DNA of 64,000 nucleotides, taken from NCBI RefSeq assembly GCF_017894365.1, contig NZ_CP059467.1:310001-374000 (forward strand). The letters run 5' to 3'. The translations under genes were made by a program, and so were the position numbers. Below are positions 1 through 64,000 of the stretch, one piece after another (the first letter of the stretch is position 1; each line of letters starts with the position of its first letter). The DNA comes from Aromatoleum bremense. GTDB taxonomy: Bacteria; Pseudomonadota; Gammaproteobacteria; Burkholderiales; Rhodocyclaceae. Under the pieces are notes generated by a model, which was not told the DNA's origin, did no database searches, and saw only the letters and a program-made list of their open reading frames with translations.

Positions 1-893
1 CGCACCACCGCGTCATAGGCGCTCTTCTGGACCAGCAGACGGCTTCCCGCGGCGCAGGTCTGGCCGGCGTGCTGGAGGATGGTGCGCAGGATGACGGGCG
101 CGGCGGCGTCGACGTCGGCATCCGCGAAGACGATATGGGGCGACTTGCCGCCCAGTTCGGCAACGACCTTGACCTGGTTCCGCGCGGCGGCCTGCTGCAC
201 GCGGGTGCCCACCTGGGTCGATCCGGTGAACGACAGGTGGTCGATGCCGGGATGGCCCACCAGGGCCTCGCCCGCCTCCGCCCCGTAGCCGGTAACGATG
301 TTGAGCACCCCCGGCGGCATGCCCACCTCGTCGAAGATGCGGGCGAACTCCAGCGTGATGAGGCAGGCGTCCTCCGACGGCTTCAGCACGGTGGTGTTTC
401 CTGCCGCCAGCGCCGCACCGAGGGAGCGGGCGAACTGCTGGGCAGGATAGTTCCACGGCAACACGTGCGCGCTGACACCATGCGGCTCGTACACCACCGA
501 CACGTGATAGTCGTCGTGGAACGGAATCACGGCCCCGTGCAGCTTGTCGGCGGCCGTCCCGTAGAACTCCAGGTAGCGGGCGGCGACCTCGATGTCGGTG
601 CGGGCCTGCCCGATCGGTTTGCCGGTGTCGCGCGCCTCGACCACCGCCAGTGCCTCGACGCGATCCAGGATGAGCGCGCCGGCGCGGGCGAGCAGCCGGC
701 CGCGCTCCACCGGCCGAAGCTTCGACCACGGCCCGTCCAGTGCGGCGCGCGCAGCGGCGACCGCACGATCGACATCCTGCGGGCCGCCGCGCGACAGGGC
801 ATCGTAGGCGGCGCCGGTACTCGGGTCGATCACGGCGATCGAATCCGTGTGTTGCGCGTCCGTCCAGCATCCATCGATGAAGAGCTTGTGCAC
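1..893 (-). CDS. aldehyde dehydrogenase, 3' end outside window
   Basis: NAD(P)-dependent aldehyde dehydrogenase oxidising an aldehyde to its acid. About 297 of the usual ~490 residues are visible; the C-terminus lies beyond the left edge. The frame is open from a GTG start at 893, preceded by GGAG, and begins VHKLFIDGCW, a normal ALDH N-terminus. Visible family signatures are the HVLPWNYP region, the ELGGKSPHIVFADAD block with the general-base Glu, and GQTCAAGSR with the nucleophilic Cys. The gene is divergent from the LysR gene across a 148-bp region carrying a perfect operator-like palindrome (1003-1025). It closely resembles the second ALDH gene at 2098. The substrate cannot be read from the sequence. 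Confidence 0.93.
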   Translation of the reverse strand, partial: MHKLFIDGCWTDAQHTDSIAVIDPSTGAAYDALSRGGPQDVDRAVAAARAALDGPWSKLRPVERGRLLARAGALILDRVEALAVVEARDTGKPIGQARTDIEVAARYLEFYGTAADKLHGAVIPFHDDYHVSVVYEPHGVSAHVLPWNYPAQQFARSLGAALAAGNTTVLKPSEDACLITLEFARIFDEVGMPPGVLNIVTGYGAEAGEALVGHPGIDHLSFTGSTQVGTRVQQAAARNQVKVVAELGGKSPHIVFADADVDAAAPVILRTILQHAGQTCAAGSRLLVQKSAYDAVV

Positions 894-1002
894 TTCCCGT
901 CTCCAATGTTCTCGCGCTCGACAGGGAATCCGTCTGCGTCGTTTCGATGGAGGCAATGCTAGGAACGGCGCGACACGCCGACAAACGACTTATTCGCCGA
1001 CA

Positions 1003-1025
1003 ACGATTGAGAAATACTCAATCGT
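1003..1025. promoter_or_regulatory. LysR operator candidate 1, perfect 23-bp palindrome
   Basis: Arms ACGATTGAG and CTCAATCGT flank an AAATA spacer. The core ATTGA-N7-TCAAT has the T-N11-A symmetry typical of LysR boxes. It lies 16 bp upstream of the LysR start and about 110 bp upstream of the divergent ALDH start, a placement that suits autoregulation plus activation of the target. The same core recurs at 1973, 10446 and 11608. Confidence 0.75.
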
Positions 1026-1041
1026 CTGCCAGACTCAGGAC

Positions 1042-1947
1042 ATGGACCGACTGCCTCCCCTCAATTCCCTGCGTGCTTTCGAAGCGGCCGCCCGACACCT
1101 GAGCATCACGGTTGCGGCCAATGAACTGCATGTCACGCCCGGCGCGGTCAGCCGCCAAATCCGCACGCTGGAGGAAGTGCTCGGCGTGCAGCTCCTGCAT
1201 CGCGGACATCGACAGATCACGCTCACCCGCCCGGGCGACGACTACTACCGCGCGGTGACCAGGGCCATGGACGCGCTGCGCGAAGCCACCCTCCGGCTGA
1301 CCAAGCGTGCCAAGCGCAAGCAGCTCAAGGTCCGCGCCTACACGACGTTCGCGATGCGCTGGCTCATTCCCCGGATCTCCAGCTTCCATGCGGCGAACCC
1401 CGGCATCGAAGTGTTGCTCACCGCGTCGCTGGAACCAGTGGACTTCCGCAAGGAAGACATCGACGGTGCGATCCGGCTCGGCGACGGCAAGTGGAGCGGC
1501 GTGAACGCCCATCGCCTGGTGTCCAATGTGCTGCTTCCCGTGTGCAGTCCCGCCCTGCTTGCGGCGAGCGCCACCAAGGTGAAAAAGCCGGCGGACTTGC
1601 AGCACCAGACCCTGTTGCACTCCATCGCGCGCGCCGACGACTGGCGCTATTGGCTGGAAGCGGCGGGCGTCGACAAGCAGATCGACGCGCGCAGCGGAAT
1701 GACCTACCAGAGCTCTGCAATGGCCTATGCGGCGGCCGTCGAGGGGCAAGGCTTCGCCATCGCACAACGCTTCCTGGTGGAGGCCGATCTCCAGGCGGGC
1801 AAGCTGGTGGCCCCATTCCGCCAGACCGTCGACATGGGCGATTTCACCTACTACCTCCTGACACCCGCCGACCGCAAGGAAAGCGCCAGCATGGCCACCT
1901 TTCGCCAGTGGCTGCTTGAGCAGTTTCAGACCGCCGAAGCGACCTGA
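1042..1947 (+). CDS. LysR-family transcriptional regulator, GcvA-like
   Basis: A 301-residue LysR-type regulator. The N-terminal winged helix-turn-helix covers about residues 1-65 (MDRLPPLNSLRAFEAAAR, then VAANELHVTPGAVSRQI) and is followed by the periplasmic-binding-protein-like effector domain. The opening resembles the GcvA clade. The start at 1042 matches the family; an upstream in-frame extension would overlap the palindrome at 1003-1025. The regulator sits among catabolic genes whose upstream regions share the same palindrome, so it probably controls the whole 1-13 kb cluster, including itself. The effector is unknown. Confidence 0.93.
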   Translation: MDRLPPLNSLRAFEAAARHLSITVAANELHVTPGAVSRQIRTLEEVLGVQLLHRGHRQITLTRPGDDYYRAVTRAMDALREATLRLTKRAKRKQLKVRAYTTFAMRWLIPRISSFHAANPGIEVLLTASLEPVDFRKEDIDGAIRLGDGKWSGVNAHRLVSNVLLPVCSPALLAASATKVKKPADLQHQTLLHSIARADDWRYWLEAAGVDKQIDARSGMTYQSSAMAYAAAVEGQGFAIAQRFLVEADLQAGKLVAPFRQTVDMGDFTYYLLTPADRKESASMATFRQWLLEQFQTAEAT

Positions 1948-1972
1948 CAGCGCACAGGAACGCCACGGCAGG

Positions 1973-1989
1973 ATTGAGTTTTCATCAAG
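1973..1989. promoter_or_regulatory. LysR operator candidate 4, ATTGA-N7-TCAAG
   Basis: Reads ATTGA GTTTTCA TCAAG: the same half-sites and spacing as the sites at 1006, 10446 and 11608, with one mismatch in the last base. It lies 109 bp upstream of the second aldehyde dehydrogenase gene, a distance similar to the other sites. Confidence 0.55.
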
Positions 1990-2097
1990 CCTGGTGTGCG
2001 GAAATCTCGCTTGCTGCCCGCCTGAAGCGCTTCCTATGATCCAGAGCCCCGCGCGTCATTGCGCGGTGCGCACAACGGATAAAGGAGACAGCGCACG

Positions 2098-3576
2098 ATG
2101 CGACGCTATCAAATGTTCATCGACGGCGAGCCGAGCGATTCGGCGTCCGGCGAGTGGTTCGAGACGGCCAATCCCTACACGGGCGAGCCTTGGGCGCAGA
2201 TTCCAAGGGGCACCGCCGCCGACGTGGATCGCGCGGTCGGTGCCGCCCGCCGCGCCTTTGCCGGCGGTCCCTGGCCAGAGCTGACCGCCAGCGAGCGCGG
2301 CCATCTGCTGCTTCGGCTTGCGGACGTCCTGGCGCGCGAGGCCTCCCGCCTCGCGGAGATCGAAGTCCGGGACAACGGCAAGCTCTACGCCGAAATGAGC
2401 GCCCAGCTGAAGTACCTGCCCGCCTGGTTCCGTTACTTCGGCGGCCTGGCGGACAAGATCCAGGGCGCGGTGATTCCGCTGGACAAGAAGGGCTATTTCA
2501 ACTTCACGCGCCGCGAGCCCTTGGGCGTGGTGGCCGTCATCACGCCGTGGAACTCGCCGCTGATGCTGACTGCCTGGAAGATCGCGCCCGCGCTGGCGGC
2601 CGGCTGCACGGTGGTCCTCAAGCCGTCCGAGTTCACCTCGGCGTCGACGCTGGAGTTCGTCCGCCTGTTCGAAGAGGCCGGCTTTCCCAAGGGCGTCGTG
2701 AATGCCGTCACCGGCTTCGGTGCCGAAGTGGGCGCGGCGCTGGTCGAGCATCGCGATGTCGCGTGCATTTCGTTCACCGGTGCGGACAGCACCGGGCGCC
2801 GCATCAACGAGGCGGCAGCGGCCACCTTCAAGCACGTGAGCCTGGAACTGGGTGGTAAGTCGCCCAACATCGTGTTCGCCGATGCCAATCTCGACGACGC
2901 CCTCAACGGGGCCATCTCCGGCATCTTCGCCGCCACCGGCCAGACCTGCATCGCGGGCTCACGCCTGCTGCTCCAGTCGAGCATCCACGACGAGTTCGTC
3001 GAGCGCCTGGTGAAGCTCGCGGCAACCGCACGCATGGGCAATCCCATGGACCCCGCTACCGAAGTGGGGCCCGTGACGACACCGCCGCAATACGAAAAGG
3101 TGCTGAGCTACATCGACATCGCTAAGTCCGATGGCGCCCGCTTGCTGCTCGGCGGCAAGCCCGCGTCGAAACCTGAATGCGGCACGGGATGGTTCTTCGA
3201 GCCGACGATCTTCGGGGACGTGACGTCCTCGATGCGCATCGCCCAGGAAGAGGTGTTCGGGCCGGTGCTCTCGGTCATGCGCTTCGAGGACGAGGAGGAA
3301 GCCCTGCGCATTGCCAACGACGTGCGATTCGGCCTCGGCGCAGGCGTCTGGACGAGCGATATCGGCCGTGCCTTCCGCATGTCGGAACGGCTGCAGGCAG
3401 GCACCGTGTGGGTCAATACCTACCGCGCCGTGAGCTGCATGTCGCCCTTCGGCGGCTACAAGGACTCGGGGCTCGGGCGCGAGAACGGCATGGCCGCGAT
3501 CGAAGCCTACCTGCAGACCAAGAGCGTGTGGATCAACACCGGCGCCCAGGTCGACAATCCCTTTGTCATCCGATAG
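2098..3576 (+). CDS. aldehyde dehydrogenase
   Basis: A full-length (492-residue) NAD(P)-dependent aldehyde dehydrogenase. The general base Glu250 lies in LELGGKSPNIVFADAN and the nucleophile Cys284 in GQTCIAGSR; the VITPWNSP substrate/cofactor loop is also present. The start ATG follows an AAAGGAGA ribosome-binding site. The stop is ten bases before the next gene, whose Shine-Dalgarno starts at the stop codon, so the two are co-transcribed. An operator-like palindrome lies at 1973-1989. Together with the downstream beta-hydroxyacid dehydrogenase it probably oxidises an aldehyde made from the inducing substrate; the exact compound is unknown. Confidence 0.95.
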   Translation: MRRYQMFIDGEPSDSASGEWFETANPYTGEPWAQIPRGTAADVDRAVGAARRAFAGGPWPELTASERGHLLLRLADVLAREASRLAEIEVRDNGKLYAEMSAQLKYLPAWFRYFGGLADKIQGAVIPLDKKGYFNFTRREPLGVVAVITPWNSPLMLTAWKIAPALAAGCTVVLKPSEFTSASTLEFVRLFEEAGFPKGVVNAVTGFGAEVGAALVEHRDVACISFTGADSTGRRINEAAAATFKHVSLELGGKSPNIVFADANLDDALNGAISGIFAATGQTCIAGSRLLLQSSIHDEFVERLVKLAATARMGNPMDPATEVGPVTTPPQYEKVLSYIDIAKSDGARLLLGGKPASKPECGTGWFFEPTIFGDVTSSMRIAQEEVFGPVLSVMRFEDEEEALRIANDVRFGLGAGVWTSDIGRAFRMSERLQAGTVWVNTYRAVSCMSPFGGYKDSGLGRENGMAAIEAYLQTKSVWINTGAQVDNPFVIR

Positions 3577-3586
3577 GAGGCCCCGA

Positions 3587-4489
3587 ATGAAGGACAAGAT
3601 TGGATTTGTAGGCCTCGGCGCCATGGGCGGCAAGATGGTTCCCCATCTGCTGAAGGGGGGGTACGAGGTGTTCGTCTGCGATTCGCAGGTCGAAGCGGTC
3701 GCGTCCGCGGTGATGGGGGGTGCCGCGCGCTGCGAGTCGCCTCGGCATGTCGCCGACCATGCCGACATCGTGCTGGCCTGCCTGCCCACACCGGACGTCG
3801 TCGAGCAGGTGGCACTCGGCAAGGCAGGCATCGCCGAGGGCAAACGGGTGAGGATTTTCGTCGACCATTCCACCACCGGCCCGTCGATGGCCCGCAGCCT
3901 CGCCCTGCGCCTGGCCGAGCACGGCATCGCGGCGCTCGACGCACCGCTGGCCGGTGGCGTCGCCGGCGCCGACGCCGGCACGCTGTCGGTGATGGTGGGC
4001 GGCGATCGCGCCGCCTTCGAGCGCTGCGAACCCGCCTTCAAGAGCTTCGGCCGCAAGGTCGTGCACGTCGGGACCGAGCCGGGCGCGGGACAAACGCTGA
4101 AGCTGGTGAACAACATGATCGTGGGCGCGACCTTGATCGCGACCTCCGAGGCCGTGCTGTTCGGCCTCAAGAGCGGCCTCGACGCGCGTGTCCTGCTCGA
4201 CATGATCAATGCCAGCACGGCGCGCAGCTTCACCAGCGAAACGCTGGTGGCCAAGGCGGTCCTGTCCCGCCGTTTCGACTTCGGCTTCCGGATGGATCTG
4301 ATGCGCAAGGACGTGCGCCTGTTTCTCGCCGAAGCCGAGCAAGTGGGTGTGTCCACCTTCATGGCATCGGTGACGAAGCAGTTCTTCGACCGTTCCATTG
4401 CGCAAGGGTATGGCGGGGACGACATGACGCAGGTGGTACGCGAACTGGAGCAACTGGCCGGCGTCCAGATCGCCGCCGCAGCGGCGTGA
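3587..4489 (+). CDS. 3-hydroxyisobutyrate dehydrogenase-like beta-hydroxyacid dehydrogenase
   Basis: A 300-residue NAD(P)-dependent beta-hydroxyacid dehydrogenase of the HIBDH/GarR/GlxR family. The N-terminal dinucleotide motif GFVGLGAMG covers residues 6-14, the substrate loop DAPLAGGVAGA starts near 118, and the catalytic Lys172 lies in GAGQTLKLVNN. The ATG at 3587 is chosen because AGGAGG ends six bases before it. It forms an operon with the preceding ALDH. The family interconverts 2-methyl-3-hydroxy acids or tartronate-type acids with their semialdehydes, and pairing with an ALDH recalls distal valine catabolism. Here the context is a specialised pathway, so the substrate is left open. 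Confidence 0.9.
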   Translation: MKDKIGFVGLGAMGGKMVPHLLKGGYEVFVCDSQVEAVASAVMGGAARCESPRHVADHADIVLACLPTPDVVEQVALGKAGIAEGKRVRIFVDHSTTGPSMARSLALRLAEHGIAALDAPLAGGVAGADAGTLSVMVGGDRAAFERCEPAFKSFGRKVVHVGTEPGAGQTLKLVNNMIVGATLIATSEAVLFGLKSGLDARVLLDMINASTARSFTSETLVAKAVLSRRFDFGFRMDLMRKDVRLFLAEAEQVGVSTFMASVTKQFFDRSIAQGYGGDDMTQVVRELEQLAGVQIAAAAA

Positions 4490-4516
4490 CGGAGACTGAT
4501 TGCGTTGTATGGCGAA

Positions 4517-4537
4517 GCGCCGCCCACCGGGCGGCGC
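4517..4537 (+). terminator. hairpin downstream of the ALDH/HIBDH operon
   Basis: A perfect 9-bp GC stem, GCGCCGCCC / GGGCGGCGC with an ACC loop, lies 27 bp after the stop codon. There is no clear T-run, so it may act as a weak terminator or 3'-end stabiliser. Confidence 0.45.
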
Positions 4538-4625
4538 AAGCAGGCTTACTCTCCCGGGCCGTGCAGGCTCGCTGCGGCGGGTAAGGGCATCCCGACGCCT
4601 GCCGCACAGACGTCAACGTGAAACA

Positions 4626-4663
4626 CCATCCGACCGGCACTTCAACCGCGACCGGTCGGATGG
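4626..4663. terminator. stem-loop between convergent genes
   Basis: Perfect 12-bp inverted repeat CCATCCGACCGG / CCGGTCGGATGG around a 14-base loop, in the gap between the rightward HIBDH-like gene and the leftward SDR pseudogene. It could serve both transcripts; there is no T-tract. Confidence 0.5.
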
Positions 4664-4684
4664 CTCGTGCTACGGCACCCAGGA

Positions 4685-5432
4685 TCAGATGCAGCGCCCG
4701 CCGTCCACGGGCAATTCGACTCCGCTGATGAAGGACGCCTCGTCGCTCGCCAGGAACAAGGCTGCGTGGGCGACATCATCCGGTTCACAGAAGCGGCCGA
4801 GCGGGATGGTGGCCAGAAAACGCCGGCGATTCTCGGGTGTGTCCGGCACGCCCATGAAGTCGCCGATCATCCCGGTCGCGCCGATCACCGGACAGATGGC
4901 GTTGCCCCGGATCCCGTCCGGCGCCAGTTCGGCGGCAAGCGACTTCGACAGCAGGTTCGCAGCGCCCTTGGACGCGTTGTACCAGGTCGGGCCGGGGCGT
5001 GGCCGCAGACCGGCGACGGAGCCGACGTTCAGGATCACGCCCGAACGCGCACGCCGCATCAAGGGCACGGCGGCGTGAGTCATATGAAAAATGCTCTTGA
5101 CGTTGATGGCGAACACCCGGTCGAAGGTCGCTTCATCGACCCCCAGCATCGGCTGTTCGATGCGGTCCATCCCGCGTTGTTGCCCATGACATCCAGCCTG
5201 TCGCCCGACCGTGTGCGTGGGCGACAAGTGCTTCGACGTCTCCCTGCGCGAGACGTCGTTGGTGAACGCCATTGCGCGCTCACCGAGCTCCGCGGCGACC
5301 TGCTTCGCACCGTCACCGCTGATGTCGGCCACGATCACCTTCGCGCCTTCCTGCGCGAATCGCATGGCGATGGCCTTGCCGAATCCGCTGGCGGCGCCCG
5401 GTCACGATGGACACTTTGTTCTTCAATCTCAT
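4685..5432 (-). pseudogene. short-chain dehydrogenase/reductase, multiply frameshifted
   Basis: The remains of a roughly 248-residue SDR. The start MRLKNKVSIVTG is read from ATG 5432, but the cofactor motif AASGFGKA continues only in another frame (indel near 5395). Further frame jumps occur near 5243, 5206 and 5162: NDVSRR, then GDVEALVAHAHGR, then GDRLDVMGNNAGW, then EQPMLGVDEATF. From there the C-terminal half is continuous, with LNVGSVAGL, the catalytic WYNASKG and the terminal SGVELPVDGG. The gene is the last of the leftward catabolic operon. Four indels in 300 bp mean a recent pseudogene or local sequencing error; the high identity to an SDR outside the indels argues against old decay. 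Confidence 0.8.
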
Positions 5433-5559
5433 CAATTCGTCTCCGTTTGTGGGTAGTCGCCCGTTGGTGCCGACGCCGAGCACACCGTCCGGTGCCCTGC
5501 CCGCCTGCCTGCGCCGAAACCGGTACAGGCTTCGCCGCACCGATGGGTAGCCGCCCTTG

Positions 5560-6804
5560 TCATTGCGAGTAAACGGCTTGCCGTTGTGCTGCGGGGGAAC
5601 TGGCCCCCTCGCCGCAATGGATGGCACGCCGCGCGAGCAAGGCCGCGATGTCATCGACGCTGTACCCCAACCCGAGCAGCACTGCTCGGGTGTCCTCACC
5701 ACAGGCCGGCGCAGGCCGCGAGGGCTGCGAATTTTCCGCCGCGCTGTTGATCGGGAAGCCCGGCATGCGGATCGTCCCCAGCGTCGCGTGTTCGACTTCG
5801 CCGATCATCCGGTTGGCGGCCACCTGCGGGTGGCGCACCACGTCCTCATACGTTGCGACGCGCGCGCAAAGAATGTCGGCGTCCTTCAGGACGGGGAGCC
5901 ACTCCTGCGTCGAACGCGTCACGAAGACACGCGTGAGCGCCTCGACCATCTGCGGCCGGTTCGCGACCCGCAAGGGCGAGGTGGCGAAGCGGGGATCGTC
6001 GATCAGGTGCTGCAGCCCGAGCAGCTCGCAAAGTCGCCGCCAGCGCTCCGGCGTGTAGGCGGCCACCATGATCCAGCCATCGGACGTTTCGAAGGCCTGA
6101 TTCGGCGCGGAATACGGCGCCGCACTGCCGGCCCGGACGGGCAGCTCGCCATCCGCAAAATAGCTGGTGAGCGACGATTGCTGCAGCGCCAGCGCCGAAT
6201 TCAGCAGATTGACGTCGAGGTGCCCACCCTGTCCGTCGCGCGCCCGCTGCGCAAGCTTGGCGAGCACACCCATGCAGGCCACATAACCGGTCATCACGTC
6301 GACCACCGGCGCCTGCACCTTGCAAGGTTCGCCCCCGGCGAGCCCGATCAGGCTCATCAGGCCCGAATCGGCCTGCACGATGCCGTCGACCCCCGCCCGG
6401 TCGGCATACGGCCCGGTCTGGCCGTAGGCGGAGATCGAGCAGTAGATCAACGACGGATGGTCATTCACGAGCTGCGCGGGACCGAGCCCGAGGCGCGCCA
6501 TCACCCCGGGCCGCATGCTCTCCACGACGATGTCGGCGTCGGCCACGAGGCGCCTGGCGACCGCGACGCCGTCGGGCGACTTCAAGTCCAGCGACACCCC
6601 GAGCTTGTTGCGATTGAAGGCGTGGAACAGCGCGCTGTCGTCGCCGATCCACCCGGGCCCCAGTCCCCGCCCCAATTCCCCCGCGGGCGGCTCCACCTTG
6701 AGGACACGGGCGCCCATGTCAGCCAGCAGCATGGTGCACGTCGGGCCCGCACCGATCTGGGTGAAATCGACGACGGTCAGCCCGTCCAATGCGTCGCGCA
6801 ACAT
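5560..6804 (-). CDS. class III (CaiB/BaiF) CoA-transferase
   Basis: A 414-residue family III CoA-transferase, which moves CoA from a donor thioester to a free acid. The N-terminus LTVVDFTQIGAGPTCTMLLADMG and the GQTGPYADRAGVDGIVQADSG block are typical of the family. Asp169 in VVDVMTG coincides in number and context with the catalytic aspartate of formyl-CoA transferase. The start codon is one base past the stop of the thioesterase gene, so translation is coupled. It most likely activates the acid produced by the aldehyde dehydrogenases of this cluster, before hydration and thiolysis. The acid is not identifiable. Confidence 0.93.
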   Translation of the reverse strand: MLRDALDGLTVVDFTQIGAGPTCTMLLADMGARVLKVEPPAGELGRGLGPGWIGDDSALFHAFNRNKLGVSLDLKSPDGVAVARRLVADADIVVESMRPGVMARLGLGPAQLVNDHPSLIYCSISAYGQTGPYADRAGVDGIVQADSGLMSLIGLAGGEPCKVQAPVVDVMTGYVACMGVLAKLAQRARDGQGGHLDVNLLNSALALQQSSLTSYFADGELPVRAGSAAPYSAPNQAFETSDGWIMVAAYTPERWRRLCELLGLQHLIDDPRFATSPLRVANRPQMVEALTRVFVTRSTQEWLPVLKDADILCARVATYEDVVRHPQVAANRMIGEVEHATLGTIRMPGFPINSAAENSQPSRPAPACGEDTRAVLLGLGYSVDDIAALLARRAIHCGEGASSPAAQRQAVYSQ

Positions 6805-6805
6805 C

Positions 6806-7195
6806 CTATGCCTCCGAGCTTGAGAGGGTTCGTTTGAAGGTGCCCTGCGCGGTCGCGACCAGTACGCCGGAATCGGTCAGCAATTGCCCGATCGAGAAGT
6901 ACAGGCTGCGTCCGGTCTTCGCGACGGATCCGATTGCACGAATGCGCCCCGCATCGACCTTGCTCAGGTAGCTGATCGTCAGCATCACGGTGACGGCGTT
7001 GCCCAGCTCACCGTCCTGCGCGTCTCGCAGGCCGGCGTAGCCGCACGCTGCGTCGAGCAGGGTCGCGGTCACACCCCCTTGCAGGCAGCCCTGGCGATTC
7101 AGATGCCGGGGCTCGACGTCGAGCTCGAACGCGCACTGCCCCATGCCGACGGTGGCCAGACGAATGCCCAGGTACTCCAGCAACGGGTTGTCCAT
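6806..7195 (-). CDS. PaaI-type hotdog-fold acyl-CoA thioesterase
   Basis: A 129-residue single hotdog-domain protein of the PaaI/YbdB family, which hydrolyses acyl- or aryl-CoA esters and usually rescues CoA from dead-end intermediates. Visible are the LNRQGCLQGGVTATLLDAACGYA helix region, with Gln where many homologues have HGG, and the strand set following NAVTVMLTISYL. The start is taken at MDNPLLEYLG because AGGAGA lies just upstream; a longer in-frame N-terminus has no ribosome-binding site. It is tightly packed in the catabolic operon between the crotonase and the CoA-transferase. Confidence 0.88.
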   Translation of the reverse strand: MDNPLLEYLGIRLATVGMGQCAFELDVEPRHLNRQGCLQGGVTATLLDAACGYAGLRDAQDGELGNAVTVMLTISYLSKVDAGRIRAIGSVAKTGRSLYFSIGQLLTDSGVLVATAQGTFKRTLSSSEA

Positions 7196-7242
7196 CGATG
7201 TCTCCTGAAAAATGAATGCGGGCTTCGATCGCGGCCGCACGA

Positions 7243-8046
7243 TCAGCGCCCGACGTAGGTCGGCGGGCGCTTGTCGGCGAAGGCCCGGCGCCCCTCCAGC
7301 CGGTCCTCGGTGTCGCGCAGCACGCCCCAGTAGAGCTCGGTGAGCTGCTGGGCATCCGCTTCACCGAGGTGGCTCGTCTGGCGCGACAGCCTCTTGATCG
7401 CCTGCACCGCGAGCGGCGCGTTGGCCGCGATCTTCGTGGCGACCGCCAGGGCGCGCTCCAGCAAGGCGCCCGGCGCGACGGACTCGGTGACGAGGCCGAT
7501 CCGCTGCGCCTCGTCCGCGTCGATCCGCTCGCCCGTCAGCACCATCTGCATCGCATGGGCGGAAGGCACCGCCTTGAGCAGCCGGTGCAGGCCCGCGACC
7601 GCCGGAATCGACCCGACGCACGCTTCCGGCAGGCCGAAGCTCGCATTGGCGGAGGCCAGTCGCACGTCGCACTGCAGGGCGATTTCGAGCCCGGCGCCGA
7701 GGCAGTGGCCGTTGACCGCGGCGATCACCGGCTTCCACAGGCCGAGGTCGGTCAGATCCATCAGGCGGATGTAGAGACCGAGATCGGCGGCCCGCTCGGG
7801 GGCGTGGAACAGCGCCTCCGGATAGGTGGCGGGCGAAGTCCGCGTGCCCTTCAGGTCGGCGCCGGCGCAGAACGCGCGCGTACCGGCGCCGGTGAGGATC
7901 GCGACGCGCAGGTCGTCGCGGTCGCGAACCTCGGCGAGGTGCGCGCGCAGCGCGCGCAGGTCGGCGACGTCCAGGGCATTCAATGCCTCCGGCCGGTCGA
8001 TGGTGAGGACGGCGACGAGGCCGTCGATCTCGAAACGCACGGTCAT
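7243..8046 (-). CDS. enoyl-CoA hydratase/isomerase (crotonase family)
   Basis: A 267-residue crotonase-fold enzyme that hydrates a 2-enoyl-CoA to the 3-hydroxyacyl-CoA or catalyses a related reaction. The oxyanion-hole segments are AFCAGADL (58-65) and NGHCLGAGLE. Glu121 and Glu141 (FGLPEACVG) sit where the two catalytic glutamates of hydratase occur, so true hydratase activity is likely. The start ATG follows GAGGAGG. It is 11 bp downstream of the SDR gene in the same operon and would supply that dehydrogenase with a 3-hydroxyacyl-CoA. Confidence 0.93.
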   Translation of the reverse strand: MTVRFEIDGLVAVLTIDRPEALNALDVADLRALRAHLAEVRDRDDLRVAILTGAGTRAFCAGADLKGTRTSPATYPEALFHAPERAADLGLYIRLMDLTDLGLWKPVIAAVNGHCLGAGLEIALQCDVRLASANASFGLPEACVGSIPAVAGLHRLLKAVPSAHAMQMVLTGERIDADEAQRIGLVTESVAPGALLERALAVATKIAANAPLAVQAIKRLSRQTSHLGEADAQQLTELYWGVLRDTEDRLEGRRAFADKRPPTYVGR

Positions 8047-8057
8047 GGCCGCCCTCC

Positions 8058-8822
8058 TCACACGCTCGGCGACGACAGGCTGCGCCCGCCGCACACGTAG
8101 AGCGTCTGCCCGGTGACGTAGGACGAGCGCGGATCGAGGAAGAAGGCGACCGCATTGGCGATGTCGTCCGCCGTGCCGATGCGCTGAACCGGCACCGACT
8201 TCTGCAGCTTTGCCTGGACCTCGGGCGCGAAGTTGCGGAAGAGCGGCGTGTCGATGATGCCCGGCGCCACGGCGTTGACCGTCACTCCCTTGGCGGCGAA
8301 CTCGATCGCCAGCGAACGGGTGAGGCTCACCACCCCGCCCTTGGCCGCCGAGTAGTTCGCCTGCCCGAAGCCGCCGAGCCAGGCGCGCGAGGAGATGTTC
8401 ACCACCCGGCCGTAGCCGCGCTCGATCATCCCCGGCAGCACCGCGCGGCAACACAGGAACTGCGAGCGCAGGTTGGTATCGATGACGAGATCCCAGTCCT
8501 CGTCGCGCATGTTGAGAAAACGCATGTCGCGCACCGCACCGGCGTTGTTCACCAGGTAGTCGATGCGCCCGGCCTGCGCGGCGATGTCGGCGAAGGCGGC
8601 GTTGACCGCCGCCGAGTCGGTGAGGTCCACCGTGGCGCCGATCGCCTTCAGGCCCTCGTCTGCGAGTCCGCTGACCGCCTCGTCGAGGGCGGCGCCGTCA
8701 CGGTCGAGGAGCGCCACGGTGAGCCCTTCGCGCGCGAGTTGGGTCGCGATGCCGAGGCCGATGCCGCGGGCGGCGCCTGTTACCGCGGCGACGTGGGTGG
8801 AGTCGAAGCGTTGCATGTCCAT
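8058..8822 (-). CDS. short-chain dehydrogenase/reductase, FabG-like
   Basis: A 254-residue SDR. The cofactor motif TGAARGIGLG, the NNAG motif, NISS with the catalytic Ser and NYSAAKGG with the catalytic Tyr-Lys pair are all present, and the C-terminus has YVTGQTLYVCGG. The ATG at 8822 follows GGGGGTG and lies directly after the thiolase stop; MQRF at 8816 is an alternative start. Between a hydratase and a thiolase, it is best explained as the 3-hydroxyacyl-CoA dehydrogenase of a short beta-oxidation-like route. Confidence 0.93.
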   Translation of the reverse strand: MDMQRFDSTHVAAVTGAARGIGLGIATQLAREGLTVALLDRDGAALDEAVSGLADEGLKAIGATVDLTDSAAVNAAFADIAAQAGRIDYLVNNAGAVRDMRFLNMRDEDWDLVIDTNLRSQFLCCRAVLPGMIERGYGRVVNISSRAWLGGFGQANYSAAKGGVVSLTRSLAIEFAAKGVTVNAVAPGIIDTPLFRNFAPEVQAKLQKSVPVQRIGTADDIANAVAFFLDPRSSYVTGQTLYVCGGRSLSSPSV

Positions 8823-8823
8823 G

Positions 8824-9969
8824 TCACACCCCCAGCAGATGAACCGACGAGGCGGCATGGTCGACGCCCGCAATGCCGCCGCCGGTGCATTGGGTGAGGC
8901 CCACGCGCGCGCCTTCGACCTGGCGCGCGCCGGCACGCCCCTGCAGGTGCCACATGATCTCCACCATCTGCGCGACGCCGGTCGCACCGAGCGGATGGCC
9001 TTTCGCCAGCAGCCCCCCGCTGGGGTTTACCGGCACGCGCCCGCCGAGCTGCGTGGCGCCGGACTGCAGGAAGGGAACCGCTTCGCCGTGCGGCGCGAGA
9101 CCCAGCGCCTCGTAGTAGAGGAGCTCGGCGATGGTGAAGGCGTCGTGGAGCTCCACCACGTCCACGTCCCGCGGACTCAGGCCCGCCTGCTCGTAGGCCT
9201 GGCGGGCGGCGCGGGCGGTGATCTCGGCGTCGAGGATGTCGTCGTCGGCCTGTTCCCGGATGCCGGACACCACCACCGACGACAACACCTTCACGGGTCG
9301 CGCCTGCGACGGGCGCCGCGAGCTCAGCACCACCGCGGCCGCCCCGTCGACCTGCGAGGGGCAGCACTGCAGCAGCGTGAGCGGATCGGCGATCATGCGC
9401 GAGGCGAGCACCTCTTCCACCGTGGTTTCGCTGCGCTGCTGGGCATATTCATTGAGCGCGCCGTGGCGCCGGTTCTTCACCGCCACGGCGGCGAGATCGG
9501 CGGGGCTCGCATTGCGCTCGTGGAGGAAACGCGTGCCGCGCATCGCATACACCGCCGGCAGCACCATCCCGGCCTTCGCGTAGAGCTCGGTCTTGTGGTC
9601 GTTGCGCTGCATCGGGATGGTGCCGCCGCCCAGCGCGGTGAGCTGCTCGATGCCGAACACCAGCACGGTGTCGTACTGTTGGGCGAACAAGGCGTGCCGC
9701 GCGAGATGCACGGCGGTGGCGCCGCTCGCGCAGGCGTTCTCGATGTTGTAGACGGGGATCCCGTCGAACCCGAGGTCGCGCACGATGAGCTGCCCCAGGA
9801 TCATGCCGCCCAGCACGTTCGCGCAGTAGATGGCCTGGATGTCGTGCGGCGACACGCCCGCGTCGTCCATAGCCGCGAGGATCGCCTGCTGCGCGAGCTC
9901 GGGGGCGAGCACGCCCGGATGGCGGCCGAAGGGGGTCATCGCGCCCCCGCTGATGTAGATGTCTTGCAT
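8824..9969 (-). CDS. thiolase, SCP-x/lipid-transfer type
   Basis: A 381-residue thiolase-fold protein of the SCP-x/acetyl-CoA acetyltransferase type that usually works with a DUF35 partner. Cys80 in ENACASGATA is the nucleophile. His275 (ELHDAF), His325 (GHPLGATG) and Cys361 (CTGGG) complete the active site, so thiolytic cleavage rather than the retro-aldol reaction of Cys-less relatives is expected. The ATG at 9969 is preferred over 9975 because GAGG lies eight bases before it. The DUF35 gene ends 19 bp upstream, as is usual for this pair. Confidence 0.92.
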   Translation of the reverse strand: MQDIYISGGAMTPFGRHPGVLAPELAQQAILAAMDDAGVSPHDIQAIYCANVLGGMILGQLIVRDLGFDGIPVYNIENACASGATAVHLARHALFAQQYDTVLVFGIEQLTALGGGTIPMQRNDHKTELYAKAGMVLPAVYAMRGTRFLHERNASPADLAAVAVKNRRHGALNEYAQQRSETTVEEVLASRMIADPLTLLQCCPSQVDGAAAVVLSSRRPSQARPVKVLSSVVVSGIREQADDDILDAEITARAARQAYEQAGLSPRDVDVVELHDAFTIAELLYYEALGLAPHGEAVPFLQSGATQLGGRVPVNPSGGLLAKGHPLGATGVAQMVEIMWHLQGRAGARQVEGARVGLTQCTGGGIAGVDHAASSVHLLGV

Positions 9970-9988
9970 GGTCATTGCCTCGGTGGGG

Positions 9989-10342
9989 TCAGGCCGCGAC
10001 GGCCTCGAAGACGTAGCCGAAGTTCTCGTCCGGCCGGGGGAAGTAGCGATCGCCGATCGCGGGGCGGTCCTTGCCCTGCAACCGCCCGAAGATGCGGACA
10101 GGACCGGGAAAATCCACGTAACCCAATGCGTAAGGCGCAAGGCCGCTCTTCGGGCTCGGGTGGATCACGGTGAAGCTGTAGACGACCCCAATGCCTCGTA
10201 CGGGCACGGTCTGATGGCGCGCCGCCAGCGGCGAGGCCTCGGGCACCGCGGGGAACACCCATTCGCCGGTGCCGCGATCGCGCGATGCGAGCAGGACCGG
10301 GTGAGGCTCGGAAGTCCAGAGTGGGTAGGGTTGGGGTGACAT
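9989..10342 (-). CDS. DUF35 OB-fold protein, thiolase partner
   Basis: A 117-residue OB-fold nucleic-acid-binding-like (DUF35) protein, first gene of the leftward catabolic operon. The start MSPQPYPLWT follows AAGGAGA. The OB-fold part is recognisable as VYSFTVIHPSPKSGLAPYAL and the FGRLQGKDRPAIGD segment. DUF35 proteins normally have an N-terminal rubredoxin-like zinc ribbon with two Cys pairs. Here the corresponding stretch, LLASRDRGTGEWVFPAV, has no cysteine, so zinc binding is lost. By analogy with thiolase-DUF35 complexes it probably shapes the acyl-CoA pocket of the adjacent thiolase. Confidence 0.85.
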   Translation of the reverse strand: MSPQPYPLWTSEPHPVLLASRDRGTGEWVFPAVPEASPLAARHQTVPVRGIGVVYSFTVIHPSPKSGLAPYALGYVDFPGPVRIFGRLQGKDRPAIGDRYFPRPDENFGYVFEAVAA

Positions 10343-10444
10343 GCTCGTCTCCTTGTCGAGGGTGATTGCACGCGCCCTTGGGGGGCCGTTGAGCAATCTT
10401 TGTCTCCCGGCGGATTCCCGACAAACGATATTTCCAGCCCGAAC

Positions 10445-10463
10445 GATTGAGTATTTCTCAATC
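10445..10463. promoter_or_regulatory. LysR operator candidate 2
   Basis: GATTGAG-TATTT-CTCAATC, a perfect 7-bp inverted repeat with the same ATTGA-N7-TCAAT core as the site at 1003. It sits in the divergent gap between the leftward catabolic operon (103 bp from its first start) and the rightward SDR (154 bp), so one site could serve both. Confidence 0.72.
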
Positions 10464-10616
10464 TTCGCACGCCATTGCAGCGCGCGCGGCGATGGGGAAT
10501 TGGCATCCTTTGGTTGCCAATCAATCGCCGACTATTGGGCTAGTTGAGCGCGTTGCGAACGTTTAAATTTGTTCCCGCAGCCTCCCCCTCGACAACGAAT
10601 CGCAAAAGGAATCGAC

Positions 10617-11471
10617 ATGTCCACATCCGAGAAGAAAGTCTGGTTCATCACCGGCGCATCCCGCGGTTTCGGCCTGGAAGTCGCCCGCGACGCATTGCAG
10701 CGGGGCGACCTCGTCGTCGCCACCGCCCGCAAGCCCGAGACCATCACGGCCGCCCTCGGCGCGCACGACAGCCTGTATTGCGTTCCGCTCGACGTCACCG
10801 ACGAAGCGCAGGCCATCGCCGCGGCCGACGTTGCCGTGGCGCGCTTCGGCCGCATCGACGTGCTGCTCAACAACGCCGGCTATGGCCTGCTGGGCGCGGT
10901 CGAAGAGGCCAGCGCGCAGGAGGTCGAGCGCCAGTTCGCGACCAACGTGTTCGGGGTGCTGAACGTGACGCGCGCCGTGCTGCCGCACATGCGCCGCGCC
11001 GGCAAGGGCCACGTCATCAACATCTCGTCCATCGGCGGTTATGCCGCCTACGCGGGATGGGGTGTGTACGGCGCTACCAAGTTCGCGGTGGAAGGGCTCA
11101 CGGAAGCGCTGGCGATGGAGCTCGCCCCGCTGGGCATCCATGCCACGGTGGTCGAGCCGGGCTTCTTCCGCACGGACTTCCTGGACGACGCCTCGCTGGT
11201 CCGCACCCGGCGGGAACTGGACGACTACGCGGCCACCGTCGGTGCCATGCGCGACTTCAGCACGTCGGCCAACCACCAGCAGCCGGGCGACCCGAAGAAG
11301 CTCTCGCGCGCCCTGCTCGTCCTGGCCGACAGTCCGAAGCCGCCGGTGCGCCTGCCGCTGGGCACGGACACGGTGGCCCGGATCGCCGAGAAGAACCGGT
11401 CCGTCGAGGCCGAACTGGAGCAGTGGCTGACCGTGGCGGTGTCGACGGATCACGACGACGTCGCCAAGTGA
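10617..11471 (+). CDS. short-chain dehydrogenase/reductase
   Basis: A 284-residue classical SDR. The cofactor motif TGASRGFG is at residues 13-20, followed by LLNNAGYG, ISSIGGYAAY with the catalytic Ser, and VYGATKFAVEG with the Tyr-Lys pair. The start ATG follows AAAGGAA; upstream in-frame codons lack a ribosome-binding site. The long C-terminal tail is typical of broad-specificity alcohol or ketone oxidoreductases. It is divergent from the DUF35/thiolase operon and shares the operator at 10445. It may oxidise the primary alcohol ahead of the aldehyde dehydrogenases (inference). Confidence 0.9.
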   Translation: MSTSEKKVWFITGASRGFGLEVARDALQRGDLVVATARKPETITAALGAHDSLYCVPLDVTDEAQAIAAADVAVARFGRIDVLLNNAGYGLLGAVEEASAQEVERQFATNVFGVLNVTRAVLPHMRRAGKGHVINISSIGGYAAYAGWGVYGATKFAVEGLTEALAMELAPLGIHATVVEPGFFRTDFLDDASLVRTRRELDDYAATVGAMRDFSTSANHQQPGDPKKLSRALLVLADSPKPPVRLPLGTDTVARIAEKNRSVEAELEQWLTVAVSTDHDDVAK

Positions 11472-11478
11472 CCCGCCT

Positions 11479-11512
11479 GACGGGCCTCCCTCCAGCGCGA
11501 GGGCGGCCCGTC
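11479..11512 (+). terminator. strong hairpin after the SDR gene
   Basis: GACGGGCC pairs with GGCCCGTC and an inner CCCTC/GAGGG stem closes a short loop, giving a 13-bp stem seven bases after the stop codon. No T-run follows. Confidence 0.5.
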
Positions 11513-11605
11513 GCGTCTCCGGCCGACCCGCAGCGGCCGGCCCGATCCCGTTCGCCTTCCAAATGCTCGCAGCTCGCGCGGCAACCGGTGCGCGCCGGGT
11601 CTCGA

Positions 11606-11626
11606 CGATTGATATTCCTTCAATCG
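11606..11626. promoter_or_regulatory. LysR operator candidate 3
   Basis: CGATTGA-N7-TCAATCG, the same ATTGA-N7-TCAAT core as sites 1 and 2. It lies about 145 bp upstream of the MFS transporter start, so the transporter looks like part of the same regulon. Confidence 0.65.
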
Positions 11627-11768
11627 ACCTGCGCCGATTTCTCGATTGACCGTGCGAGGCTGCGGCGAAAAACTCGATCCCCCGGTTTCACGCGATCCCG
11701 CTCACGGACCGGACGCCGCACGCCAGCCCGATGGACGTGCCGCAGCGTTGATGAAGGGATGACAAGCG

Positions 11769-12995
11769 GTGAACAATCTCGAAACCACGGCCGACCGTCG
11801 CGTAGGCGGTGCAGCGGCCCTGATGGTGCTTTTCCTCACCACTGTCGTTCAATCTCTCACGTCAATGGCTGCGCTGATGGTGCCCGTGCTGGCGCCGCGG
11901 ATGGCCGTCGATCTCGGCCTGCCACCGGCCACCGTGGGCTATTACATCGCCCTGGTGTTCCTTGCCGCGATCCCGGCCACGGTGCTGGGAGGCGATGCGG
12001 TGATCCGCTTCGGCCCGATCCGGGTGAGCCAGGCCGGCCTGGTGATCTGCGCCATCGGCCTGGCGCTCCTTTGCGTCGGCAGCCCCTGGCTGTGTCTGCT
12101 CGGAGCCTTGTTGATCGGATTCGGCTACGGTCCGGTCACGCCCGCCAGCAGCCATATGCTGTCGCTGTCGACGCCACAGAGAAACCTGGGCCTGGTGTTT
12201 TCGGTCAAGCAGACCGGCGTTCCGCTCGGGGGCGCGCTCGCTGGCTTCTTTGCCCCGATGCTCGAGGCGTCGGTGGGCTGGCAAGGCGCGCTGCTCGCCG
12301 TCGCCTGCCTGCTCTGCTGCGCGGCGACGCAGTCGCTGCGCACCCCGCACGACGACGATCGCATCCGCAGCCATACGCTCGGACTGGGCGTCTTTCGCGA
12401 ACTGGCGCGGCTGCTGGCACGCTCACCGTCGCTGCGGACCCTCGCCTTCGCGTCGTTCTGTTTTTCGACCTTCCAGCTCTCGCTCACCACCTACCTGGTC
12501 ACTTATCTGCACGAAACCTTCGGCTATACGCTGGTTGCGGCCGGGCTGACCATGTCTGCGGCACAGGCTTCAGGGGTCATCGGCCGCATCCTGTGGGGCA
12601 TTGCCGCTGACCGCTGGCTCGGCTCGGTCAGGATGCTCGCGGCCCTCGCCGTGGCGATGGCGGCAGGCGCAGCGGTCCTCGCGGGCATGCCCGCGACATG
12701 GGGACCGTGGCCTCTGATGGCTGTCGTCTGCATCGTCAGTGCGTGCGCGCTCGGCTGGAACGGCACCTTCCTGGCCGAGGTCGCGCGCCAGGCTCCGTCC
12801 GGCGCTGCTGGACGTGCGACGGGGGCGATCCTGTCATGCACCTTCGCCGGCGTCGTCGTCGGCCCCCCGCTGTTCGGAATCGTGGCCTCACTGACGGGCG
12901 GTTATCGCCTGGCGTTCGCTGTCATTGCGGCCGGGCCGGCCATCGCCGCCATTGCGCTGTACCTGAAGCGTTCGACCTTCCGCACAAGCACCTGA
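11769..12995 (+). CDS. MFS transporter
   Basis: A 408-residue major facilitator superfamily permease with about twelve hydrophobic segments. The central part contains the conserved GYGPVTPASSHML and FSVKQTGVPLGGALAGF stretches seen in CynX/NNP-type and related carriers, and a hydrophilic loop near residues 195-210 separates the two halves. The GTG start is preceded by GAAGGGA. With an operator-like palindrome upstream, it probably imports the inducing substrate of the catabolic cluster. Direction and substrate cannot be read from the sequence. Confidence 0.9.
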   Translation: MNNLETTADRRVGGAAALMVLFLTTVVQSLTSMAALMVPVLAPRMAVDLGLPPATVGYYIALVFLAAIPATVLGGDAVIRFGPIRVSQAGLVICAIGLALLCVGSPWLCLLGALLIGFGYGPVTPASSHMLSLSTPQRNLGLVFSVKQTGVPLGGALAGFFAPMLEASVGWQGALLAVACLLCCAATQSLRTPHDDDRIRSHTLGLGVFRELARLLARSPSLRTLAFASFCFSTFQLSLTTYLVTYLHETFGYTLVAAGLTMSAAQASGVIGRILWGIAADRWLGSVRMLAALAVAMAAGAAVLAGMPATWGPWPLMAVVCIVSACALGWNGTFLAEVARQAPSGAAGRATGAILSCTFAGVVVGPPLFGIVASLTGGYRLAFAVIAAGPAIAAIALYLKRSTFRTST

Positions 12996-13378
12996 ACGCG
13001 CCGGGAAATTTGCCTTTTCACTACTAAAAAGCTGCGAAAAGCGGCGCGTCAGCCAACCAGCGTACTCTCGTGTTGCACGGATGTCTGCTTTCGGCGTTCT
13101 ACCTCAAGGACGGCTTCTGGCCGGACCCGGTCCGTCAAGGCTCGTGGCCTGACCGTCAGATCGCGGCCGACTTGCAGTCCTCGAGATCTCTCATGTGAAT
13201 GTCAGCTGTCTGGGTCGCAGCAGCCGTCGCCAAGGTGGCATGCCGGGACCGGACAACGCGGATGACTTGCCCGTGTGCCGACCGGACCTACCGCCGCCGC
13301 GTGTCCACCACACCGGCGACGAAATTGGCCCGCGCGCCTCATCCGCGCGCAAGCGGCAGGCGAGCCAGAGGCGCACGC

Positions 13379-13560
13379 CATCGTCGCGTTCATGTGCTCA
13401 ATCCTTCCGGCGAACCTCGCCCTATCGACCCGCAGCTGGTGAAGGCGCTTTCCAGCGTCACGATGTGGCCCGCTTGGCGCTCGTTATCGGCGGCGAACGA
13501 TCGCCTGAACGAAGTCCTGTTCGCTATTGTGATCGCCCGTGTCCGCCCGCTGTCACGGCG
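13379..13560 (+). pseudogene. possible recombinase/resolvase-like fragment
   Basis: One frame reads LNPSGEPRPIDPQLVKAL, followed by a Trp six residues later and then SLSAANDRLNEV. This resembles a segment common to phage- and transposon-type recombinase proteins, where NGEPRPVDPALVKALARA...W precedes a helix-turn-helix and LRLTLLAP. The rest of such a protein is absent and no start is visible. If real, it is a decayed scar of a mobile element at the edge of the accessory region. Confidence 0.3.
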
Positions 13561-13753
13561 TCTCGGAAAGTGCAGAAGGAGCGCCGCGGCTTCGGTAGCA
13601 AGCTTTCGCACCAAACTACCAGCTCCCGCGTATCGCCACGCTGTCGCTTTGTTGGCATGATGAACTCGCGTCCACGCACAATCGTCACGTTGACGCGTGG
13701 TTTTGCGACAAAACCGGAGTGGCAGCCCCCGATATTGCCGGAATGCATACAAC

Positions 13754-13776
13754 AAAAAGCCCACCGAAGCGGGCTT
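13754..13776 (-). terminator. intrinsic terminator of the tRNA-Gly/tRNA-Cys operon
   Basis: On the minus strand, AAGCCCGC-TTCG-GTGGGCTT followed by TTTG: an 8-bp stem with a UUCG-type tetraloop and a U-run, 16 bp beyond the tRNA-Cys 3' end. Confidence 0.88.
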
Positions 13777-13792
13777 AAGTATTTGATTCTTT

Positions 13793-13866
13793 TGGAGGCG
13801 CGAACCGGAATCGAACCGATGTACACGGCTTTGCAGGCCGCTGCATAACCACTCTGCCATCGCGCC
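13793..13866 (-). tRNA. tRNA-Cys (GCA)
   Basis: A 74-nt cloverleaf with encoded CCA. The acceptor stem is GGCGCGA/TCGCGCC, the anticodon loop contains CTGCAAA (anticodon GCA) and the T-arm has GGTTCGATTCC. It is the second gene of a two-tRNA operon after tRNA-Gly, the order seen downstream of pgsA in many proteobacteria. Confidence 0.96.
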
Positions 13867-13936
13867 AGCTTACTGGCCTGCCTTCCCGATGCGCCTTCAT
13901 CGGGCGGAAAATCCAAATGGAATTTTCCGGGAATTC

Positions 13937-14012
13937 TGGAGCGGGAAACGAGTCTCGAACTCGCGACCTCAACCTTGGCAAGGTTGCGCTCTACCAACTG
14001 AGCTATTCCCGC
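13937..14012 (-). tRNA. tRNA-Gly (GCC)
   Basis: A 76-nt cloverleaf with encoded CCA. The acceptor stem is GCGGGAA/TTCCCGC, the anticodon loop TTGCCAA gives anticodon GCC, and the T-arm is GAGTTCGAGACTC. It lies 36 bp downstream of pgsA but has its own promoter at 14025-14052. Confidence 0.97.
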
Positions 14013-14024
14013 TGAAAGATCGCC

Positions 14025-14052
14025 ATTATAGGTTCGTATTTCTGCCTGTCAA
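14025..14052 (-). promoter_or_regulatory. consensus sigma-70 promoter of the tRNA operon
   Basis: Minus strand: TTGACA (14047-14052), a 16-bp spacer, then TATAAT (14025-14030). Both hexamers are perfect. The -35 box overlaps the pgsA stop codon, and transcription would begin a few bases before tRNA-Gly. Confidence 0.88.
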
Positions 14053-14642
14053 CCGCTTTTGTTTCGAATATCCCGATCGTAGCGGGCAAGCTGCGGCATC
14101 GCACGGTGAAGGTAATAGCCCATCGACCACAACGTCAGGGCTGCTGCAATATAAATCAGGACGTTACCGATCACGCGAAGGTCCAGCGACAGCAACGGTG
14201 CATTGTAGAGCAGCAGCGGAATGGCCGTCATCTGCGCCGCCGTCTTCAACTTGCCGACGAAAGCGACCGCAACGCCGGCCGATTGCCCGACCCGCGCCAT
14301 CCATTCGCGGAGTGCTGAAATCGTGATCTCCCGGCCGATGATGACGACGGCGATGATGGAATCGACGCGCGCGAGCTGCACAAGCAGGATCAGCGCCGCT
14401 GCAACCATCAGCTTGTCCGCGACCGGGTCGAGAAACGCGCCGAAGGCCGAAGTCTGGTTGAGTGCGCGGGCGAGATAACCGTCGAACCAGTCGGTGACGG
14501 CTGCGACGATGAAAATGACCGTTGCGACGAAGTTTTTCTCTTCGACGTCGAGCCAGCTGTCGGGAAGATAAAATACGCCGACAAACAGCGGAATCAGCGC
14601 AATGCGCGCCCAGGTCAGCGAATTCGGAACATTGAATAGCAT
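14049..14642 (-). CDS. pgsA: CDP-diacylglycerol--glycerol-3-phosphate 3-phosphatidyltransferase
   Basis: Makes phosphatidylglycerophosphate from CDP-diacylglycerol and glycerol 3-phosphate at the inner membrane, the committed step to phosphatidylglycerol and cardiolipin. The 197 residues are mostly hydrophobic. The CDP-alcohol phosphatidyltransferase motif DG-x2-AR-x8-G-x3-D-x3-D is complete: D54, G55, A58, R59, G68, D72, D76. The start MLFNVPNSLTW is the normal family N-terminus. The gene follows uvrC and precedes the tRNA-Gly/Cys operon, a widely conserved arrangement. Confidence 0.97.
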   Translation of the reverse strand: MLFNVPNSLTWARIALIPLFVGVFYLPDSWLDVEEKNFVATVIFIVAAVTDWFDGYLARALNQTSAFGAFLDPVADKLMVAAALILLVQLARVDSIIAVVIIGREITISALREWMARVGQSAGVAVAFVGKLKTAAQMTAIPLLLYNAPLLSLDLRVIGNVLIYIAAALTLWSMGYYLHRAMPQLARYDRDIRNKSG

Positions 14643-14674
14643 TGAATGAGGCCCTTCGGGCCGGTGCGAGCGCG

Positions 14675-16483
14675 TCAATGCAGGGCATTGTATATCGCTT
14701 CCGCAGTCTTTCGGCTGACCCCGCCGACGCGGCACAGGTCCTCGACGGTCGCGGCGCGTACGCCGTCGAGTCCGCCGAAGCTCGCGAGCAGGTTGCGCCG
14801 GCGCGTCGGACCGATGCCTGGAATGTCCTCGAGCCGTGAACCGACACGTGTTTTCGCCCGCCTCGCGCGGTGGCCCGTGATTGCGAAGCGGTGGGCCTCG
14901 TCGCGGATTTCCTGGATCAGGTGCAGTGCCGGGTGGTCGATTGCGAGGTTCTGCGTGCGGCCGTCCGGAAAGACCAGCGTCTCCAGGCCGGGCTTGCGCT
15001 CCTCGCCTTTCGCCACCCCGACCATCGCGATCGATTCCAGCCCGACGTCAGCCAGCACCGAACGCGCCGAACTGACCTGCCCCTTGCCGCCGTCGATCAG
15101 TATCAGGTCGGGGCACACGCCCTCGCCGGCTGCGACCTTGCCATAGCGGCGCTCGAGCACTTGGCGCATGGCGGCGAAATCGTCGCCGGGAGTGATGCCG
15201 GTGATGTTGTAGCGACGGTATTCGGAGTTCTTCATCGCCCCATCGACGCTTACGACGCACGATGCGACGGTCGCTTCGCCCATCGTGTGACTGATATCGA
15301 AGCACTCGATTCGCCGCGGCGCCTCAGCCAGGTCGAGCGTCTCGCGCAGGGCTTCGAGGCGCATTTCGGCCCGGCCGGTGTCCCGCGCGCGGGCGATGAT
15401 GGCGAGGCGCGCGTTGTTCTCCGCCATTCCCATCCACGCTTTTTCAGCCTGCAGACGCGGCGCGAGCAACGCGCAGGGCTTGTCGCGGATCTCGTCCATC
15501 AGCAGCCTGACCGGGGCGAGCGGCACATTCACGAGCAGCTTCGTCGGAAGCTCGTGTTCGCGGTAGTGCTGCTCGATGAACGCGAGCGCAGCGTCCAGCG
15601 TGCCGATCCCGGCCGTCACACTCGGAAACTGCGGACGGTCGCCGAGATGCCTCCCGCCGCGCACCATCGCGATGTTCACGCAGGTCACGCCGCCCTCCTC
15701 GACCGCGGCGATGATATCAACATCCTCGTCCTTGCGGCTGTCGACGAACTGGCGCTGCAGCACCGCCTGCAGCACGCGCACCTGGTCACGGCACGCCGCG
15801 GCCTCCTCGAACGCCAGGCGCTCGGCCGCGGCGTGCATGCGGGTCGTGAGGTCGTCGATGACTTCCGAGGCCCGACCCTCGAGGAAACGCGCCGCGAGCC
15901 TGACGTCGGCGGCGTAGGCGTCCTTGTCGATCAGGCCGACGCAGGGCGCGCTGCAGCGCTTGATCTGGTGCAGCAGGCACGGGCGCGAGCGGTTCTGGAA
16001 CACCGGGTTTTCGCAGGTGCGCAGGCGGAACGTCTTCTGCAGCAGGTGGATGCTTTCGCGCACCGCCCATACGTTCGGGAACGGGCCGAAATAGCGCGCG
16101 CCTTTGGTGAAAGCGCCGCGGTGGTAAGCAAGACGTGGGAACCCGTCGCCGGACAGTTCGATGTACGGATAGGTTTTGTCGTCGCGAAACAGGATGTTGT
16201 AGCGCGGCGCGAGACTCTTGATGAGGTTGTTCTCGAGCAGCAGCGCTTCAGCCTCGGAGCGCGTCGGCGTGATGTCGACACGCAGGATCTGCGCGACCAT
16301 CATCGCGATCCGCGGGCTCGGCTGGGTGCGCTGGAAGTAGCTCGACACGCGGCGCTTGAGATTCTTCGCCTTGCCGACGTAGAGGACCCGCTCGTCGGCG
16401 CCGATCATGCGATAGACGCCAGGTTCCTCGGGGACCGTCCTGAGGAAGGTCCGCGCGTCGAACAGTGTACCGGGAGCAGCCAT
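14675..16483 (-). CDS. uvrC: excinuclease ABC subunit C
   Basis: Nucleotide-excision-repair endonuclease that makes both incisions around a lesion in the UvrB-DNA complex. The 602 residues match the family length. The N-terminal GIY-YIG domain shows GVY (22-24) and YVGKAKNLKRRV from 35. The middle has the four-Cys region around PCLLHQIKRCSAPCVG and a UVR segment near 205-235. The C-terminal half has ECFDISHTMG and LILIDGGKGQ of the RNase H-like nuclease, ending with a helix-hairpin-helix tail. It lies 32 bp upstream of pgsA; uvrB is elsewhere in the window (44853). Confidence 0.98.
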   Translation of the reverse strand: MAAPGTLFDARTFLRTVPEEPGVYRMIGADERVLYVGKAKNLKRRVSSYFQRTQPSPRIAMMVAQILRVDITPTRSEAEALLLENNLIKSLAPRYNILFRDDKTYPYIELSGDGFPRLAYHRGAFTKGARYFGPFPNVWAVRESIHLLQKTFRLRTCENPVFQNRSRPCLLHQIKRCSAPCVGLIDKDAYAADVRLAARFLEGRASEVIDDLTTRMHAAAERLAFEEAAACRDQVRVLQAVLQRQFVDSRKDEDVDIIAAVEEGGVTCVNIAMVRGGRHLGDRPQFPSVTAGIGTLDAALAFIEQHYREHELPTKLLVNVPLAPVRLLMDEIRDKPCALLAPRLQAEKAWMGMAENNARLAIIARARDTGRAEMRLEALRETLDLAEAPRRIECFDISHTMGEATVASCVVSVDGAMKNSEYRRYNITGITPGDDFAAMRQVLERRYGKVAAGEGVCPDLILIDGGKGQVSSARSVLADVGLESIAMVGVAKGEERKPGLETLVFPDGRTQNLAIDHPALHLIQEIRDEAHRFAITGHRARRAKTRVGSRLEDIPGIGPTRRRNLLASFGGLDGVRAATVEDLCRVGGVSRKTAEAIYNALH

Positions 16484-16507
16484 GGTGAAGACCCCCGCGA
16501 GCGCGAT

Positions 16508-17578
16508 CTAGGCCGCGTCCTCGACGAGGCCGGCGACGACGTCACGCGCCTGACGGTAGACGGGATGCAGTTCCAGCGCGAACGGATCGGCAGCTTGCGG
16601 ACGCGAGCGCAACGCCTCGATGCGCGCCCGACTCTCCGGGGCGATGTCGGGTGCCCAGCGGTCGAGCAGGTCGACCGCGAGGTCGGGCCGGTTGCACACC
16701 AGCATCATGTCGCATCCGGCGCCGAAGGCGGCGCGCGCACGGGCAAGAATGTCGCCGACGACGGTTGCGCCTTCCATCGTCAGATCGTCGCTGAAGATCA
16801 CGCCGCCAAAGCCGACGCGCCCGCGCAGGATGTCCTGCAGCCAGAAGCGCGAGAAACCGGCCGGATTCGGATCGACACGCGGGTAGATGACGTGCGCGGG
16901 CATCACGCCGGCCAGCTGGCGCCCGAGCCGGTGACGGTACGGGGCGATGTCCTCGGCCCAAATCGCATCGAACTCGCGTTCATCGACCGGGATCTCGACG
17001 TGCGAATCGGCTTCGGCATAGCCATGACCCGGAAAATGCTTGCCGACGCAACCCATGCCCGCCTCCGCCATGCCGGACACGAGCGACTGCGCGAGCGCCG
17101 CGACGACGAGCGGGTCGCGGTGGAAAGCCCGGTCGCCGACGACGCGGCTGCGACCGTAATCGAGATCGAGCACCGGCGTAAAGCTGAGGTCGACACCGTG
17201 CGCGAGCAGCTCGGCGGCGAGCACGTAGCCCGCGCAGCGCGCGGATTCGAGCGCGACAACATGGTCGCGCTCCCAGATGCGCCCCAGGCAGCGCATCGAC
17301 GGAATGCGCGTGAAGCCGCCGGTACGGAAACGCTGCACCCGACCGCCTTCGTGATCGACCGCGATGATCAGCGCCGGGCTGCGCAGCGCATGGATCTCGG
17401 CGGTCAGCGCCCGCAACTGTTCCGAGTCGCGGAAGTTGCGGGCGAACAGGATCACGCCGCCGACCAGCGGGTCGAGCAGCCGCTCGCGCTCTTCATCCGT
17501 GAGCGCAAGACCTGCGACATCGAGCATCACCGGCCCGAGCGGCCGGACGGTGGCGGGCGAACCGGATTGGAAAGTCAT
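16508..17578 (-). CDS. nagZ: beta-N-acetylhexosaminidase
   Basis: Cytoplasmic glycoside hydrolase family 3 enzyme that removes N-acetylglucosamine from anhydromuropeptides in cell-wall recycling. The 356 residues form one TIM-barrel domain. The loop KHFPGHGYAEADSH carries the His-Asp general acid/base dyad and FSDDLTMEGA contains the nucleophilic Asp. The start ATG overlaps the acpS stop by four bases (ATGA), so the two are translationally coupled at the end of the era-recO-pdxJ-acpS operon. Confidence 0.96.
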   Translation of the reverse strand: MTFQSGSPATVRPLGPVMLDVAGLALTDEERERLLDPLVGGVILFARNFRDSEQLRALTAEIHALRSPALIIAVDHEGGRVQRFRTGGFTRIPSMRCLGRIWERDHVVALESARCAGYVLAAELLAHGVDLSFTPVLDLDYGRSRVVGDRAFHRDPLVVAALAQSLVSGMAEAGMGCVGKHFPGHGYAEADSHVEIPVDEREFDAIWAEDIAPYRHRLGRQLAGVMPAHVIYPRVDPNPAGFSRFWLQDILRGRVGFGGVIFSDDLTMEGATVVGDILARARAAFGAGCDMMLVCNRPDLAVDLLDRWAPDIAPESRARIEALRSRPQAADPFALELHPVYRQARDVVAGLVEDAA

Positions 17579-17952
17579 CGTTTCTCGATCAGGGCGAAGG
17601 CGACGACGTAGTCCGCCTCGTCGGTGAGGCTCAAATGTGCATTGAGGCCGCGCTCGGCCAGAAAGCCGGCCAGCGCCGCGTCGTAGCAATACAGCGGCTT
17701 GCCGAGCTCATCGTGGTCGACCGCCACCGCGTGCAGCGTTGCCGGGATTGCGACGCCTGTTCCGAGCGCCTTGCCAAACGCTTCCTTTGCCGCGAAGCGC
17801 TTGGCGAGGAAACGTGCGGGGTCGCGGCTCGCCGCAAAGCCGTCGTGCTCGGACGCGGCAAGAATCCGCGCGGCGAAACGCGCCCCATGACGATCAAGCG
17901 AGCGCTGCATGCGTTCGACCTGCACGATGTCGGTACCGATGCCGTGGATCAT
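17575..17952 (-). CDS. acpS: holo-[acyl-carrier-protein] synthase
   Basis: Transfers 4'-phosphopantetheine from CoA to the serine of acyl carrier protein, activating AcpP (31965-32204). The 125 residues carry the family signatures GIGTDIVQVERM (Mg-binding Asp), FAAKEAFGKALGTG and the C-terminal HLSLTDEADY. It lies ten bases after pdxJ and overlaps nagZ by four bases. Confidence 0.97.
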   Translation of the reverse strand: MIHGIGTDIVQVERMQRSLDRHGARFAARILAASEHDGFAASRDPARFLAKRFAAKEAFGKALGTGVAIPATLHAVAVDHDELGKPLYCYDAALAGFLAERGLNAHLSLTDEADYVVAFALIEKR

Positions 17953-17962
17953 GCGCTCCCGC

Positions 17963-18718
17963 TCATCGTCCGGCGCCGGCGGCCTCGCGCATCAGCCGCT
18001 TCATTTCGCGCACCGCCTCACGCAGGCCGGTGAATACCGAACGGCTGATGATGGCGTGCCCGATATGCAGTTCGCGCACCCCCGGCAACCGGGCGATCGG
18101 CTGCACGTTGTAATAATTCAGCGCATGGCCCGCGTTGAAGCGCATGCCGAGTGCCCGAATCGCCTCGCCGGCACGGCGGACCTTGTCGATCTGCTCCACG
18201 ACCGCAGCACTCTCCGCATCGCGGCCGGCGGCATGGAACGCATGGGCGTAGGCGCCGGTATGGATTTCGCAGACCCGGGCGCCGATGCGTGCCGCCGCCT
18301 CGACCTGCTCGAGTTCGGCATCGATGAACACGCTGCTGACGATGCCGGCGTCGGCGAGCCGTCCGACGACGTCCTTCAGCCGCTTTTCCTGCGCCAGCAC
18401 GTCGAGCCCGCCCTCGGTCGTCACCTCGTGGCGCCCCTCGGGCACCAGCATCGCCATCTCGGGCCTGAGCGCGCACGCGATGCCGACCATCTCATCGGTG
18501 GCCGCCATCTCGAAGTTCAGCTTGATCTGCGTGAGCTCGCGCAGCCTGCGCACATCCTCGTCCTGGATGTGGCGGCGGTCCTCGCGCAGGTGCACGGTAA
18601 TGCCGTCGGCTCCGCCCAGATGGGCCTCCATCGCCGCCCAGGCGGGATCCGGTTCCCACGTGCGGCGCGCCTGGCGCAGCGTCGCGACGTGGTCGATATT
18701 GACGCCGAGTTCGATCAC
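17963..18718 (-). CDS. pdxJ: pyridoxine 5'-phosphate synthase
   Basis: Condenses 1-deoxyxylulose 5-phosphate with 3-amino-2-oxopropyl phosphate to pyridoxine 5'-phosphate, the last ring-closing step of de novo vitamin B6 synthesis. The 251-residue TIM barrel has the invariant ELGVNIDHVATLRQAR start, ITVHLREDRRHIQD, the catalytic-site stretch NFEMA and EIHTGAYA. The start codon overlaps the recO stop by four bases. Confidence 0.97.
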   Translation of the reverse strand: MIELGVNIDHVATLRQARRTWEPDPAWAAMEAHLGGADGITVHLREDRRHIQDEDVRRLRELTQIKLNFEMAATDEMVGIACALRPEMAMLVPEGRHEVTTEGGLDVLAQEKRLKDVVGRLADAGIVSSVFIDAELEQVEAAARIGARVCEIHTGAYAHAFHAAGRDAESAAVVEQIDKVRRAGEAIRALGMRFNAGHALNYYNVQPIARLPGVRELHIGHAIISRSVFTGLREAVREMKRLMREAAGAGR

Positions 18719-19434
18719 AGTTCCTGCAACTCCTTCAGCACCCGGCGCGACTGCAGCGGCTGTCCGCCAAGGTAGTGGTTGATCAGCAGGCGCAACAGCG
18801 CCTTGCTCTGGAAAAGGGTTTCGGTGCGGGAAAAATCGCCATGCGCCATGTCGAGCAGCGTCTGGCCGCTCACCCCCGGCAGGCCTTCGTCGTCGCTCGC
18901 GAGCCGTACCGGACCCTTCTCGATTATATAGACGTACTGCTGCGCGGGATCGACGGCCCTGTTCGAGTCGCCCTCGATGTCCAGGCCGACCCCGTAACCG
19001 AGTTCGCGCAGCAGCGTGAGTTCGAAGCGCCGCAGGATCGGCGCCACGTCGCCGCGTCCGAGCTGCGAAAGCGCGTCCGCGTAAGCCTCGAACAGCGCCG
19101 GATGCGCATCCTCGCGTGCGGTGAGCCGCACCAGCAATTCATTGAGGTAGTAACCGCACATCAGCGCCCGACCGGTGAGCAGCGGCTGCCCGCCGCGCCA
19201 TTCCGCGCGCACCAGGGTCTTGACCTCGCCCCCGCCGGACCAGTCCATCAGCAGCGGCTGGAAAGCCATGATCACGCCGCGCAGCGCCGACATCGGCCGG
19301 CGCGCACCCTTGGCCACCAGCGCGACCCGGCCGTGGTCCCGCGAGAAAATCTCGACGATCAGGCTGGTTTCGCGCCACGGATAAGTGTGCAGGACGAATG
19401 CAGGTTGCTGGTCGATGCGCTGCTTCTGGCTCAC
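18715..19434 (-). CDS. recO: DNA repair protein RecO
   Basis: A recombination mediator of the RecFOR pathway that helps load RecA on SSB-coated DNA. The 239 residues have an N-terminal OB fold (FVLHTYPWRETSLIVEIFSRDHGR) and a helical C-terminal part; the region around residues 80-110 (MCGYYLNELLVRL) is typical. Like many proteobacterial RecO proteins it lacks a zinc-finger Cys cluster. It lies between era and pdxJ, the conserved order. Confidence 0.95.
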   Translation of the reverse strand: MSQKQRIDQQPAFVLHTYPWRETSLIVEIFSRDHGRVALVAKGARRPMSALRGVIMAFQPLLMDWSGGGEVKTLVRAEWRGGQPLLTGRALMCGYYLNELLVRLTAREDAHPALFEAYADALSQLGRGDVAPILRRFELTLLRELGYGVGLDIEGDSNRAVDPAQQYVYIIEKGPVRLASDDEGLPGVSGQTLLDMAHGDFSRTETLFQSKALLRLLINHYLGGQPLQSRRVLKELQEL

Positions 19435-19455
19435 GGCCCCACGCGCACGGTCGGA

Positions 19456-20373
19456 TTATTCGTAGCCGAGACTCTTGAGCGCCCGTTCGTCATCGGCCCA
19501 GCCGCTCTTGACCTTGACCCACACCTCGAGGAACACCTTGCTGTCGAAGAGCTTTTCGAGCTCGACACGCGCCTCGGAGGCGATGCGCTTGAGTTGCTCG
19601 CCGCCCTTGCCGATGACGATGCCCTTGTGGCTGGACCTGTCGACCACGACGGCTGCATAAATGCGACGTAGGTTGCCTTCCGTCTCGAACTTCTCGATCT
19701 CGACGGCGACGCCGTAGGGCAGTTCGTCGCCGAGCAGGCGGAACAGCTTCTCGCGCAGGAATTCCGCCGCCAGGAAACGTTCGCTGCGGTCCGTGATCTC
19801 GTCGGCGCCGTACATCGGCTCGCCCTCGGGCAGCAACGGGGTAGCCGCCTTCACGAGCGCTTCGACGTTGGTGCCGCGTTCGGCACTCAACGGCACGATT
19901 TCGGTGAAGGGATAGACTTCCGCCATCTTCGCGATGAACGGCAGGAGCTGGCTCTTGTCGCCAAGCCGGTCGACCTTGTTGATGACCAGCACCACTTTCG
20001 CATCGCCAGGCAGCACCGAGACGACCTTGCGGTCGTCGTCGCCGAAGCGCCCGGCCTCGATCACCAGGAACACCAGATCGACGTCGCCGAGCACCTGCGA
20101 CACGGTGCGGTTCATCGAGCGGTTCAGCGCGTTGCGATGCCGTGTCTGGAAGCCGGGCGTATCGACGAACACGAACTGCGCGTCGTCGCTCGTCAGGATA
20201 CCGGTGACGCGATGCCGCGTGGTCTGGGCCTTGCGGGAGACGATGCTGATCTTCTGCCCGATCAACCGGTTCAGCAAAGTCGACTTGCCAACGTTGGGGC
20301 GCCCGACGATGGCGACGAAACCGGTGCGAAACGGCACCTTGTCATCGGCTTGCGGCGTATTTTCCTGATTCAT
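19456..20373 (-). CDS. era: GTPase Era
   Basis: Essential GTPase that binds the 3' end of 16S rRNA and helps 30S assembly. The 305 residues contain G1 GRPNVGKS (24-31), G3 DTPG, G4 NKVD and a C-terminal KH domain with [10 protein letters not shown]. The start overlaps the stop of rnc by four bases, linking Era to rRNA processing. Confidence 0.98.
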
Positions 20374-21047
20374 TGCTTCCTCAACTGGGCCAGCGCGAGC
20401 TCCGCCGATTGCTGTTCTGCGGCACGGCGGCTGGGGCCACGGCCGGTGGTGCGAAGATTCAGTGCGTTGACCTCACACACCACCTCAAATTCCTGCGCAT
20501 GGGCTTCGCCGTGGACCTTGGCCATCACATAGGTCGGCAACGGCAGCTTGCGCCCCTGCAGCAGTTCCTGCAACGCGGTTTTCGGGTCTTTCGCGGCGAC
20601 GTGCGGATCGATCGCGGCGATCATCGGACCGTACAGGCGATCGATCACCGCCTTCGCGGCGGCGAAACCCTGATCGAGAAATGTCGCGGCGAACACCGCC
20701 TCGAGCGCATCCGCGAGAATCGACGGACGGCGAAAGCCGCCGCTCTTCATCTCGCCTTCGCCCAGACGAAGATATTCGCCGAGGTCGAGTTCCAGCGCGA
20801 CCCGGTGCAATCCGTCCTGGCACACCAGCGATGCGCGCAGGCGCGACATCTCGCCTTCGCGCAGGCCCGCGAAACGCTCGAACAGCGCAATCGCCACGAC
20901 GCAGTTGAGGACGCTGTCGCCGAGAAACTCCAGGCGCTCGTTGTTGGGCTGTCCGAAACTGCGATGCGTGAGGGCCTGCTCCAGCAGCGCCGGATTGTCG
21001 AACCGGTGTCCGAGGCTGCACTGCAGGCGGTCGAGCTTGCCTGCCAC
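20370..21047 (-). CDS. rnc: ribonuclease III
   Basis: Double-strand-specific RNase that processes rRNA precursors and some mRNAs. The 225 residues contain the signature [13 protein letters not shown], the second acidic cluster near [11 protein letters not shown], and a C-terminal double-stranded-RNA-binding domain ([11 protein letters not shown] to [10 protein letters not shown]). The start codon is GTG and shares its first G with the TAG stop of the upstream DUF4845 gene, so translation should be coupled. Confidence 0.97.
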
Positions 21048-21406
21048 TATTGCTCGGCCGACGTGGCCTGGAAGTCGAACAGCAGGCTGACGTTCCCTGC
21101 CACCGGCACCTTGCGTTCGTAAACAACTTCGACGACCGTCTTCCCGCCCGGCCTCGAGATGTCGAGGTCTGCCCCGCTGACCGTGACGACGTCGTCGATC
21201 TGCCGGCGCCGGTCGAAACTGCGGCGCAGTTCGGGCGTTGCCACGCCGTTGTCGCCTTCTTCCGCAACCAGTTTTACGTTGCGCTTGATGGCCAGGTATT
21301 CGTTGATCGCCGGCACGGTCCGGAAAGCGACCAGCAACGCCGAGCCCAGCAGCGCCCCGACAATCAGCACGCCGATCAGGCTAAGACCCAGTTGTCTGCT
21401 TTTCAT
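21047..21406 (-). CDS. DUF4845 small membrane protein
   Basis: A 119-residue protein with one N-terminal transmembrane segment (residues about 7-30, after MKSRQLG) and a hydrophilic remainder probably outside the cytoplasm. The pattern matches the DUF4845 family found between lepB and rnc in beta- and gammaproteobacteria. Its function is not established. It lies 18 bp after lepB and overlaps rnc by one base. Confidence 0.85.
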   Translation of the reverse strand: MKSRQLGLSLIGVLIVGALLGSALLVAFRTVPAINEYLAIKRNVKLVAEEGDNGVATPELRRSFDRRRQIDDVVTVSGADLDISRPGGKTVVEVVYERKVPVAGNVSLLFDFQATSAEQ

Positions 21407-21424
21407 GCGTTTAAGTTCTCCGTA

Positions 21425-22213
21425 TCAATGGAAACCACCGATGCGCTTCATGTCGCTGAAGTTGAACCAGATGAAAAATGCGCGCCCGACAATGTTCTCG
21501 TCCGGCACGAAACCCCACACGCGGCTGTCGCTGCTTGCGTCACGGTTGTCGCCCATGACGAAATAATGCCCCTCCGGCACGGTGCAGGTTACCCCGGCCG
21601 TCGTGTAGGTGCAGTTTTCGCGGTACGGGAAGTCCAGCACATGCGGAACGAATGCCGGCGTATTACGCTCGATCAGCACCGAATGATTGACGTCGCCGAG
21701 TTTCTCGGCGAACCGCGGGGAATAGTAGAGGCGATCCGGGTGGAGGTAGTCGGCCTGGGGTGCGAGTTCGACCATTTCACCGTTGATCCGCAGTCGCTTG
21801 TTCAGGTATTCGACTTTGTCGCCAGGCAGGCCGACCACACGCTTGATGTAGTCGAGGGAGGGATCGGCGGGATAGCGGAACACCATCACGTCGCCGCGTT
21901 TCGGGTCCTCGACGTCGATGATCTTCTTGTTGATCACCGGCACGCGAATGCCATAGACCCATTTATTGACGAGGATGAAGTCCCCCACGAGCAGCGTCGG
22001 AATCATCGAGCCCGATGGAATCTTGAACGGCTCGACGAGAAAGGATCGCAGCGCGAACACGATCAGGATGACCGGGAAAAAGCTCGCCCCGTACTCGACC
22101 CACCACGGAGAAGGGGATCCCGGGGCGCGTCGTTTGCGCGCGACGAAGCGATCGATCAGCCACAGCACTCCGGTGGCGACAAGCAGCAGAAACAATACAA
22201 GGGCGAAATTCAC
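21425..22213 (-). CDS. lepB: signal peptidase I
   Basis: Inner-membrane leader peptidase that cleaves signal peptides of exported proteins. The 262 residues begin with two transmembrane segments (about 2-22 and 43-60). Ser69 in IPSGSMIPTL and Lys124 in DYIKRVVGLPGD form the catalytic Ser-Lys dyad, and GDNRDASSDSR is the conserved box E. It lies 48 bp downstream of lepA in the same operon. Confidence 0.98.
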   Translation of the reverse strand: MNFALVLFLLLVATGVLWLIDRFVARKRRAPGSPSPWWVEYGASFFPVILIVFALRSFLVEPFKIPSGSMIPTLLVGDFILVNKWVYGIRVPVINKKIIDVEDPKRGDVMVFRYPADPSLDYIKRVVGLPGDKVEYLNKRLRINGEMVELAPQADYLHPDRLYYSPRFAEKLGDVNHSVLIERNTPAFVPHVLDFPYRENCTYTTAGVTCTVPEGHYFVMGDNRDASSDSRVWGFVPDENIVGRAFFIWFNFSDMKRIGGFH

Positions 22214-22261
22214 ACGGACTCCGTATCGAAGCGTTCCGGCGCCATTACGCCGGACTGCGCA

Positions 22262-24058
22262 TCATTTGCCTTCATCGACCCGTAGCACGGCGAGGAAAGC
22301 TTCCTGCGGGATCTCCACGTTGCCCACCTGCTTCATCCGCTTCTTGCCCTCCTTCTGCTTTTCGAGCAGCTTCTTCTTGCGCGAGATGTCCCCGCCATAG
22401 CACTTGGCGAGCACGTTTTTGCGTAGCGCCTTGATCGTTTCACGGGCGATGATGTGGGAGCCGATCGCCGACTGGATCGCGACATCGAACATCTGGCGCG
22501 GAATCAGTCCGCGCAGTTTCGCCGCGACCTCGCGCCCGCGGTACTGCGCCGAGGCACGATGGACGATCACCGACAGGGCATCGACCTTCTCGCCGCCGAC
22601 CAGCAGGTCGAGCTTGACGAGATCGGCTGCACGGTACTCCTTGAACTCGTAGTCGAGCGACGCGTAGCCGCGTGAAACGGATTTCAGCTTGTCGAAGAAG
22701 TCCATCACGACTTCGTTCATCGGCAGATCGTAGATCAGCTGCACCTGACGACCGTGGTAGCGCATGTCGACCTGAGCGCCGCGCTTGAGGTTGCACAGCG
22801 TGATGACCGGCCCGACGTAGTCCTGGGGCAGGAAGATCGTCGCGGTGATGATCGGTTCGCGGATCTCGGCGATCTTCGATTGGTCAGGGAGCTTCGCCGG
22901 GTTCTCGACGCGGATCACCTCGCCGCTGTTCATCACCACTTCATACACCACCGTCGGCGCGGTGGTGATGAGGTTCATGTCGAACTCGCGCTCGAGCCGC
23001 TCCTGCACGATGTCCATGTGCAGCAGGCCGAGAAAGCCGCAGCGGAACCCGAAACCGAGCGCCTGCGAGACTTCCGGCTCGTACTGCAGCGAGGCGTCGT
23101 TGAGCCGGAGTTTCTCGAGCGAATCGCGCAGCTGGTCGTATTCGCTCGATTCGACCGGGTAAAGTCCGGCGAACACCTGCGGCTTGATCTCCTTGAAGCC
23201 GGGCAGGGGCTCACTCGCCGGGCGCGTCGCGAGCGTCACCGTGTCGCCGACTTTCGCCGCCTGCAGTTCCTTGATCCCGGCGATGATGAATCCGACCTCG
23301 CCAGCCGAAAGTTGGGGGCGCCCCACGGACCGCGGCGTGAACACGCCGACCTGGTCGCACGGGTACTGCGCGCCGTTGGCCATCAGCAGGATGCGGTCCT
23401 TGGGCTTGAGCACACCATCGACGACGCGCACCAGCATCACGACGCCAACGTAATTGTCGAACCATGAGTCGATGATCAGCGCCTTCAGCGGCGCGTTCGG
23501 GTCACCCTTCGGCGGCGGCACGCGGCGCACGACGGTCTCCAGCACATCCTCGATGCCGAGCCCGGTCTTCGCTGAACACAGCACCGCTTCGGACGCATCG
23601 ACGCCGATCACGTCCTCGATCTCCTTGCGCGCGCTCTCGGGATCGGCGGCCGGCAGATCGATCTTGTTCAGGACCGGAACGACTTCGACATTCTGCTCGA
23701 TCGCGGTATAGCAGTTCGCCACGGTCTGCGCCTCGACGCCTTGCGAGGCATCGACGACGAGCAGCGCGCCTTCGCACGCCGACAGCGAGCGGCTGACCTC
23801 GTACGAAAAATCCACGTGGCCCGGCGTGTCGATCAGGTTGAGGTTGTAGACCTGCCCGTCCTTGGCCGTGTACTGCAGCGCGGCCGTCTGGGCCTTGATC
23901 GTGATTCCGCGCTCGCGCTCGAGATCCATCGAATCGAGAACCTGCGCCTCCATCTCGCGATCGGACAAGCCCCCGCAGAAATGGATGAGCCGATCCGCCA
24001 GCGTGGACTTGCCGTGATCGATGTGGGCGATGATCGAAAAATTTCGGATATGTTGCAT
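22262..24058 (-). CDS. lepA: elongation factor 4 (LepA)
   Basis: Ribosome-dependent translational GTPase thought to back-translocate or remodel stalled ribosomes. The 598 residues show the G1 loop AHIDHGKS (11-18), [14 protein letters not shown], the EF-G-like domains and the LepA-specific C-terminal domain ([19 protein letters not shown]). A terminator-like hairpin at 24073-24092 separates it from the mucD operon upstream, so it may also have its own promoter in the short gap. Confidence 0.98.
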
Positions 24059-24060
24059 GC

Positions 24061-24092
24061 GACAACAAAAGAAAGGTGCCGTGCGGCACCTT
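24061..24092 (-). terminator. intrinsic terminator or attenuator before lepA
   Basis: Minus strand: AAGGTGCC-GCAC-GGCACCTT, a perfect 8-bp stem, followed by TTCTTTTG. It lies between the thioredoxin-like gene and lepA and should stop or reduce read-through from the sigma-E operon into lepA. Confidence 0.75.
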
Positions 24093-24112
24093 GGATGAAT
24101 TGGTTGACCTAG

Positions 24113-24379
24113 CTAAGGCGCGGATTCTAGCGGAAAACGTCGGCAATAGGCACGAACGGCCGCCGCGTCGAGCCGGTAGCGGCACAGTTCGGTGTCGCCG
24201 CCGAGCACGACCGGGACCAGTTCGTTCCAGCGTGCCTCGAGTTCGGGGTCGGCATCGACGTCGAGAACGCGCAGCGTCCAACCGAGCTCCGTCGCGAGCG
24301 GCCCGAGCTCATCGAGCAGATCGTGGCACAGGTGGCACCACTCGCGACTCATGACCACCAGCTCGCGCACCGCGCTCAT
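24113..24379 (-). CDS. small thioredoxin/glutaredoxin-like protein
   Basis: An 88-residue single-domain protein of the DUF836/glutaredoxin-like type. SREWCHLCHDLL contains a CxxC redox pair (C15, C18) and LVPVVLGGDTEL supplies the cis-Pro region. The start ATG overlaps the mucD stop (ATGA), so it is made with the periplasmic protease. There is no signal peptide, so it is cytoplasmic. The partner is unknown. Confidence 0.87.
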   Translation of the reverse strand: MSAVRELVVMSREWCHLCHDLLDELGPLATELGWTLRVLDVDADPELEARWNELVPVVLGGDTELCRYRLDAAAVRAYCRRFPLESAP

Positions 24380-25791
24380 TCGCCCGCCTGCAGCGTCACG
24401 TAGGAAGTCCCCTCGCCGCGCTGCACGAGCAGCGTCACCTGCTGGCCGTCCTTGAGCCCTGCGACGGCGCGCGTGAAGGCCGCGACCGATTTCAGCGGGA
24501 CCTGCCGGCCACCCGACACCAGCGCGAGGATGAAGTCGCCACGCTGCAATTCCGCGCGCGCGGCAGCGCCCTGCACGCGCTCGACGATCAGTCCGTGCTC
24601 GACCTCGCGCTCGCGCCGCTGGGCCGGCGTCGGTTCGGCGACCACGAGACCCAGCTTGTTTGGCGCCGGCTGCGGGCGCTCGCTGCGCCGCGTACGGGCG
24701 GGCGCGTCGTCCTGCCATTCGCCGACCGTCACGCTCAGTTCGCGCGGTTCGCCATTGCGGTACACCCGCACGTTGACACGCGAGGAGGGCCGGCTCGCTG
24801 CGACGATACGGGGCAGATCAGCCGATGCCTCCACGCTCTTGCCGCCGAAACTCACGATGACGTCGCCCTGTTCCACGCCGGCACGGGCTGCCGGGCCGTC
24901 GGGTTCGACCGCACTCACGAGCGCCCCTGCGGCCCGCGGCAGACCGAAGCTCTCCGCGAGCACGCGCGTCACCTCCTGTATCGCGACCCCGATCCGCCCA
25001 CGCTGCACGCGGCCGGTGGTGCGCAGCTGCTGCTGGACATCCATCGCGACGTTGATCGGGATCGCGAACGACAACCCCATGAACCCGCCCGTCTGGCTGT
25101 AGATCTGTGAATTGATGCCGACGACCTCGCCGCGGAGATTGAATAGCGGGCCGCCGGAATTGCCCGGATTGATCGCGACATCGGTCTGGATGAACGGGAC
25201 GAAGTTCTCGTCGGGAAGGCTGCGGCCGGTCGCACTGACGATCCCTGCCGTCACGGAGTGATCGAAACCGAACGGCGACCCGATCGCGACGACCCATTCG
25301 CCCACCTTCAGCTTGTCCGGATCGCCGATCACGAGCCTCGGCAAGTCCGTCGCCTCGATCTTGATCAGAGCGACATCGCTGCGCGTGTCCGCGCCGATCA
25401 CCCGGGCGCGGAATTCGCGCTTATCGACGAGCCGGACCAGGATTTCGTCCGCCGCATCGACGACGTGTGCATTGGTGAGGATGTAACCGTCGGCACTGAT
25501 GACGAACCCCGAACCGAGCGAGCGGTTTTCAGGATCTGCCCTCGGCAGCTCGGGCTTGCGGGGGATGAAGCGACGAAAAAAATCGAACATCGGATCGTTT
25601 TCATCGAAACCCGGAAACAACGCCGTGCCCTCTTTCGGCGACTGGCTCGTGCTGATATTCACGACAGCGGCGCCTTGGCGCTGCACGAGCTCGGTAAAGT
25701 CCGGCAGCGATACGGCGGCGACCGCGATCGGCATCAGCGACGACATCACGACCGCGACCAGACAACGAAACACCGTGCTCCACGACGTCAT
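24376..25791 (-). CDS. mucD: DegP/MucD-type periplasmic serine protease
   Basis: An envelope quality-control protease/chaperone. The 471 residues begin with a signal peptide (MTSWSTVFRCLVAVVMSS to about residue 26). The trypsin-like domain has the triad His109 (TNAHVVD), Asp139 (SDVALIK) and Ser212 (NPGNSGGP), followed by two PDZ domains (about 285-375 and 395-470). The start is set where the ATG overlaps the rseC stop by four bases; longer in-frame readings are antisense-like and lack a signal peptide. Its place in the rpoE operon matches Pseudomonas mucD. Confidence 0.95.
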   Translation of the reverse strand: MTSWSTVFRCLVAVVMSSLMPIAVAAVSLPDFTELVQRQGAAVVNISTSQSPKEGTALFPGFDENDPMFDFFRRFIPRKPELPRADPENRSLGSGFVISADGYILTNAHVVDAADEILVRLVDKREFRARVIGADTRSDVALIKIEATDLPRLVIGDPDKLKVGEWVVAIGSPFGFDHSVTAGIVSATGRSLPDENFVPFIQTDVAINPGNSGGPLFNLRGEVVGINSQIYSQTGGFMGLSFAIPINVAMDVQQQLRTTGRVQRGRIGVAIQEVTRVLAESFGLPRAAGALVSAVEPDGPAARAGVEQGDVIVSFGGKSVEASADLPRIVAASRPSSRVNVRVYRNGEPRELSVTVGEWQDDAPARTRRSERPQPAPNKLGLVVAEPTPAQRREREVEHGLIVERVQGAAARAELQRGDFILALVSGGRQVPLKSVAAFTRAVAGLKDGQQVTLLVQRGEGTSYVTLQAGE

Positions 25792-26261
25792 GAGGACGTT
25801 CCCGCCTGGTGCCCGCACGACGCCGGCTCCCGCACCATTTCGACGTCGAACGCCTGGCGCAGCTTCGCGCTGCGTAGCACGAAGCGATTCAACGCCACCG
25901 ACGCGGCAAGGCCTCCAACGCCTCCGGTCAGCGCGAACAGATCGCCCTGCCCTTCGGCCGCCCAGCCGGTGCCGAGCGCCGCGCCGACGAGGAGCAGGAC
26001 GACGCCCAGGCCATAGCCGAGCAAGGCACCGCGCAGAGGAGCAGCGTCGTCGATGCGGATGCGTACGGCGTCGCCCGCTTCGGCACCGATCCGGTTCGGC
26101 AGCCTGAACACTTTGTCGGGCGCTTTCAGCGCATAGGCAAGCCCGGTCGAGCGGCACCCGCCCGGCTCGTCACAGCGGCCACATCCTCCCGGACGATCAT
26201 CAATGCGAACCCACGCCTCGCCGTTTTCCGCGCGGGTAACCACAGCCCTGGCTTCGATCAT
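25788..26261 (-). CDS. rseC: SoxR-reducing/sigma-E regulatory protein RseC
   Basis: A 157-residue inner-membrane protein of the RseC/MucC family. The N-terminus has a Cys-rich stretch, RPGGCGRCDEPGGCRS, typical of the family, followed by two transmembrane segments (about 79-97 and 106-125). RseC homologues modulate sigma-E signalling and, in other bacteria, support the Rsx/SoxR reducing system. It overlaps both rseB and mucD by four bases. Confidence 0.92.
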   Translation of the reverse strand: MIEARAVVTRAENGEAWVRIDDRPGGCGRCDEPGGCRSTGLAYALKAPDKVFRLPNRIGAEAGDAVRIRIDDAAPLRGALLGYGLGVVLLLVGAALGTGWAAEGQGDLFALTGGVGGLAASVALNRFVLRSAKLRQAFDVEMVREPASCGHQAGTSS

Positions 26262-27235
26262 CGCGCGACCGGCTCAATCCCGTCGCCCAACCTCTGGACT
26301 GCCCGCAGAGGAACCTCGCCGAGCGTCGTGACCAGGTGGCCGGCGACGACGCGCTTGTACGTGTTTATCGCACCGCTCGGTGCCAGCGGCCCCGCACTGT
26401 TGACGGCACCATCCGGGGCCAGCGGTTCGATGAACACCGAGATTGCGGCAAGGCCGTCACTGAATACGAAATGGAGAACTTCGGCGCGGTCACGCCCTAT
26501 CGGACGTCGCACGATCGACATCATCGAGTACCCGGGCAGCGGCGTGGTCAACACCCAGCCGCTCTCTTCCTTTCCCACCTCGACCCCATGGGCACGGACG
26601 ACGCGCCATCGGTCGTCCTTGACATAGCGCGGCTTGAAGGCCTCGGTCGCAATCTCGCCGCCGATCTTCACATCGCCGAAAGTGAACTGCTCGATGATCT
26701 CGCCACGCTCGTCGATCGTGCGAGCCTTGAGCAACAGGCCGGACTGGACTTCGGCCCACAACAGATGGCCGTATCGCAGGTCGTCCTTGGGCTCCAGGAT
26801 GATGAGCTGCGCGTCGAGCCCGGCCACGCGGCTCGATTCGCCCTTGCGGATGCGGTAATTCTCGGTGAGGCTCCCGAACGATGCCGGAAGTCGTGCGGGA
26901 AACGCGCGCTGGCCGCCCGGCTGGTCGATTATGACGATCTTCTGGTCCGGCAGGACGCATCGCACTTCGCTGTTGGTCCGGATCACCTCGCGAGGGCTTC
27001 CGTCGAGTACCTCGAGCCGCTCGTGTTCCGTCCCACCCGCGTCGACCATGTGTGAGATCCGGGAGGTTTCGAAATTCTTGCCCGACTGATAGATGAAGGT
27101 TCCCGAGTAGGTCAAGCGTTGTCCTGCAGTGGCGATGCGCCCCAGCCAGGATACGGGGTCGCTCGGTGCCTGCGCCAGAACCTGAGTCTGGGCGAACAGC
27201 AGGCACAGACCCAACGCAGCGGCAAAACCTCTCAT
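26258..27235 (-). CDS. rseB: sigma-E regulatory protein RseB/MucB
   Basis: A periplasmic protein that binds the anti-sigma factor RseA and shields it from proteolysis until envelope stress. The 325 residues start with a signal peptide (MRGFAAALGLCLLFAQTQV, cleavage after VLA). The N-terminal lipoprotein-carrier-like domain contains RLTYSGTFIYQSG and is followed by the C-terminal MucB/RseB domain. The start is chosen at the ATGA overlap with rseA. Confidence 0.95.
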   Translation of the reverse strand: MRGFAAALGLCLLFAQTQVLAQAPSDPVSWLGRIATAGQRLTYSGTFIYQSGKNFETSRISHMVDAGGTEHERLEVLDGSPREVIRTNSEVRCVLPDQKIVIIDQPGGQRAFPARLPASFGSLTENYRIRKGESSRVAGLDAQLIILEPKDDLRYGHLLWAEVQSGLLLKARTIDERGEIIEQFTFGDVKIGGEIATEAFKPRYVKDDRWRVVRAHGVEVGKEESGWVLTTPLPGYSMMSIVRRPIGRDRAEVLHFVFSDGLAAISVFIEPLAPDGAVNSAGPLAPSGAINTYKRVVAGHLVTTLGEVPLRAVQRLGDGIEPVAR

Positions 27236-27795
27236 CGATTGACGTCCTGTCTCACATCCGAAACTGTCCGGACGTGCTGGATGACGCCCGAAAGCGGTCC
27301 GCCGGAGGTCATTGCCTGATGCGCGAAGAGATATTCGCGGTGGCGGTCGACCTGGGGTGAGGTGGTCATGGTCCCCACCGGGACGGAAACGTTTTCCACT
27401 GTCTGAAGGCCATTGACGGCGCTCGCTGTGCGGACGTCTCCTTCGGGCCCGGCATATAGTGTGTGCGCGACCCACCCGACAGCGGCGACGCCCATGATCG
27501 ACGCCGCAAGCGGCATCAGGGATCGTCGCGCCCGAGGCCGTGCGCCCCCCGGCTGCCCGCTGGCGGAGCCGGAAGCGGGAGGAGCAAGCACCGTGGGCTC
27601 CGCTTCGATGCCGGCCATCACCCGGGCGACCAGACCAGGAGAAGTGTCCCGGGCCCCGCGCAGGACGTCTCCTATGGTGCAGTATGTTTCCCAGTCGGAG
27701 CGCAAAGACCGATCTCGACGGATCGAGTCAAACACCGGGCCCATCGCCTGTTCGTCCAGATCGCCATCCAGCAGTGCCGACAGTTTGTCCTTCAT
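27232..27795 (-). CDS. rseA: anti-sigma-E factor RseA/MucA
   Basis: A membrane anti-sigma factor that holds sigma-E inactive. The 187 residues have an N-terminal anti-sigma domain (MKDKLSALLDGDLDE to about 60), a Pro/Ala-rich linker, one transmembrane helix (about 93-113) and a periplasmic tail for RseB binding. The ATG at 27795 follows AGGTGG; a GTG nine bases upstream abuts the rpoE stop and is less likely. The periplasmic region offers sites for DegS/RseP-type cleavage, known for the family but not visible as a motif. Confidence 0.93.
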   Translation of the reverse strand: MKDKLSALLDGDLDEQAMGPVFDSIRRDRSLRSDWETYCTIGDVLRGARDTSPGLVARVMAGIEAEPTVLAPPASGSASGQPGGARPRARRSLMPLAASIMGVAAVGWVAHTLYAGPEGDVRTASAVNGLQTVENVSVPVGTMTTSPQVDRHREYLFAHQAMTSGGPLSGVIQHVRTVSDVRQDVNR

Positions 27796-27804
27796 GAGTA
27801 CCAC

Positions 27805-28404
27805 CTACCAACGTTTGTCAGGAGCCGTATCCAGCAGCGGCCGCAGTCGTTCAGCAATTGCCTCGCGCGCCCGGAAAATCCGGGACCGGACCGTCCCGAT
27901 GGGACAATCCATGATGCTCGCGATCTCTTCGTAGCTAAGGCCTTCCAGTTCTCTCAGCATGATCGCGGTGCGCAATTCTTCGGGCAGCGCCTCCATGGCC
28001 TCATCCACCGTTTGCCCGATCTGGCGCGTCATCATCAGCCTTTCGGGCGTATTGATGTCGCGCAAGTTGTCGCCTTCCTCGAAGGTTTCCGCCTCTTCCG
28101 AATCGAACCCGGTCGATGTCGGTGCACGACGGCTCTGGGATACCAGGTAGTTCTTAGCGGTGTTGATTCCGATCCGGTAAAGCCAAGTGTAAAAAGCACT
28201 GTCGCCCCTGAAAGAACCCAAGGCACGGTAAGCCTTGATGAACGTCTCCTGGGCGACGTCCTCTACCTCGGCAGAATCGCGAATCAACCGCGAAAGCAGC
28301 CTATGCAACTTGCGTTGGTATTTTGTTACCAGCAAGCCGAAGGCTTGCTTGTCGCCGCGCTGAACGCGTTCGACAAGCTGCTGATCAATTTCGCGATCGC
28401 TCAT
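27805..28404 (-). CDS. rpoE: RNA polymerase sigma-E factor
   Basis: An ECF sigma factor for the envelope-stress response. The 199 residues show region 2 (YQRKLHRLLSRLIRDSAEVEDVAQETF) and region 4 (LSYEEIASIMDCPIGTVRSR) in the usual spacing. It heads an operon with rseA-rseB-rseC-mucD and the thioredoxin-like gene. Two promoter-like elements lie upstream: a sigma-70 promoter at 28443-28471 and a sigma-E-like one at 28488-28515, consistent with autoregulation. Confidence 0.97.
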   Translation of the reverse strand: MSDREIDQQLVERVQRGDKQAFGLLVTKYQRKLHRLLSRLIRDSAEVEDVAQETFIKAYRALGSFRGDSAFYTWLYRIGINTAKNYLVSQSRRAPTSTGFDSEEAETFEEGDNLRDINTPERLMMTRQIGQTVDEAMEALPEELRTAIMLRELEGLSYEEIASIMDCPIGTVRSRIFRAREAIAERLRPLLDTAPDKRW

Positions 28405-28442
28405 GAGCGGGTCGTTTCTCTAGGTTGGGCAAAATCCGCGCC

Positions 28443-28471
28443 AGTATAACGACCGCCCATGAGTCCGGCAA
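28443..28471 (-). promoter_or_regulatory. sigma-70 promoter of rpoE
   Basis: Minus strand: TTGCCG (28466-28471), a 17-bp spacer and TATACT (28443-28448). It would give an untranslated leader of about 30 nt before rpoE. Confidence 0.7.
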
Positions 28472-28487
28472 AGCCGAAGCTATTGCA

Positions 28488-28515
28488 ACAGACACAGCCT
28501 TCCAGGAATAGTTCA
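28488..28515 (-). promoter_or_regulatory. sigma-E-type promoter candidate of rpoE
   Basis: Minus strand: TGAACTA (28509-28515), 16 bp, TCTGT (28488-28492), compared with the sigma-E consensus GGAACTT-N16-TCTGA. Sigma-E operons are usually autoregulated, which supports the match, but each box has one or two mismatches. Confidence 0.5.
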
Positions 28516-28614
28516 GACGGCAAAGGGGTCTTGTGATTCCGGCGAATCCAATGTATGCGTGGACTCCGGCCCTTCCCTGCGGCGTGCTATATTCCGGCGC
28601 GCGACCGACCCTGG

Positions 28615-30210
28615 ATGCTCACGACCTTGTCAATACAATACGACGTACTCATTCTTGGCAGTGGCGCCGCTGGCCAATCGCTGGCGTTGCGCCTTGCGGA
28701 CCATCTGCGCGTTGCGCTGGTGACCAAACGTTCCATCGCGGATAGCGCGAGTTCCTGGGCGCAGGGCGGCATTGCAGCGGTACTTGACGCCACCGACAGC
28801 ATCGAAGCCCATATACAGGACACCTTCACGGCGGGCGCGGGCCTTTGCGACCCGGCGGCGACCCGCTTTGTCGTGGAGCACGGTAAGGCTGCGATCGAAT
28901 GGCTCATACGCCGGGGCGTTCCCTTCACCCGGGAGGACCAGTCCGCGATCGGATACCACCTGACGCGTGAGGGCGGGCACTCCCATCGCCGCATCATCCA
29001 CGCAGCCGATGCCACCGGGGCCGCCGTCCAGGCCACGCTCACCGAGCGCGTCTGCGCGCATCCGAACATCCACATTCTCGAGAACCACATCGCGATCGAC
29101 CTGATCCTCGGCGAGAAGGTCGGACGCAGTGGCGAAGGCTGCCTCGGGGCCTACGTGCTCGACATCGCCGATGGACGCGTGATCACGATCGCGGCGCGCA
29201 GCACCGTGCTCGCAACCGGAGGCGCCGGCAAGGCCTACCTCTACACGACGAATCCGGACGTCGCCACCGGCGACGGGATCGCGATGGCCTGGCGCGCCGG
29301 TTGTCGCGTCGCGAACCTCGAGTTCATCCAGTTTCATCCGACCTGCCTCTATCATCCCCAAGCCAAGTCGTTCCTGATTTCCGAGGCCGTTCGAGGCGAA
29401 GGCGGCGTCCTGAGACTCCCCGATGGCACACGCTTCATGCCGGAGCACGACCCGCGGGCGGAGCTTGCCCCGCGCGACGTCGTGGCCCGCGCAATCGACT
29501 TCGAGATGAAGAAACGCGGCCTCGACTGCGTCTATCTCGATATCAGCCACAAGCCGGCCGACTGGCTGCGGGAACATTTCCCGAATATCCACGCGCGCTG
29601 CCTCGAACTCGGCATCGACATGACGCGCGAAGGCATTCCCGTCGTCCCGGCGGCCCATTACACCTGCGGCGGCGTCGTCACAGACCTGGCCGCTCGTACC
29701 GACGTAGCCGGCCTCTATTGCGTCGGTGAGTCGGCGTGCACCGGCCTGCATGGCGCGAACCGGCTTGCGAGCAACTCGCTGCTCGAATGCCTGGTATTCG
29801 GGGAAGCGGCCGCGAAAGACATCCAGGCGCGCCCCCGCGACCCGATTCCTGCGCTGCCCGAGTGGGACGAGAGCCGGGTGACCGATGCCGACGAAGAGGT
29901 CGTGATCGCCCACAACTGGGCAGAACTGCGGCGAGCGATGTGGGACTACGTCGGCATCGTCAGGACAACGAAGCGCCTGCAGCGCGCTCAGCACCGGATC
30001 CGCCTGCTGACGAGCGAGATCAATGAGTTCTACTCGAACTTCCGCGTGACCAACGATCTCATCGAACTGCGCAATCTGGTCGTCACTTCCGATCTCATCG
30101 TGCGTTGCGCGCTCGAGCGCAAGGAAAGCCGCGGCCTGCACTTCTCGCGCGACTATCCGGGACTGCTCGACGAGGCTCTCCCGACGATCCTGCAGCCCCG
30201 AAAAACCTGA
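28615..30210 (+). CDS. nadB: L-aspartate oxidase
   Basis: FAD enzyme that oxidises aspartate to iminoaspartate for NAD synthesis with NadA. The 531 residues match the family. The FAD motif LGSGAAGQS lies near the N-terminus, followed by [20 protein letters not shown], the HPTCLY active-site region and [12 protein letters not shown]. The C-terminal helical domain carries RTTKRLQ. The ATG at 28615 gives the standard N-terminus. The gene is divergent from rpoE, a common arrangement in proteobacteria. Confidence 0.97.
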
Positions 30211-30212
30211 TT

Positions 30213-30683
30213 CTACGGTTTCCCGCCCGGGTTTTCGCGCACCCCCACCTCTTCCCGGGCGGCACGAACCTTCTGCCGCAACCAGATGCGCAGCGCCCGC
30301 CACTGTCCACCGGGCAGGTTACCGGGTAGCAGCATGATCGACCCGCGACAGCGCGTACCGGCACCCTCCGCCTCGTCGCGTCGCCACTGCAGCCACGCCG
30401 CCCATCCAAAATCGGTGCACCCCGTCTCCGGTAGCAGCGTCGCGACTTCGCTGCCGTCGCGAAGCGTTCCATCATTCTCAAGGGTCAGAACTCGCCCCGC
30501 CTTGCTCCACTCGACGCGCAGGCCGGCGAAGAGCGATACGGCGAGCACGAAAAGAACAGGATAGAGAGCCAGCCCGGAAAGCGACGAACGCAGAAATGCG
30601 ATCGCCGCGATCGTGTGGATCGCGGCGATCATAATCAGTGCCTGCCGGGATGGCCTGAGCGGCAGTTCGAGCGGATAGCGCAT
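30213..30683 (-). CDS. YgfX-like small membrane protein
   Basis: A 156-residue protein with two N-terminal transmembrane segments (about 13-31 and 36-53) and a soluble C-terminal part ending near LLPGNLPGGQWRALRIWLRQ, the pattern of the YgfX family (linked in E. coli to the SdhE flavinylation factor). The assignment is by pattern only and no sdhE-like gene is adjacent. It is convergent with nadB, with two bases between the stops. Confidence 0.7.
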   Translation of the reverse strand: MRYPLELPLRPSRQALIMIAAIHTIAAIAFLRSSLSGLALYPVLFVLAVSLFAGLRVEWSKAGRVLTLENDGTLRDGSEVATLLPETGCTDFGWAAWLQWRRDEAEGAGTRCRGSIMLLPGNLPGGQWRALRIWLRQKVRAAREEVGVRENPGGKP

Positions 30684-30704
30684 GCGGAGCGCTATCCCGC
30701 CCGT

Positions 30705-31943
30705 TCAGATGCGACGAAACGCCAGCGTGCCGTTCGTGCCCCCGAACCCGAACGAATTCGAAAGCGCCGCCCGGATCTCCATCGGACGCGCCTTGTTCGC
30801 GACGTAATCAAGATCGCACCGCTCGTCCTGCTCGAAAATGTTGATCGTCGGCGGAGCGATCTGGTTGTGCAGGGCCAGCGCGGTGAACACCGCTTCCACA
30901 CCTCCCGCGGCCCCGAGCAGATGACCGGTCATCGACTTGGTGGAGTTCACCGCGATCGACTTTGCCCGATCGCCGAAACAGCGCTTTACCGCGGTCGTCT
31001 CGGCCACGTCTCCAAGCGGCGTCGAAGTGCCGTGGGCGTTGACGTAGTCGATCTCCTCGACCGTCATGCGGGCATCGCGCATCGCGTTCGCCATGCAGCG
31101 CGCGGCGCCGTCGCCGTCCTCGGCCGGTGCCGTCATGTGATAAGCATCGGCGCTCATGCCGTAGCCGGATATTTCCGCGTAGATACGGGCGCCCCGCGCC
31201 TTTGCGTGCTCGTACTCTTCGAGGACCAGCACGCCGGCGCCTTCGCCGAGCACGAAACCGTCGCGCCCCTTGTCCCACGGACGGCTGGCAGTAAGCGGAT
31301 CATCGTTGCGCGTCGACAACGCCTTCGCCGAGGCAAAGCCGCCGACGGCGAGCGGAGTGACGGTGGATTCGGCGCCGCCGGCCACCATCACATCGACATC
31401 CCCGTACTGGATGAGGCGGGCTGCCTCGCCGATGCAGTGCGTCGCCGTGGTACATGCGGTGACCATCGCCAGGCACGGGCCCTTCAGTCCGAGCATGATC
31501 GACAGGTTGCCGGCGATCATGTTGATGATCGTGCCGGGAATGAAGAACGGGGAAATCTTGCGTGCCCCGCCCTTGAGGAAATCGTCGTGGGTCGCTTCGA
31601 TCATCGGCAGACCGCCGATCCCCGATCCGATGTTGACCCCTATGCGTTCCGCATTGGAGGCGGTAACGTCCAGTCCGGCATCCCTGAACGCCTGGATGCC
31701 CGCTGCCAGGCCGTAGTGAATGAAAATATCCATGCGGCGCGCCTCCTTGGGAGAAAGGTAGGCGCCGATGTCGAAACCCCTCACCTCGCCGGCAATCCTG
31801 ACCGGGAAGCTGGAGGCATCGAAACGCGTGATTTCGCCGATGCCGGAGCGGCCGTTGACAATGTTGTCCCAGGCCTCCGGAACGGTATTACCGACCGGCG
31901 AGATGATCCCGAGACCGGTAATGACGACTCTGCGACGGGTCAA
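30705..31943 (-). CDS. fabF: 3-oxoacyl-[acyl-carrier-protein] synthase II
   Basis: Elongating condensing enzyme of type II fatty acid synthesis. The 412 residues form a KAS fold with the triad Cys164 (VTACTTATH), His304 (NAHGTSTP) and His341 ([11 protein letters not shown]). It is the last gene of the plsX-fabH-fabD-fabG-acpP-fabF cluster and lies 21 bp downstream of acpP. Confidence 0.98.
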
Positions 31944-31964
31944 TGTTCGCTCCGGTAATCAGAT

Positions 31965-32204
31965 TTATTTCTTCAGATGAGCGGTGACGTAGTCAATCGC
32001 CTGCTGAACCGTGGTGATCTTCTCGGCCTCTTCGTCCGGGATTTCGCACTCGAATTCTTCTTCCAGCGCCATGACCAGTTCGACGGTGTCCAGCGAATCC
32101 GCGCCCAGATCGTCGACAAAAGACGACTCGGTCTTGATCTCCGATTCGTTCACGCCCAACTGCTCGGCGACAATCTTCTTGACGCGCTGTTCGATGTTCT
32201 CCAT
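31965..32204 (-). CDS. acpP: acyl carrier protein
   Basis: A 79-residue acidic four-helix carrier for acyl chains. Ser37 in [12 protein letters not shown] receives phosphopantetheine from AcpS (encoded at 17575). The start [10 protein letters not shown] follows AAGGAG; a longer in-frame N-terminus has no ribosome-binding site. An extended -10 promoter candidate lies in the 91-bp gap to fabG, which would allow the high expression usual for acpP. Confidence 0.98.
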
Positions 32205-32254
32205 GAACAAACTCCTTCCCTGAATGATCCAGATATGAATAAAAAAGCCGGCGT

Positions 32255-32263
32255 ATTCTACCA
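32255..32263 (-). promoter_or_regulatory. extended -10 promoter candidate of acpP
   Basis: Minus strand TGG-TAGAAT, an extended -10 element about 50 bp before the acpP start. No convincing -35 box is seen. Confidence 0.4.
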
Positions 32264-32295
32264 AAAAGGATGGCAACCGCTATCGCGGCCGGCGC

Positions 32296-33054
32296 TCACG
32301 ACATGTACATACCACCATTCACGTGCAGGGTCGTCCCGGTCACGTAAGCAGCGGCGGGTGAAGCAAGGAAGGCGACCGCCGCGGCGATCTCCTCCGGTCG
32401 GCCAAGACGACCGAGCGCGATGTTGCCCAGCAGCGCATCGCGCGCGGCCTCGGGCAGTGCGCGGGTCATGTCGGTGTCGATGAATCCGGGTGCAACGCAA
32501 TTGACAGTGATGTTGCGGCTGCCGAGTTCGCGCGCGAGGGCGCGGCTCATGCCGGCTACCCCGGCCTTTGCTGCCGCATAGTTCGCCTGTCCGGGATTGC
32601 CGGCGCTGCCGACCACCGAAGTGATGTTGATGATGCGCCCGCCGCGCGCCTTCATCATCCCGCGCATGACCAGGCGCGACATGCGGAAGACGGACTTGAG
32701 ATTGGTGTCGATCACCGTATCCCATTCGTCGTCCTTCATGCGCAGCGCGAGATTGTCGCGCGTGATGCCCGCATTGTTCACGAGAATGCCGACCGCGCCA
32801 AAACGCTTTTCGATCTCTCCGATCGCTGCCTCGCAGGCAGCGCCGTCGGTCACGTCGAGCGCGAGGCCGCAGCCTTCAACGCCGGCTTCCAGCAGGCTCT
32901 TGCCGATTTCCGCTGCGCCCGCTTCCGAAGTCGCCGTCCCGACGACCGTGGCGCCGAGCCGACCCAGTTCGAGTGCGATGGAGCGGCCGATACCACGTGA
33001 AGCGCCGGTCACCAGCGCCACTGCCCCTTTCAGGGGTGAATTCGTTGCGCTCAT
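32296..33054 (-). CDS. fabG: 3-oxoacyl-[acyl-carrier-protein] reductase
   Basis: NADPH-dependent SDR that reduces beta-ketoacyl-ACP. The 252 residues have TGASRGIG, NNAGITRDN, and the catalytic Ser146, Tyr159 and Lys163 (NYAAAKAG). The C-terminus is YVTGTTLHVNGGMYM, the normal FabG end. It overlaps fabD by four bases. Confidence 0.98.
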   Translation of the reverse strand: MSATNSPLKGAVALVTGASRGIGRSIALELGRLGATVVGTATSEAGAAEIGKSLLEAGVEGCGLALDVTDGAACEAAIGEIEKRFGAVGILVNNAGITRDNLALRMKDDEWDTVIDTNLKSVFRMSRLVMRGMMKARGGRIINITSVVGSAGNPGQANYAAAKAGVAGMSRALARELGSRNITVNCVAPGFIDTDMTRALPEAARDALLGNIALGRLGRPEEIAAAVAFLASPAAAYVTGTTLHVNGGMYMS

Positions 33055-33980
33055 TTCACCGCCGCGATCGAGAGTTCGAGACTGGCGGCGTCGTGAATCG
33101 AGCCCCCCTGCAAGTCACCTGCGATCCGCCTGGTCATCCCCGCGAGCACTTTGCCCGGGCCACATTCGAAGACGTGGCCGATGCCGCGCCGGGAAATTTC
33201 CTGGACGATTTCGATCCAGCGCACCGGCGAGAACGCCTGGCGGACCAGTGCGTCGCGGATTCCAGCGGGCTCATCGCACACCGCGACATCGACGTTGTTC
33301 AGCACCGCGATCTCGGGCCGCGCGATCGTGACCGTCGCGAGGCGCTCGGCCAGCCGCTCGGCTGCCGGCCTCATCAGCGCGCAGTGGAACGGGGCGCTGA
33401 CCGGCAACAACATCGCGCGCTTCGCGCCGCGCCCCTTCGCCGCCTCGATCGCGCGTTCGACCGCACCCTTTGCTCCGGCAATGACGATCTGGCCCGGCGC
33501 GTTCAGGTTCGCCGCTTCGACGACCTCGCCGCGGGACGCCTCGGCGCATGCCTCGCGAACCGCATCGACGTCGAGGCCGAGCAGCGCTGCCATTGCCCCC
33601 TCGCCTGCCGGAACCGCCTCCTGCATCGCTTGCGCACGAAAGCGCACCAGCGGCACGGCATCCTTGAAGCTCAGCGCTCCGGCGGCGACCAGCGCGGAGT
33701 ATTCCCCGAGGCTGTGACCGGCGACGAGCGAGGGCTTCGGCCCGCCGGCAGCCAGCCACGCACGGTACGCGGCGACCCCGGCGGTGAGCATCAGCGGCTG
33801 GGTATTCACCGTCAGCGCGAGCCGTTCTGCCGGCCCCTCGCTCACCATCTGCCACAAATCCTCGCCGAGTGCATCCGACGCTTCGGCAAAGGTGTCGCGA
33901 ATCTCGGCCCGTTCACCGTAGGCCGACATCATGCCGACCGATTGCGACCCTTGTCCCGGAAAAACCAGCGCAAAAACCAT
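33051..33980 (-). CDS. fabD: malonyl-CoA--ACP transacylase
   Basis: Loads malonyl units onto ACP. The 309 residues show the start MVFALVFPGQGSQ, the nucleophile Ser90 in GHSLGEYSAL and His199 in SAPFHCALM. It sits between fabH and fabG with a four-base overlap to fabG. Confidence 0.98.
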   Translation of the reverse strand: MVFALVFPGQGSQSVGMMSAYGERAEIRDTFAEASDALGEDLWQMVSEGPAERLALTVNTQPLMLTAGVAAYRAWLAAGGPKPSLVAGHSLGEYSALVAAGALSFKDAVPLVRFRAQAMQEAVPAGEGAMAALLGLDVDAVREACAEASRGEVVEAANLNAPGQIVIAGAKGAVERAIEAAKGRGAKRAMLLPVSAPFHCALMRPAAERLAERLATVTIARPEIAVLNNVDVAVCDEPAGIRDALVRQAFSPVRWIEIVQEISRRGIGHVFECGPGKVLAGMTRRIAGDLQGGSIHDAASLELSIAAVK

Positions 33981-33995
33981 CGTATCCGTCCTGTA

Positions 33996-34961
33996 TCAGA
34001 ATTGGAGCAGCGCCGCGCCCCAGGTGAAGCCGCCACCTACCCCTTCGATGATGAAGCGGTGCCCCGGCCGGATACGGCCATCGCGGACGGCGAGGTCGAG
34101 CGCCAGCGGAATCGATGCCGCGGAGGTGTTGCCGTGGCGATCGACGGTCGTGATCACTTTGTCCATCGAGACGCCGAGACGGCGCGCAGTCGCCTGCAGG
34201 ATGCGGATATTCGCCTGGTGGGGAATCAGCCAGTCCACCGAGTCGACCGTGACGCCCGCCTGGTCGAGCACTTCCAGCGCGACGTCGCCCAGCGCCCTGA
34301 CCGCGAACTTGAACACGGCCTGGCCGTCCATGCGCAGGAACGGGTCGCCGACGACTTGGCCAGCCGCCACCCCCCCCGGAACGCACAGAATCGGATGATG
34401 GCTTCCGTCGGCGTGCAGCGCGCTCGCCAGGATTCCCGGCGCCTCGGCCGCTTCGAGCACGACCGCGCCGGCGCCGTCACCGAACAGGACGCAGGTGCCG
34501 CGATCGGACCAGTCGAGAATGCGCGAGAACACTTCGGCGCCGACGACCAGCGCGCGCTTGTGGCTGCCGGAGCGGATGAACTTCTCGGCAATCGTCAGCC
34601 CGTAGACGAAACCGCTGCAAACCGCCTGCACGTCGAACGCGGCAGCGCCATTGCGAATGCCGAGCTTCCACTGGAGCAGTGCGGCGGTGCTGGGAAAGAT
34701 GCAGTCGGGGGTGGAGGTCGCGACGATGATCAGGTCGATGTCGTCGGGCCGCACTCCTGCCGCTTCGAGCGCGCGCTCGCTCGCTGTCTTCGCCAGATCG
34801 CTCGACGACATTTCCGCCGCCGCCAGATGCCGAGTGCGGATTCCGGTCCGTTCGATGATCCATTGGTCCGACGTATCGATACCGCGCGCCACCAAGTCAT
34901 CGTTGGTTACCGGCTCGCCCGGCAGAAAGCTGCCAGTTCCGGCGATCCGTGCGTAGATCAT
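33996..34961 (-). CDS. fabH: 3-oxoacyl-[acyl-carrier-protein] synthase III
   Basis: Initiates fatty acid synthesis by condensing acetyl-CoA with malonyl-ACP. The 321 residues contain the triad Cys115 ([10 protein letters not shown]), His248 ([10 protein letters not shown]) and Asn278 (HGNTSAAS). The start overlaps the plsX stop by four bases. Confidence 0.98.
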
Positions 34962-35971
34962 GCTGCTACCCCCATAGCCGTCATCCGTTCGGTAATGCGC
35001 TCGATCAAGCGGTTCGATGCCGCCTCGGCGGCGCGGTGGATTGCCTGCTCGAACGCGAACGCATCGGCCGAGCCGTGACTCTTGACGACTACGCCGCGCA
35101 ATCCGAGCAGCGCCGCGCCGTTGTACCGACGGTGATCGACGCGATGCTTGAAGCGCTTGAGCGCCGGCATCGCGATCAGCGCCATCGCCTTGCTGAGCAG
35201 ATTGCGGCTAAATTCTTCGCGCAGAAAAGTCGCCAGCATCTGCGCCAGCCCTTCGGAGGTCTTCAACGCGACGTTGCCGACGAATCCGTCGCACACCACG
35301 ACGTCGGTCGTACCCTTGTAGATGTCGTCACCTTCGACATTGCCGTAGAAGTTCAGACCGCTCGTTTTCAGCAACTCCCCGGCCCGCTTCACCACCTCGT
35401 TGCCCTTGATCGCTTCTTCGCCGATGTTGAGCAGACCAACCGTCGGCCGGTCGAGATGCTCGACGGCCGACACCAGCATTGCGCCCATGATGCCGAACTG
35501 GAGCAGATGCTCGGGCAGGCAGTCGACGTTGGCACCCAGATCGAGGACGTACGTCTGCCCCTTGCGCGTCGGCAAAATGGTGGCGATCGCCGGCCTGTCG
35601 ATTCCCGGCAAGGTTTTCAGCACAAAGCGCGAAATCGCCATCAGCGCGCCGGTGTTGCCAGCCGACACTGCAGCCTGCGCCTCACCCGACTTCACCAAGT
35701 CAATCGCCACGCGCATCGACGAATCCTTCTTCGTGCGCATGGCGATTGCCGGAGGGTCGTCCATGGCGACGACTTCTGACGCGGCGCGGAGCGAAAGCCG
35801 CTCGCCGAATCCGTTCCCGATGGCGGCCATCGCCTGCTCGAGCGCATCTTGGCGCCCGACGAGGATGATGCGGGCTTCGGGATGATTGCGCAGGAACGCT
35901 CGCGCAGCAGGAACGGTCACGGCCGGGCCATGATCGCCACCCATGCAGTCGATCGCAACGGTGACACCCAT
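34958..35971 (-). CDS. plsX: phosphate acyltransferase PlsX
   Basis: Makes acyl-phosphate from acyl-ACP as donor for glycerol-3-phosphate acylation, linking fatty acid and phospholipid synthesis. It is 337 residues from ATG 35971, which gives the family start [16 protein letters not shown]; a TTG eight codons upstream is a less likely start. [12 protein letters not shown] and the [10 protein letters not shown] segment are typical. It lies between rpmF and fabH, the conserved order. Confidence 0.95.
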
Positions 35972-36057
35972 CGGCTTCTCGCGTGGCTCGAACAATTGAT
36001 TCGGATGAAAAAACGGCGCAGGCGCACAAGGCGCCGCGCCGTTTCCGGTAACCGGAC

Positions 36058-36237
36058 TTATTCGCCCTTGGTCTTGACGACCTTCTTACCGCGGTACACG
36101 CCGCTCGGGCTGATATGGTGACGCAGATGCACTTCACCGGTGGTCGGCTCGACCGCCAGCGGAGGATCGGTCAGAAAATCGTGCGCACGGTGCATGCCAC
36201 GCTTCGAAGGGGACTTCTTGTTCTGCTGAACAGCCAT
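36058..36237 (-). CDS. rpmF: 50S ribosomal protein L32
   Basis: A 59-residue basic ribosomal protein reading [20 protein letters not shown], with a C-terminus ending KKVVKTKGE. It lacks the zinc-binding cysteines found in some L32 proteins, as usual in this group. It lies 27 bp downstream of the YceD-like gene and upstream of plsX, the conserved yceD-rpmF-plsX order. Confidence 0.97.
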
Positions 36238-36264
36238 GAAACGCTCCTAATACAAATATCGCGC

Positions 36265-36768
36265 CTAAGTTGCGCTATCGCTCTTGCGAAGCTTCTCGAG
36301 CGCAGCAAAAGGCGATTTCTTTTCCGCCCCGTCCGAAGGACGTGGCACGTCACACTTTTCATGCCGCGGCGCTATGGGCACCGCGAGTACGATTTCGTCC
36401 TCGACGAGCGCCAGGACATCCAGATCCGGCGTCGCTTCGATCGCATCGAATTCATCGTTTTCCAGCTCGCCTTCCGGAATCGCCTGCCCGGGCCTGACCA
36501 GTTCGAGCAGCGTTTCGATGCTCAGCGGCCAATCCATTCGACCCAGGCACCGCTGACACCGCAACGGGAACACTCCGGTGGCGCGCAGCCTGAGGCGCGG
36601 CTTGCGATCCACCCCCAGCTCCCCTGTCAGCTCATAGGCGACTTCCCCGGAGGCATCAAGGATCACATCCGCGAGCCGCCCGAGATCCGCAGACGGGATT
36701 GCGCCGGACAGCTTGCGCCCCTCGGCGGCAAACTTGAACGGATCCGGAATAAGGCATCGTTGCGACAT
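36265..36768 (-). CDS. yceD: YceD family protein (DUF177), 23S rRNA accumulation protein
   Basis: A 167-residue acidic protein of the DUF177/YceD family, encoded upstream of rpmF in most bacteria and implicated in 23S rRNA accumulation. It has the conserved pair LRCQRCLG (C-x2-C) near residue 70 and a C-terminal ENDEFDAIEATPDLDV segment followed by LAVPIAPRHEKC. A near-consensus sigma-70 promoter (36778-36806) would start transcription within a few bases of the ATG, so the mRNA may be leaderless. Confidence 0.92.
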   Translation of the reverse strand: MSQRCLIPDPFKFAAEGRKLSGAIPSADLGRLADVILDASGEVAYELTGELGVDRKPRLRLRATGVFPLRCQRCLGRMDWPLSIETLLELVRPGQAIPEGELENDEFDAIEATPDLDVLALVEDEIVLAVPIAPRHEKCDVPRPSDGAEKKSPFAALEKLRKSDSAT

Positions 36769-36777
36769 AAGGCGCGC

Positions 36778-36806
36778 ATGATATTATTTTCGGCTTGCCC
36801 TGTCAA
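36778..36806 (-). promoter_or_regulatory. sigma-70 promoter of the yceD-rpmF-plsX-fab operon
   Basis: Minus strand: TTGACA (36801-36806), a 17-bp spacer and TATCAT (36778-36783). The predicted transcription start is about 36769-36772, at or just before the yceD ATG at 36768. Confidence 0.78.
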
Positions 36807-36900
36807 AATAGCTGAAGCACCCGTGCGATATTCGATCGCCGGCATTGCCTTGGGCAACCGCCTGAAATCAATCTCTACTCCCGCGATACGCCCGACACCG

Positions 36901-37476
36901 ATGAAACTCGTCCTCGCTTCGACCTCCGCGTACCGGCGCCTGCTGCTCGAGCGTCTCCAGCTACCGTTCGAGACGGCCCGCCCCGACGTCGATGAAACGT
37001 CCTTGCGCGGCGAGATGCCGGCGGATACGGCGAATCGCCTCGCAGTGGAGAAAGCGCGCGCGGTTGCGGTGCGATATCCGGACGCGCTGGTCATCGGCAG
37101 TGACCAGGTTGCCGACCTGGACGGCGAAATCTTCGGCAAGCCCGGGACGGTCGCGGCCGCCATCGGACAGCTGCGACGCATGCGAGGTGCGACGGTGATA
37201 TTCCATACCGCGGTGGCACTGGTCAACGCACGCAGCGGGCAGGTCCGTTGCGAGAACGTCCCGACACGGGTGAAGTTTCGCGAGCTGTCCGACGACGAGA
37301 TCGTTCGTTACGTCGACAAGGAACGTCCGCTCGATTGCGCCGGCAGCGCGAAGTCCGAAGCGCTGGGAATCACGCTGCTCGACTCGCTGTCCGGCGACGA
37401 TCCGACCGCGCTGGTCGGCCTGCCGCTGATCGCGCTGTCGCGCATGCTGCGGGCCGAAGGCCTCCAGCTGCCATGA
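36901..37476 (+). CDS. Maf/YceF-type nucleoside triphosphate pyrophosphatase
   Basis: A 191-residue Maf-fold pyrophosphatase. The start MKLVLASTSAYRR, the ARPDVDET motif, VIGSDQVADLDG (catalytic Asp) and FGKPG match the YceF subgroup, which hydrolyses m7GTP and related modified nucleotides. The next gene starts inside its stop codon (ATGA). It is divergent from the yceD-fab operon, the same neighbourhood as in E. coli. Confidence 0.94.
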   Translation: MKLVLASTSAYRRLLLERLQLPFETARPDVDETSLRGEMPADTANRLAVEKARAVAVRYPDALVIGSDQVADLDGEIFGKPGTVAAAIGQLRRMRGATVIFHTAVALVNARSGQVRCENVPTRVKFRELSDDEIVRYVDKERPLDCAGSAKSEALGITLLDSLSGDDPTALVGLPLIALSRMLRAEGLQLP

Positions 37477-38192
37477 AGCCGCCATCCGGAACGTTGTTCC
37501 TGGTGCCGGTGAGCCTCGGCGACACGTCGTGGACGCGCTTCCTGCCGGCCGAAGCGCAACACATCGCGACAGGCATCCGTCACTTCGTCGTCGAAAACGC
37601 CAAGACGGCGAGAGCCGAACTCAAGCGCCTCGAACATCCAACCCCACTGCGCGAGCTGGACATCCGCGTCTTGCCCGAACGGGACAGCGACGCCGAGCTC
37701 GACGCGCTGCTCCAGCCGGCGCTTGCCGGGGAGCACATCGGGCTGATGTCCGAGGCCGGGTGCCCGGCCGTTGCCGATCCGGGAGCACGACTCGTGGCCC
37801 GCGCGCATGCGCTGGAGGTCGCAGTCCGTCCGCTGATCGGACCTTCGTCGATCCTGCTCGCGCTGATGGCCTCAGGGCTCAATGGCCAGAGCTTCGCGTT
37901 CAACGGCTATCTCCCGGTGGCCGAAGGCGAGCGCGACCGGAGCATCCGCCAACTCGAAGAAGAGTCACGCCGGCTGCAGCGCACGCACATCTTCATCGAG
38001 ACGCCCTACCGCAACGAGCGGCTCTATGAAGCGCTGCTCGCGGTCTGCCACCCGACTTCGCGCCTGTGTGTCGCGCGCAACCTGACGACCGACGACGAAT
38101 GGATCCGCACGCGCAGCATCGCCGAATGGCAGCGCGCCCCCAAGCCGGATCTCGCGCGGCGCCCTGCCCTGTTCCTCATTCTGGCGCGCTGA
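37473..38192 (+). CDS. tetrapyrrole-methylase-fold SAM-dependent methyltransferase, RsmI-like
   Basis: A 239-residue methyltransferase of the precorrin/RsmI superfamily. LFLVPVSLGD, the GLMSEAGCPAVADPGARLVARAH stretch and PLIGPSSILLALMASGLNGQ follow the RsmI pattern. It is shorter than RsmI (about 280 residues) and the N-terminal motif reads VPVSLGD instead of VATPIGN, so it belongs to the YraL-related subgroup often linked to maf. The target, presumably RNA, is not known. It is coupled to maf by a four-base overlap. Confidence 0.88.
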   Translation: MKPPSGTLFLVPVSLGDTSWTRFLPAEAQHIATGIRHFVVENAKTARAELKRLEHPTPLRELDIRVLPERDSDAELDALLQPALAGEHIGLMSEAGCPAVADPGARLVARAHALEVAVRPLIGPSSILLALMASGLNGQSFAFNGYLPVAEGERDRSIRQLEEESRRLQRTHIFIETPYRNERLYEALLAVCHPTSRLCVARNLTTDDEWIRTRSIAEWQRAPKPDLARRPALFLILAR

Positions 38193-38223
38193 TCCGACCC
38201 GTTCCAGCAGGCACCGGAGACGG

Positions 38224-39177
38224 TCAGCGCAGGCTGACGCGCCCGAGCGAACTCATCACGCTTTCCGCAACGTTCGCGCCAAATTGCTGCGCGAAGCGTT
38301 CGGCAAAGTTCCGCCGCTGCGTGAAATCCTTCACCTCCTCGGCGTTGAACACGTTGCGCGCGACTGACTCGACCGTGCCGTAATCGTCCGCGAGACCCAG
38401 TTCGATGCTGCGCTCGCCAGTCCACACCAGCCCCGAAAACATCTCCGGGATCTCCTTCAACCGGTCGCCTCGCCCGTTGCGCACCACCTTGATGAACTGC
38501 TGGTGGATGTCGTCGAGCAATACCTTCGCGTGAGCCAGATGACTCGCCCGCTGCGGCGAAAACGGGTCGAGGAACCCCTTGCTCTCGCCGGCCGACAGCA
38601 GGCGCCGCTCCACGCCGAGCTTGTCCATCGCACCGACGAAGCCGAAGCTGTCCATCAGGACGCCGATCGATCCGATCAGGCTCGCCTTGTCGACGTAGAT
38701 GCTGTCCGCCGCGACGGCAACGTAATAGCCGCCCGACGCGCATACATCCTCCACGACTGCGACCACCTTCAGATCCGGCCGCGTTCCGCGCAGTCGCGCG
38801 ATTTCGTCGTTGATCATCCCCGCCTGCACCGGGCTGCCGCCAGGGCTGTTCACGCGCAGCACGATGCCGCGCACCGCCGGGTCCGCGAACGCCTCCTGCA
38901 GCGACGCGATCACCTGCCCGGCGCTCGCCTCGCTGCCCGAATCGATGACGCCTTCGACGGATACCATCGCCGTATAGCTCCGGCCCTCGGCGCGCTTTTC
39001 GGCGGAGGCGCCCCAATCCCCCATCAGGTAAATCACCGCGCCAAGGAATCCGAACCCCACGAACTTGAAGAAAATTCCCCAGCGGCGTCGACGTCGCTGC
39101 TCGACAAGCGCTTCGAGGGCGAGTCGTTCGAGCACGCTCCGCGCCCAGTCATCGTCACGCTTGTCGCTATCCATCAT
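38224..39177 (-). CDS. sppA: signal peptide peptidase SppA
   Basis: A membrane-anchored serine protease that digests cleaved signal peptides. The 317 residues are of the short SppA type: a basic N-terminus, one transmembrane segment (about 33-52) and a ClpP-like domain. Ser148 (CASGGYY) and Lys200 (GESKGF) lie 52 residues apart, as in the B. subtilis enzyme. It is convergent with the methyltransferase gene. Confidence 0.95.
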   Translation of the reverse strand: MMDSDKRDDDWARSVLERLALEALVEQRRRRRWGIFFKFVGFGFLGAVIYLMGDWGASAEKRAEGRSYTAMVSVEGVIDSGSEASAGQVIASLQEAFADPAVRGIVLRVNSPGGSPVQAGMINDEIARLRGTRPDLKVVAVVEDVCASGGYYVAVAADSIYVDKASLIGSIGVLMDSFGFVGAMDKLGVERRLLSAGESKGFLDPFSPQRASHLAHAKVLLDDIHQQFIKVVRNGRGDRLKEIPEMFSGLVWTGERSIELGLADDYGTVESVARNVFNAEEVKDFTQRRNFAERFAQQFGANVAESVMSSLGRVSLR

Positions 39178-39249
39178 CCTGTTCCGTCAAATAAACGTCG
39201 CCATCATGTTCAACGACCGGCACGAGCGTGAGTTTCCGCCCCTCGCAGA

Positions 39250-39906
39250 TCAGGCGTTATCGCGCAACCATACCGCCAGTTCTCCCGGAGTCGCGAGGAC
39301 ATCGACAGGCGACTCCGCCTCGAGCGCCGCGCGCGGATGGGCGCCGAACGCCACCGCCAGGGAGTCGACGCCGGCATTCTTCGCCATCTGCAGGTCATGC
39401 GTAGTGTCGCCCACCATCAGCGTGCGATGCTTCGCAATTCCGAGTTCGTCCATGATCTCTTCGAGCATCGCCGGATGAGGCTTCGAAAAACATTCGTCGG
39501 CGCAACGCGTGGTGTGGAAATACGGCCCCAGGCCGGTCTGCTCCAGCGCCCGCTTGAGCCCGAGCCGGCTCTTGCCGGTCGCGACCGCAAGGCTCCGTCC
39601 CATCGCGGCAAGCTGCGCAATCATCGCGGCTGCGCCGGGGAAAAGCGTCAGCTCGTGGTCGCGTGACAGGTAATGGAAGCGATAACGCTCGACCATCAGC
39701 GGGTAGTCGTTTTCGGCAAGTTCGGGCACCGCATGGCGCAACGCGTCCGACAGGCCGAGGCCGATCACGTGGCGCGCACGTTCTTCCGAAGGCTCCGGCA
39801 GGTTCAGGTCGCGCGACGCGGCCAGGATTGCCGCGACGATCGCCGCAGCCGAATCCATCAGCGTGCCATCCCAGTCGAAAACGATTAGATCGTAGCGGTC
39901 AGCCAT
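39250..39906 (-). CDS. HAD hydrolase, phosphoglycolate phosphatase-like
   Basis: A 218-residue haloacid dehalogenase-type phosphatase. The N-terminal motif FDWDGTLMDS (Asp11 nucleophile, Asp13), the ATGKSRLGL motif II, Lys in FSKPHP and VGDTTHD are complete. The helical cap between 15 and 85 is of the Gph/PGMB type. It overlaps rluC by eight bases, as in many betaproteobacteria. Confidence 0.93.
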   Translation of the reverse strand: MADRYDLIVFDWDGTLMDSAAAIVAAILAASRDLNLPEPSEERARHVIGLGLSDALRHAVPELAENDYPLMVERYRFHYLSRDHELTLFPGAAAMIAQLAAMGRSLAVATGKSRLGLKRALEQTGLGPYFHTTRCADECFSKPHPAMLEEIMDELGIAKHRTLMVGDTTHDLQMAKNAGVDSLAVAFGAHPRAALEAESPVDVLATPGELAVWLRDNA

Positions 39907-40858
39907 GCTTGCGCGGCTCCGTGGCGTCGAGGTGGGCGAGGAAGGACTGCAATTCGGCGGGCAGATCGGCTGTCAGCGTGATCGCCTCGCCCGTCAGGGG
40001 GTGGGCGAAGGACAGCCGTGCCGCGTGCAGGAACATCCGCTTCAGGCCTTCGGCCTCGAGGGACTTGTTCAGCGCGAAATCCCCGTACTTGTCGTCGCCG
40101 CACAGCGGAAAACCCAGATGTGCGAGGTGCACCCTGATCTGGTGGGTGCGTCCGGTCTTGAGTTCGACTTCGAGGAGGCTGAACCGCGACCACCGCCGGA
40201 CCAGCCTCACGATGCTGTGCGAGGCCTTTCCGTCGCCGCTCACCCTCACGCGCCGCTCGCCTTCGGGTGTGAGGTACTTGAACAGCGGTTCCTTGACGTG
40301 CTGCAGCGGGTTCGCCCAGCGGCCGGCAACCAGCGTCAAGTAACGCTTTTCGACGCGCCCCTCGCGCATCATGTCGTGCAGCGCGGTCAGCGCCGACCGT
40401 TTTTTCGCGATCATCAGCAAACCGGATGTCTCGCGGTCGATTCGATGCGCGAGCTCGAGCAGCCGCGCATCGGGGCGCTGGCTGCGCAGTTGCTCGATGA
40501 CGCCGAAGCTCACGCCGCTGCCGCCATGCACTGCCTTGCCCGACGGTTTATCCACCACCAGCAGCGCTTCATCCTCGAAGACCACCGGCAGCGGTTCTCC
40601 GGCCGGAGCGGGCCCGCTTGCCGTCTTCTCGGCCAGCCGGATAGGAGGAATGCGGATTTCGTCGTTCTCCGCAAGACGATAGGTGGGTGCGACGCGCCCC
40701 CCGTTTACCCTGACCTCGCCGCTGCGCAGGATGCGATAGACGTGGCTCTTCGGCACGCCCTTGCAGATCCGCAACAGGTAGTTGTCAATGCGCTGACCGG
40801 CGGCTGCCTCGTCCACCCGTTCGCGCCGTACCGCAATCGCTTTGCCTTGTCCCATCAT
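39899..40858 (-). CDS. rluC: 23S rRNA pseudouridine synthase RluC-type
   Basis: Converts specific uridines in 23S rRNA to pseudouridine. The 319 residues have an N-terminal S4 RNA-binding domain (about 20-75: QRIDNYLLRICKGVPKSH) and the synthase domain with the catalytic Asp141 in AHRIDRETSGLL. GRTHQIRVHLAHLG is the conserved motif III. It is divergent from rne, the standard rluC/rne arrangement. Confidence 0.95.
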   Translation of the reverse strand: MMGQGKAIAVRRERVDEAAAGQRIDNYLLRICKGVPKSHVYRILRSGEVRVNGGRVAPTYRLAENDEIRIPPIRLAEKTASGPAPAGEPLPVVFEDEALLVVDKPSGKAVHGGSGVSFGVIEQLRSQRPDARLLELAHRIDRETSGLLMIAKKRSALTALHDMMREGRVEKRYLTLVAGRWANPLQHVKEPLFKYLTPEGERRVRVSGDGKASHSIVRLVRRWSRFSLLEVELKTGRTHQIRVHLAHLGFPLCGDDKYGDFALNKSLEAEGLKRMFLHAARLSFAHPLTGEAITLTADLPAELQSFLAHLDATEPRKHG

Positions 40859-41239
40859 CCTGAAATATACTTAGTCCCGGTTGGCCCCGGTTGCAGTCGA
40901 AGTCCCTCGCGCACGAAAGCGGATGCGGACGGACGACAACGAGCCCGAATGCGAGCTCCCGGGCAACCAAAACGTGCCAGCGCTGCCAAAAAAGGCATTG
41001 ATGGTAACGCAATCGACAAACTTCAATCCATTTGATTGAATCTAGACGCGTAACGCACACGCAGGATCAAGGGTTCCGGCCTTCGGCGGGAACACGCGAG
41101 AATTCGACCAGCCGACCCATCACAGCCCATTACCGACCAGAAAAAAGTAGGCATCACTACCCGCTCCTGATCTCGTAGTAAGCGCGATGGTGCGCGCCGT
41201 TCGTCCTGCCCGTGGGTTCCGCGCGGGGGAACGACATAA
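40859..41239. promoter_or_regulatory. rluC/rne divergent promoter region and long rne leader
   Basis: 381 bp without a gene. It contains an inverted repeat TTCAATC-N5-GATTGAA (41022-41040) and a hairpin GTTCC...GGAAC with a GCC/GGC inner stem (41073-41093). In E. coli the rne leader folds into hairpins that RNase E binds to control its own mRNA. A similar role is plausible here but rests on position and visible stems only. No clear promoter pair was found. Confidence 0.5.
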
Positions 41240-44200
41240 ATGAAGCGCATGCTTTTCAACGCGACGCAGGCCGAGGAATTGCGCGTCGCGATCGTGGACG
41301 GTCAGAAACTGATCGACCTCGATATCGAATCGGCCGCCAAGGAACAACGCAAGAGCAACATCTACAAGGCCGTCATCACCCGCATCGAACCGAGTCTTGA
41401 AGCCGCATTCGTCGATTACGGCGGCGAGCGGCACGGGTTTCTGCCGTTCAAGGAAATTTCCCGCACCTATTTCGCCACCGGCGCCGATGCCGGCAAGGTC
41501 CGCATCCAGGACGCGCTGAAGGAAGGCCAGGAACTCATCGTCCAGGTCGAAAAGGACGAACGGGGCAACAAGGGCGCTGCGCTCACCACCTACATCTCGC
41601 TGGCGGGCCGTTACCTTGTCCTGATGCCGAACAACCCGCGCGGCGGCGGCGTGTCGCGTCGCGTCGAGGGTGATGAACGCACCGAGCTGCGTGACGTCAT
41701 GGATCAGCTCGAAATTCCTTCCGGCATGAGCCTGATCGCGCGTACCGCCGCGATCGGCCGCAACGCCGAAGAGCTGCAGTGGGACCTGAACTACCTGCTG
41801 CAACTGTGGCGCGCGATCGATGGCGCAGCGCAGTCGCAGTCCGGCGCTTTCCTGATCTACCAGGAAGGCAGCCTCGTGATCCGTGCGATCCGCGATTATT
41901 TCCAGCCCGAGATCGGCGAAATCCTGATCGACACCGACGACGTGTACGAACAGGCGCGGCAGTTCATGTCGCACGTGATGCCGGCCAACGTAAACCGCGT
42001 CAAGCGCTACAGCGACGACGTGCCGCTGTTCTCGCGCTTCCAGATCGAGCACCAGATCGAATCCGCGTACTCGCGCCAGGTCACCCTGCCGAGCGGCGGG
42101 GCGGTCGTCATCGACCATACCGAGGCGCTGGTGTCGATCGACGTAAACTCCGGTCGCTCGACGAAGGGTGAGGACATCGAGGAAACCGCGTTTCGCACCA
42201 ACCTCGAAGCGGCCGAGGAAATCGCGCGCCAGCTGCGTTTGCGCGACCTCGGCGGCCTGATCGTCATCGATTTCATCGACATGGAGTCGCAAAAGAACCA
42301 GCGCGAAGTCGAAGGTTTGCTGCGCGACGCGCTGCGGCATGATCGTGCGCGCGTCCAGACCGGCAAGATCAGCCGCTTCGGCCTGCTCGAACTGTCGCGC
42401 CAGCGCCTGCGCCCGGCACTGGCCGAAACCAGCTACATCCCGTGCCCGCGCTGCAACGGCACGGGCCATATCCGCAGTACCGAATCGTCGGCGCTGCACA
42501 TCCTGCGCATCCTCGAAGAGGAGGCGATGAAGGAAAACACCGGCGCCGTGCATCTGCAGGTTCCGGTCGACGTCGCGACCTTCCTGCTCAACGAGAAGCG
42601 CGTGGACATCGCGCACATCGAGGTCCGTCACAAGATCCAGCTGATCATCATCCCGAACCGCCACCTGGAGACACCGCACCACGAAATCATTCGTCTGCGC
42701 CATGACCAGCTGAACCAGGAAGAAGTCGCGCTGGCGAGCTACCAGATGGTCGGCAAACCTGCGGAAATCGATCTGCGGCTGCCGTCGAAAGACGACAACA
42801 AGCCGCCGCGCGCGGAAGCCGTCGTGAAGGGAATCTCACCGGCCCAGCCCGCCCCGATCGTCGAACCGAAACCCGAACCGGTGACGGCGCCCGCCCCCGT
42901 CGCGAAGCCCGCCGGACTGTTCCAGCGCCTGTTCGGCTGGCTGCGCAGCGAGAAGCCGGCCGTGACGCCGCAGAGGGTTCCGGAGGTTGCCCAGAAGCAG
43001 GAGCCCCGCCCGCGGGTCGAGCGCAGCGATACTCGCCGCGGCAACAATCGCAACCGTCGCGATGGCCAGCAACGCACCGAACGGGGTGAGCGTGACGAGT
43101 CGACATTGGCCGCCCAGGCTGCAAGAGGGTCGATGCGCAGCGAACGCGCGGAGCGGCCCGAACGGCCCGAGCGTACAGAACGACCCGAGGCCGTCGTCGA
43201 CCGCGGCGACAGGCCGGCACGTCCGGAGCGTGACAACGGCGGCCGTACGCGCCAGGGCCGTGGTCCGCGCAGTCAGCCGAAGCAGGGTGAAGCCGTGGTA
43301 GACAACGTCGTGGAATTGCCGGTCAGTACCGTCGCAATCGCCGCCCCGGTCGCGCCGATGGAGGCCGCAGCAATCGCTCCCGCAGCCGAAGAGGGCGCCG
43401 CCGAGAAGCGTCGTCGCCGCAGCCGCGGCCGCCGTGACCGGCGCGGAACCGAACAGCAGGCAGAAGTTGCTGCATCGGGCGACGAAACCGCGGATATCTC
43501 GGCCGAAGCGGCTATGCCGATCGTCGAAACAGCACCGGAAACGACACAAGTCGTCAGTGCCGAGCCGGTTGCCGAGGCCGCCGCTGAGCTGCCCGTCGCT
43601 GCCGCGGAAGCTGCCGCCCCGATGCCTGTCGCTGCCACCTCGCCGGAACCTGTCGTTGTCACAGCCGAAGCCGCACCGTTGCCTGTCTCTCTGCATCCAG
43701 CAGCCAACATCGAGGCTGAATCGCCCGCGGAAGCCGAGCCGGCGTTCGCGCCGGTGAAGCTCGAAACCGCTGCGGAACCTGTGGCCGAAAGAGAAGCTGA
43801 AATTGAACCGGCACTCGAAGCGAAAATTGCACCGGAAGCAGCGATCGAAGCGGCCGAGCGTGCGCGCGAATCGCTGCAGGCCGGCCTCATGGAGCCTCTC
43901 GCCCCTGCAGGCCCCGAACCGGTACAGGCATCCGCGAGCGAGGAATTGGCTGAGGCCGTGACCGAGCAGGCGCCCACTGCGGCTCCCGCGCAAAATGTCG
44001 TCGCGCCGGAAACCGAAGTCGCCGTGACCGAAGCCGAAGTCAGTACGGCCGAGTCCCGGGCGCCCTCCGCTCCGATCGACCTGGGCGTGAACCTGGCCGA
44101 AAGCGGCCTGGTGATGATCGAGACCAGCCGCGACAAGGTGCAAGAGCTGGCGAGTACGGCGGGCGAGACTCCTGCCCGACCGCTGGGACGCCGTCCGCGT

Positions 44201-44257
44201 CCGGCGCCGGTCATCGTCAACGAACCGCTGCAGCAGGTCGAAACCCACTCCAAATAA
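41240..44257 (+). CDS. rne: ribonuclease E
   Basis: Essential endoribonuclease and degradosome scaffold. The 1005 residues have the S1 domain (about 36-118, [19 protein letters not shown]), the DNase I-like catalytic domain with Asp301 (SIDVNSG) and Asp344 (VIDFIDM), and the zinc-link Cys402/Cys405 (CPRCNGTG), each two residues before the E. coli position. From about 530 on it is low-complexity: an Arg-rich block (590-690) for RNA binding, then a long Ala/Pro/Glu-rich tail. The segment [10 protein letters not shown] near 560 is a likely amphipathic membrane or protein anchor. Confidence 0.97.
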
Positions 44258-44278
44258 GCCTTGCTGCGTTTTGGCGCG

Positions 44279-44312
44279 AATGGGGCCCTCCTCACGGACG
44301 GCCCCATTTTTT
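44279..44312 (+). terminator. intrinsic terminator of rne
   Basis: TGGGGCC / GGCCCCA stem with a 12-base loop, followed by six T residues, 21 bp after the rne stop. Confidence 0.9.
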
Positions 44313-44373
44313 CGCGCTGCAGCCCTGACCTTCTGCCGCCGTGCCGGAAGCGGCGGGCGGGCTCTTGCTCACC

Positions 44374-44856
44374 TCAACGCCCGACAATCTCCTCGAGCAG
44401 ACCTTCGACGGCGTCCTCGCAGTAATCCAGCACCACCTCGAAACCGCTCTCGCCGCCGAAGTAGGGATCAGGCACCTCGCTCAGCTGGTGCTTGCGGGCG
44501 TAATTCATGAACAGTTGCAGTTTCGGCCGATAAACTTCCGGGCAGACGCCGCGCATGATCTCGAGATGGCCCGCGTCCATTGCCAGAAGCAGATCGAAAT
44601 TCTGGAAATCGGCCGTCTCCAGTTTTCGCGCACGCAGCGTGGAAAGATCGTAGCCCCGCTTCCCGGCGGCTTTCCGGGCACGCGGGTCGGGAGGTTCCCC
44701 GACGTGGGCGCCGTATGTTCCGGCGGAGTCCACCATGATCGCCGCGGACAGTCCGGCCGATTCGATCCGGTGACGGGCTATGCCCTCGGCAGTCGGCGAC
44801 CGGCAGATATTGCCCGTGCAGACAAACAGGATCTTCGTCAATCTTTCCTCCTTCAT
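44374..44856 (-). CDS. low-molecular-weight protein-tyrosine phosphatase
   Basis: A 160-residue LMW phosphatase. The P-loop CTGNICRSP has the nucleophile Cys13 and Arg19, and DPYFGG near the C-terminus carries the general-acid Asp. The start overlaps the uvrB stop by four bases, so the phosphatase is made with UvrB. No kinase or capsule gene is adjacent, so the substrate is open. Confidence 0.94.
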
Positions 44857-46910
44857 GGTGTGCCGTGCTGGTCGGCGCCGAACGCCCGCTGCCGCAGCCG
44901 GAACAACTCATCCCGTGCGGCGGCAGCCTTCTCGAACTCCAGGTTGCGAGCGTGCTCCTGCATTTCTTTTTCCAGCTTGCGGATCGATTTTGCCACGGTC
45001 TTCTCGTCCATCGAAAAGTACTCGGGCTGCGGTTCGGCCGCGGTTCGCCCTTCGCGCTCCTCGTTACCTCCATAGACGCCGTCGATGATGTCCTTGATCC
45101 GCTTGCTCACTGTCTTCGGCACGATGCCGTTTGCCTGGTTGAAGGCGACCTGCTTGGCCCGCCGTCGTTCGGTCTCGTCGATTGCCGCGCGCATCGACCG
45201 GGTCACGACATCAGCGTAGAGGATGGCACGGCCATTGATGTGCCGCGCGGCGCGCCCGATCGTCTGGATCAGCGAGCGCTCCGATCGCAGGAAGCCTTCC
45301 TTGTCGGCATCGAGGATCGCGACCAGCGACACTTCGGGGATGTCGAGGCCCTCGCGCAGCAGGTTGATGCCGACGAGCACGTCGAATTTTCCGAGGCGCA
45401 GGTCGCGGATGATCTCGACGCGCTCGACCGTGTCGATGTCGGAGTGCAGGTAGCGGACGCGAATCCCGTTCTCGGCCAGGTAGTCGGTCAGATCCTCCGC
45501 CATGCGCTTGGTCAGCGTCGTGACCAGCACGCGCTCACCGGCTGCGATGCGGCGCTTCGCTTCGGACAGCAGGTCGTCGACCTGTGTGGTCGCGGGCCGG
45601 ACCTCGATCGCCGGGTCGATCAGCCCGGTCGGACGCACAACCTGCTCCACCACCTGCCCCTGGTGTTCGGCTTCATAGGTCGAGGGCGTCGCGGAGACGA
45701 AAATCGTCTGCGGCATCAAGCGCTCGAATTCCTCGAATTTCAGCGGGCGGTTGTCGAGCGCGGACGGCAGCCGAAAACCGTAGCCGACGAGGTTTTCCTT
45801 GCGTGAGCGGTCCCCCTTGTACATGCCGCCGACCTGCGGAATCGACACGTGCGACTCGTCGACGAACAGCAGCGCATCCGGCGGCAGATAGTCGATCAGC
45901 GTCGGCGGCGGCTCGCCCGGCCCGCGTCCCGAGAGGTGGCGCGAGTAATTCTCGATGCCCTTGCAGAAACCCATCTCGTTGAGCATTTCGAGGTCGAAGC
46001 GAGTGCGCTGCTCGATGCGCTGCGCTTCGACGAGCTTGCCGGATGTCTGGAAATACGCCGACCGGTCCCGCAATTCGTCCTTGATCGCCTCGATCGCCTT
46101 CAGCACCGTCGCGCGCGGGGTCACGTAGTGGCTGGACGGATACACCGTGAAGCGCATGAGCTTCTGCTTCAGGTGCCCGGTGAGCGGGTCGAACAGCGTC
46201 AGATGTTCGACTTCGTCGTCGAACAGCTCGATGCGAACCGCAAGTTCGGCGTTCTCGGCCGGAAAAACGTCGATGACGTCGCCGCGCACGCGAAAAGTGC
46301 CGCGGCGAAAATCGATGTCCGAACGCGTGTACTGCATCGCGACGAGACGCTGCACGAGGTCGCGGTGCGCGATGCGCTCACCTTCGCGCAGGTGCAGGAT
46401 CATTGCGTGGTAGTCGACCGGGTCGCCGATGCCGTAGATGCACGACACGGTCGCGACGATGACGACGTCGCGCCGCTCCATCAGGCTCTTCGTCGCCGAC
46501 AGGCGCATCTGCTCGATGTGCTCGTTGATGCTCGAGTCCTTCTCGATGAAGAGATCGCGCGACGGCACGTAGGCTTCGGGCTGGTAATAGTCGTAGTACG
46601 AGACGAAATACTCGACGGCGTTTTCGGGGAAGAACTCGCGGAACTCCGCGTAAAGCTGCGCCGCGAGGGTCTTGTTCGGCGCCAGCACGAGCGCCGGCCT
46701 GCCGCAGCGGGCGATGACGTTCGCCATCGTGTAGGTCTTGCCCGAGCCGGTCACGCCGAGCAGGGTCTGGTACATCAGTCCGTCGGCGATCCCTTCGGTA
46801 AGCAGGTCGATCGCCGCGGGCTGGTCGCCGGCGGGCGGGAATGGCTGGTGAAGGCGGAACGGACTGTCCACGAAAGTGATCACCGGAACGCTGTCGGTCG
46901 AACTCGTCAT
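44853..46910 (-). CDS. uvrB: excinuclease ABC subunit B
   Basis: Damage-verifying helicase of nucleotide excision repair. From ATG 46910 the protein has 685 residues, the family length; longer in-frame readings run into the aminotransferase leader. Walker A is GVTGSGKT (52-59), the beta-hairpin is in [18 protein letters not shown], the DE box is LFVDESH, and the C-terminal UVR domain ([14 protein letters not shown]) recruits UvrC. The gene is divergent from the aminotransferase. Confidence 0.98.
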
Positions 46911-47022
46911 GCTAAAATTTCCGGCTGTTTCAGGCGCTTGCCGGGTTGCCGTCCAGGACGGAATGGCCACGGCAAGAAGCCCATTATTTCCCAAAACGCG
47001 GCTCAAAGCACGGCAGCATGGA

Positions 47023-47048
47023 CCCGAACCTCGAGACGAGGCTTCGGG
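47023..47048 (+). other. hairpin in the aminotransferase leader
   Basis: CCCGAA-CCTCG-AGA-CGAGG-C-TTCGGG folds into an 11-bp stem with one bulged C, 34 bases before the aminotransferase start. It could influence translation or mRNA stability; there is no T-run. Confidence 0.4.
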
Positions 47049-47082
47049 CCGGACCGCGCGCCCGCCCAACCTGGAGTTGTTT

Positions 47083-48288
47083 ATGCCTTCGATCTTCGCC
47101 GCCGTCGAGATGGCGCCCCGTGACCCGATTCTCGGCCTGAACGAGGCCTTCAACGCCGATACCCGCACCGACAAGGTCAACCTCGGCGTCGGCGTCTATT
47201 ACGACGACAACGGCAAGATTCCGCTGCTGGCCGCAGTGAAGGCCGCCGAAAAGGCGCGCCTCGAGGCAATGCCGCCGCGCGGCTACCAGCCGATCGAAGG
47301 CGCTCCAGCCTACAACAACGCGGTGCAGAACCTGCTGTTCGGCAAGGATTCCACGCTGATCGCAAACGGCCAGGTAGTGACGATCCAGGCGCTCGGCGGC
47401 ACCGGCGCGCTGAAAGTCGGCGGCGACTACCTGAAGCGGCTGAACCCGGCCGCAACCGTCTACATTTCCGACCCGAGCTGGGAAAACCACCGCGCGATCT
47501 TCGAGTCCGCCGGTTTCGCGGTCGACACCTACCCGTACTACGATCCGGCGACGCGCGGCGTGAACTTCGCGGGCATGAAAGCGAAGTTCGGCGAACTGGC
47601 TGCCGGCTCCGTCGTCGTGCTGCACGCGTGCTGCCATAACCCGACCGGCGCAGACCTCACCGAAGCGCAGTGGGGCGAAGTGGTCGAGGCCTGCCGCGCG
47701 CGCGGCCTCGTGCCCTTCCTCGACATGGCCTACCAGGGTTTCGCCGACGGCATCGAGCCGGACGCGGTCGCCGTGCGCCTGTTCTCTGCCAGTGGCCTGC
47801 AGTTCTTCGTCTCCAGTTCGTTCTCGAAGTCGTTCTCGCTGTACGGCGAACGCGTCGGCGCGCTGTCGATCGTCACCGCGAACAAGGACGAAGCCGCTCG
47901 CGTGCTGTCGCAGGTCAAGCGCGTCATCCGCACGAACTACTCGAACCCGCCCACCCACGGCGGCGCAGTCGTCGCCGCAGTGCTGAACGCCCCCGAACTG
48001 CGCCAGATGTGGGAAGACGAGCTCGCCGGCATGCGCGATCGCATCCGCGCGATGCGCATCGGCCTGGTCGAGAGCCTGAAAGCCGCCGGGGTCGCCCAGG
48101 ACTTCTCGTTCGTCATCCAGCAGCGCGGCATGTTCTCCTACACCGGCCTGTCTGCCGCCCAGGTCGAGCAGCTGAAGAACGAGTTCGGCATCTACGCGGT
48201 GTCAACGGGGCGGATCTGCCTCGCGGCGCTGAACTCACGCAATATCGGCTACGTCGCGAAGGCGATCGCGTCCGTCGCGAAGGCGTGA
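47083..48288 (+). CDS. aromatic/aspartate aminotransferase (class I, TyrB/AspC type)
   Basis: PLP enzyme transferring amino groups between aspartate or aromatic amino acids and 2-oxoglutarate. The 401 residues include [12 protein letters not shown], the PLP-anchoring Lys249 in [16 protein letters not shown], and a substrate Arg in [11 protein letters not shown]. The ATG at 47083 follows CTGGAG and gives the usual start [16 protein letters not shown]. Whether it prefers aromatic or acidic substrates cannot be decided from sequence. It is divergent from uvrB. Confidence 0.95.
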
Positions 48289-48307
48289 AAATCATCTTGG
48301 TCAAATA

Positions 48308-48336
48308 TTGACGGGTCCGCGCCAGATATCTATACT
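48308..48336 (+). promoter_or_regulatory. sigma-70 promoter of the tRNA-Asn pair
   Basis: TTGACG (48308-48313), a 17-bp spacer, TATACT (48331-48336), placing the transcription start about six bases before the first tRNA-Asn. Confidence 0.88.
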
Positions 48337-48348
48337 GCGCGGCTCAAT

Positions 48349-48424
48349 TCCCCGATAGCTCAGTCGGTAGAGCAACGGACTGTTAATCCGTGTGTCCCTG
48401 GTTCGAGCCCAGGTCGGGGAGCCA
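48349..48424 (+). tRNA. tRNA-Asn (GTT), copy 1
   Basis: A 76-nt cloverleaf with encoded CCA: acceptor TCCCCGA/TCGGGGA, anticodon loop CTGTTAA (GTT), T-arm CTGGTTCGAGCCCAG. Identical to the copy at 48465. Confidence 0.97.
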
Positions 48425-48464
48425 AATTTAGTCCAGGCGATGTTTTCGCCGGACACCGTACCGA

Positions 48465-48540
48465 TCCCCGATAGCTCAGTCGGTAGAGCAACGGACTGTT
48501 AATCCGTGTGTCCCTGGTTCGAGCCCAGGTCGGGGAGCCA
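48465..48540 (+). tRNA. tRNA-Asn (GTT), copy 2
   Basis: Identical over all 76 bases to copy 1 and separated from it by a 40-bp spacer. It is followed by a terminator at 48554 and then the large helicase-nuclease gene, so its 3' end faces the island-like segment. Confidence 0.97.
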
Positions 48541-48553
48541 AGAAAAGCAGGAT

Positions 48554-48587
48554 AAGGCCAGCCTTCACAGGTTGGCCTTTTGTTTTT
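48554..48587 (+). terminator. intrinsic terminator of the tRNA-Asn operon
   Basis: AAGGCCAGCC-TTCACA-GGTTGGCCTT, a 10-bp stem with one G-U pair, followed by TTGTTTTT. Confidence 0.92.
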
Positions 48588-48743
48588 CCGGCCCGTTTCC
48601 GGTCGCATCACTTTGATACGCCGCCGGCTCCGCTTCATCGGGACTTCTGCGGCGGACCTCGGAGAGAGCGTATTCGCTTACCATTGATCAGCTTTATGGG
48701 TTCGGTATCCTGTGCCCGGGCTGAGGTTGAAGAGGTAACGTGA

Positions 48744-51700
48744 ATGTCGCACGCAGAGATTAAAAAGAAGCTTGCCAGCAGTCGAAAGGACCTCCTCGAC
48801 ATAGGGCTGCGCAACACGATGATCAACTTCCGCAGCGGCCCCAGGAGCCTGGCGATCGTCGATGAGCGCTCCGAGCAGATCCTTCAGCTCCTGTACCGGC
48901 AGAACAAGGCCATGACGTTCGTGCCCGCGCCCGAGAAAGGAACGAAGGGCGGAAAAGAGACCGGGAACAGCATCGTCAGGACAGACTCCGCTCAGGACAC
49001 GGCCGCGGGGTCGGGTGAAGACCGCGAGGAAGTCGATGCCCCGGCCCAGGACGCGGCGACGATTGCCCTCGTCGAAGAACTCGACGGCGCCGATTGGCCG
49101 GATGAGGACGTCGCCGGCGGCGACATCGCCAGGCAGCACACGGACACCAAGCTGCAGACGATTCTCTCCGAGGAGCGACTATTCCTCAGCCTGCTGAAAA
49201 TTCACACCGAAGCGCAGACCTTCATCCAGGAGCAAGGGGTAAACATCCTTTTTCTTGCCCTGGGCTTCCTACATTGGTACGAGGCGGAATCCTCCGACAA
49301 GCTTCGCAAGGCGCCGTTGCTGCTCGTGCCCGTCGAGCTGTCCCGCACGGGCACCCGGGATGTCTTCCGGCTGCGCTACAGCGACGACGACCTCATCCAG
49401 AACCTGTCGCTTGCGGCGAAGCTCAAGACGGACTTTGCGCTCGATCTGCCGCAGTACATGGCCGATGCGAACGCCGACGCATCCGAGATGCCGGGCACCG
49501 AATCGTTCTATGAGGCCGTTTCCGGGTGCGTTTCGAAGCAGCCGCGCTGGAAAGTGGTACCCGATGAAATCCACCTCGGGTTTTTCTCGTTCGGCAAATT
49601 CCTGATGTTCAACGACCTCGACGAGGCAGTCTGGCCCGAGGACAAGCGCCCCAGCGAACATCCGGTTCTTGGGCGCCTGCTGGGCGAAGGCTTTTCGAAC
49701 GAGGCTGCTTTCGTCGCCGAGGACACGCACCTCGATACGATCATCGAGCCGGGCGAGGTGCGCTTCGTGCGCGATGCCGACAGCAGCCAGACGATGGCGA
49801 TCCTCGAGGCACGGGAAGGCCGCAACCTGGTGATCCAGGGGCCGCCGGGCACGGGGAAATCCCAGACCATCACGAACATCATCGCGGAGCTGTTGGCCAG
49901 CAGCAAAAAAGTGCTCTTCGTCGCCGAGAAGATGGCGGCGCTCGAAGTGGTCAAGCGCCGCCTCGACGAGTGTCATCTGGGCGACGCGGTGCTCGAACTG
50001 CACAGCCACAAGGCGACCAAGCAATCGGTGGTTCGAGAGCTCGAGCGCACCTTGCAGCAAGGTCGCCCGCTGGCCGCCGACGGCACGGACGACCTGGCCG
50101 CGCTCAAGGAAGTCCGCAACGAGCTGAATGCCTACTGCGAGGCAGTCAATACGGCCATCGGCGCGAGCACCATCCCCTTCATCACCGCACTGGGCCATTA
50201 TTTGCGCATCAAGCGCAAGCATGAGAGCTTGCCGGTATGGTCATTCGAGCCGATGAAGGCATGGTCCCAGCGGGACCATACCCGCATCCGCGAGAAGGTC
50301 GCGGAATTGGCGCATCACCTGCGGGAAAACGGCCGGCCGTCGCTCAATACGTTCTACGGGACGGCGTGCACGACGTTCTCTCCCGTCGAGCAGACGCGTG
50401 TCACGGAGGAGCTGAAGCACGCCATCACGGTGCTGTCACGCCTGTTGGAGTCGGCCGGGCAACTGGCCGCCCACCTCGGCCTCGAACGCCCGGCGACGCT
50501 CCAGGATGTCGACGTGATCTGCCGCACGGCCCGGCGCGCGGCCGAAGCGCCCCCGCTCATCGGCGTACGGCTGGATAGCGCAGTCTGGCAGACCGGGCCC
50601 GAATCCATCCGGGCGCTCGTTGCGGCCGGACGCATGATGGCCTCGGCGCGCAGCGCGCACGACGGGATGCTGATTGAACAGGCATGGGAGCAGGACCTGT
50701 TGACCGAGCGCCAGCACCTCGCGCAGCTGGGCGAAAAGTGGTGGCGCGTTTTCTCGGGCGCCTATCGACGTGCCCGTGCCCGCCTCCAGGGCCTGTGCAA
50801 AAAGCCGCTGCCCAAGGACAACGCATCGACGCTCGCGCTGGTAGACGGCATCCTCGGCTACCAGCTGAGCAGGCGCACTTACGACCAGCATCTCGCGCTC
50901 GGTGAAGCGCTTTTCGGCGCCCAATGGATGGGCGAACGTTCCGACTGGGACGTCCTCGGGCGGTCGAGCGAATGGGTCATCGGGCTCCACGACGATATGG
51001 GCAAAGGGCAGCTGCCTGCCGGCATCGTCGGCTTCCTCGCCGGCCACCCCGATGCCGGCAGTCTGGGCACTTCGATCGGAGCGATCCACGCCGCTGCCAG
51101 CGACTTGCGCGCACGGGTCACCACGATCATCGACCTTCTGGGTTTCGCCCGGAACCGGCCGGCGTCCACGCTCCTCGACTCCCCTTGTGCCGAGCTGCGC
51201 GAGCAGCTTTCGACGTGGCTCGAGGCGGTGCCGACGATCTACGAGACGATCCGCTTCAACGCCCTTCACGACGAACTCGCCGCGCTCGGATTGCCCGAGG
51301 TGGCGCAGGCGGCAGCGGACTGGGAGCGCGACGCGGACGACCTCGTTCATGCGTTCGACTACAGTTGGTACGCGGGGCTCGTCGCCCAGGCCTACGGCGC
51401 CTCGCCTGCGCTCGCCCGGTTCGACCGGATCAAGCAGGCGCACCTCATCGACCGCTTCCGCCACCTCGACCAGCTGTCCCTGGGCCACGCGCAGGCCGGC
51501 CTCGCCAAGCGGATATGGGAGATCCAGCCGCGTCTTTCCGATCCGGGAGAGATGGCCGTCGTGCGCAACGAGGCCAACAAGAAGCGGCGCCTCATGCCGA
51601 TCCGCCAGCTCATGGAGCAGGCCGGCCGCGCGGTGCAGGCGATCAAGCCTGTCTTCATGATGAGCCCGATGTCCATCGCCAGCTTCCTGCCGCCCGGCAA

Positions 51701-53561
51701 GGTTGAGTTCGACGTCGTCATCTTCGACGAGGCCTCCCAGGTGAAGGCGGTCGATGCGTTCGGCGCGCTGCTGCGGGGTCGGCAGGCGATCGTCGTCGGC
51801 GACACGCGCCAGATGCCGCCCACCGATTTCTTCGGGCGCGACGTCGAAGTCGACGAAGAGGACAACGTGACCGCCGACATCGAAAGCGTGCTGTCGCTCT
51901 TTCGCGCGCGCGGCGCCCAGGAGCGCTATCTCAGCTGGCATTACCGCAGCCGCCACGAATCGCTGATTGCCGTATCCAATGTCGAGTTCTACGAGCGCAG
52001 GCTCACGATCTTCCCGTCGTCGGGCACGAATGCGCTGGCTACGGGTTTGGAGATGGTTTGTCTTCCGCATGCGCTGTACGACCGGGGGCGCACGCGCACC
52101 AATCGCGAGGAAGCCCGCGCGGTCGCACAGGCGGTGATGGACCATGCGACAACGCACCCGGGCCTGTCGCTGGGCGTCGTGGCATTCAGCGTCGCGCAGC
52201 GCGACCTGATTCAGGTGGAGCTGGAGTTGTTGCGACGCAAATCACCCGGGCCGGAGCGGTTCTTCACCGAGGCCCATCCGACCGAGCCGTTCTTTGTCAA
52301 GAACCTGGAAAACGTGCAGGGCGACGAGCGTGACCGCATCTTCATCAGCATCGGGTACGGGCGCAACGAATCCGGACGTATCGCGAAAGAGTTCGGTCCG
52401 CTGAACCGCGAAGGTGGCGAGCGGCGCCTCAACGTACTCATCAGCCGCGCGAAGATGGGCATGACCGTCTTCAGCAACTTCCGCGGCGAGGAACTCGACC
52501 TCGACGAGACTGCGAGTCACGGCGTGCGGGCGCTCAAGCACTTCCTCAAGTACGCCGAGACCCGCGTGCTGGACATCCCGCGGGAAACGGGGCGTACCCC
52601 CGACTCGCCGTTCGAGCTGGAGGTGATGAGCGCGCTGCAGGCGCGCGGCTACCGGATCGAACCCCAGGTCGGCACGGCCGGATATTTCATCGACATGGCG
52701 GTCAAGGACCCGGAGCTGCCGGGTCGTTACGTCCTCGCGATCGAATGCGACGGGGCGGCCTATCACAGCTCACGTTCGGCTCGCGACCGGGACCGCCTGC
52801 GCCAGGGCGTTCTGGAAGGCCTCGGCTGGATCTTCCACCGGATCTGGAGCACCGACTGGTTTCGTGACCCGGGGCGGGAACTCGACCGCGCAGTCGCCGC
52901 AATCGAAGCCGCGCGCGCACTGCGCAAGGCGGCCCGCCCTGTTCAACCCGCCATCAAGCCCGTGAACGCACCCCTTATAGAGCGTGCACAACCGGACGAG
53001 GAGACAACCTCACCCTCCGTGGCGACTTACCGCAAAGCCGTTCTGCCGCCCTGGAAAGGAGCCCAGGCGATCCACGAGGTCGCTGTCCCGCAACTGGCGG
53101 ACCTCATACAGAAGGTTGCCGCGATCGAGGCGCCCGTCCATGAAGCCGAGGTAACCCGACGCCTCATGGAGGCCTTCGGCGTGAGCCGTGCCGGCAGTCG
53201 CATCACGCAGGCGGTTTCAAGGGCGGTCGAACACGGCGTGCGCTCCGGGCTGTTCAACTATGCGGGCGGATTCCTCCATACCCAGCCCCGCGGCGAGGTG
53301 CAAGCAAGAAGCCGCAGCACCCTCGCGCCGGCCGAGCGCAGGATCGAATGGGTCTCACCGGAGGAGCTGGACGTCGCGCTGCTACAGGCGATCCAGGCCG
53401 GTTTCTCGATGGATCGGGATGCGGCCATCACCAGCGCCCTCGAGGCCCTGGGCTTTGGGCGCGCCTCGGCCAACATTGCTGGCGCGTTGGGCGAACAGCT
53501 TGACACGCTCCTCGCGACCGGCCGTATCCGGCTCGTCGACGATCGATACGCAGTGGCCTGA
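48744..53561 (+). CDS. DUF4011 / SF1 helicase / Vsr-like nuclease / DUF3320 protein (Hhe-type defence protein)
   Basis: A 1605-residue multidomain protein. The N-terminus (KDLLDIGLRNTMINFR) is the DUF4011 signature. An SF1 helicase follows: Walker A GPPGTGKS (366-373), DEAS (995-998), GDTRQMPPT, WHYRSRHE and NVLISRAK. Residues about 1290-1385 form a Vsr/DUF559-like nuclease (FELEVMSAL, YFIDMAV, IECDGAAYH at 1333-1341, then RDRLRQ). A DUF3320-like domain (about 1430-1510) contains VHEAEVTRRLMEAFGVSRAG. This order is that of a single-gene antiphage system known as Hhe. The 380-620-residue insertions between helicase motifs are family-typical. It lies directly after a tRNA pair, a usual integration site. 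The assignment to the family is firm; a defence role here is inferred. Confidence 0.92.
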   Translation: MSHAEIKKKLASSRKDLLDIGLRNTMINFRSGPRSLAIVDERSEQILQLLYRQNKAMTFVPAPEKGTKGGKETGNSIVRTDSAQDTAAGSGEDREEVDAPAQDAATIALVEELDGADWPDEDVAGGDIARQHTDTKLQTILSEERLFLSLLKIHTEAQTFIQEQGVNILFLALGFLHWYEAESSDKLRKAPLLLVPVELSRTGTRDVFRLRYSDDDLIQNLSLAAKLKTDFALDLPQYMADANADASEMPGTESFYEAVSGCVSKQPRWKVVPDEIHLGFFSFGKFLMFNDLDEAVWPEDKRPSEHPVLGRLLGEGFSNEAAFVAEDTHLDTIIEPGEVRFVRDADSSQTMAILEAREGRNLVIQGPPGTGKSQTITNIIAELLASSKKVLFVAEKMAALEVVKRRLDECHLGDAVLELHSHKATKQSVVRELERTLQQGRPLAADGTDDLAALKEVRNELNAYCEAVNTAIGASTIPFITALGHYLRIKRKHESLPVWSFEPMKAWSQRDHTRIREKVAELAHHLRENGRPSLNTFYGTACTTFSPVEQTRVTEELKHAITVLSRLLESAGQLAAHLGLERPATLQDVDVICRTARRAAEAPPLIGVRLDSAVWQTGPESIRALVAAGRMMASARSAHDGMLIEQAWEQDLLTERQHLAQLGEKWWRVFSGAYRRARARLQGLCKKPLPKDNASTLALVDGILGYQLSRRTYDQHLALGEALFGAQWMGERSDWDVLGRSSEWVIGLHDDMGKGQLPAGIVGFLAGHPDAGSLGTSIGAIHAAASDLRARVTTIIDLLGFARNRPASTLLDSPCAELREQLSTWLEAVPTIYETIRFNALHDELAALGLPEVAQAAADWERDADDLVHAFDYSWYAGLVAQAYGASPALARFDRIKQAHLIDRFRHLDQLSLGHAQAGLAKRIWEIQPRLSDPGEMAVVRNEANKKRRLMPIRQLMEQAGRAVQAIKPVFMMSPMSIASFLPPGKVEFDVVIFDEASQVKAVDAFGALLRGRQAIVVGDTRQMPPTDFFGRDVEVDEEDNVTADIESVLSLFRARGAQERYLSWHYRSRHESLIAVSNVEFYERRLTIFPSSGTNALATGLEMVCLPHALYDRGRTRTNREEARAVAQAVMDHATTHPGLSLGVVAFSVAQRDLIQVELELLRRKSPGPERFFTEAHPTEPFFVKNLENVQGDERDRIFISIGYGRNESGRIAKEFGPLNREGGERRLNVLISRAKMGMTVFSNFRGEELDLDETASHGVRALKHFLKYAETRVLDIPRETGRTPDSPFELEVMSALQARGYRIEPQVGTAGYFIDMAVKDPELPGRYVLAIECDGAAYHSSRSARDRDRLRQGVLEGLGWIFHRIWSTDWFRDPGRELDRAVAAIEAARALRKAARPVQPAIKPVNAPLIERAQPDEETTSPSVATYRKAVLPPWKGAQAIHEVAVPQLADLIQKVAAIEAPVHEAEVTRRLMEAFGVSRAGSRITQAVSRAVEHGVRSGLFNYAGGFLHTQPRGEVQARSRSTLAPAERRIEWVSPEELDVALLQAIQAGFSMDRDAAITSALEALGFGRASANIAGALGEQLDTLLATGRIRLVDDRYAVA

Positions 53562-53632
53562 AATCAAGCCTGTCGGAGGCGAAGCGGTGTCGATCGTCGA
53601 TGACCACGCAAACGGGGGCGATTGCGCAAGAT

Positions 53633-53962
53633 CTACCCCTGCCAGATCACCCAGAGCTTTTCCTGCCACCCCAGCGAACCCCACCAGCGCTCCCCTTCCT
53701 CGTACAACGTGATGCCCTCGGAGGTGAGCGTGTAGTAGTGGGCGAGCAGGCCCACCCTCGCGCGGGGGGCGATGTAGCCGTTGCGCTCCAGGTATCCGAA
53801 GAAATGCACCGCCAGCGGAACACCTTCAAGGTGCATCAGGCACGACATATCCAGAAGTCGTATGAACGGATGTCCCGATCGCATCGCACGCAATATCTTG
53901 AGGACGTGCCATCGATGGGGAACCCGTTCCTGCCTTGACAATTCAATGGCACTCGAGATCAT
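53633..53962 (-). CDS. uncharacterised 109-residue protein, probable winged-helix
   Basis: Not recognised as a named family. The 109 residues look genuinely coding: HVLKILRAMRSGHP, then LAVHFFGYLERNGYIAP and YYTLTSEGITLYEEG, a helix-helix-beta-wing order common in small winged-helix proteins, with a Trp-rich end (RWWGSLGWQEKLWVIW). The ATG follows GGAG. It is convergent with the helicase-nuclease gene, with 71 bp between the stops, and could be an accessory or regulatory gene of that island or unrelated. No secretion signal or membrane segment is seen. Confidence 0.65.
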   Translation of the reverse strand: MISSAIELSRQERVPHRWHVLKILRAMRSGHPFIRLLDMSCLMHLEGVPLAVHFFGYLERNGYIAPRARVGLLAHYYTLTSEGITLYEEGERWWGSLGWQEKLWVIWQG

Positions 53963-54237
53963 CGTAGGCTCCAGGATGGGCAGTCGGAAGGGACACTGCC
54001 TGAAGCAAATTCAACTCCTTCCTTGCCCCGCCAACGGGCCGGGACCTGCCGGGAGGTCGAATTTGCCGTGGACCGGCTTTCGGATCGGCCGAGCCATCGT
54101 CGGCCGTTTGACAACACGATGAACCGCTAAGTGCATTCGCGATGCTTCCAGGCCCGTAATCCGTCAGCGCGTCGACCTCAGCGATGCGGCCTTTCTCGCT
54201 GTTCGGATTCCTGCCGACAGCACGGCCGGCCCGTGCT

Positions 54238-56658
54238 TCAATGATCGCTTCGCCTCCGGTGGCGGTGCGTATGTCCCGGCCCCTCGGCAAACGCATGCTT
54301 CGCCGCCGTCATTGCGGCGAGCGCCGACGCGACGCGGCGATTGATGCTCTCCTTCGGCATGACGCCCTTCGCATCGGGCGTGCCGGCGGCCAGCCCCGTC
54401 AGCACGGTCATCGCTTCATCGACCGTTGCGACGCTGTAGATGTGAAACCGTCCGTTTCGCGCCGCCTCGACGACATCGTCGCGCAGCATCAGGTGCCGCA
54501 CGCTCGCCGACGGGATCACGACGCCCTGCTCCCCGGTCAGCCCGCGTATCGCGCAGAGGTCGAAGAACCCTTCGATTTTTTCGTTCACGCCGCCGATCAC
54601 CTGGACCTCGCCAAGCTGGTTGACCGATCCGGTAACGCCGAACGACTGGCGGATCGGCACCTGCGCGAGCGCGGACAGCAGGGCGCACAGCTCCGCGAGC
54701 GACGCGGAGTCGCCTTCGACGGGCACGTACGACTGCTCGAACACGAGACTCGCCGACAACGACAGCGGCTGATGGCGGGCATAGCGGGATGCCAGGAAAG
54801 CCGAGAGAATCAGCACGCCTTTCGAGTGGATCGCCCCGCCGAGCTCGATTTCGCGTTCGATATCGATGACGTCGCCTTCACCGAGCCGCGCCGTCGCAGT
54901 GATCCGCACCGGGTGGCCGAAGCGCTCTCCCGCCATGTCGACGATCACCAGGCCATTGATCTGGCCACAGCGTTCGCCCGACGTCGAAATCAACGTCGTC
55001 CCCTCGACCATCGCTTCCAGTACCCGCTCGGAGTAGCGCGCATAACGCCGTGCACGCGAAGCCACGGCGAGATCGACCTGCGCACGCCCGATGATCGTCA
55101 GCTTCGCGCTGCGCGCATGGTAATCGGCCTCGCGCATCACATCGGCGAGCAGGCGAGTCTGCAGCGTCAGCCGCCCGCCGTCTTCGGCAACGCGGGCGCC
55201 GTGTTCGACCATGCCGGCGATGCCGCTCCGGTCGAGCGGCAGCAGGCCCGCCGTGCGTGCGAGCGTCGCCAGAAGATGCGCGTAACGCATGACGTTCTCG
55301 GCCGTTCGCGGCAGATCGTCGTCGAAATCGGCAGCCACCTTGAACAGCTCGGGAAAATCAGGATCGTGCTCGGTCAGCAGGAAGAACAGCTCGCGATCGC
55401 CGATCAGCACGACCTTGATGTCGCATGGCACCGGCTCGGGTTCGAGGGTCACGATGCTGGTCCAGCCCTGCGCCTCGGCCGGGGGCTCGATGCGGATCTC
55501 GCGCCCCCGCAGCACCCGCTTGAGTCCATCCCACGCAAATGGTTGCCCGAGCAGGCGCTCGACATCGATGACCAGGTAGCCACCGCAGGCCCGGTGCAGC
55601 GCCCCGGCACGGATCAGGTTGAAGTGCGTCACCAGCGTGCCCATCTGCGCGATGTGCTCGATGCGGCCGATAAGGTTGACGAAACCCGGATTGTCCTCGT
55701 ACACGACGGGCGCTCCGCGCGTCGATGAGTGATCGACGAGGAGGTTGATCTGGTAACGGTGGAATCGCGTCCGCGCCTCGTCCTCGGAGACGTCTTCCTC
55801 ATCTTCCCCGCCAGCCCACTCGTCACCACTGTCGAGCAATTCGGCGGTGATCGCCGAAAGGAAGCTCCCCACCTGCTCCAGGTCTGCGTAGCGCTCGCGC
55901 AAGCCCCGTGTCAGGTGCGACACAGCCGGCGCCAGCGCGTCACGCGCGGCCCGCTTCATTGCCTCGTACAGTTCCTTGCGCCAGCCGGGAAATTGCTCAA
56001 GTAAATCGGTGAGCCGCTCGCTCCAGGCGCCGACCTTGGCCTCGATCGCATCCCGCTCGGGCTGCTGCAAGACCTCGAACTCCTCCGGCGACATCGTCTC
56101 CCCGTCGCGAATGGGTGCAAAGACAAAGCCTTCGGGCGTGCGGAGCAGTGAAATTCCTTCCGCCGCGCACGCCTGCCCGAGCTCACGCAGCGCAGCTTCC
56201 TCGCGCGACTTGTGCGCTTCCTGCAAGGATTCGCTGCGGCTGCTGTAAGTGTCGCTGTCGAGGGCGGCGTCGATCGCCGGCCGCAATTCGCGGATGAACG
56301 CCTGCATGTCGGCACGCAGCATCGCACCTCGCCCCGCCGGCAGGGTCAGCAGCCGCGGGCGCAGCGGATCGTCGAAGTTGTGCAGATAGCACAGGTCCCG
56401 GGGTACTTCACCCTGGTCCGCGAATTCGCGCAACACCCGCTGCACGGCGACATGGCGACCCGTGCCGGATTCACCGAGAACGAAAACATGGTACCCGGGC
56501 TGGCGCATCGCAAGACCGAAACGCAGCGCGTCCTCGGCCCGTGCCTGCCCCAGCCCTCCCGGCAGATCGGGGAGACCGGCTGTCGAATCGAATTCGAATA
56601 CGTCCGGGGCACAGACCACGCGCAGCCGGTCCGCAGGCAGCGGCTCGAAATCGGCCAT
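54238..56658 (-). CDS. Lon-like ATP-dependent protease family protein (LonB/YcbZ type)
   Basis: An 806-residue protein with an N-terminal AAA-type module, a long helical insertion (about 130-300) and a C-terminal Lon protease domain. Ser651 (VEGDSASLAEL) and Lys694 (GGVNEKIEGF) are 43 residues apart, exactly as in Lon. The P-loop position reads GESGTGRH (62-69), with Arg-His where Lys-Ser/Thr is expected. The acidic stretch EDEEDVSEDE near 285 lies in the insertion, and GGYLVIDVERLL is the Walker B region. It resembles the YcbZ/LonB-like family, whose targets are poorly known. It shows no sign of secretion. Confidence 0.88.
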   Translation of the reverse strand: MADFEPLPADRLRVVCAPDVFEFDSTAGLPDLPGGLGQARAEDALRFGLAMRQPGYHVFVLGESGTGRHVAVQRVLREFADQGEVPRDLCYLHNFDDPLRPRLLTLPAGRGAMLRADMQAFIRELRPAIDAALDSDTYSSRSESLQEAHKSREEAALRELGQACAAEGISLLRTPEGFVFAPIRDGETMSPEEFEVLQQPERDAIEAKVGAWSERLTDLLEQFPGWRKELYEAMKRAARDALAPAVSHLTRGLRERYADLEQVGSFLSAITAELLDSGDEWAGGEDEEDVSEDEARTRFHRYQINLLVDHSSTRGAPVVYEDNPGFVNLIGRIEHIAQMGTLVTHFNLIRAGALHRACGGYLVIDVERLLGQPFAWDGLKRVLRGREIRIEPPAEAQGWTSIVTLEPEPVPCDIKVVLIGDRELFFLLTEHDPDFPELFKVAADFDDDLPRTAENVMRYAHLLATLARTAGLLPLDRSGIAGMVEHGARVAEDGGRLTLQTRLLADVMREADYHARSAKLTIIGRAQVDLAVASRARRYARYSERVLEAMVEGTTLISTSGERCGQINGLVIVDMAGERFGHPVRITATARLGEGDVIDIEREIELGGAIHSKGVLILSAFLASRYARHQPLSLSASLVFEQSYVPVEGDSASLAELCALLSALAQVPIRQSFGVTGSVNQLGEVQVIGGVNEKIEGFFDLCAIRGLTGEQGVVIPSASVRHLMLRDDVVEAARNGRFHIYSVATVDEAMTVLTGLAAGTPDAKGVMPKESINRRVASALAAMTAAKHAFAEGPGHTHRHRRRSDH

Positions 56659-56761
56659 ATCGTCGTTCTCCAGATGCCGAAATGAAACGGGAGCTTCGGG
56701 CCCACCTGCCCGAAGCTCCCGTCATGATCCCCTTCAATCCGCCCGAACGGCAAGCCGCCGA

Positions 56762-57046
56762 TCAACCATAATCCCTGCGCCGCACGTCGTTCCCCCAGCG
56801 GTGATTGTTGGGGCTGATCTCGTTTTCGAACTGTGGAAAACGCCGGTCGTGCTCGAGAAGCAGCGACATGATCGTTGCGCCGTGTTCGCGCGGAAACCCC
56901 TGTCGGGTACCGCCGCGCGTGTCGGTCATCAGCATGAAAAGGAACTTCCGACACTCCGGGCTTCCCCACACCAGGTCGATTTTCCGCAGATGCGGAAACC
57001 GCTCGTAGAGCTCTTCGGTAGATGTCTCGGTGACTCTTCCCCTCAT
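56762..57046 (-). CDS. uncharacterised 94-residue protein
   Basis: Not recognised. The 94 residues include ELYERFPHLRKIDLVWG, CRKFLFMLMTDTRGGTRQGF and SLLLEHDRRFPQFENE, with consistent codon use. The ATG at 57046 is chosen because GGAG lies eight bases upstream; a GTG three codons earlier is possible. It lies 103 bp upstream of the Lon-like gene on the same strand and is divergent from moaA. It looks like a soluble cytoplasmic protein. Confidence 0.65.
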   Translation of the reverse strand: MRGRVTETSTEELYERFPHLRKIDLVWGSPECRKFLFMLMTDTRGGTRQGFPREHGATIMSLLLEHDRRFPQFENEISPNNHRWGNDVRRRDYG

Positions 57047-57336
57047 CGGAACCACTCCGTCCGGCCTCGTACAGCCGTTGAAATCCAGAATTCGCCTTTA
57101 TATCCGACAAGCCGATTCCGAACCACCGGGACCAGCAACCCGTCGTGACACAGTACGCAGACCCGGAGGAACACGATGGATTCAGGTACCGGAGCGGGCC
57201 GGCTTGCGCGCCCTGTTGATGCTGCCGATAATGGATAAAGTCATCGGCTGCCATCCTGGCTGCTTGCTCCAGGGCAAGGAATCTGCAGGCTCGGCGCCCG
57301 ATAATCGCCAAAAGCTCTCAGCGAAAACCGCCTCAC

Positions 57337-58416
57337 ATGAAAATCATCCCGATCCAGCCAGGCCCTTCGACCGCTTTACCGGCCGTCCCTGGCACCGCCT
57401 ATCCGACGCACGGCCCGCTGAAGGATCGCCGGGACCGGGCAGTGCAGGACCTCAGGATTTCCGTCACCGACCGCTGCAATTTCCGCTGCATCTACTGCAT
57501 GCCACGCTCGGTGTTCGGTGCCGACTACCCGTTCCTGCCGCGCAAGGAATTGCTGTCGTTCGAGGAAATCACCCGCGTCGCCCGCCGCTTTGCAGCACGC
57601 GGCGTACGCAAGATCCGCATCACCGGGGGCGAGCCGCTGCTGCGCAAGCATGTCGAGAATCTCATCGAAATGCTGGCGCAGATTCCCGACATCGAACTGA
57701 CGCTCACGACCAACGGCGTGCTGCTGCCGAAGATGGCGCGGACCTTGAAGGACGCGGGCCTCGATCGCGTGACGGTCAGCCTCGACGCGATCGACGATCC
57801 GACCTTCCGGCTGATGAACGATGCCGATTTCCCGGTCGCGGCGGTGCTCGAAGGCATCGCCGCGGCGAAGGATGCGGGGCTCGGACCGATCAAGGTGAAC
57901 ATGGTCGTCAAGCGCGGCGTCAATGACCAGGGCGTCATCGAGATGGCGCGCCATTTCCGCGGCAGCGGCCACATCCTGCGCTTCATCGAATTCATGGACG
58001 TCGGCAGCTCGAACGGCTGGAAGCTGGATTCGGTCGTGCCGTCGCGTGAAATCATCCAACGCATCGACCAGGTCTTCCCGCTCGAACAGGTCGATCCGAA
58101 CTACACCGGCGAAGTCGCCGAACGCTGGCGCTATCGCGATGGCGCCGGGGAGATCGGGGTCATCTCGTCGGTGACGCAGGCATTCTGCTCGACCTGCTCG
58201 CGCATCCGGCTGTCGACCGAAGGCAAACTCTACACCTGCCTGTTCGCACAGACCGGGCACGATCTGCGTGACATGTTGCGCGCGGGCGTCTCCGATGCCG
58301 AGATCGACCAGACGATCGCCGGCGTGTGGCACAACCGGGAAGACCGCTACTCGGAGATCCGCACCGCGAACACCGCCGGACTGCGCAAGATCGAGATGTC
58401 CTACATCGGCGGCTGA
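57337..58416 (+). CDS. moaA: GTP 3',8-cyclase
   Basis: Radical-SAM enzyme that converts GTP to 3',8-cyclo-GTP, the first step of molybdenum cofactor synthesis. The 359 residues contain the SAM cluster Cys47, Cys51, Cys54 (CNFRCIYC), the GTP-binding cluster Cys284, Cys287, Cys301, [10 protein letters not shown] and the conserved C-terminal Gly-Gly. The N-terminus is about 30 residues longer than in E. coli MoaA. No other mo-cofactor gene is adjacent and no Moco riboswitch was seen in the 290-bp leader. Confidence 0.97.
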
Positions 58417-58447
58417 GCCACACCGACGGCACGCATGCCGTCCTCCA

Positions 58448-59653
58448 TCAGCCCGCGCCGCCTTCCGCCCGCCTCGCGGGCGCCACCACCACCGGGACCA
58501 GTTCGTCACTGGCACCCTGGTCGAGCTGCGCCGATTCGATCTTCTGGAAATGCGCAGTGATCTTGCGCGAGCTGACCTGCACGTCCTGAACATCCTTGCT
58601 CGCCTGCTCGATGTGGCGTGCGAGCGCGTTCATGCGTTCGTCGAAGCGCGCAAAGTCCTTCGCGAGCTTGCCGAGCGCATCCTTGATGACGTGCACCTGC
58701 TTGCGCGTTTCGACGTCCTTCAATACTGCGCGCGCGGTGTTCAGCACCGCCATCAGCGTCGTCGGCGACACGATCCATACCCGGCGCCCCTGCGCATAGG
58801 CGACGACCTCCGGATGATGGGCATGGATCTCCGCGAACACGGCCTCGGCAGGCACGAACATCACCGCGCCGTCGGAAGTCACGTCGGGGATGATGTATTT
58901 CGATGCGATCGCGTCCACATGCCGCCTGACATCCGCGCGGAACGCCGTCTGCGCGAGCTTGCGGTCGATGTCGGAAACGCCTTGGCCGACCATACGGTGG
59001 TAGTTTTCGAGCGGAAACTTCGAATCGACGCCGACCAGGCCGGTCGGCTCGGGCAGGCGCAGCGCGCAATCGACACGCGCGTTGTTCGGCAGCGTGTGCT
59101 GGAATTCGTAGGAATCGGGCGGCAGCATGTTCCGCACCAGCGCCTCGAGCTGGACTTCGCCGAACGCCCCGCGCGCGCGCTTGTCGCCGAGCAGTTCCTG
59201 CAGGCTGACGACGTTCGTTGTCAGACCGTCGATCTTTTTCTGCGCCTCATCGATCGTAGCGAGGCGTGCCATGACGTTCGTGAACGTCTCGTTGGTCTTG
59301 CGAAAGCCTTCGTCGAGGCGCTCGTTGACGTGGCCGGACAGGGTTTCGAGACGACGATCGACGCTGCGCGTCATCGCTTCGATGCTTGCAGCGAGCTGGC
59401 CCGACGCGCCCGCCAAGCCGCGCTGCAGCAGGTCGCGATCGGCGCGCGCATGTTCCGCCAGCCGGTCGGCCTGGCGCGCTAGGCCGTCGTGCAGGTCGCC
59501 GAGCATCGCGCGGTGCTGCCCGGCGAGCGCGGCGCCGACTTCGCCGACGAGCACCTCGGGAAGATCCTGTTCGAGCCGGCGCATGCGCCACGCCAGCCAG
59601 ACGACGATCACGATCAGTCCGGCCACCAATCCGGGCAGCATGTATTCAGGCAT
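58448..59653 (-). CDS. rmuC: DNA recombination protein RmuC
   Basis: A 401-residue membrane-anchored protein. It has one N-terminal transmembrane helix (about 5-22, after MPEY), a long coiled-coil region (about 25-180) and the RmuC nuclease-like domain (about 185-365: GAFGEVQLEALVRNMLPP, VDSKFPLENY, WIVSPTTLMAVL). RmuC limits inversion at short inverted repeats in E. coli and has been linked to phage restriction. The start at 59653 follows GGAG. It is convergent with moaA. Confidence 0.94.
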   Translation of the reverse strand: MPEYMLPGLVAGLIVIVVWLAWRMRRLEQDLPEVLVGEVGAALAGQHRAMLGDLHDGLARQADRLAEHARADRDLLQRGLAGASGQLAASIEAMTRSVDRRLETLSGHVNERLDEGFRKTNETFTNVMARLATIDEAQKKIDGLTTNVVSLQELLGDKRARGAFGEVQLEALVRNMLPPDSYEFQHTLPNNARVDCALRLPEPTGLVGVDSKFPLENYHRMVGQGVSDIDRKLAQTAFRADVRRHVDAIASKYIIPDVTSDGAVMFVPAEAVFAEIHAHHPEVVAYAQGRRVWIVSPTTLMAVLNTARAVLKDVETRKQVHVIKDALGKLAKDFARFDERMNALARHIEQASKDVQDVQVSSRKITAHFQKIESAQLDQGASDELVPVVVAPARRAEGGAG

Positions 59654-59815
59654 CCGCACCGCACTCCGTTCGAAATCGTGCCGGATTATAGCCACGATGA
59701 TTCGACGCGCCCCGCCCGATTGCGACAACCGCGGCGGCACCATCGGCCAGGGCCACCGGACCTCGGCAGATAGTCGGCCGAAGCGCCGCAGGGATGCCGA
59801 CGGCCGGCGCCGGAA

Positions 59816-62311
59816 TCACGCCGACGCGCGCAGGCTCGCGAGCGGCGGGCGCGCGAGCAGCTTGCGCGTGCCGAGCCAGCCCCCGGCGACCACGCCGCCC
59901 GCGCCGATGACGATCGCGAGCACGGTCGGCCACGGCGCCGGCACGTACGCCATCTTGAACACGTAATGCGCAAGGGCCCAGCCGATCACCGTGGCACCGA
60001 CGCCGGCCAGCGCCCCGGCGACGCCGCCGAGCACGAGAAATTCGGCGAGCAGCGCGTCCCGCACCTGGCGGTTGCGCGCGCCGAGCGTGCGCAGCACCGC
60101 GAGTTCGTAATCGCGCTCGTCGTGCGTCGATTGCAACGCAGCGTAGAGCACGACGAACCCTGCCAGCACCGCGAAGCCGAACACGAACTGCACGATCAGC
60201 ACCAGCTTGTCGGTCATCGAGCGGACCTGCTCGATGACCGCGCCGACGTCGATGACGGACAGGTTCGGGAAGCGGGCCACCAGCGCGGCCGTGAGCGCGT
60301 ACCTGTCGGGCGGCAAACGAAAGCTCGTGATCAGGCTCGCCGGATCGCCTTCGAGCATGCCGGGCGCGGCGATGAAAAAGAAATTGACGCGCATCGAATT
60401 CCAGTCGAGCTCGCGCACGCTCGTGATCGGTGCCTCGACGAGGCGTCCGGCGACATCGAAGCGCACGCGGTCGCCGACCTGCAACGCGAAAGTCTGCGCG
60501 AGGCCTTTCTCGACCGAAAACTGAGGTTCGCGCTGATCGCCGTGCCAGCGTCCGTCCGCGACCCGATTTCCGTCGGGAAGCATGGCGCCGTAGCTCAGGT
60601 TGAATTCCCGTTCGGCGAGCCGTTTCGTGCGCTGATCGACGAAATCGTCCGGATCGACCGGCCGGTCGTTGATCGCGACCAAGCGGCCGCGGATCATCGG
60701 CATGATGTCGGGGGCAACGAGTCCGTGGTCCACGAAGAACGCCGCGAGCGCTTCGCGCTGATCGGGCTGGATGTTGATGATGAAGCGGTTCGGCGCCTCC
60801 GGCGGCGTCATCCCGCGCCAGTTCTCGAGCAGATCGGTACGCACCAGCGTCAGTAGCAGCAGCGCCGTCATGCCCAGCCCGAGCGCGGTCGCCTGGATCA
60901 CGCTGCCCGCCATGCGCCGCGCGAGCGACGCGAGCCCGTAGCGCCAGCCGCCATGGCGGATCGTGCGGCGGCCCCTGGACCCGGCAATCGCATGCAATAC
61001 GCCCCACGCTGCGAGCGCAAACAGGCCGAGCGCCGCCACAAAGCCGGCCGCGACCGTCGCCCCGAGCTTCAGGTCGCCGGCAATCCAGAAAATGATCGCG
61101 AGCAGCGCGCCGGCCCCGCACGCCCATGCGAGTCCGCTGACCGGCTCGACCGCACCCATTTCTCGCCGCAGCACGCGCACCGTCGATACCTTCCCGAGCC
61201 GCAGCAGTTGCGGCAGCACGAAGCCGACCAGCAGCACCATGCCGACCGCCACGCCATGCGCAAACGGCAACAGCGACGGCGCCGGCAGCTCCGCCCCCAT
61301 CACTTCAGCGAGCACCGCCGCGAGCCCGAACTGCACTGCCCAGCCGGCCACGCCGCCGAGCGTGGCGGCGACGAGCCCGAAGAAGACGAACTCGCCGACG
61401 ACGATCCACAGCACCTGCGCCTGGCCCGCGCCGAGGCAGCGCATCACCGCGCAGCCATCGAGATGACGCTGCATGAAGCGGCGCGCCGCGAGGCCGACCG
61501 CGACCGCGGCGAGGATCACCGCGAGGAGTGCCGCGAGCCGCAGGAAGCGCTGCGCCTGGTCGAGCGCGCCGCGCACCTCGGGGCGCGCATTCTCGATGCT
61601 CTCGACCGCCTGCCCGCGCCCGAGCCGCTGCCGCGCCCAGCGCTCGAAGCCCGCGACGGCGTCCGGCTCGCCGGCCAGATGCAGGCGCCACCTCGCGCGG
61701 CTGCCGGCGATCAACAGGCCCGTTGCGGGCAGGTCCGCCGCGTTGAAGATCGCGCGCGGCAGCAGGCTGAAGAAATTCGCGCCGCGGTCCGACTCGAAGC
61801 TCACCATGGCGCCGACGCGGAACTCGAGCTGTCCGAGTCCGATTTTGTCGCCGACCGCGACACCGAGCGCGGCGAAGAGCCGCTCGTCGAGCCATACTTC
61901 GCCGCGCTGCGGCATTCGCTCGGCGACTGCATCCGGCCGGTTCGGACCGGGCGCGACGCGCACGCTGCCGCGCAGCGGATAGTCCGCCTCGACCGCCTTG
62001 ACGCCGGCCAGCTGGGCCGCCTCTGCCGTGCTCACCATGCTGGTGAATACCACCGTCTCGGCGGTCCGCAGGCCGCGCCGCCGCGCTTCGTCCGCGAATT
62101 GCCGCTCCCACGGCCGGTCGGCACGCAGCAACAGGTCGCCCCCGAGCAACTGGTTCGCTTCGCGGTCCAGCCCGCGCGACACGCGGTCGGCAAGGAAACC
62201 GACGCTCGTCAGGCTCGCCACCGCGATGACGATGGCGAGCCCGAGCAGGAGCAGCTCGCCCGCGCGCAGGTCGCGCAACATCATGCGCCATGCCAACCGG
62301 ATGGTTTTCAT
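59816..62311 (-). CDS. large ABC transporter permease, FtsX/YbbP type
   Basis: An 831-residue inner-membrane permease with two FtsX domains: an N-terminal helix (about 18-38), a periplasmic domain, four helices (about 255-400), further helices (about 425-475) and a C-terminal FtsX domain (about 700-820). The pattern is that of YbbP-type permeases, normally next to a LolD-like ATPase such as YbbA. Here the upstream gene is an amidohydrolase, so the ATPase partner is elsewhere or was lost. The ATG at 62311 gives the family start MKTIRLAWRMMLRD, with a poor ribosome-binding site. Confidence 0.9.
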   Translation of the reverse strand: MKTIRLAWRMMLRDLRAGELLLLGLAIVIAVASLTSVGFLADRVSRGLDREANQLLGGDLLLRADRPWERQFADEARRRGLRTAETVVFTSMVSTAEAAQLAGVKAVEADYPLRGSVRVAPGPNRPDAVAERMPQRGEVWLDERLFAALGVAVGDKIGLGQLEFRVGAMVSFESDRGANFFSLLPRAIFNAADLPATGLLIAGSRARWRLHLAGEPDAVAGFERWARQRLGRGQAVESIENARPEVRGALDQAQRFLRLAALLAVILAAVAVGLAARRFMQRHLDGCAVMRCLGAGQAQVLWIVVGEFVFFGLVAATLGGVAGWAVQFGLAAVLAEVMGAELPAPSLLPFAHGVAVGMVLLVGFVLPQLLRLGKVSTVRVLRREMGAVEPVSGLAWACGAGALLAIIFWIAGDLKLGATVAAGFVAALGLFALAAWGVLHAIAGSRGRRTIRHGGWRYGLASLARRMAGSVIQATALGLGMTALLLLTLVRTDLLENWRGMTPPEAPNRFIINIQPDQREALAAFFVDHGLVAPDIMPMIRGRLVAINDRPVDPDDFVDQRTKRLAEREFNLSYGAMLPDGNRVADGRWHGDQREPQFSVEKGLAQTFALQVGDRVRFDVAGRLVEAPITSVRELDWNSMRVNFFFIAAPGMLEGDPASLITSFRLPPDRYALTAALVARFPNLSVIDVGAVIEQVRSMTDKLVLIVQFVFGFAVLAGFVVLYAALQSTHDERDYELAVLRTLGARNRQVRDALLAEFLVLGGVAGALAGVGATVIGWALAHYVFKMAYVPAPWPTVLAIVIGAGGVVAGGWLGTRKLLARPPLASLRASA

Positions 62312-62339
62312 ATCGACCGGAGGATCCTGTTGCGCACGC

Positions 62340-63512
62340 TCACCGCGCCGGCGCCAGCACTTTGCGCACCAGTTCGACCCAGTACGCGACGCCGGTCGCG
62401 ATGATGTCGTCGTTGAAGTCGTAGGTCGGGTTGTGCAGCATGCACCCGCCCTCGCCCTCGCCGTTGCCGATCCAGACGTAGCAGCCGGGCTTGCGCTGCA
62501 GGAAGTACGCGAAGTCCTCGGCCCCCATGCTCGGGCGCGCGTCGGTCGCGACATTCACCGAGCCGACCAGCTCGCTCGCAACTTCCGCACAGACGGCAGC
62601 TTCCGCCGCGCTGTTTATCGTCGGCGGATAGCCGCGGCGATAATCCAGCGTGACTTTCACATCGCACGCCGCGGCGACGCCGTCGCAGATGCGCCGCAGC
62701 GCCGATTCGACCCGGTCCTGCACGACTTCGCTGAAGGCACGCACGGTGCCGCACAACTGGGCGCGGTCGGGTATCACGTTGTACGCCTCGCCGGCATTGA
62801 ACCGCGTAACGGAAACCACCGCCGAGTCAATCGGATCGAGGGTACGGCTGACGATGGTCTGGATCGCCTGCACCAGCGCCGCACCGGCGGTCACCGGGTC
62901 GGCGCCCAGATGAGGCATCGCCGCGTGTGCGCCGTGGCCGAGCAGATCGATGTCGAAACGGTCGGCGCTCGCCATGACCGGGCCACTGCGCACGCCGAAC
63001 TGTCCGGCGGGCATGCCGGGCCAGTTGTGCATGCCAAAAACGGACTCCATCGGGAAACGTTCGAACAGGCCGTCCTCGATCATCGCCAGCCCGCCCCCTT
63101 CGCCCTCCTCGGCAGGCTGGAAAATCAGATACACCGTGCCGTCGAAGTCGCGTCGCGCCGCGAGCGCCTCGGCCGCACCGAGCAACATCGTGGCATGTCC
63201 GTCATGCCCGCAGGCGTGCATGCACCCTTCGTGCACGGAACGGTGGGCGAACTCATTGCGCTCCTGCATCGGCAGCGCGTCGATATCGGCGCGCAGGCCG
63301 ATCGCCCGCAGGCTGCGGCCGCCGCGCACGACGCCGACGACCCCGGTCTTGCCGAGGCCGCGGTGGACTTCGATGCCCGCGGCTTCAAGATGGCGCGCGA
63401 TCAGCTCGGCGGTACGGTGTTCGGCGAACGCGAGCTCGGGATGGGCGTGGAGGTCGCGGCGTATCTCGGTCAGTTTCGCGAGGCGGGGCCGGATGGATTC
63501 GATGACGCTCAT
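62340..63512 (-). CDS. M20D-family amidohydrolase (hippurate hydrolase-like)
   Basis: A 390-residue metallopeptidase-fold amidohydrolase acting on N-acyl amino acids or hippurate-like amides. Metal ligands are visible in CMHACGHDGHATM, the catalytic Glu pair in FQPAEEGEGGG, and His in FGMHNWPG and MLHNPTYDFND. The dimerisation domain follows (GHGAHAAMP). The substrate is unresolved. It lies 28 bp upstream of the permease gene and may be co-transcribed with it. Confidence 0.93.
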   Translation of the reverse strand: MSVIESIRPRLAKLTEIRRDLHAHPELAFAEHRTAELIARHLEAAGIEVHRGLGKTGVVGVVRGGRSLRAIGLRADIDALPMQERNEFAHRSVHEGCMHACGHDGHATMLLGAAEALAARRDFDGTVYLIFQPAEEGEGGGLAMIEDGLFERFPMESVFGMHNWPGMPAGQFGVRSGPVMASADRFDIDLLGHGAHAAMPHLGADPVTAGAALVQAIQTIVSRTLDPIDSAVVSVTRFNAGEAYNVIPDRAQLCGTVRAFSEVVQDRVESALRRICDGVAAACDVKVTLDYRRGYPPTINSAAEAAVCAEVASELVGSVNVATDARPSMGAEDFAYFLQRKPGCYVWIGNGEGEGGCMLHNPTYDFNDDIIATGVAYWVELVRKVLAPAR

Positions 63513-63634
63513 GTCTGCCCCCTTGTGAGCCGGGTTTCAGTGACGTAGTGCGAAAACATCGAGTGTAATGATCCTGGCGCCGGCCGTCGAACCCAGGCGC
63601 CGTCTCCTCGATCGCAGCCGTGAATTGCTCCCCC

Positions 63635-63667
63635 TCCACGGGGAAGGCCGGTCGCCTTCCCCGTGGA
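63635..63667 (-). terminator. hairpin downstream of gdhA
   Basis: Perfect 14-bp inverted repeat TCCACGGGGAAGGC / GCCTTCCCCGTGGA with a 5-base loop, 29 bp past the gdhA stop. There is no T-run on either side. Confidence 0.55.
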
Positions 63668-63696
63668 AAGTGTTGCAGCCCTTCGTTACGAGGGCC

Positions 63697-64000
63697 TCAG
63701 ATGACGCCCTGCGAAAGCATCGCGTCGGCGACCTTGACGAAGCCGGCGACATTCGCGCCGTCGGAGTAACTCACGGTCCCGTCGGGCCTGGTGCCGTACT
63801 GCAGGCACATGCGGTGAATTCCCTGCATGATCTCGAGCAGCCGCCCGTCGACCTCTTCGCGGGTCCACGACAGGCGCATCGCGTTCTGGCTCATCTCCAG
63901 CCCGGAAGTGGCCACGCCGCCCGCGTTACTCGCCTTGCCCGGCGCATACAATACGCCGTTCTGCTCGAACACACGCACCGCCGCGGCATTGCACGGCATA
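63697..64000 (-). CDS. gdhA: NADP-type glutamate dehydrogenase, C-terminal end only
   Basis: The last 100 residues of a hexameric glutamate dehydrogenase. The characteristic end is present: MPCNAAAVRVF, then PGKASNAGGVATSGLEMSQN, WTREEVDGRL, and GANVAGFVKVADAMLSQGV. The catalytic part lies beyond the right edge. The conserved C-terminus fits the NADP-dependent biosynthetic enzyme that assimilates ammonium into glutamate. Confidence 0.95.
   Translation of the reverse strand, partial: MPCNAAAVRVFEQNGVLYAPGKASNAGGVATSGLEMSQNAMRLSWTREEVDGRLLEIMQGIHRMCLQYGTRPDGTVSYSDGANVAGFVKVADAMLSQGVI

Follow-up and report, generated by a model that had tools for sequence, protein, structure and literature searches.

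A candidate regulon of a GcvA-like LysR regulator with two-part operators in a catabolic gene cluster of Aromatoleum bremense

A gene for a LysR-type regulator in Aromatoleum bremense is surrounded by catabolic and transport genes that look unrelated, which raises the question of whether they respond to one signal. An earlier note on this DNA, written from the letters alone, had proposed that four matching palindromes define a LysR regulon joining two aldehyde dehydrogenases (ALDHs), a beta-oxidation-like operon, an SDR, and an MFS carrier. Here, we followed up this proposal in the same stretch of 64 kb (the window), in the complete genome, and in related loci. Matching sites that resemble landing sites of the cluster's own regulator suggest that these seemingly unrelated genes probably form one co-controlled pathway.

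Palindromes and genes of the cluster

A motif scan of the window found perfect ATTGA-N7-TCAAT palindromes at 1006 to 1022 (site 1), 10446 to 10462 (site 2), and 11608 to 11624 (site 3) and a copy with one mismatch at 1973 to 1989 (site 4), just where the earlier note had placed them and with the uniform T-N11-A spacing that it had described. Its estimate that they lie about 100 to 155 bp upstream of catabolic or transport genes also holds, with measured gaps of 103 to 154 bp: 112 bp from site 1 to the start of ALDH1 (893, minus strand), 108 bp from site 4 to ALDH2 (2098), 144 bp from site 3 to the MFS gene (11769), and, for site 2, 103 bp to the OB-fold gene (10342, minus strand) and 154 bp to an SDR gene (SDR2, 10617). 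As noted before, site 1 also sits immediately ahead of lysR, 19 bp from its ATG (1042).

No perfect palindrome appeared in 100 dinucleotide shuffles of the window, and palindromes with at most one mismatch number six, versus 0.63 expected; two of these, at 14631 and 40997, were absent from the earlier list. The complete genome (4,376,837 bp) contains five perfect palindromes, compared with none for the reversed control pattern. The two beyond the window, at 4,284,824 and 4,293,568, both lie in a second copy of the cluster, so that the perfect motif is confined to the two cluster copies and is not dense elsewhere. Another 23 palindromes carry one mismatch; four fall within the window or copy 2, and the others are scattered.

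The features of the cluster are collected in Table 1. The lysR product has the N-terminal HTH_1 and LysR substrate domains (Pfam) that mark the LysR family and scores 337.1 bits against the NCBIfam GcvA subfamily model (cut-off, 288); its closest solved chain is 8y6u_H (E = 2.4e-67), and 8y6u is a glycine cleavage activator.

TABLE 1 Genes, two-part sites, and predicted lysR promoter of the cluster (window coordinates)
Feature	Position	Strand	Remarks and basis
ALDH1, extends past the left edge of the window	1..893	-	Class assigned by eye and from 42% identity with ALDH2
Site 1: palindrome, 11-bp gap, second box	979..1022	-	Points to ALDH1; scan, box matrix
Predicted lysR promoter, TTGAGA-17-CAGACT	1007..1035	+	-35 inside site 1 palindrome; sequence, palindrome conserved there
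lysR, GcvA-like LysR-type regulator, 301 aa	1042..1947	+	Pfam HTH_1 and LysR_substrate; NCBIfam
Site 4: one-mismatch palindrome, 11-bp gap, second box	1973..2016	+	Points to ALDH2; scan, box matrix
ALDH2, aldehyde dehydrogenase	2098..3576	+	Pfam Aldedh
HIBADH-like 3-hydroxyacid dehydrogenase	3587..4489	+	Pfam NAD_binding_2 and NAD_binding_11
Likely operon: OB-fold, thiolase, SDR, enoyl-CoA hydratase-like, hotdog thioesterase, class III CoA-transferase	5560..10342	-	Gene positions; Pfam except hydratase
Site 2: palindrome, 11-bp gap, second box	10419..10462	-	Points to OB-fold/thiolase operon; scan, alignment, box matrix
Site 3: palindrome, 11-bp gap, second box	11608..11651	+	Points to MFS; scan, box matrix
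MFS carrier	11769..12995	+	Pfam MFS_1

ABC importer genes stand behind ALDH1 in the sequence left of the window (locus L006), where a transposase-like ORF abuts and overlaps the permease-like gene of the importer (L006 4653 to 6582; by eye). The gene order of the thiolase operon is retained in relatives, often with one additional transporter-like gene. A decaying third SDR gene, frameshifted near its start and internally, closes the operon in the window (4685 to 5430, minus strand). ARAGORN reports a tRNA-Ala at 3932 to 4025, within the HIBADH-like gene, which is probably a false positive.

The operon invites comparison with the bbs operon, which encodes an OB-fold partner, an SDR, and a class III CoA-transferase; all three have counterparts in the window, and 7pxp_C is the closest solved relative of the window thiolase (E = 4.6e-81) in the comparison with the benzoylsuccinyl-CoA thiolase BbsAB. 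However, the thiolase scores only 298.8 bits against the NCBIfam BbsB equivalog model (cut-off, 750), and, unlike in bbs, an acyl-CoA dehydrogenase is absent from the listed operon genes. Judged by sequence, the window enzymes resemble the BbsAB thiolase system yet fall below the BbsB cut-off. From gene content alone, an unsaturated or aryl acid, or its alcohol, may be considered as the substrate.

A second box and the direction of the sites

Alignment of eight OB-fold/thiolase promoters, two from this genome (window and second copy), four from Cupriavidus, and two from Azohydromonas, revealed an element that the earlier note had missed, a second box, GAAATnTCGTTTGTCG or a close variant, 11 bp beyond the palindrome. 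A matrix built from the six boxes of other species was scored at this fixed offset on either side of each palindrome, with all window positions as background. One side of every site scored well (p = 1.6e-5 for site 1, 7.8e-6 for site 2, 4.7e-5 for site 3, and 2.3e-5 for site 4), and all four opposite sides scored at background. In the second cluster copy, the thiolase site had p = 7.8e-6 and the CoA-transferase site a weak 7.1e-4; the matrix detected no second box at the copy-2 lysR site or at the stray palindromes at 14631 and 40997 (best p, 0.08).

A genome scan for the complete pattern, TTGA-N7-TCAA-N18-TCGNTTG, gave five perfect matches, at sites 1 to 4 and at the thiolase promoter of copy 2. 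No match has exactly one mismatch, and seven have two, including the CoA-transferase site of copy 2; when up to three mismatches are allowed, the numbers of matches (42 and 46) differ little from the control (37 and 37). The matrix is the fairer test, because the pattern was composed with knowledge of the window sites.

We conclude that the palindrome is one half of a two-part operator and that the second box sets its direction. Most of the links drawn in the earlier note stand, since the two-part sites point to both ALDH genes, the thiolase operon, and the MFS gene. The link to SDR2 is not supported: the box of site 2 is on the side of the thiolase operon, and on this orientation we set SDR2 aside as a target of site 2 in this genome. 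A different dyad, TTGGCA-N9-TGCCAA, lies ahead of SDR2 at 10500 to 10520 and might be the site of another regulator (by eye).

A predicted −35 element, TTGTCG in most sites, falls within the second box. A −10-like hexamer 17 bp past this −35 is conserved among 50 collected sites (43 have A at position 63, 40 have A at position 66, and 39 have T at position 67); this tally excludes L128, L131, L133, L134, L145, L168, and L169, judged to be chance matches or to belong to another regulator clade, and the MFS promoter has a poor −10. The conserved −10 at 17 bp puts the center of the palindrome about 65 bp before the inferred transcription start. A T-N11-A dyad near −65 of such inferred starts, followed by a second site at −35, is the layout of LysR family targets. 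The overlap of the lysR palindrome with the gene's own predicted promoter is another family trait; as the palindrome covers the −35, LysR should repress its own gene. The lysR ATG follows the predicted −10 by six bases, and the message may perhaps be leaderless or nearly so.

The same frame is found at the gcvA-gcvB operator of Escherichia coli. A passage of Oliver et al. (2016; PMC5002191) places GcvA repeats, ATTAG-n5-CTAAT, at −65 and −43 of gcvB, 22 bp apart. In the K-12 sequence, a dyad centered at −65 from the annotated gcvB start is followed by 11 bp, AAATTGTCCGTTGAGC, a 17-bp spacer, and TATAGT; as in the window, the dyad at −65 is thus followed after 11 bp by a AAATTGTC...TTG box that holds the −35, with 17 bp to the −10. 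The two regulators belong to the same LysR subfamily, but their details differ: the arms are TTGAG/CTCAA (ATTGAG-n5-CTCAAT) in the window and TTAG/CTAA for GcvA, the recognition helix is TPGAVSR versus TQAAVSH, and the second box is TCGTTTG versus TCCGTTG. Whereas gcvB has two repeats, the window has at 22 bp the right half of a second repeat and no clear left half (by eye). The window operators are at catabolic genes, and the two-part operators that we found lie elsewhere than the E. coli GcvA targets gcvTHP and gcvB. The gcvB frame with other arms argues for a new regulon that is GcvA-like but not that of GcvA. LysR regulators of aromatic catabolism in betaproteobacteria (CatR, BenM, ClcR, and their kin) likewise have odd T-N11-A dyads before catabolic operons, but the consensus given in the available text of PMC6449761, AkACC-N5-GGTAT, is unlike the window arms, and “GcvA” does not occur in that text.

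We therefore favor, with a probability of roughly 87%, a model in which the four palindromes would be recognition sites of the 1042 to 1947 product, which would activate its targets and repress itself within one inducible pathway. The GcvA-like LysR would occupy the palindrome (IR1), centered about 65 bp before the inferred start, and, with inducer, would also touch the second box by the −35, whereupon the gene would be activated. The targets would be ALDH1 with the ABC importer behind it, ALDH2 with the hydroxyacid dehydrogenase, the OB-fold/thiolase operon, and the MFS carrier, and the pathway would run from uptake of the compound through aldehyde oxidation and CoA thioester formation to thiolytic cleavage. 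Alternatively, LysR might bind these sites mainly to repress the targets, as the overlap of the second box with the predicted −35 and the annotation of K-12 GcvA as a dual regulator would allow; we consider this unlikely, because passages of PMC8407307 and PMC5002191 describe activation in this family from a site near −65 paired with another at the −35.

Conservation in relatives and the second cluster copy

Comparison of upstream regions supported the regulon reading of the earlier note. Among lysR orthologues 72 to 87% identical, together with both lysR copies of this genome, a palindrome with at most three mismatches precedes lysR in 37 of 39 rows; four pairs in this set are one sequence under two ids, and the count for distinct sequences is 33 of 35. 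In 34 of the 39 rows there is at most one mismatch, and in 36 of 37 the palindrome begins 33 to 38 bases ahead of the start codon (that of L125 is extrapolated). Both Azohydromonas loci are the exceptions, with a palindrome before lysR that is weak or lost. Before the OB-fold/thiolase operon, the palindrome is present in all eight aligned loci with at most four mismatches.

The regulator is patchily distributed, with orthologues in 2 of 399 genomes of an order-wide sample and 2 of 297 of a family-wide sample, both in the genus of the window. In the family of genome G352, 32 of 398 genomes have it, all in one genus, which we take to be Cupriavidus because four loci match named Cupriavidus loci over the 100 bp before lysR. 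In this genus, 26 of the 32 genomes with lysR but 1 of the 28 without it contain a perfect two-part site, and 31 and 7, respectively, contain one with at most one mismatch (raw counts that ignore kinship); that the lysR search covered all 60 genomes was deduced from handle numbers. A single lysR-containing genome has no two-part site even at one mismatch. Closer to home, a relative in the window's genus, G1061, has two perfect sites, both inside its version of the cluster; another, G192 (L089), shows a palindrome without a box at the expected place (by eye) and has no lysR match in its genome.

Sites in relatives precede HIBADH-like and ALDH genes (L158, L159, and L164), an MFS gene (L158, L162, and L164; class by eye), the ABC importer (L088), and Mo-hydroxylase-like genes (L160, L161, and L163; one mismatch each, class by eye). 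In L167, the SDR2 orthologue has a perfect site of its own. In L009 and L014, this orthologue and lysR are divergently oriented with the palindrome between them, and there is no box within one mismatch.

The second cluster copy is partly decayed. Its matching pieces are 76 to 92% identical to the window DNA, lysR is broken into two pieces in different frames, and the MFS gene is partial; a one-mismatch palindrome precedes its CoA-transferase gene (4,287,236). Site 2 is retained between the copies although its surroundings are only about half identical, and beyond the two boxes the site copies have no longer sequence in common. Window positions 8201 to 9800, over SDR1 and the thiolase gene, are 98 to 100% identical to copy 2 (L008) up to 9800, with flanks at 75 to 90% and below; in sequence, this tract looks like gene conversion. 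Near both copies there is also an identical 3,735-bp stretch (1 to 3735 of L006 and 12263 to 15997 of L008) with istA/istB-like ORFs (by eye).

Arms and recognition helix in GcvA-like regulators

The two-part layout was also sought at 73 distant GcvA-like loci with lysR products 39 to 48% identical. Of the TCGTTTG copies upstream of lysR in 72 of these, 39 point away from the gene and one points toward it, compared with a total of 2.9 expected. The distance from a T-N11-A dyad to the box behind it is 17 bp in 31 loci and 16 bp in 6, with one or two loci at other distances. The frame is present in 29 of the 64 loci taken for this count versus 0.2 in mononucleotide shuffles and in 0 of 11 other LysR-type genes, a small control. 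Of 14 held-out plasmid-borne relatives, only one has the strict frame, and we therefore do not claim that the second box is universal.

In 37 of the 73 loci, a search for ATTGA arms near lysR gave nothing better than two-mismatch matches, found in nine loci at scattered places, because those loci have other arms. The arms go with the recognition helix. Exact TTGA-n7-TCAA accompanies PGAVSR in 8 of 13 loci (a class that includes the window and its orthologues), ATGA-n7-TCAT accompanies QTAISH in 13 of 14, and TTAG-n5-CTAA accompanies QAAVSH in 9 of 16; no member of these three classes exactly shows the arms of another (raw counts that ignore kinship). Among smaller classes, exact ATGA/TCAT is found with QAAISH (1 of 11) and QTAVSH (2 of 2), TTAG/CTAA with PAAVSH (1 of 3), and TTGA/TCAA with AGAVSR (1 of 1). 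This tally took in all 14 held-out loci. Inspection of seven of them found TTGA-n7-TCAA at −37 or −36 of lysR in four, exact in L176, L177, and L179 and with one mismatch in L175, all with a PGAVSR or AGAVSR helix. L188 (PGAVSR) has a weak palindrome with one mismatch at −28, and no palindrome precedes lysR in L178 or, despite its PGAVSR helix, in L184.

Thus, the link between helix and arms has some predictive value, and the second box is widespread without being universal. The link is perhaps new: we found no description of it or of this operator in searches of an open-licence library, where TCGTTTG together with LysR gave no match either. If it holds, it will aid the reading of regulons in an abundant, poorly characterized regulator subfamily. 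A bolder generalization, to which we give somewhat less than even odds, is that GcvA-like regulators share one operator frame (a palindrome, an 11-bp gap, and a TCGTTTG-type box at −35) in which only the arms vary and can be read from the helix. The box would then be a constant contact without specificity, and the regulons of many unnamed GcvA-like regulators would be predictable from sequence.

These patterns bear on the possibility that the palindromes are bound by a regulator encoded elsewhere and that lysR merely adjoins them. In G895, a genome without lysR, the SDR2 orthologue is still preceded by a perfect two-part site, as this would predict; the T-N11-A form, the fixed place of the palindrome before lysR, its co-occurrence with lysR, the GcvA geometry, and arms that track the LysR recognition helix all speak against it and make it quite improbable. 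Chance or a dispersed repeat, for which the one-mismatch palindromes scattered across the genome might be cited, is ruled out by the empty shuffles, the genome scan with 5 of 5 perfect sites in homologous clusters, the box matrix and two-part pattern scans, and the preservation of site 2 and the boxes without the sequence around them.

With control by the cluster's own LysR as the preferred reading, a palindrome caught by eye becomes a defined, directional regulon with promoters that can be tested singly. One substrate would tie together both ALDHs, the thiolase operon, the transporters, and additional oxidoreductase genes of relatives.

Some further loci recall the window. L179, on pLA3 of Novosphingobium pentaromativorans, has TTGAC-n5-CTCAA at −37 of a gcvA-like gene, and the genes divergent from it encode an OB-fold protein and a thiolase, the gene pair of the window. 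In L168 and L169, a LysR about 48% identical to that of the window is encoded beside a CoA-transferase; the operator there, TTWACAAAAAGTCAA plus TCGATTG, is related to that of the window, and these loci may represent a sister regulon with changed arms.
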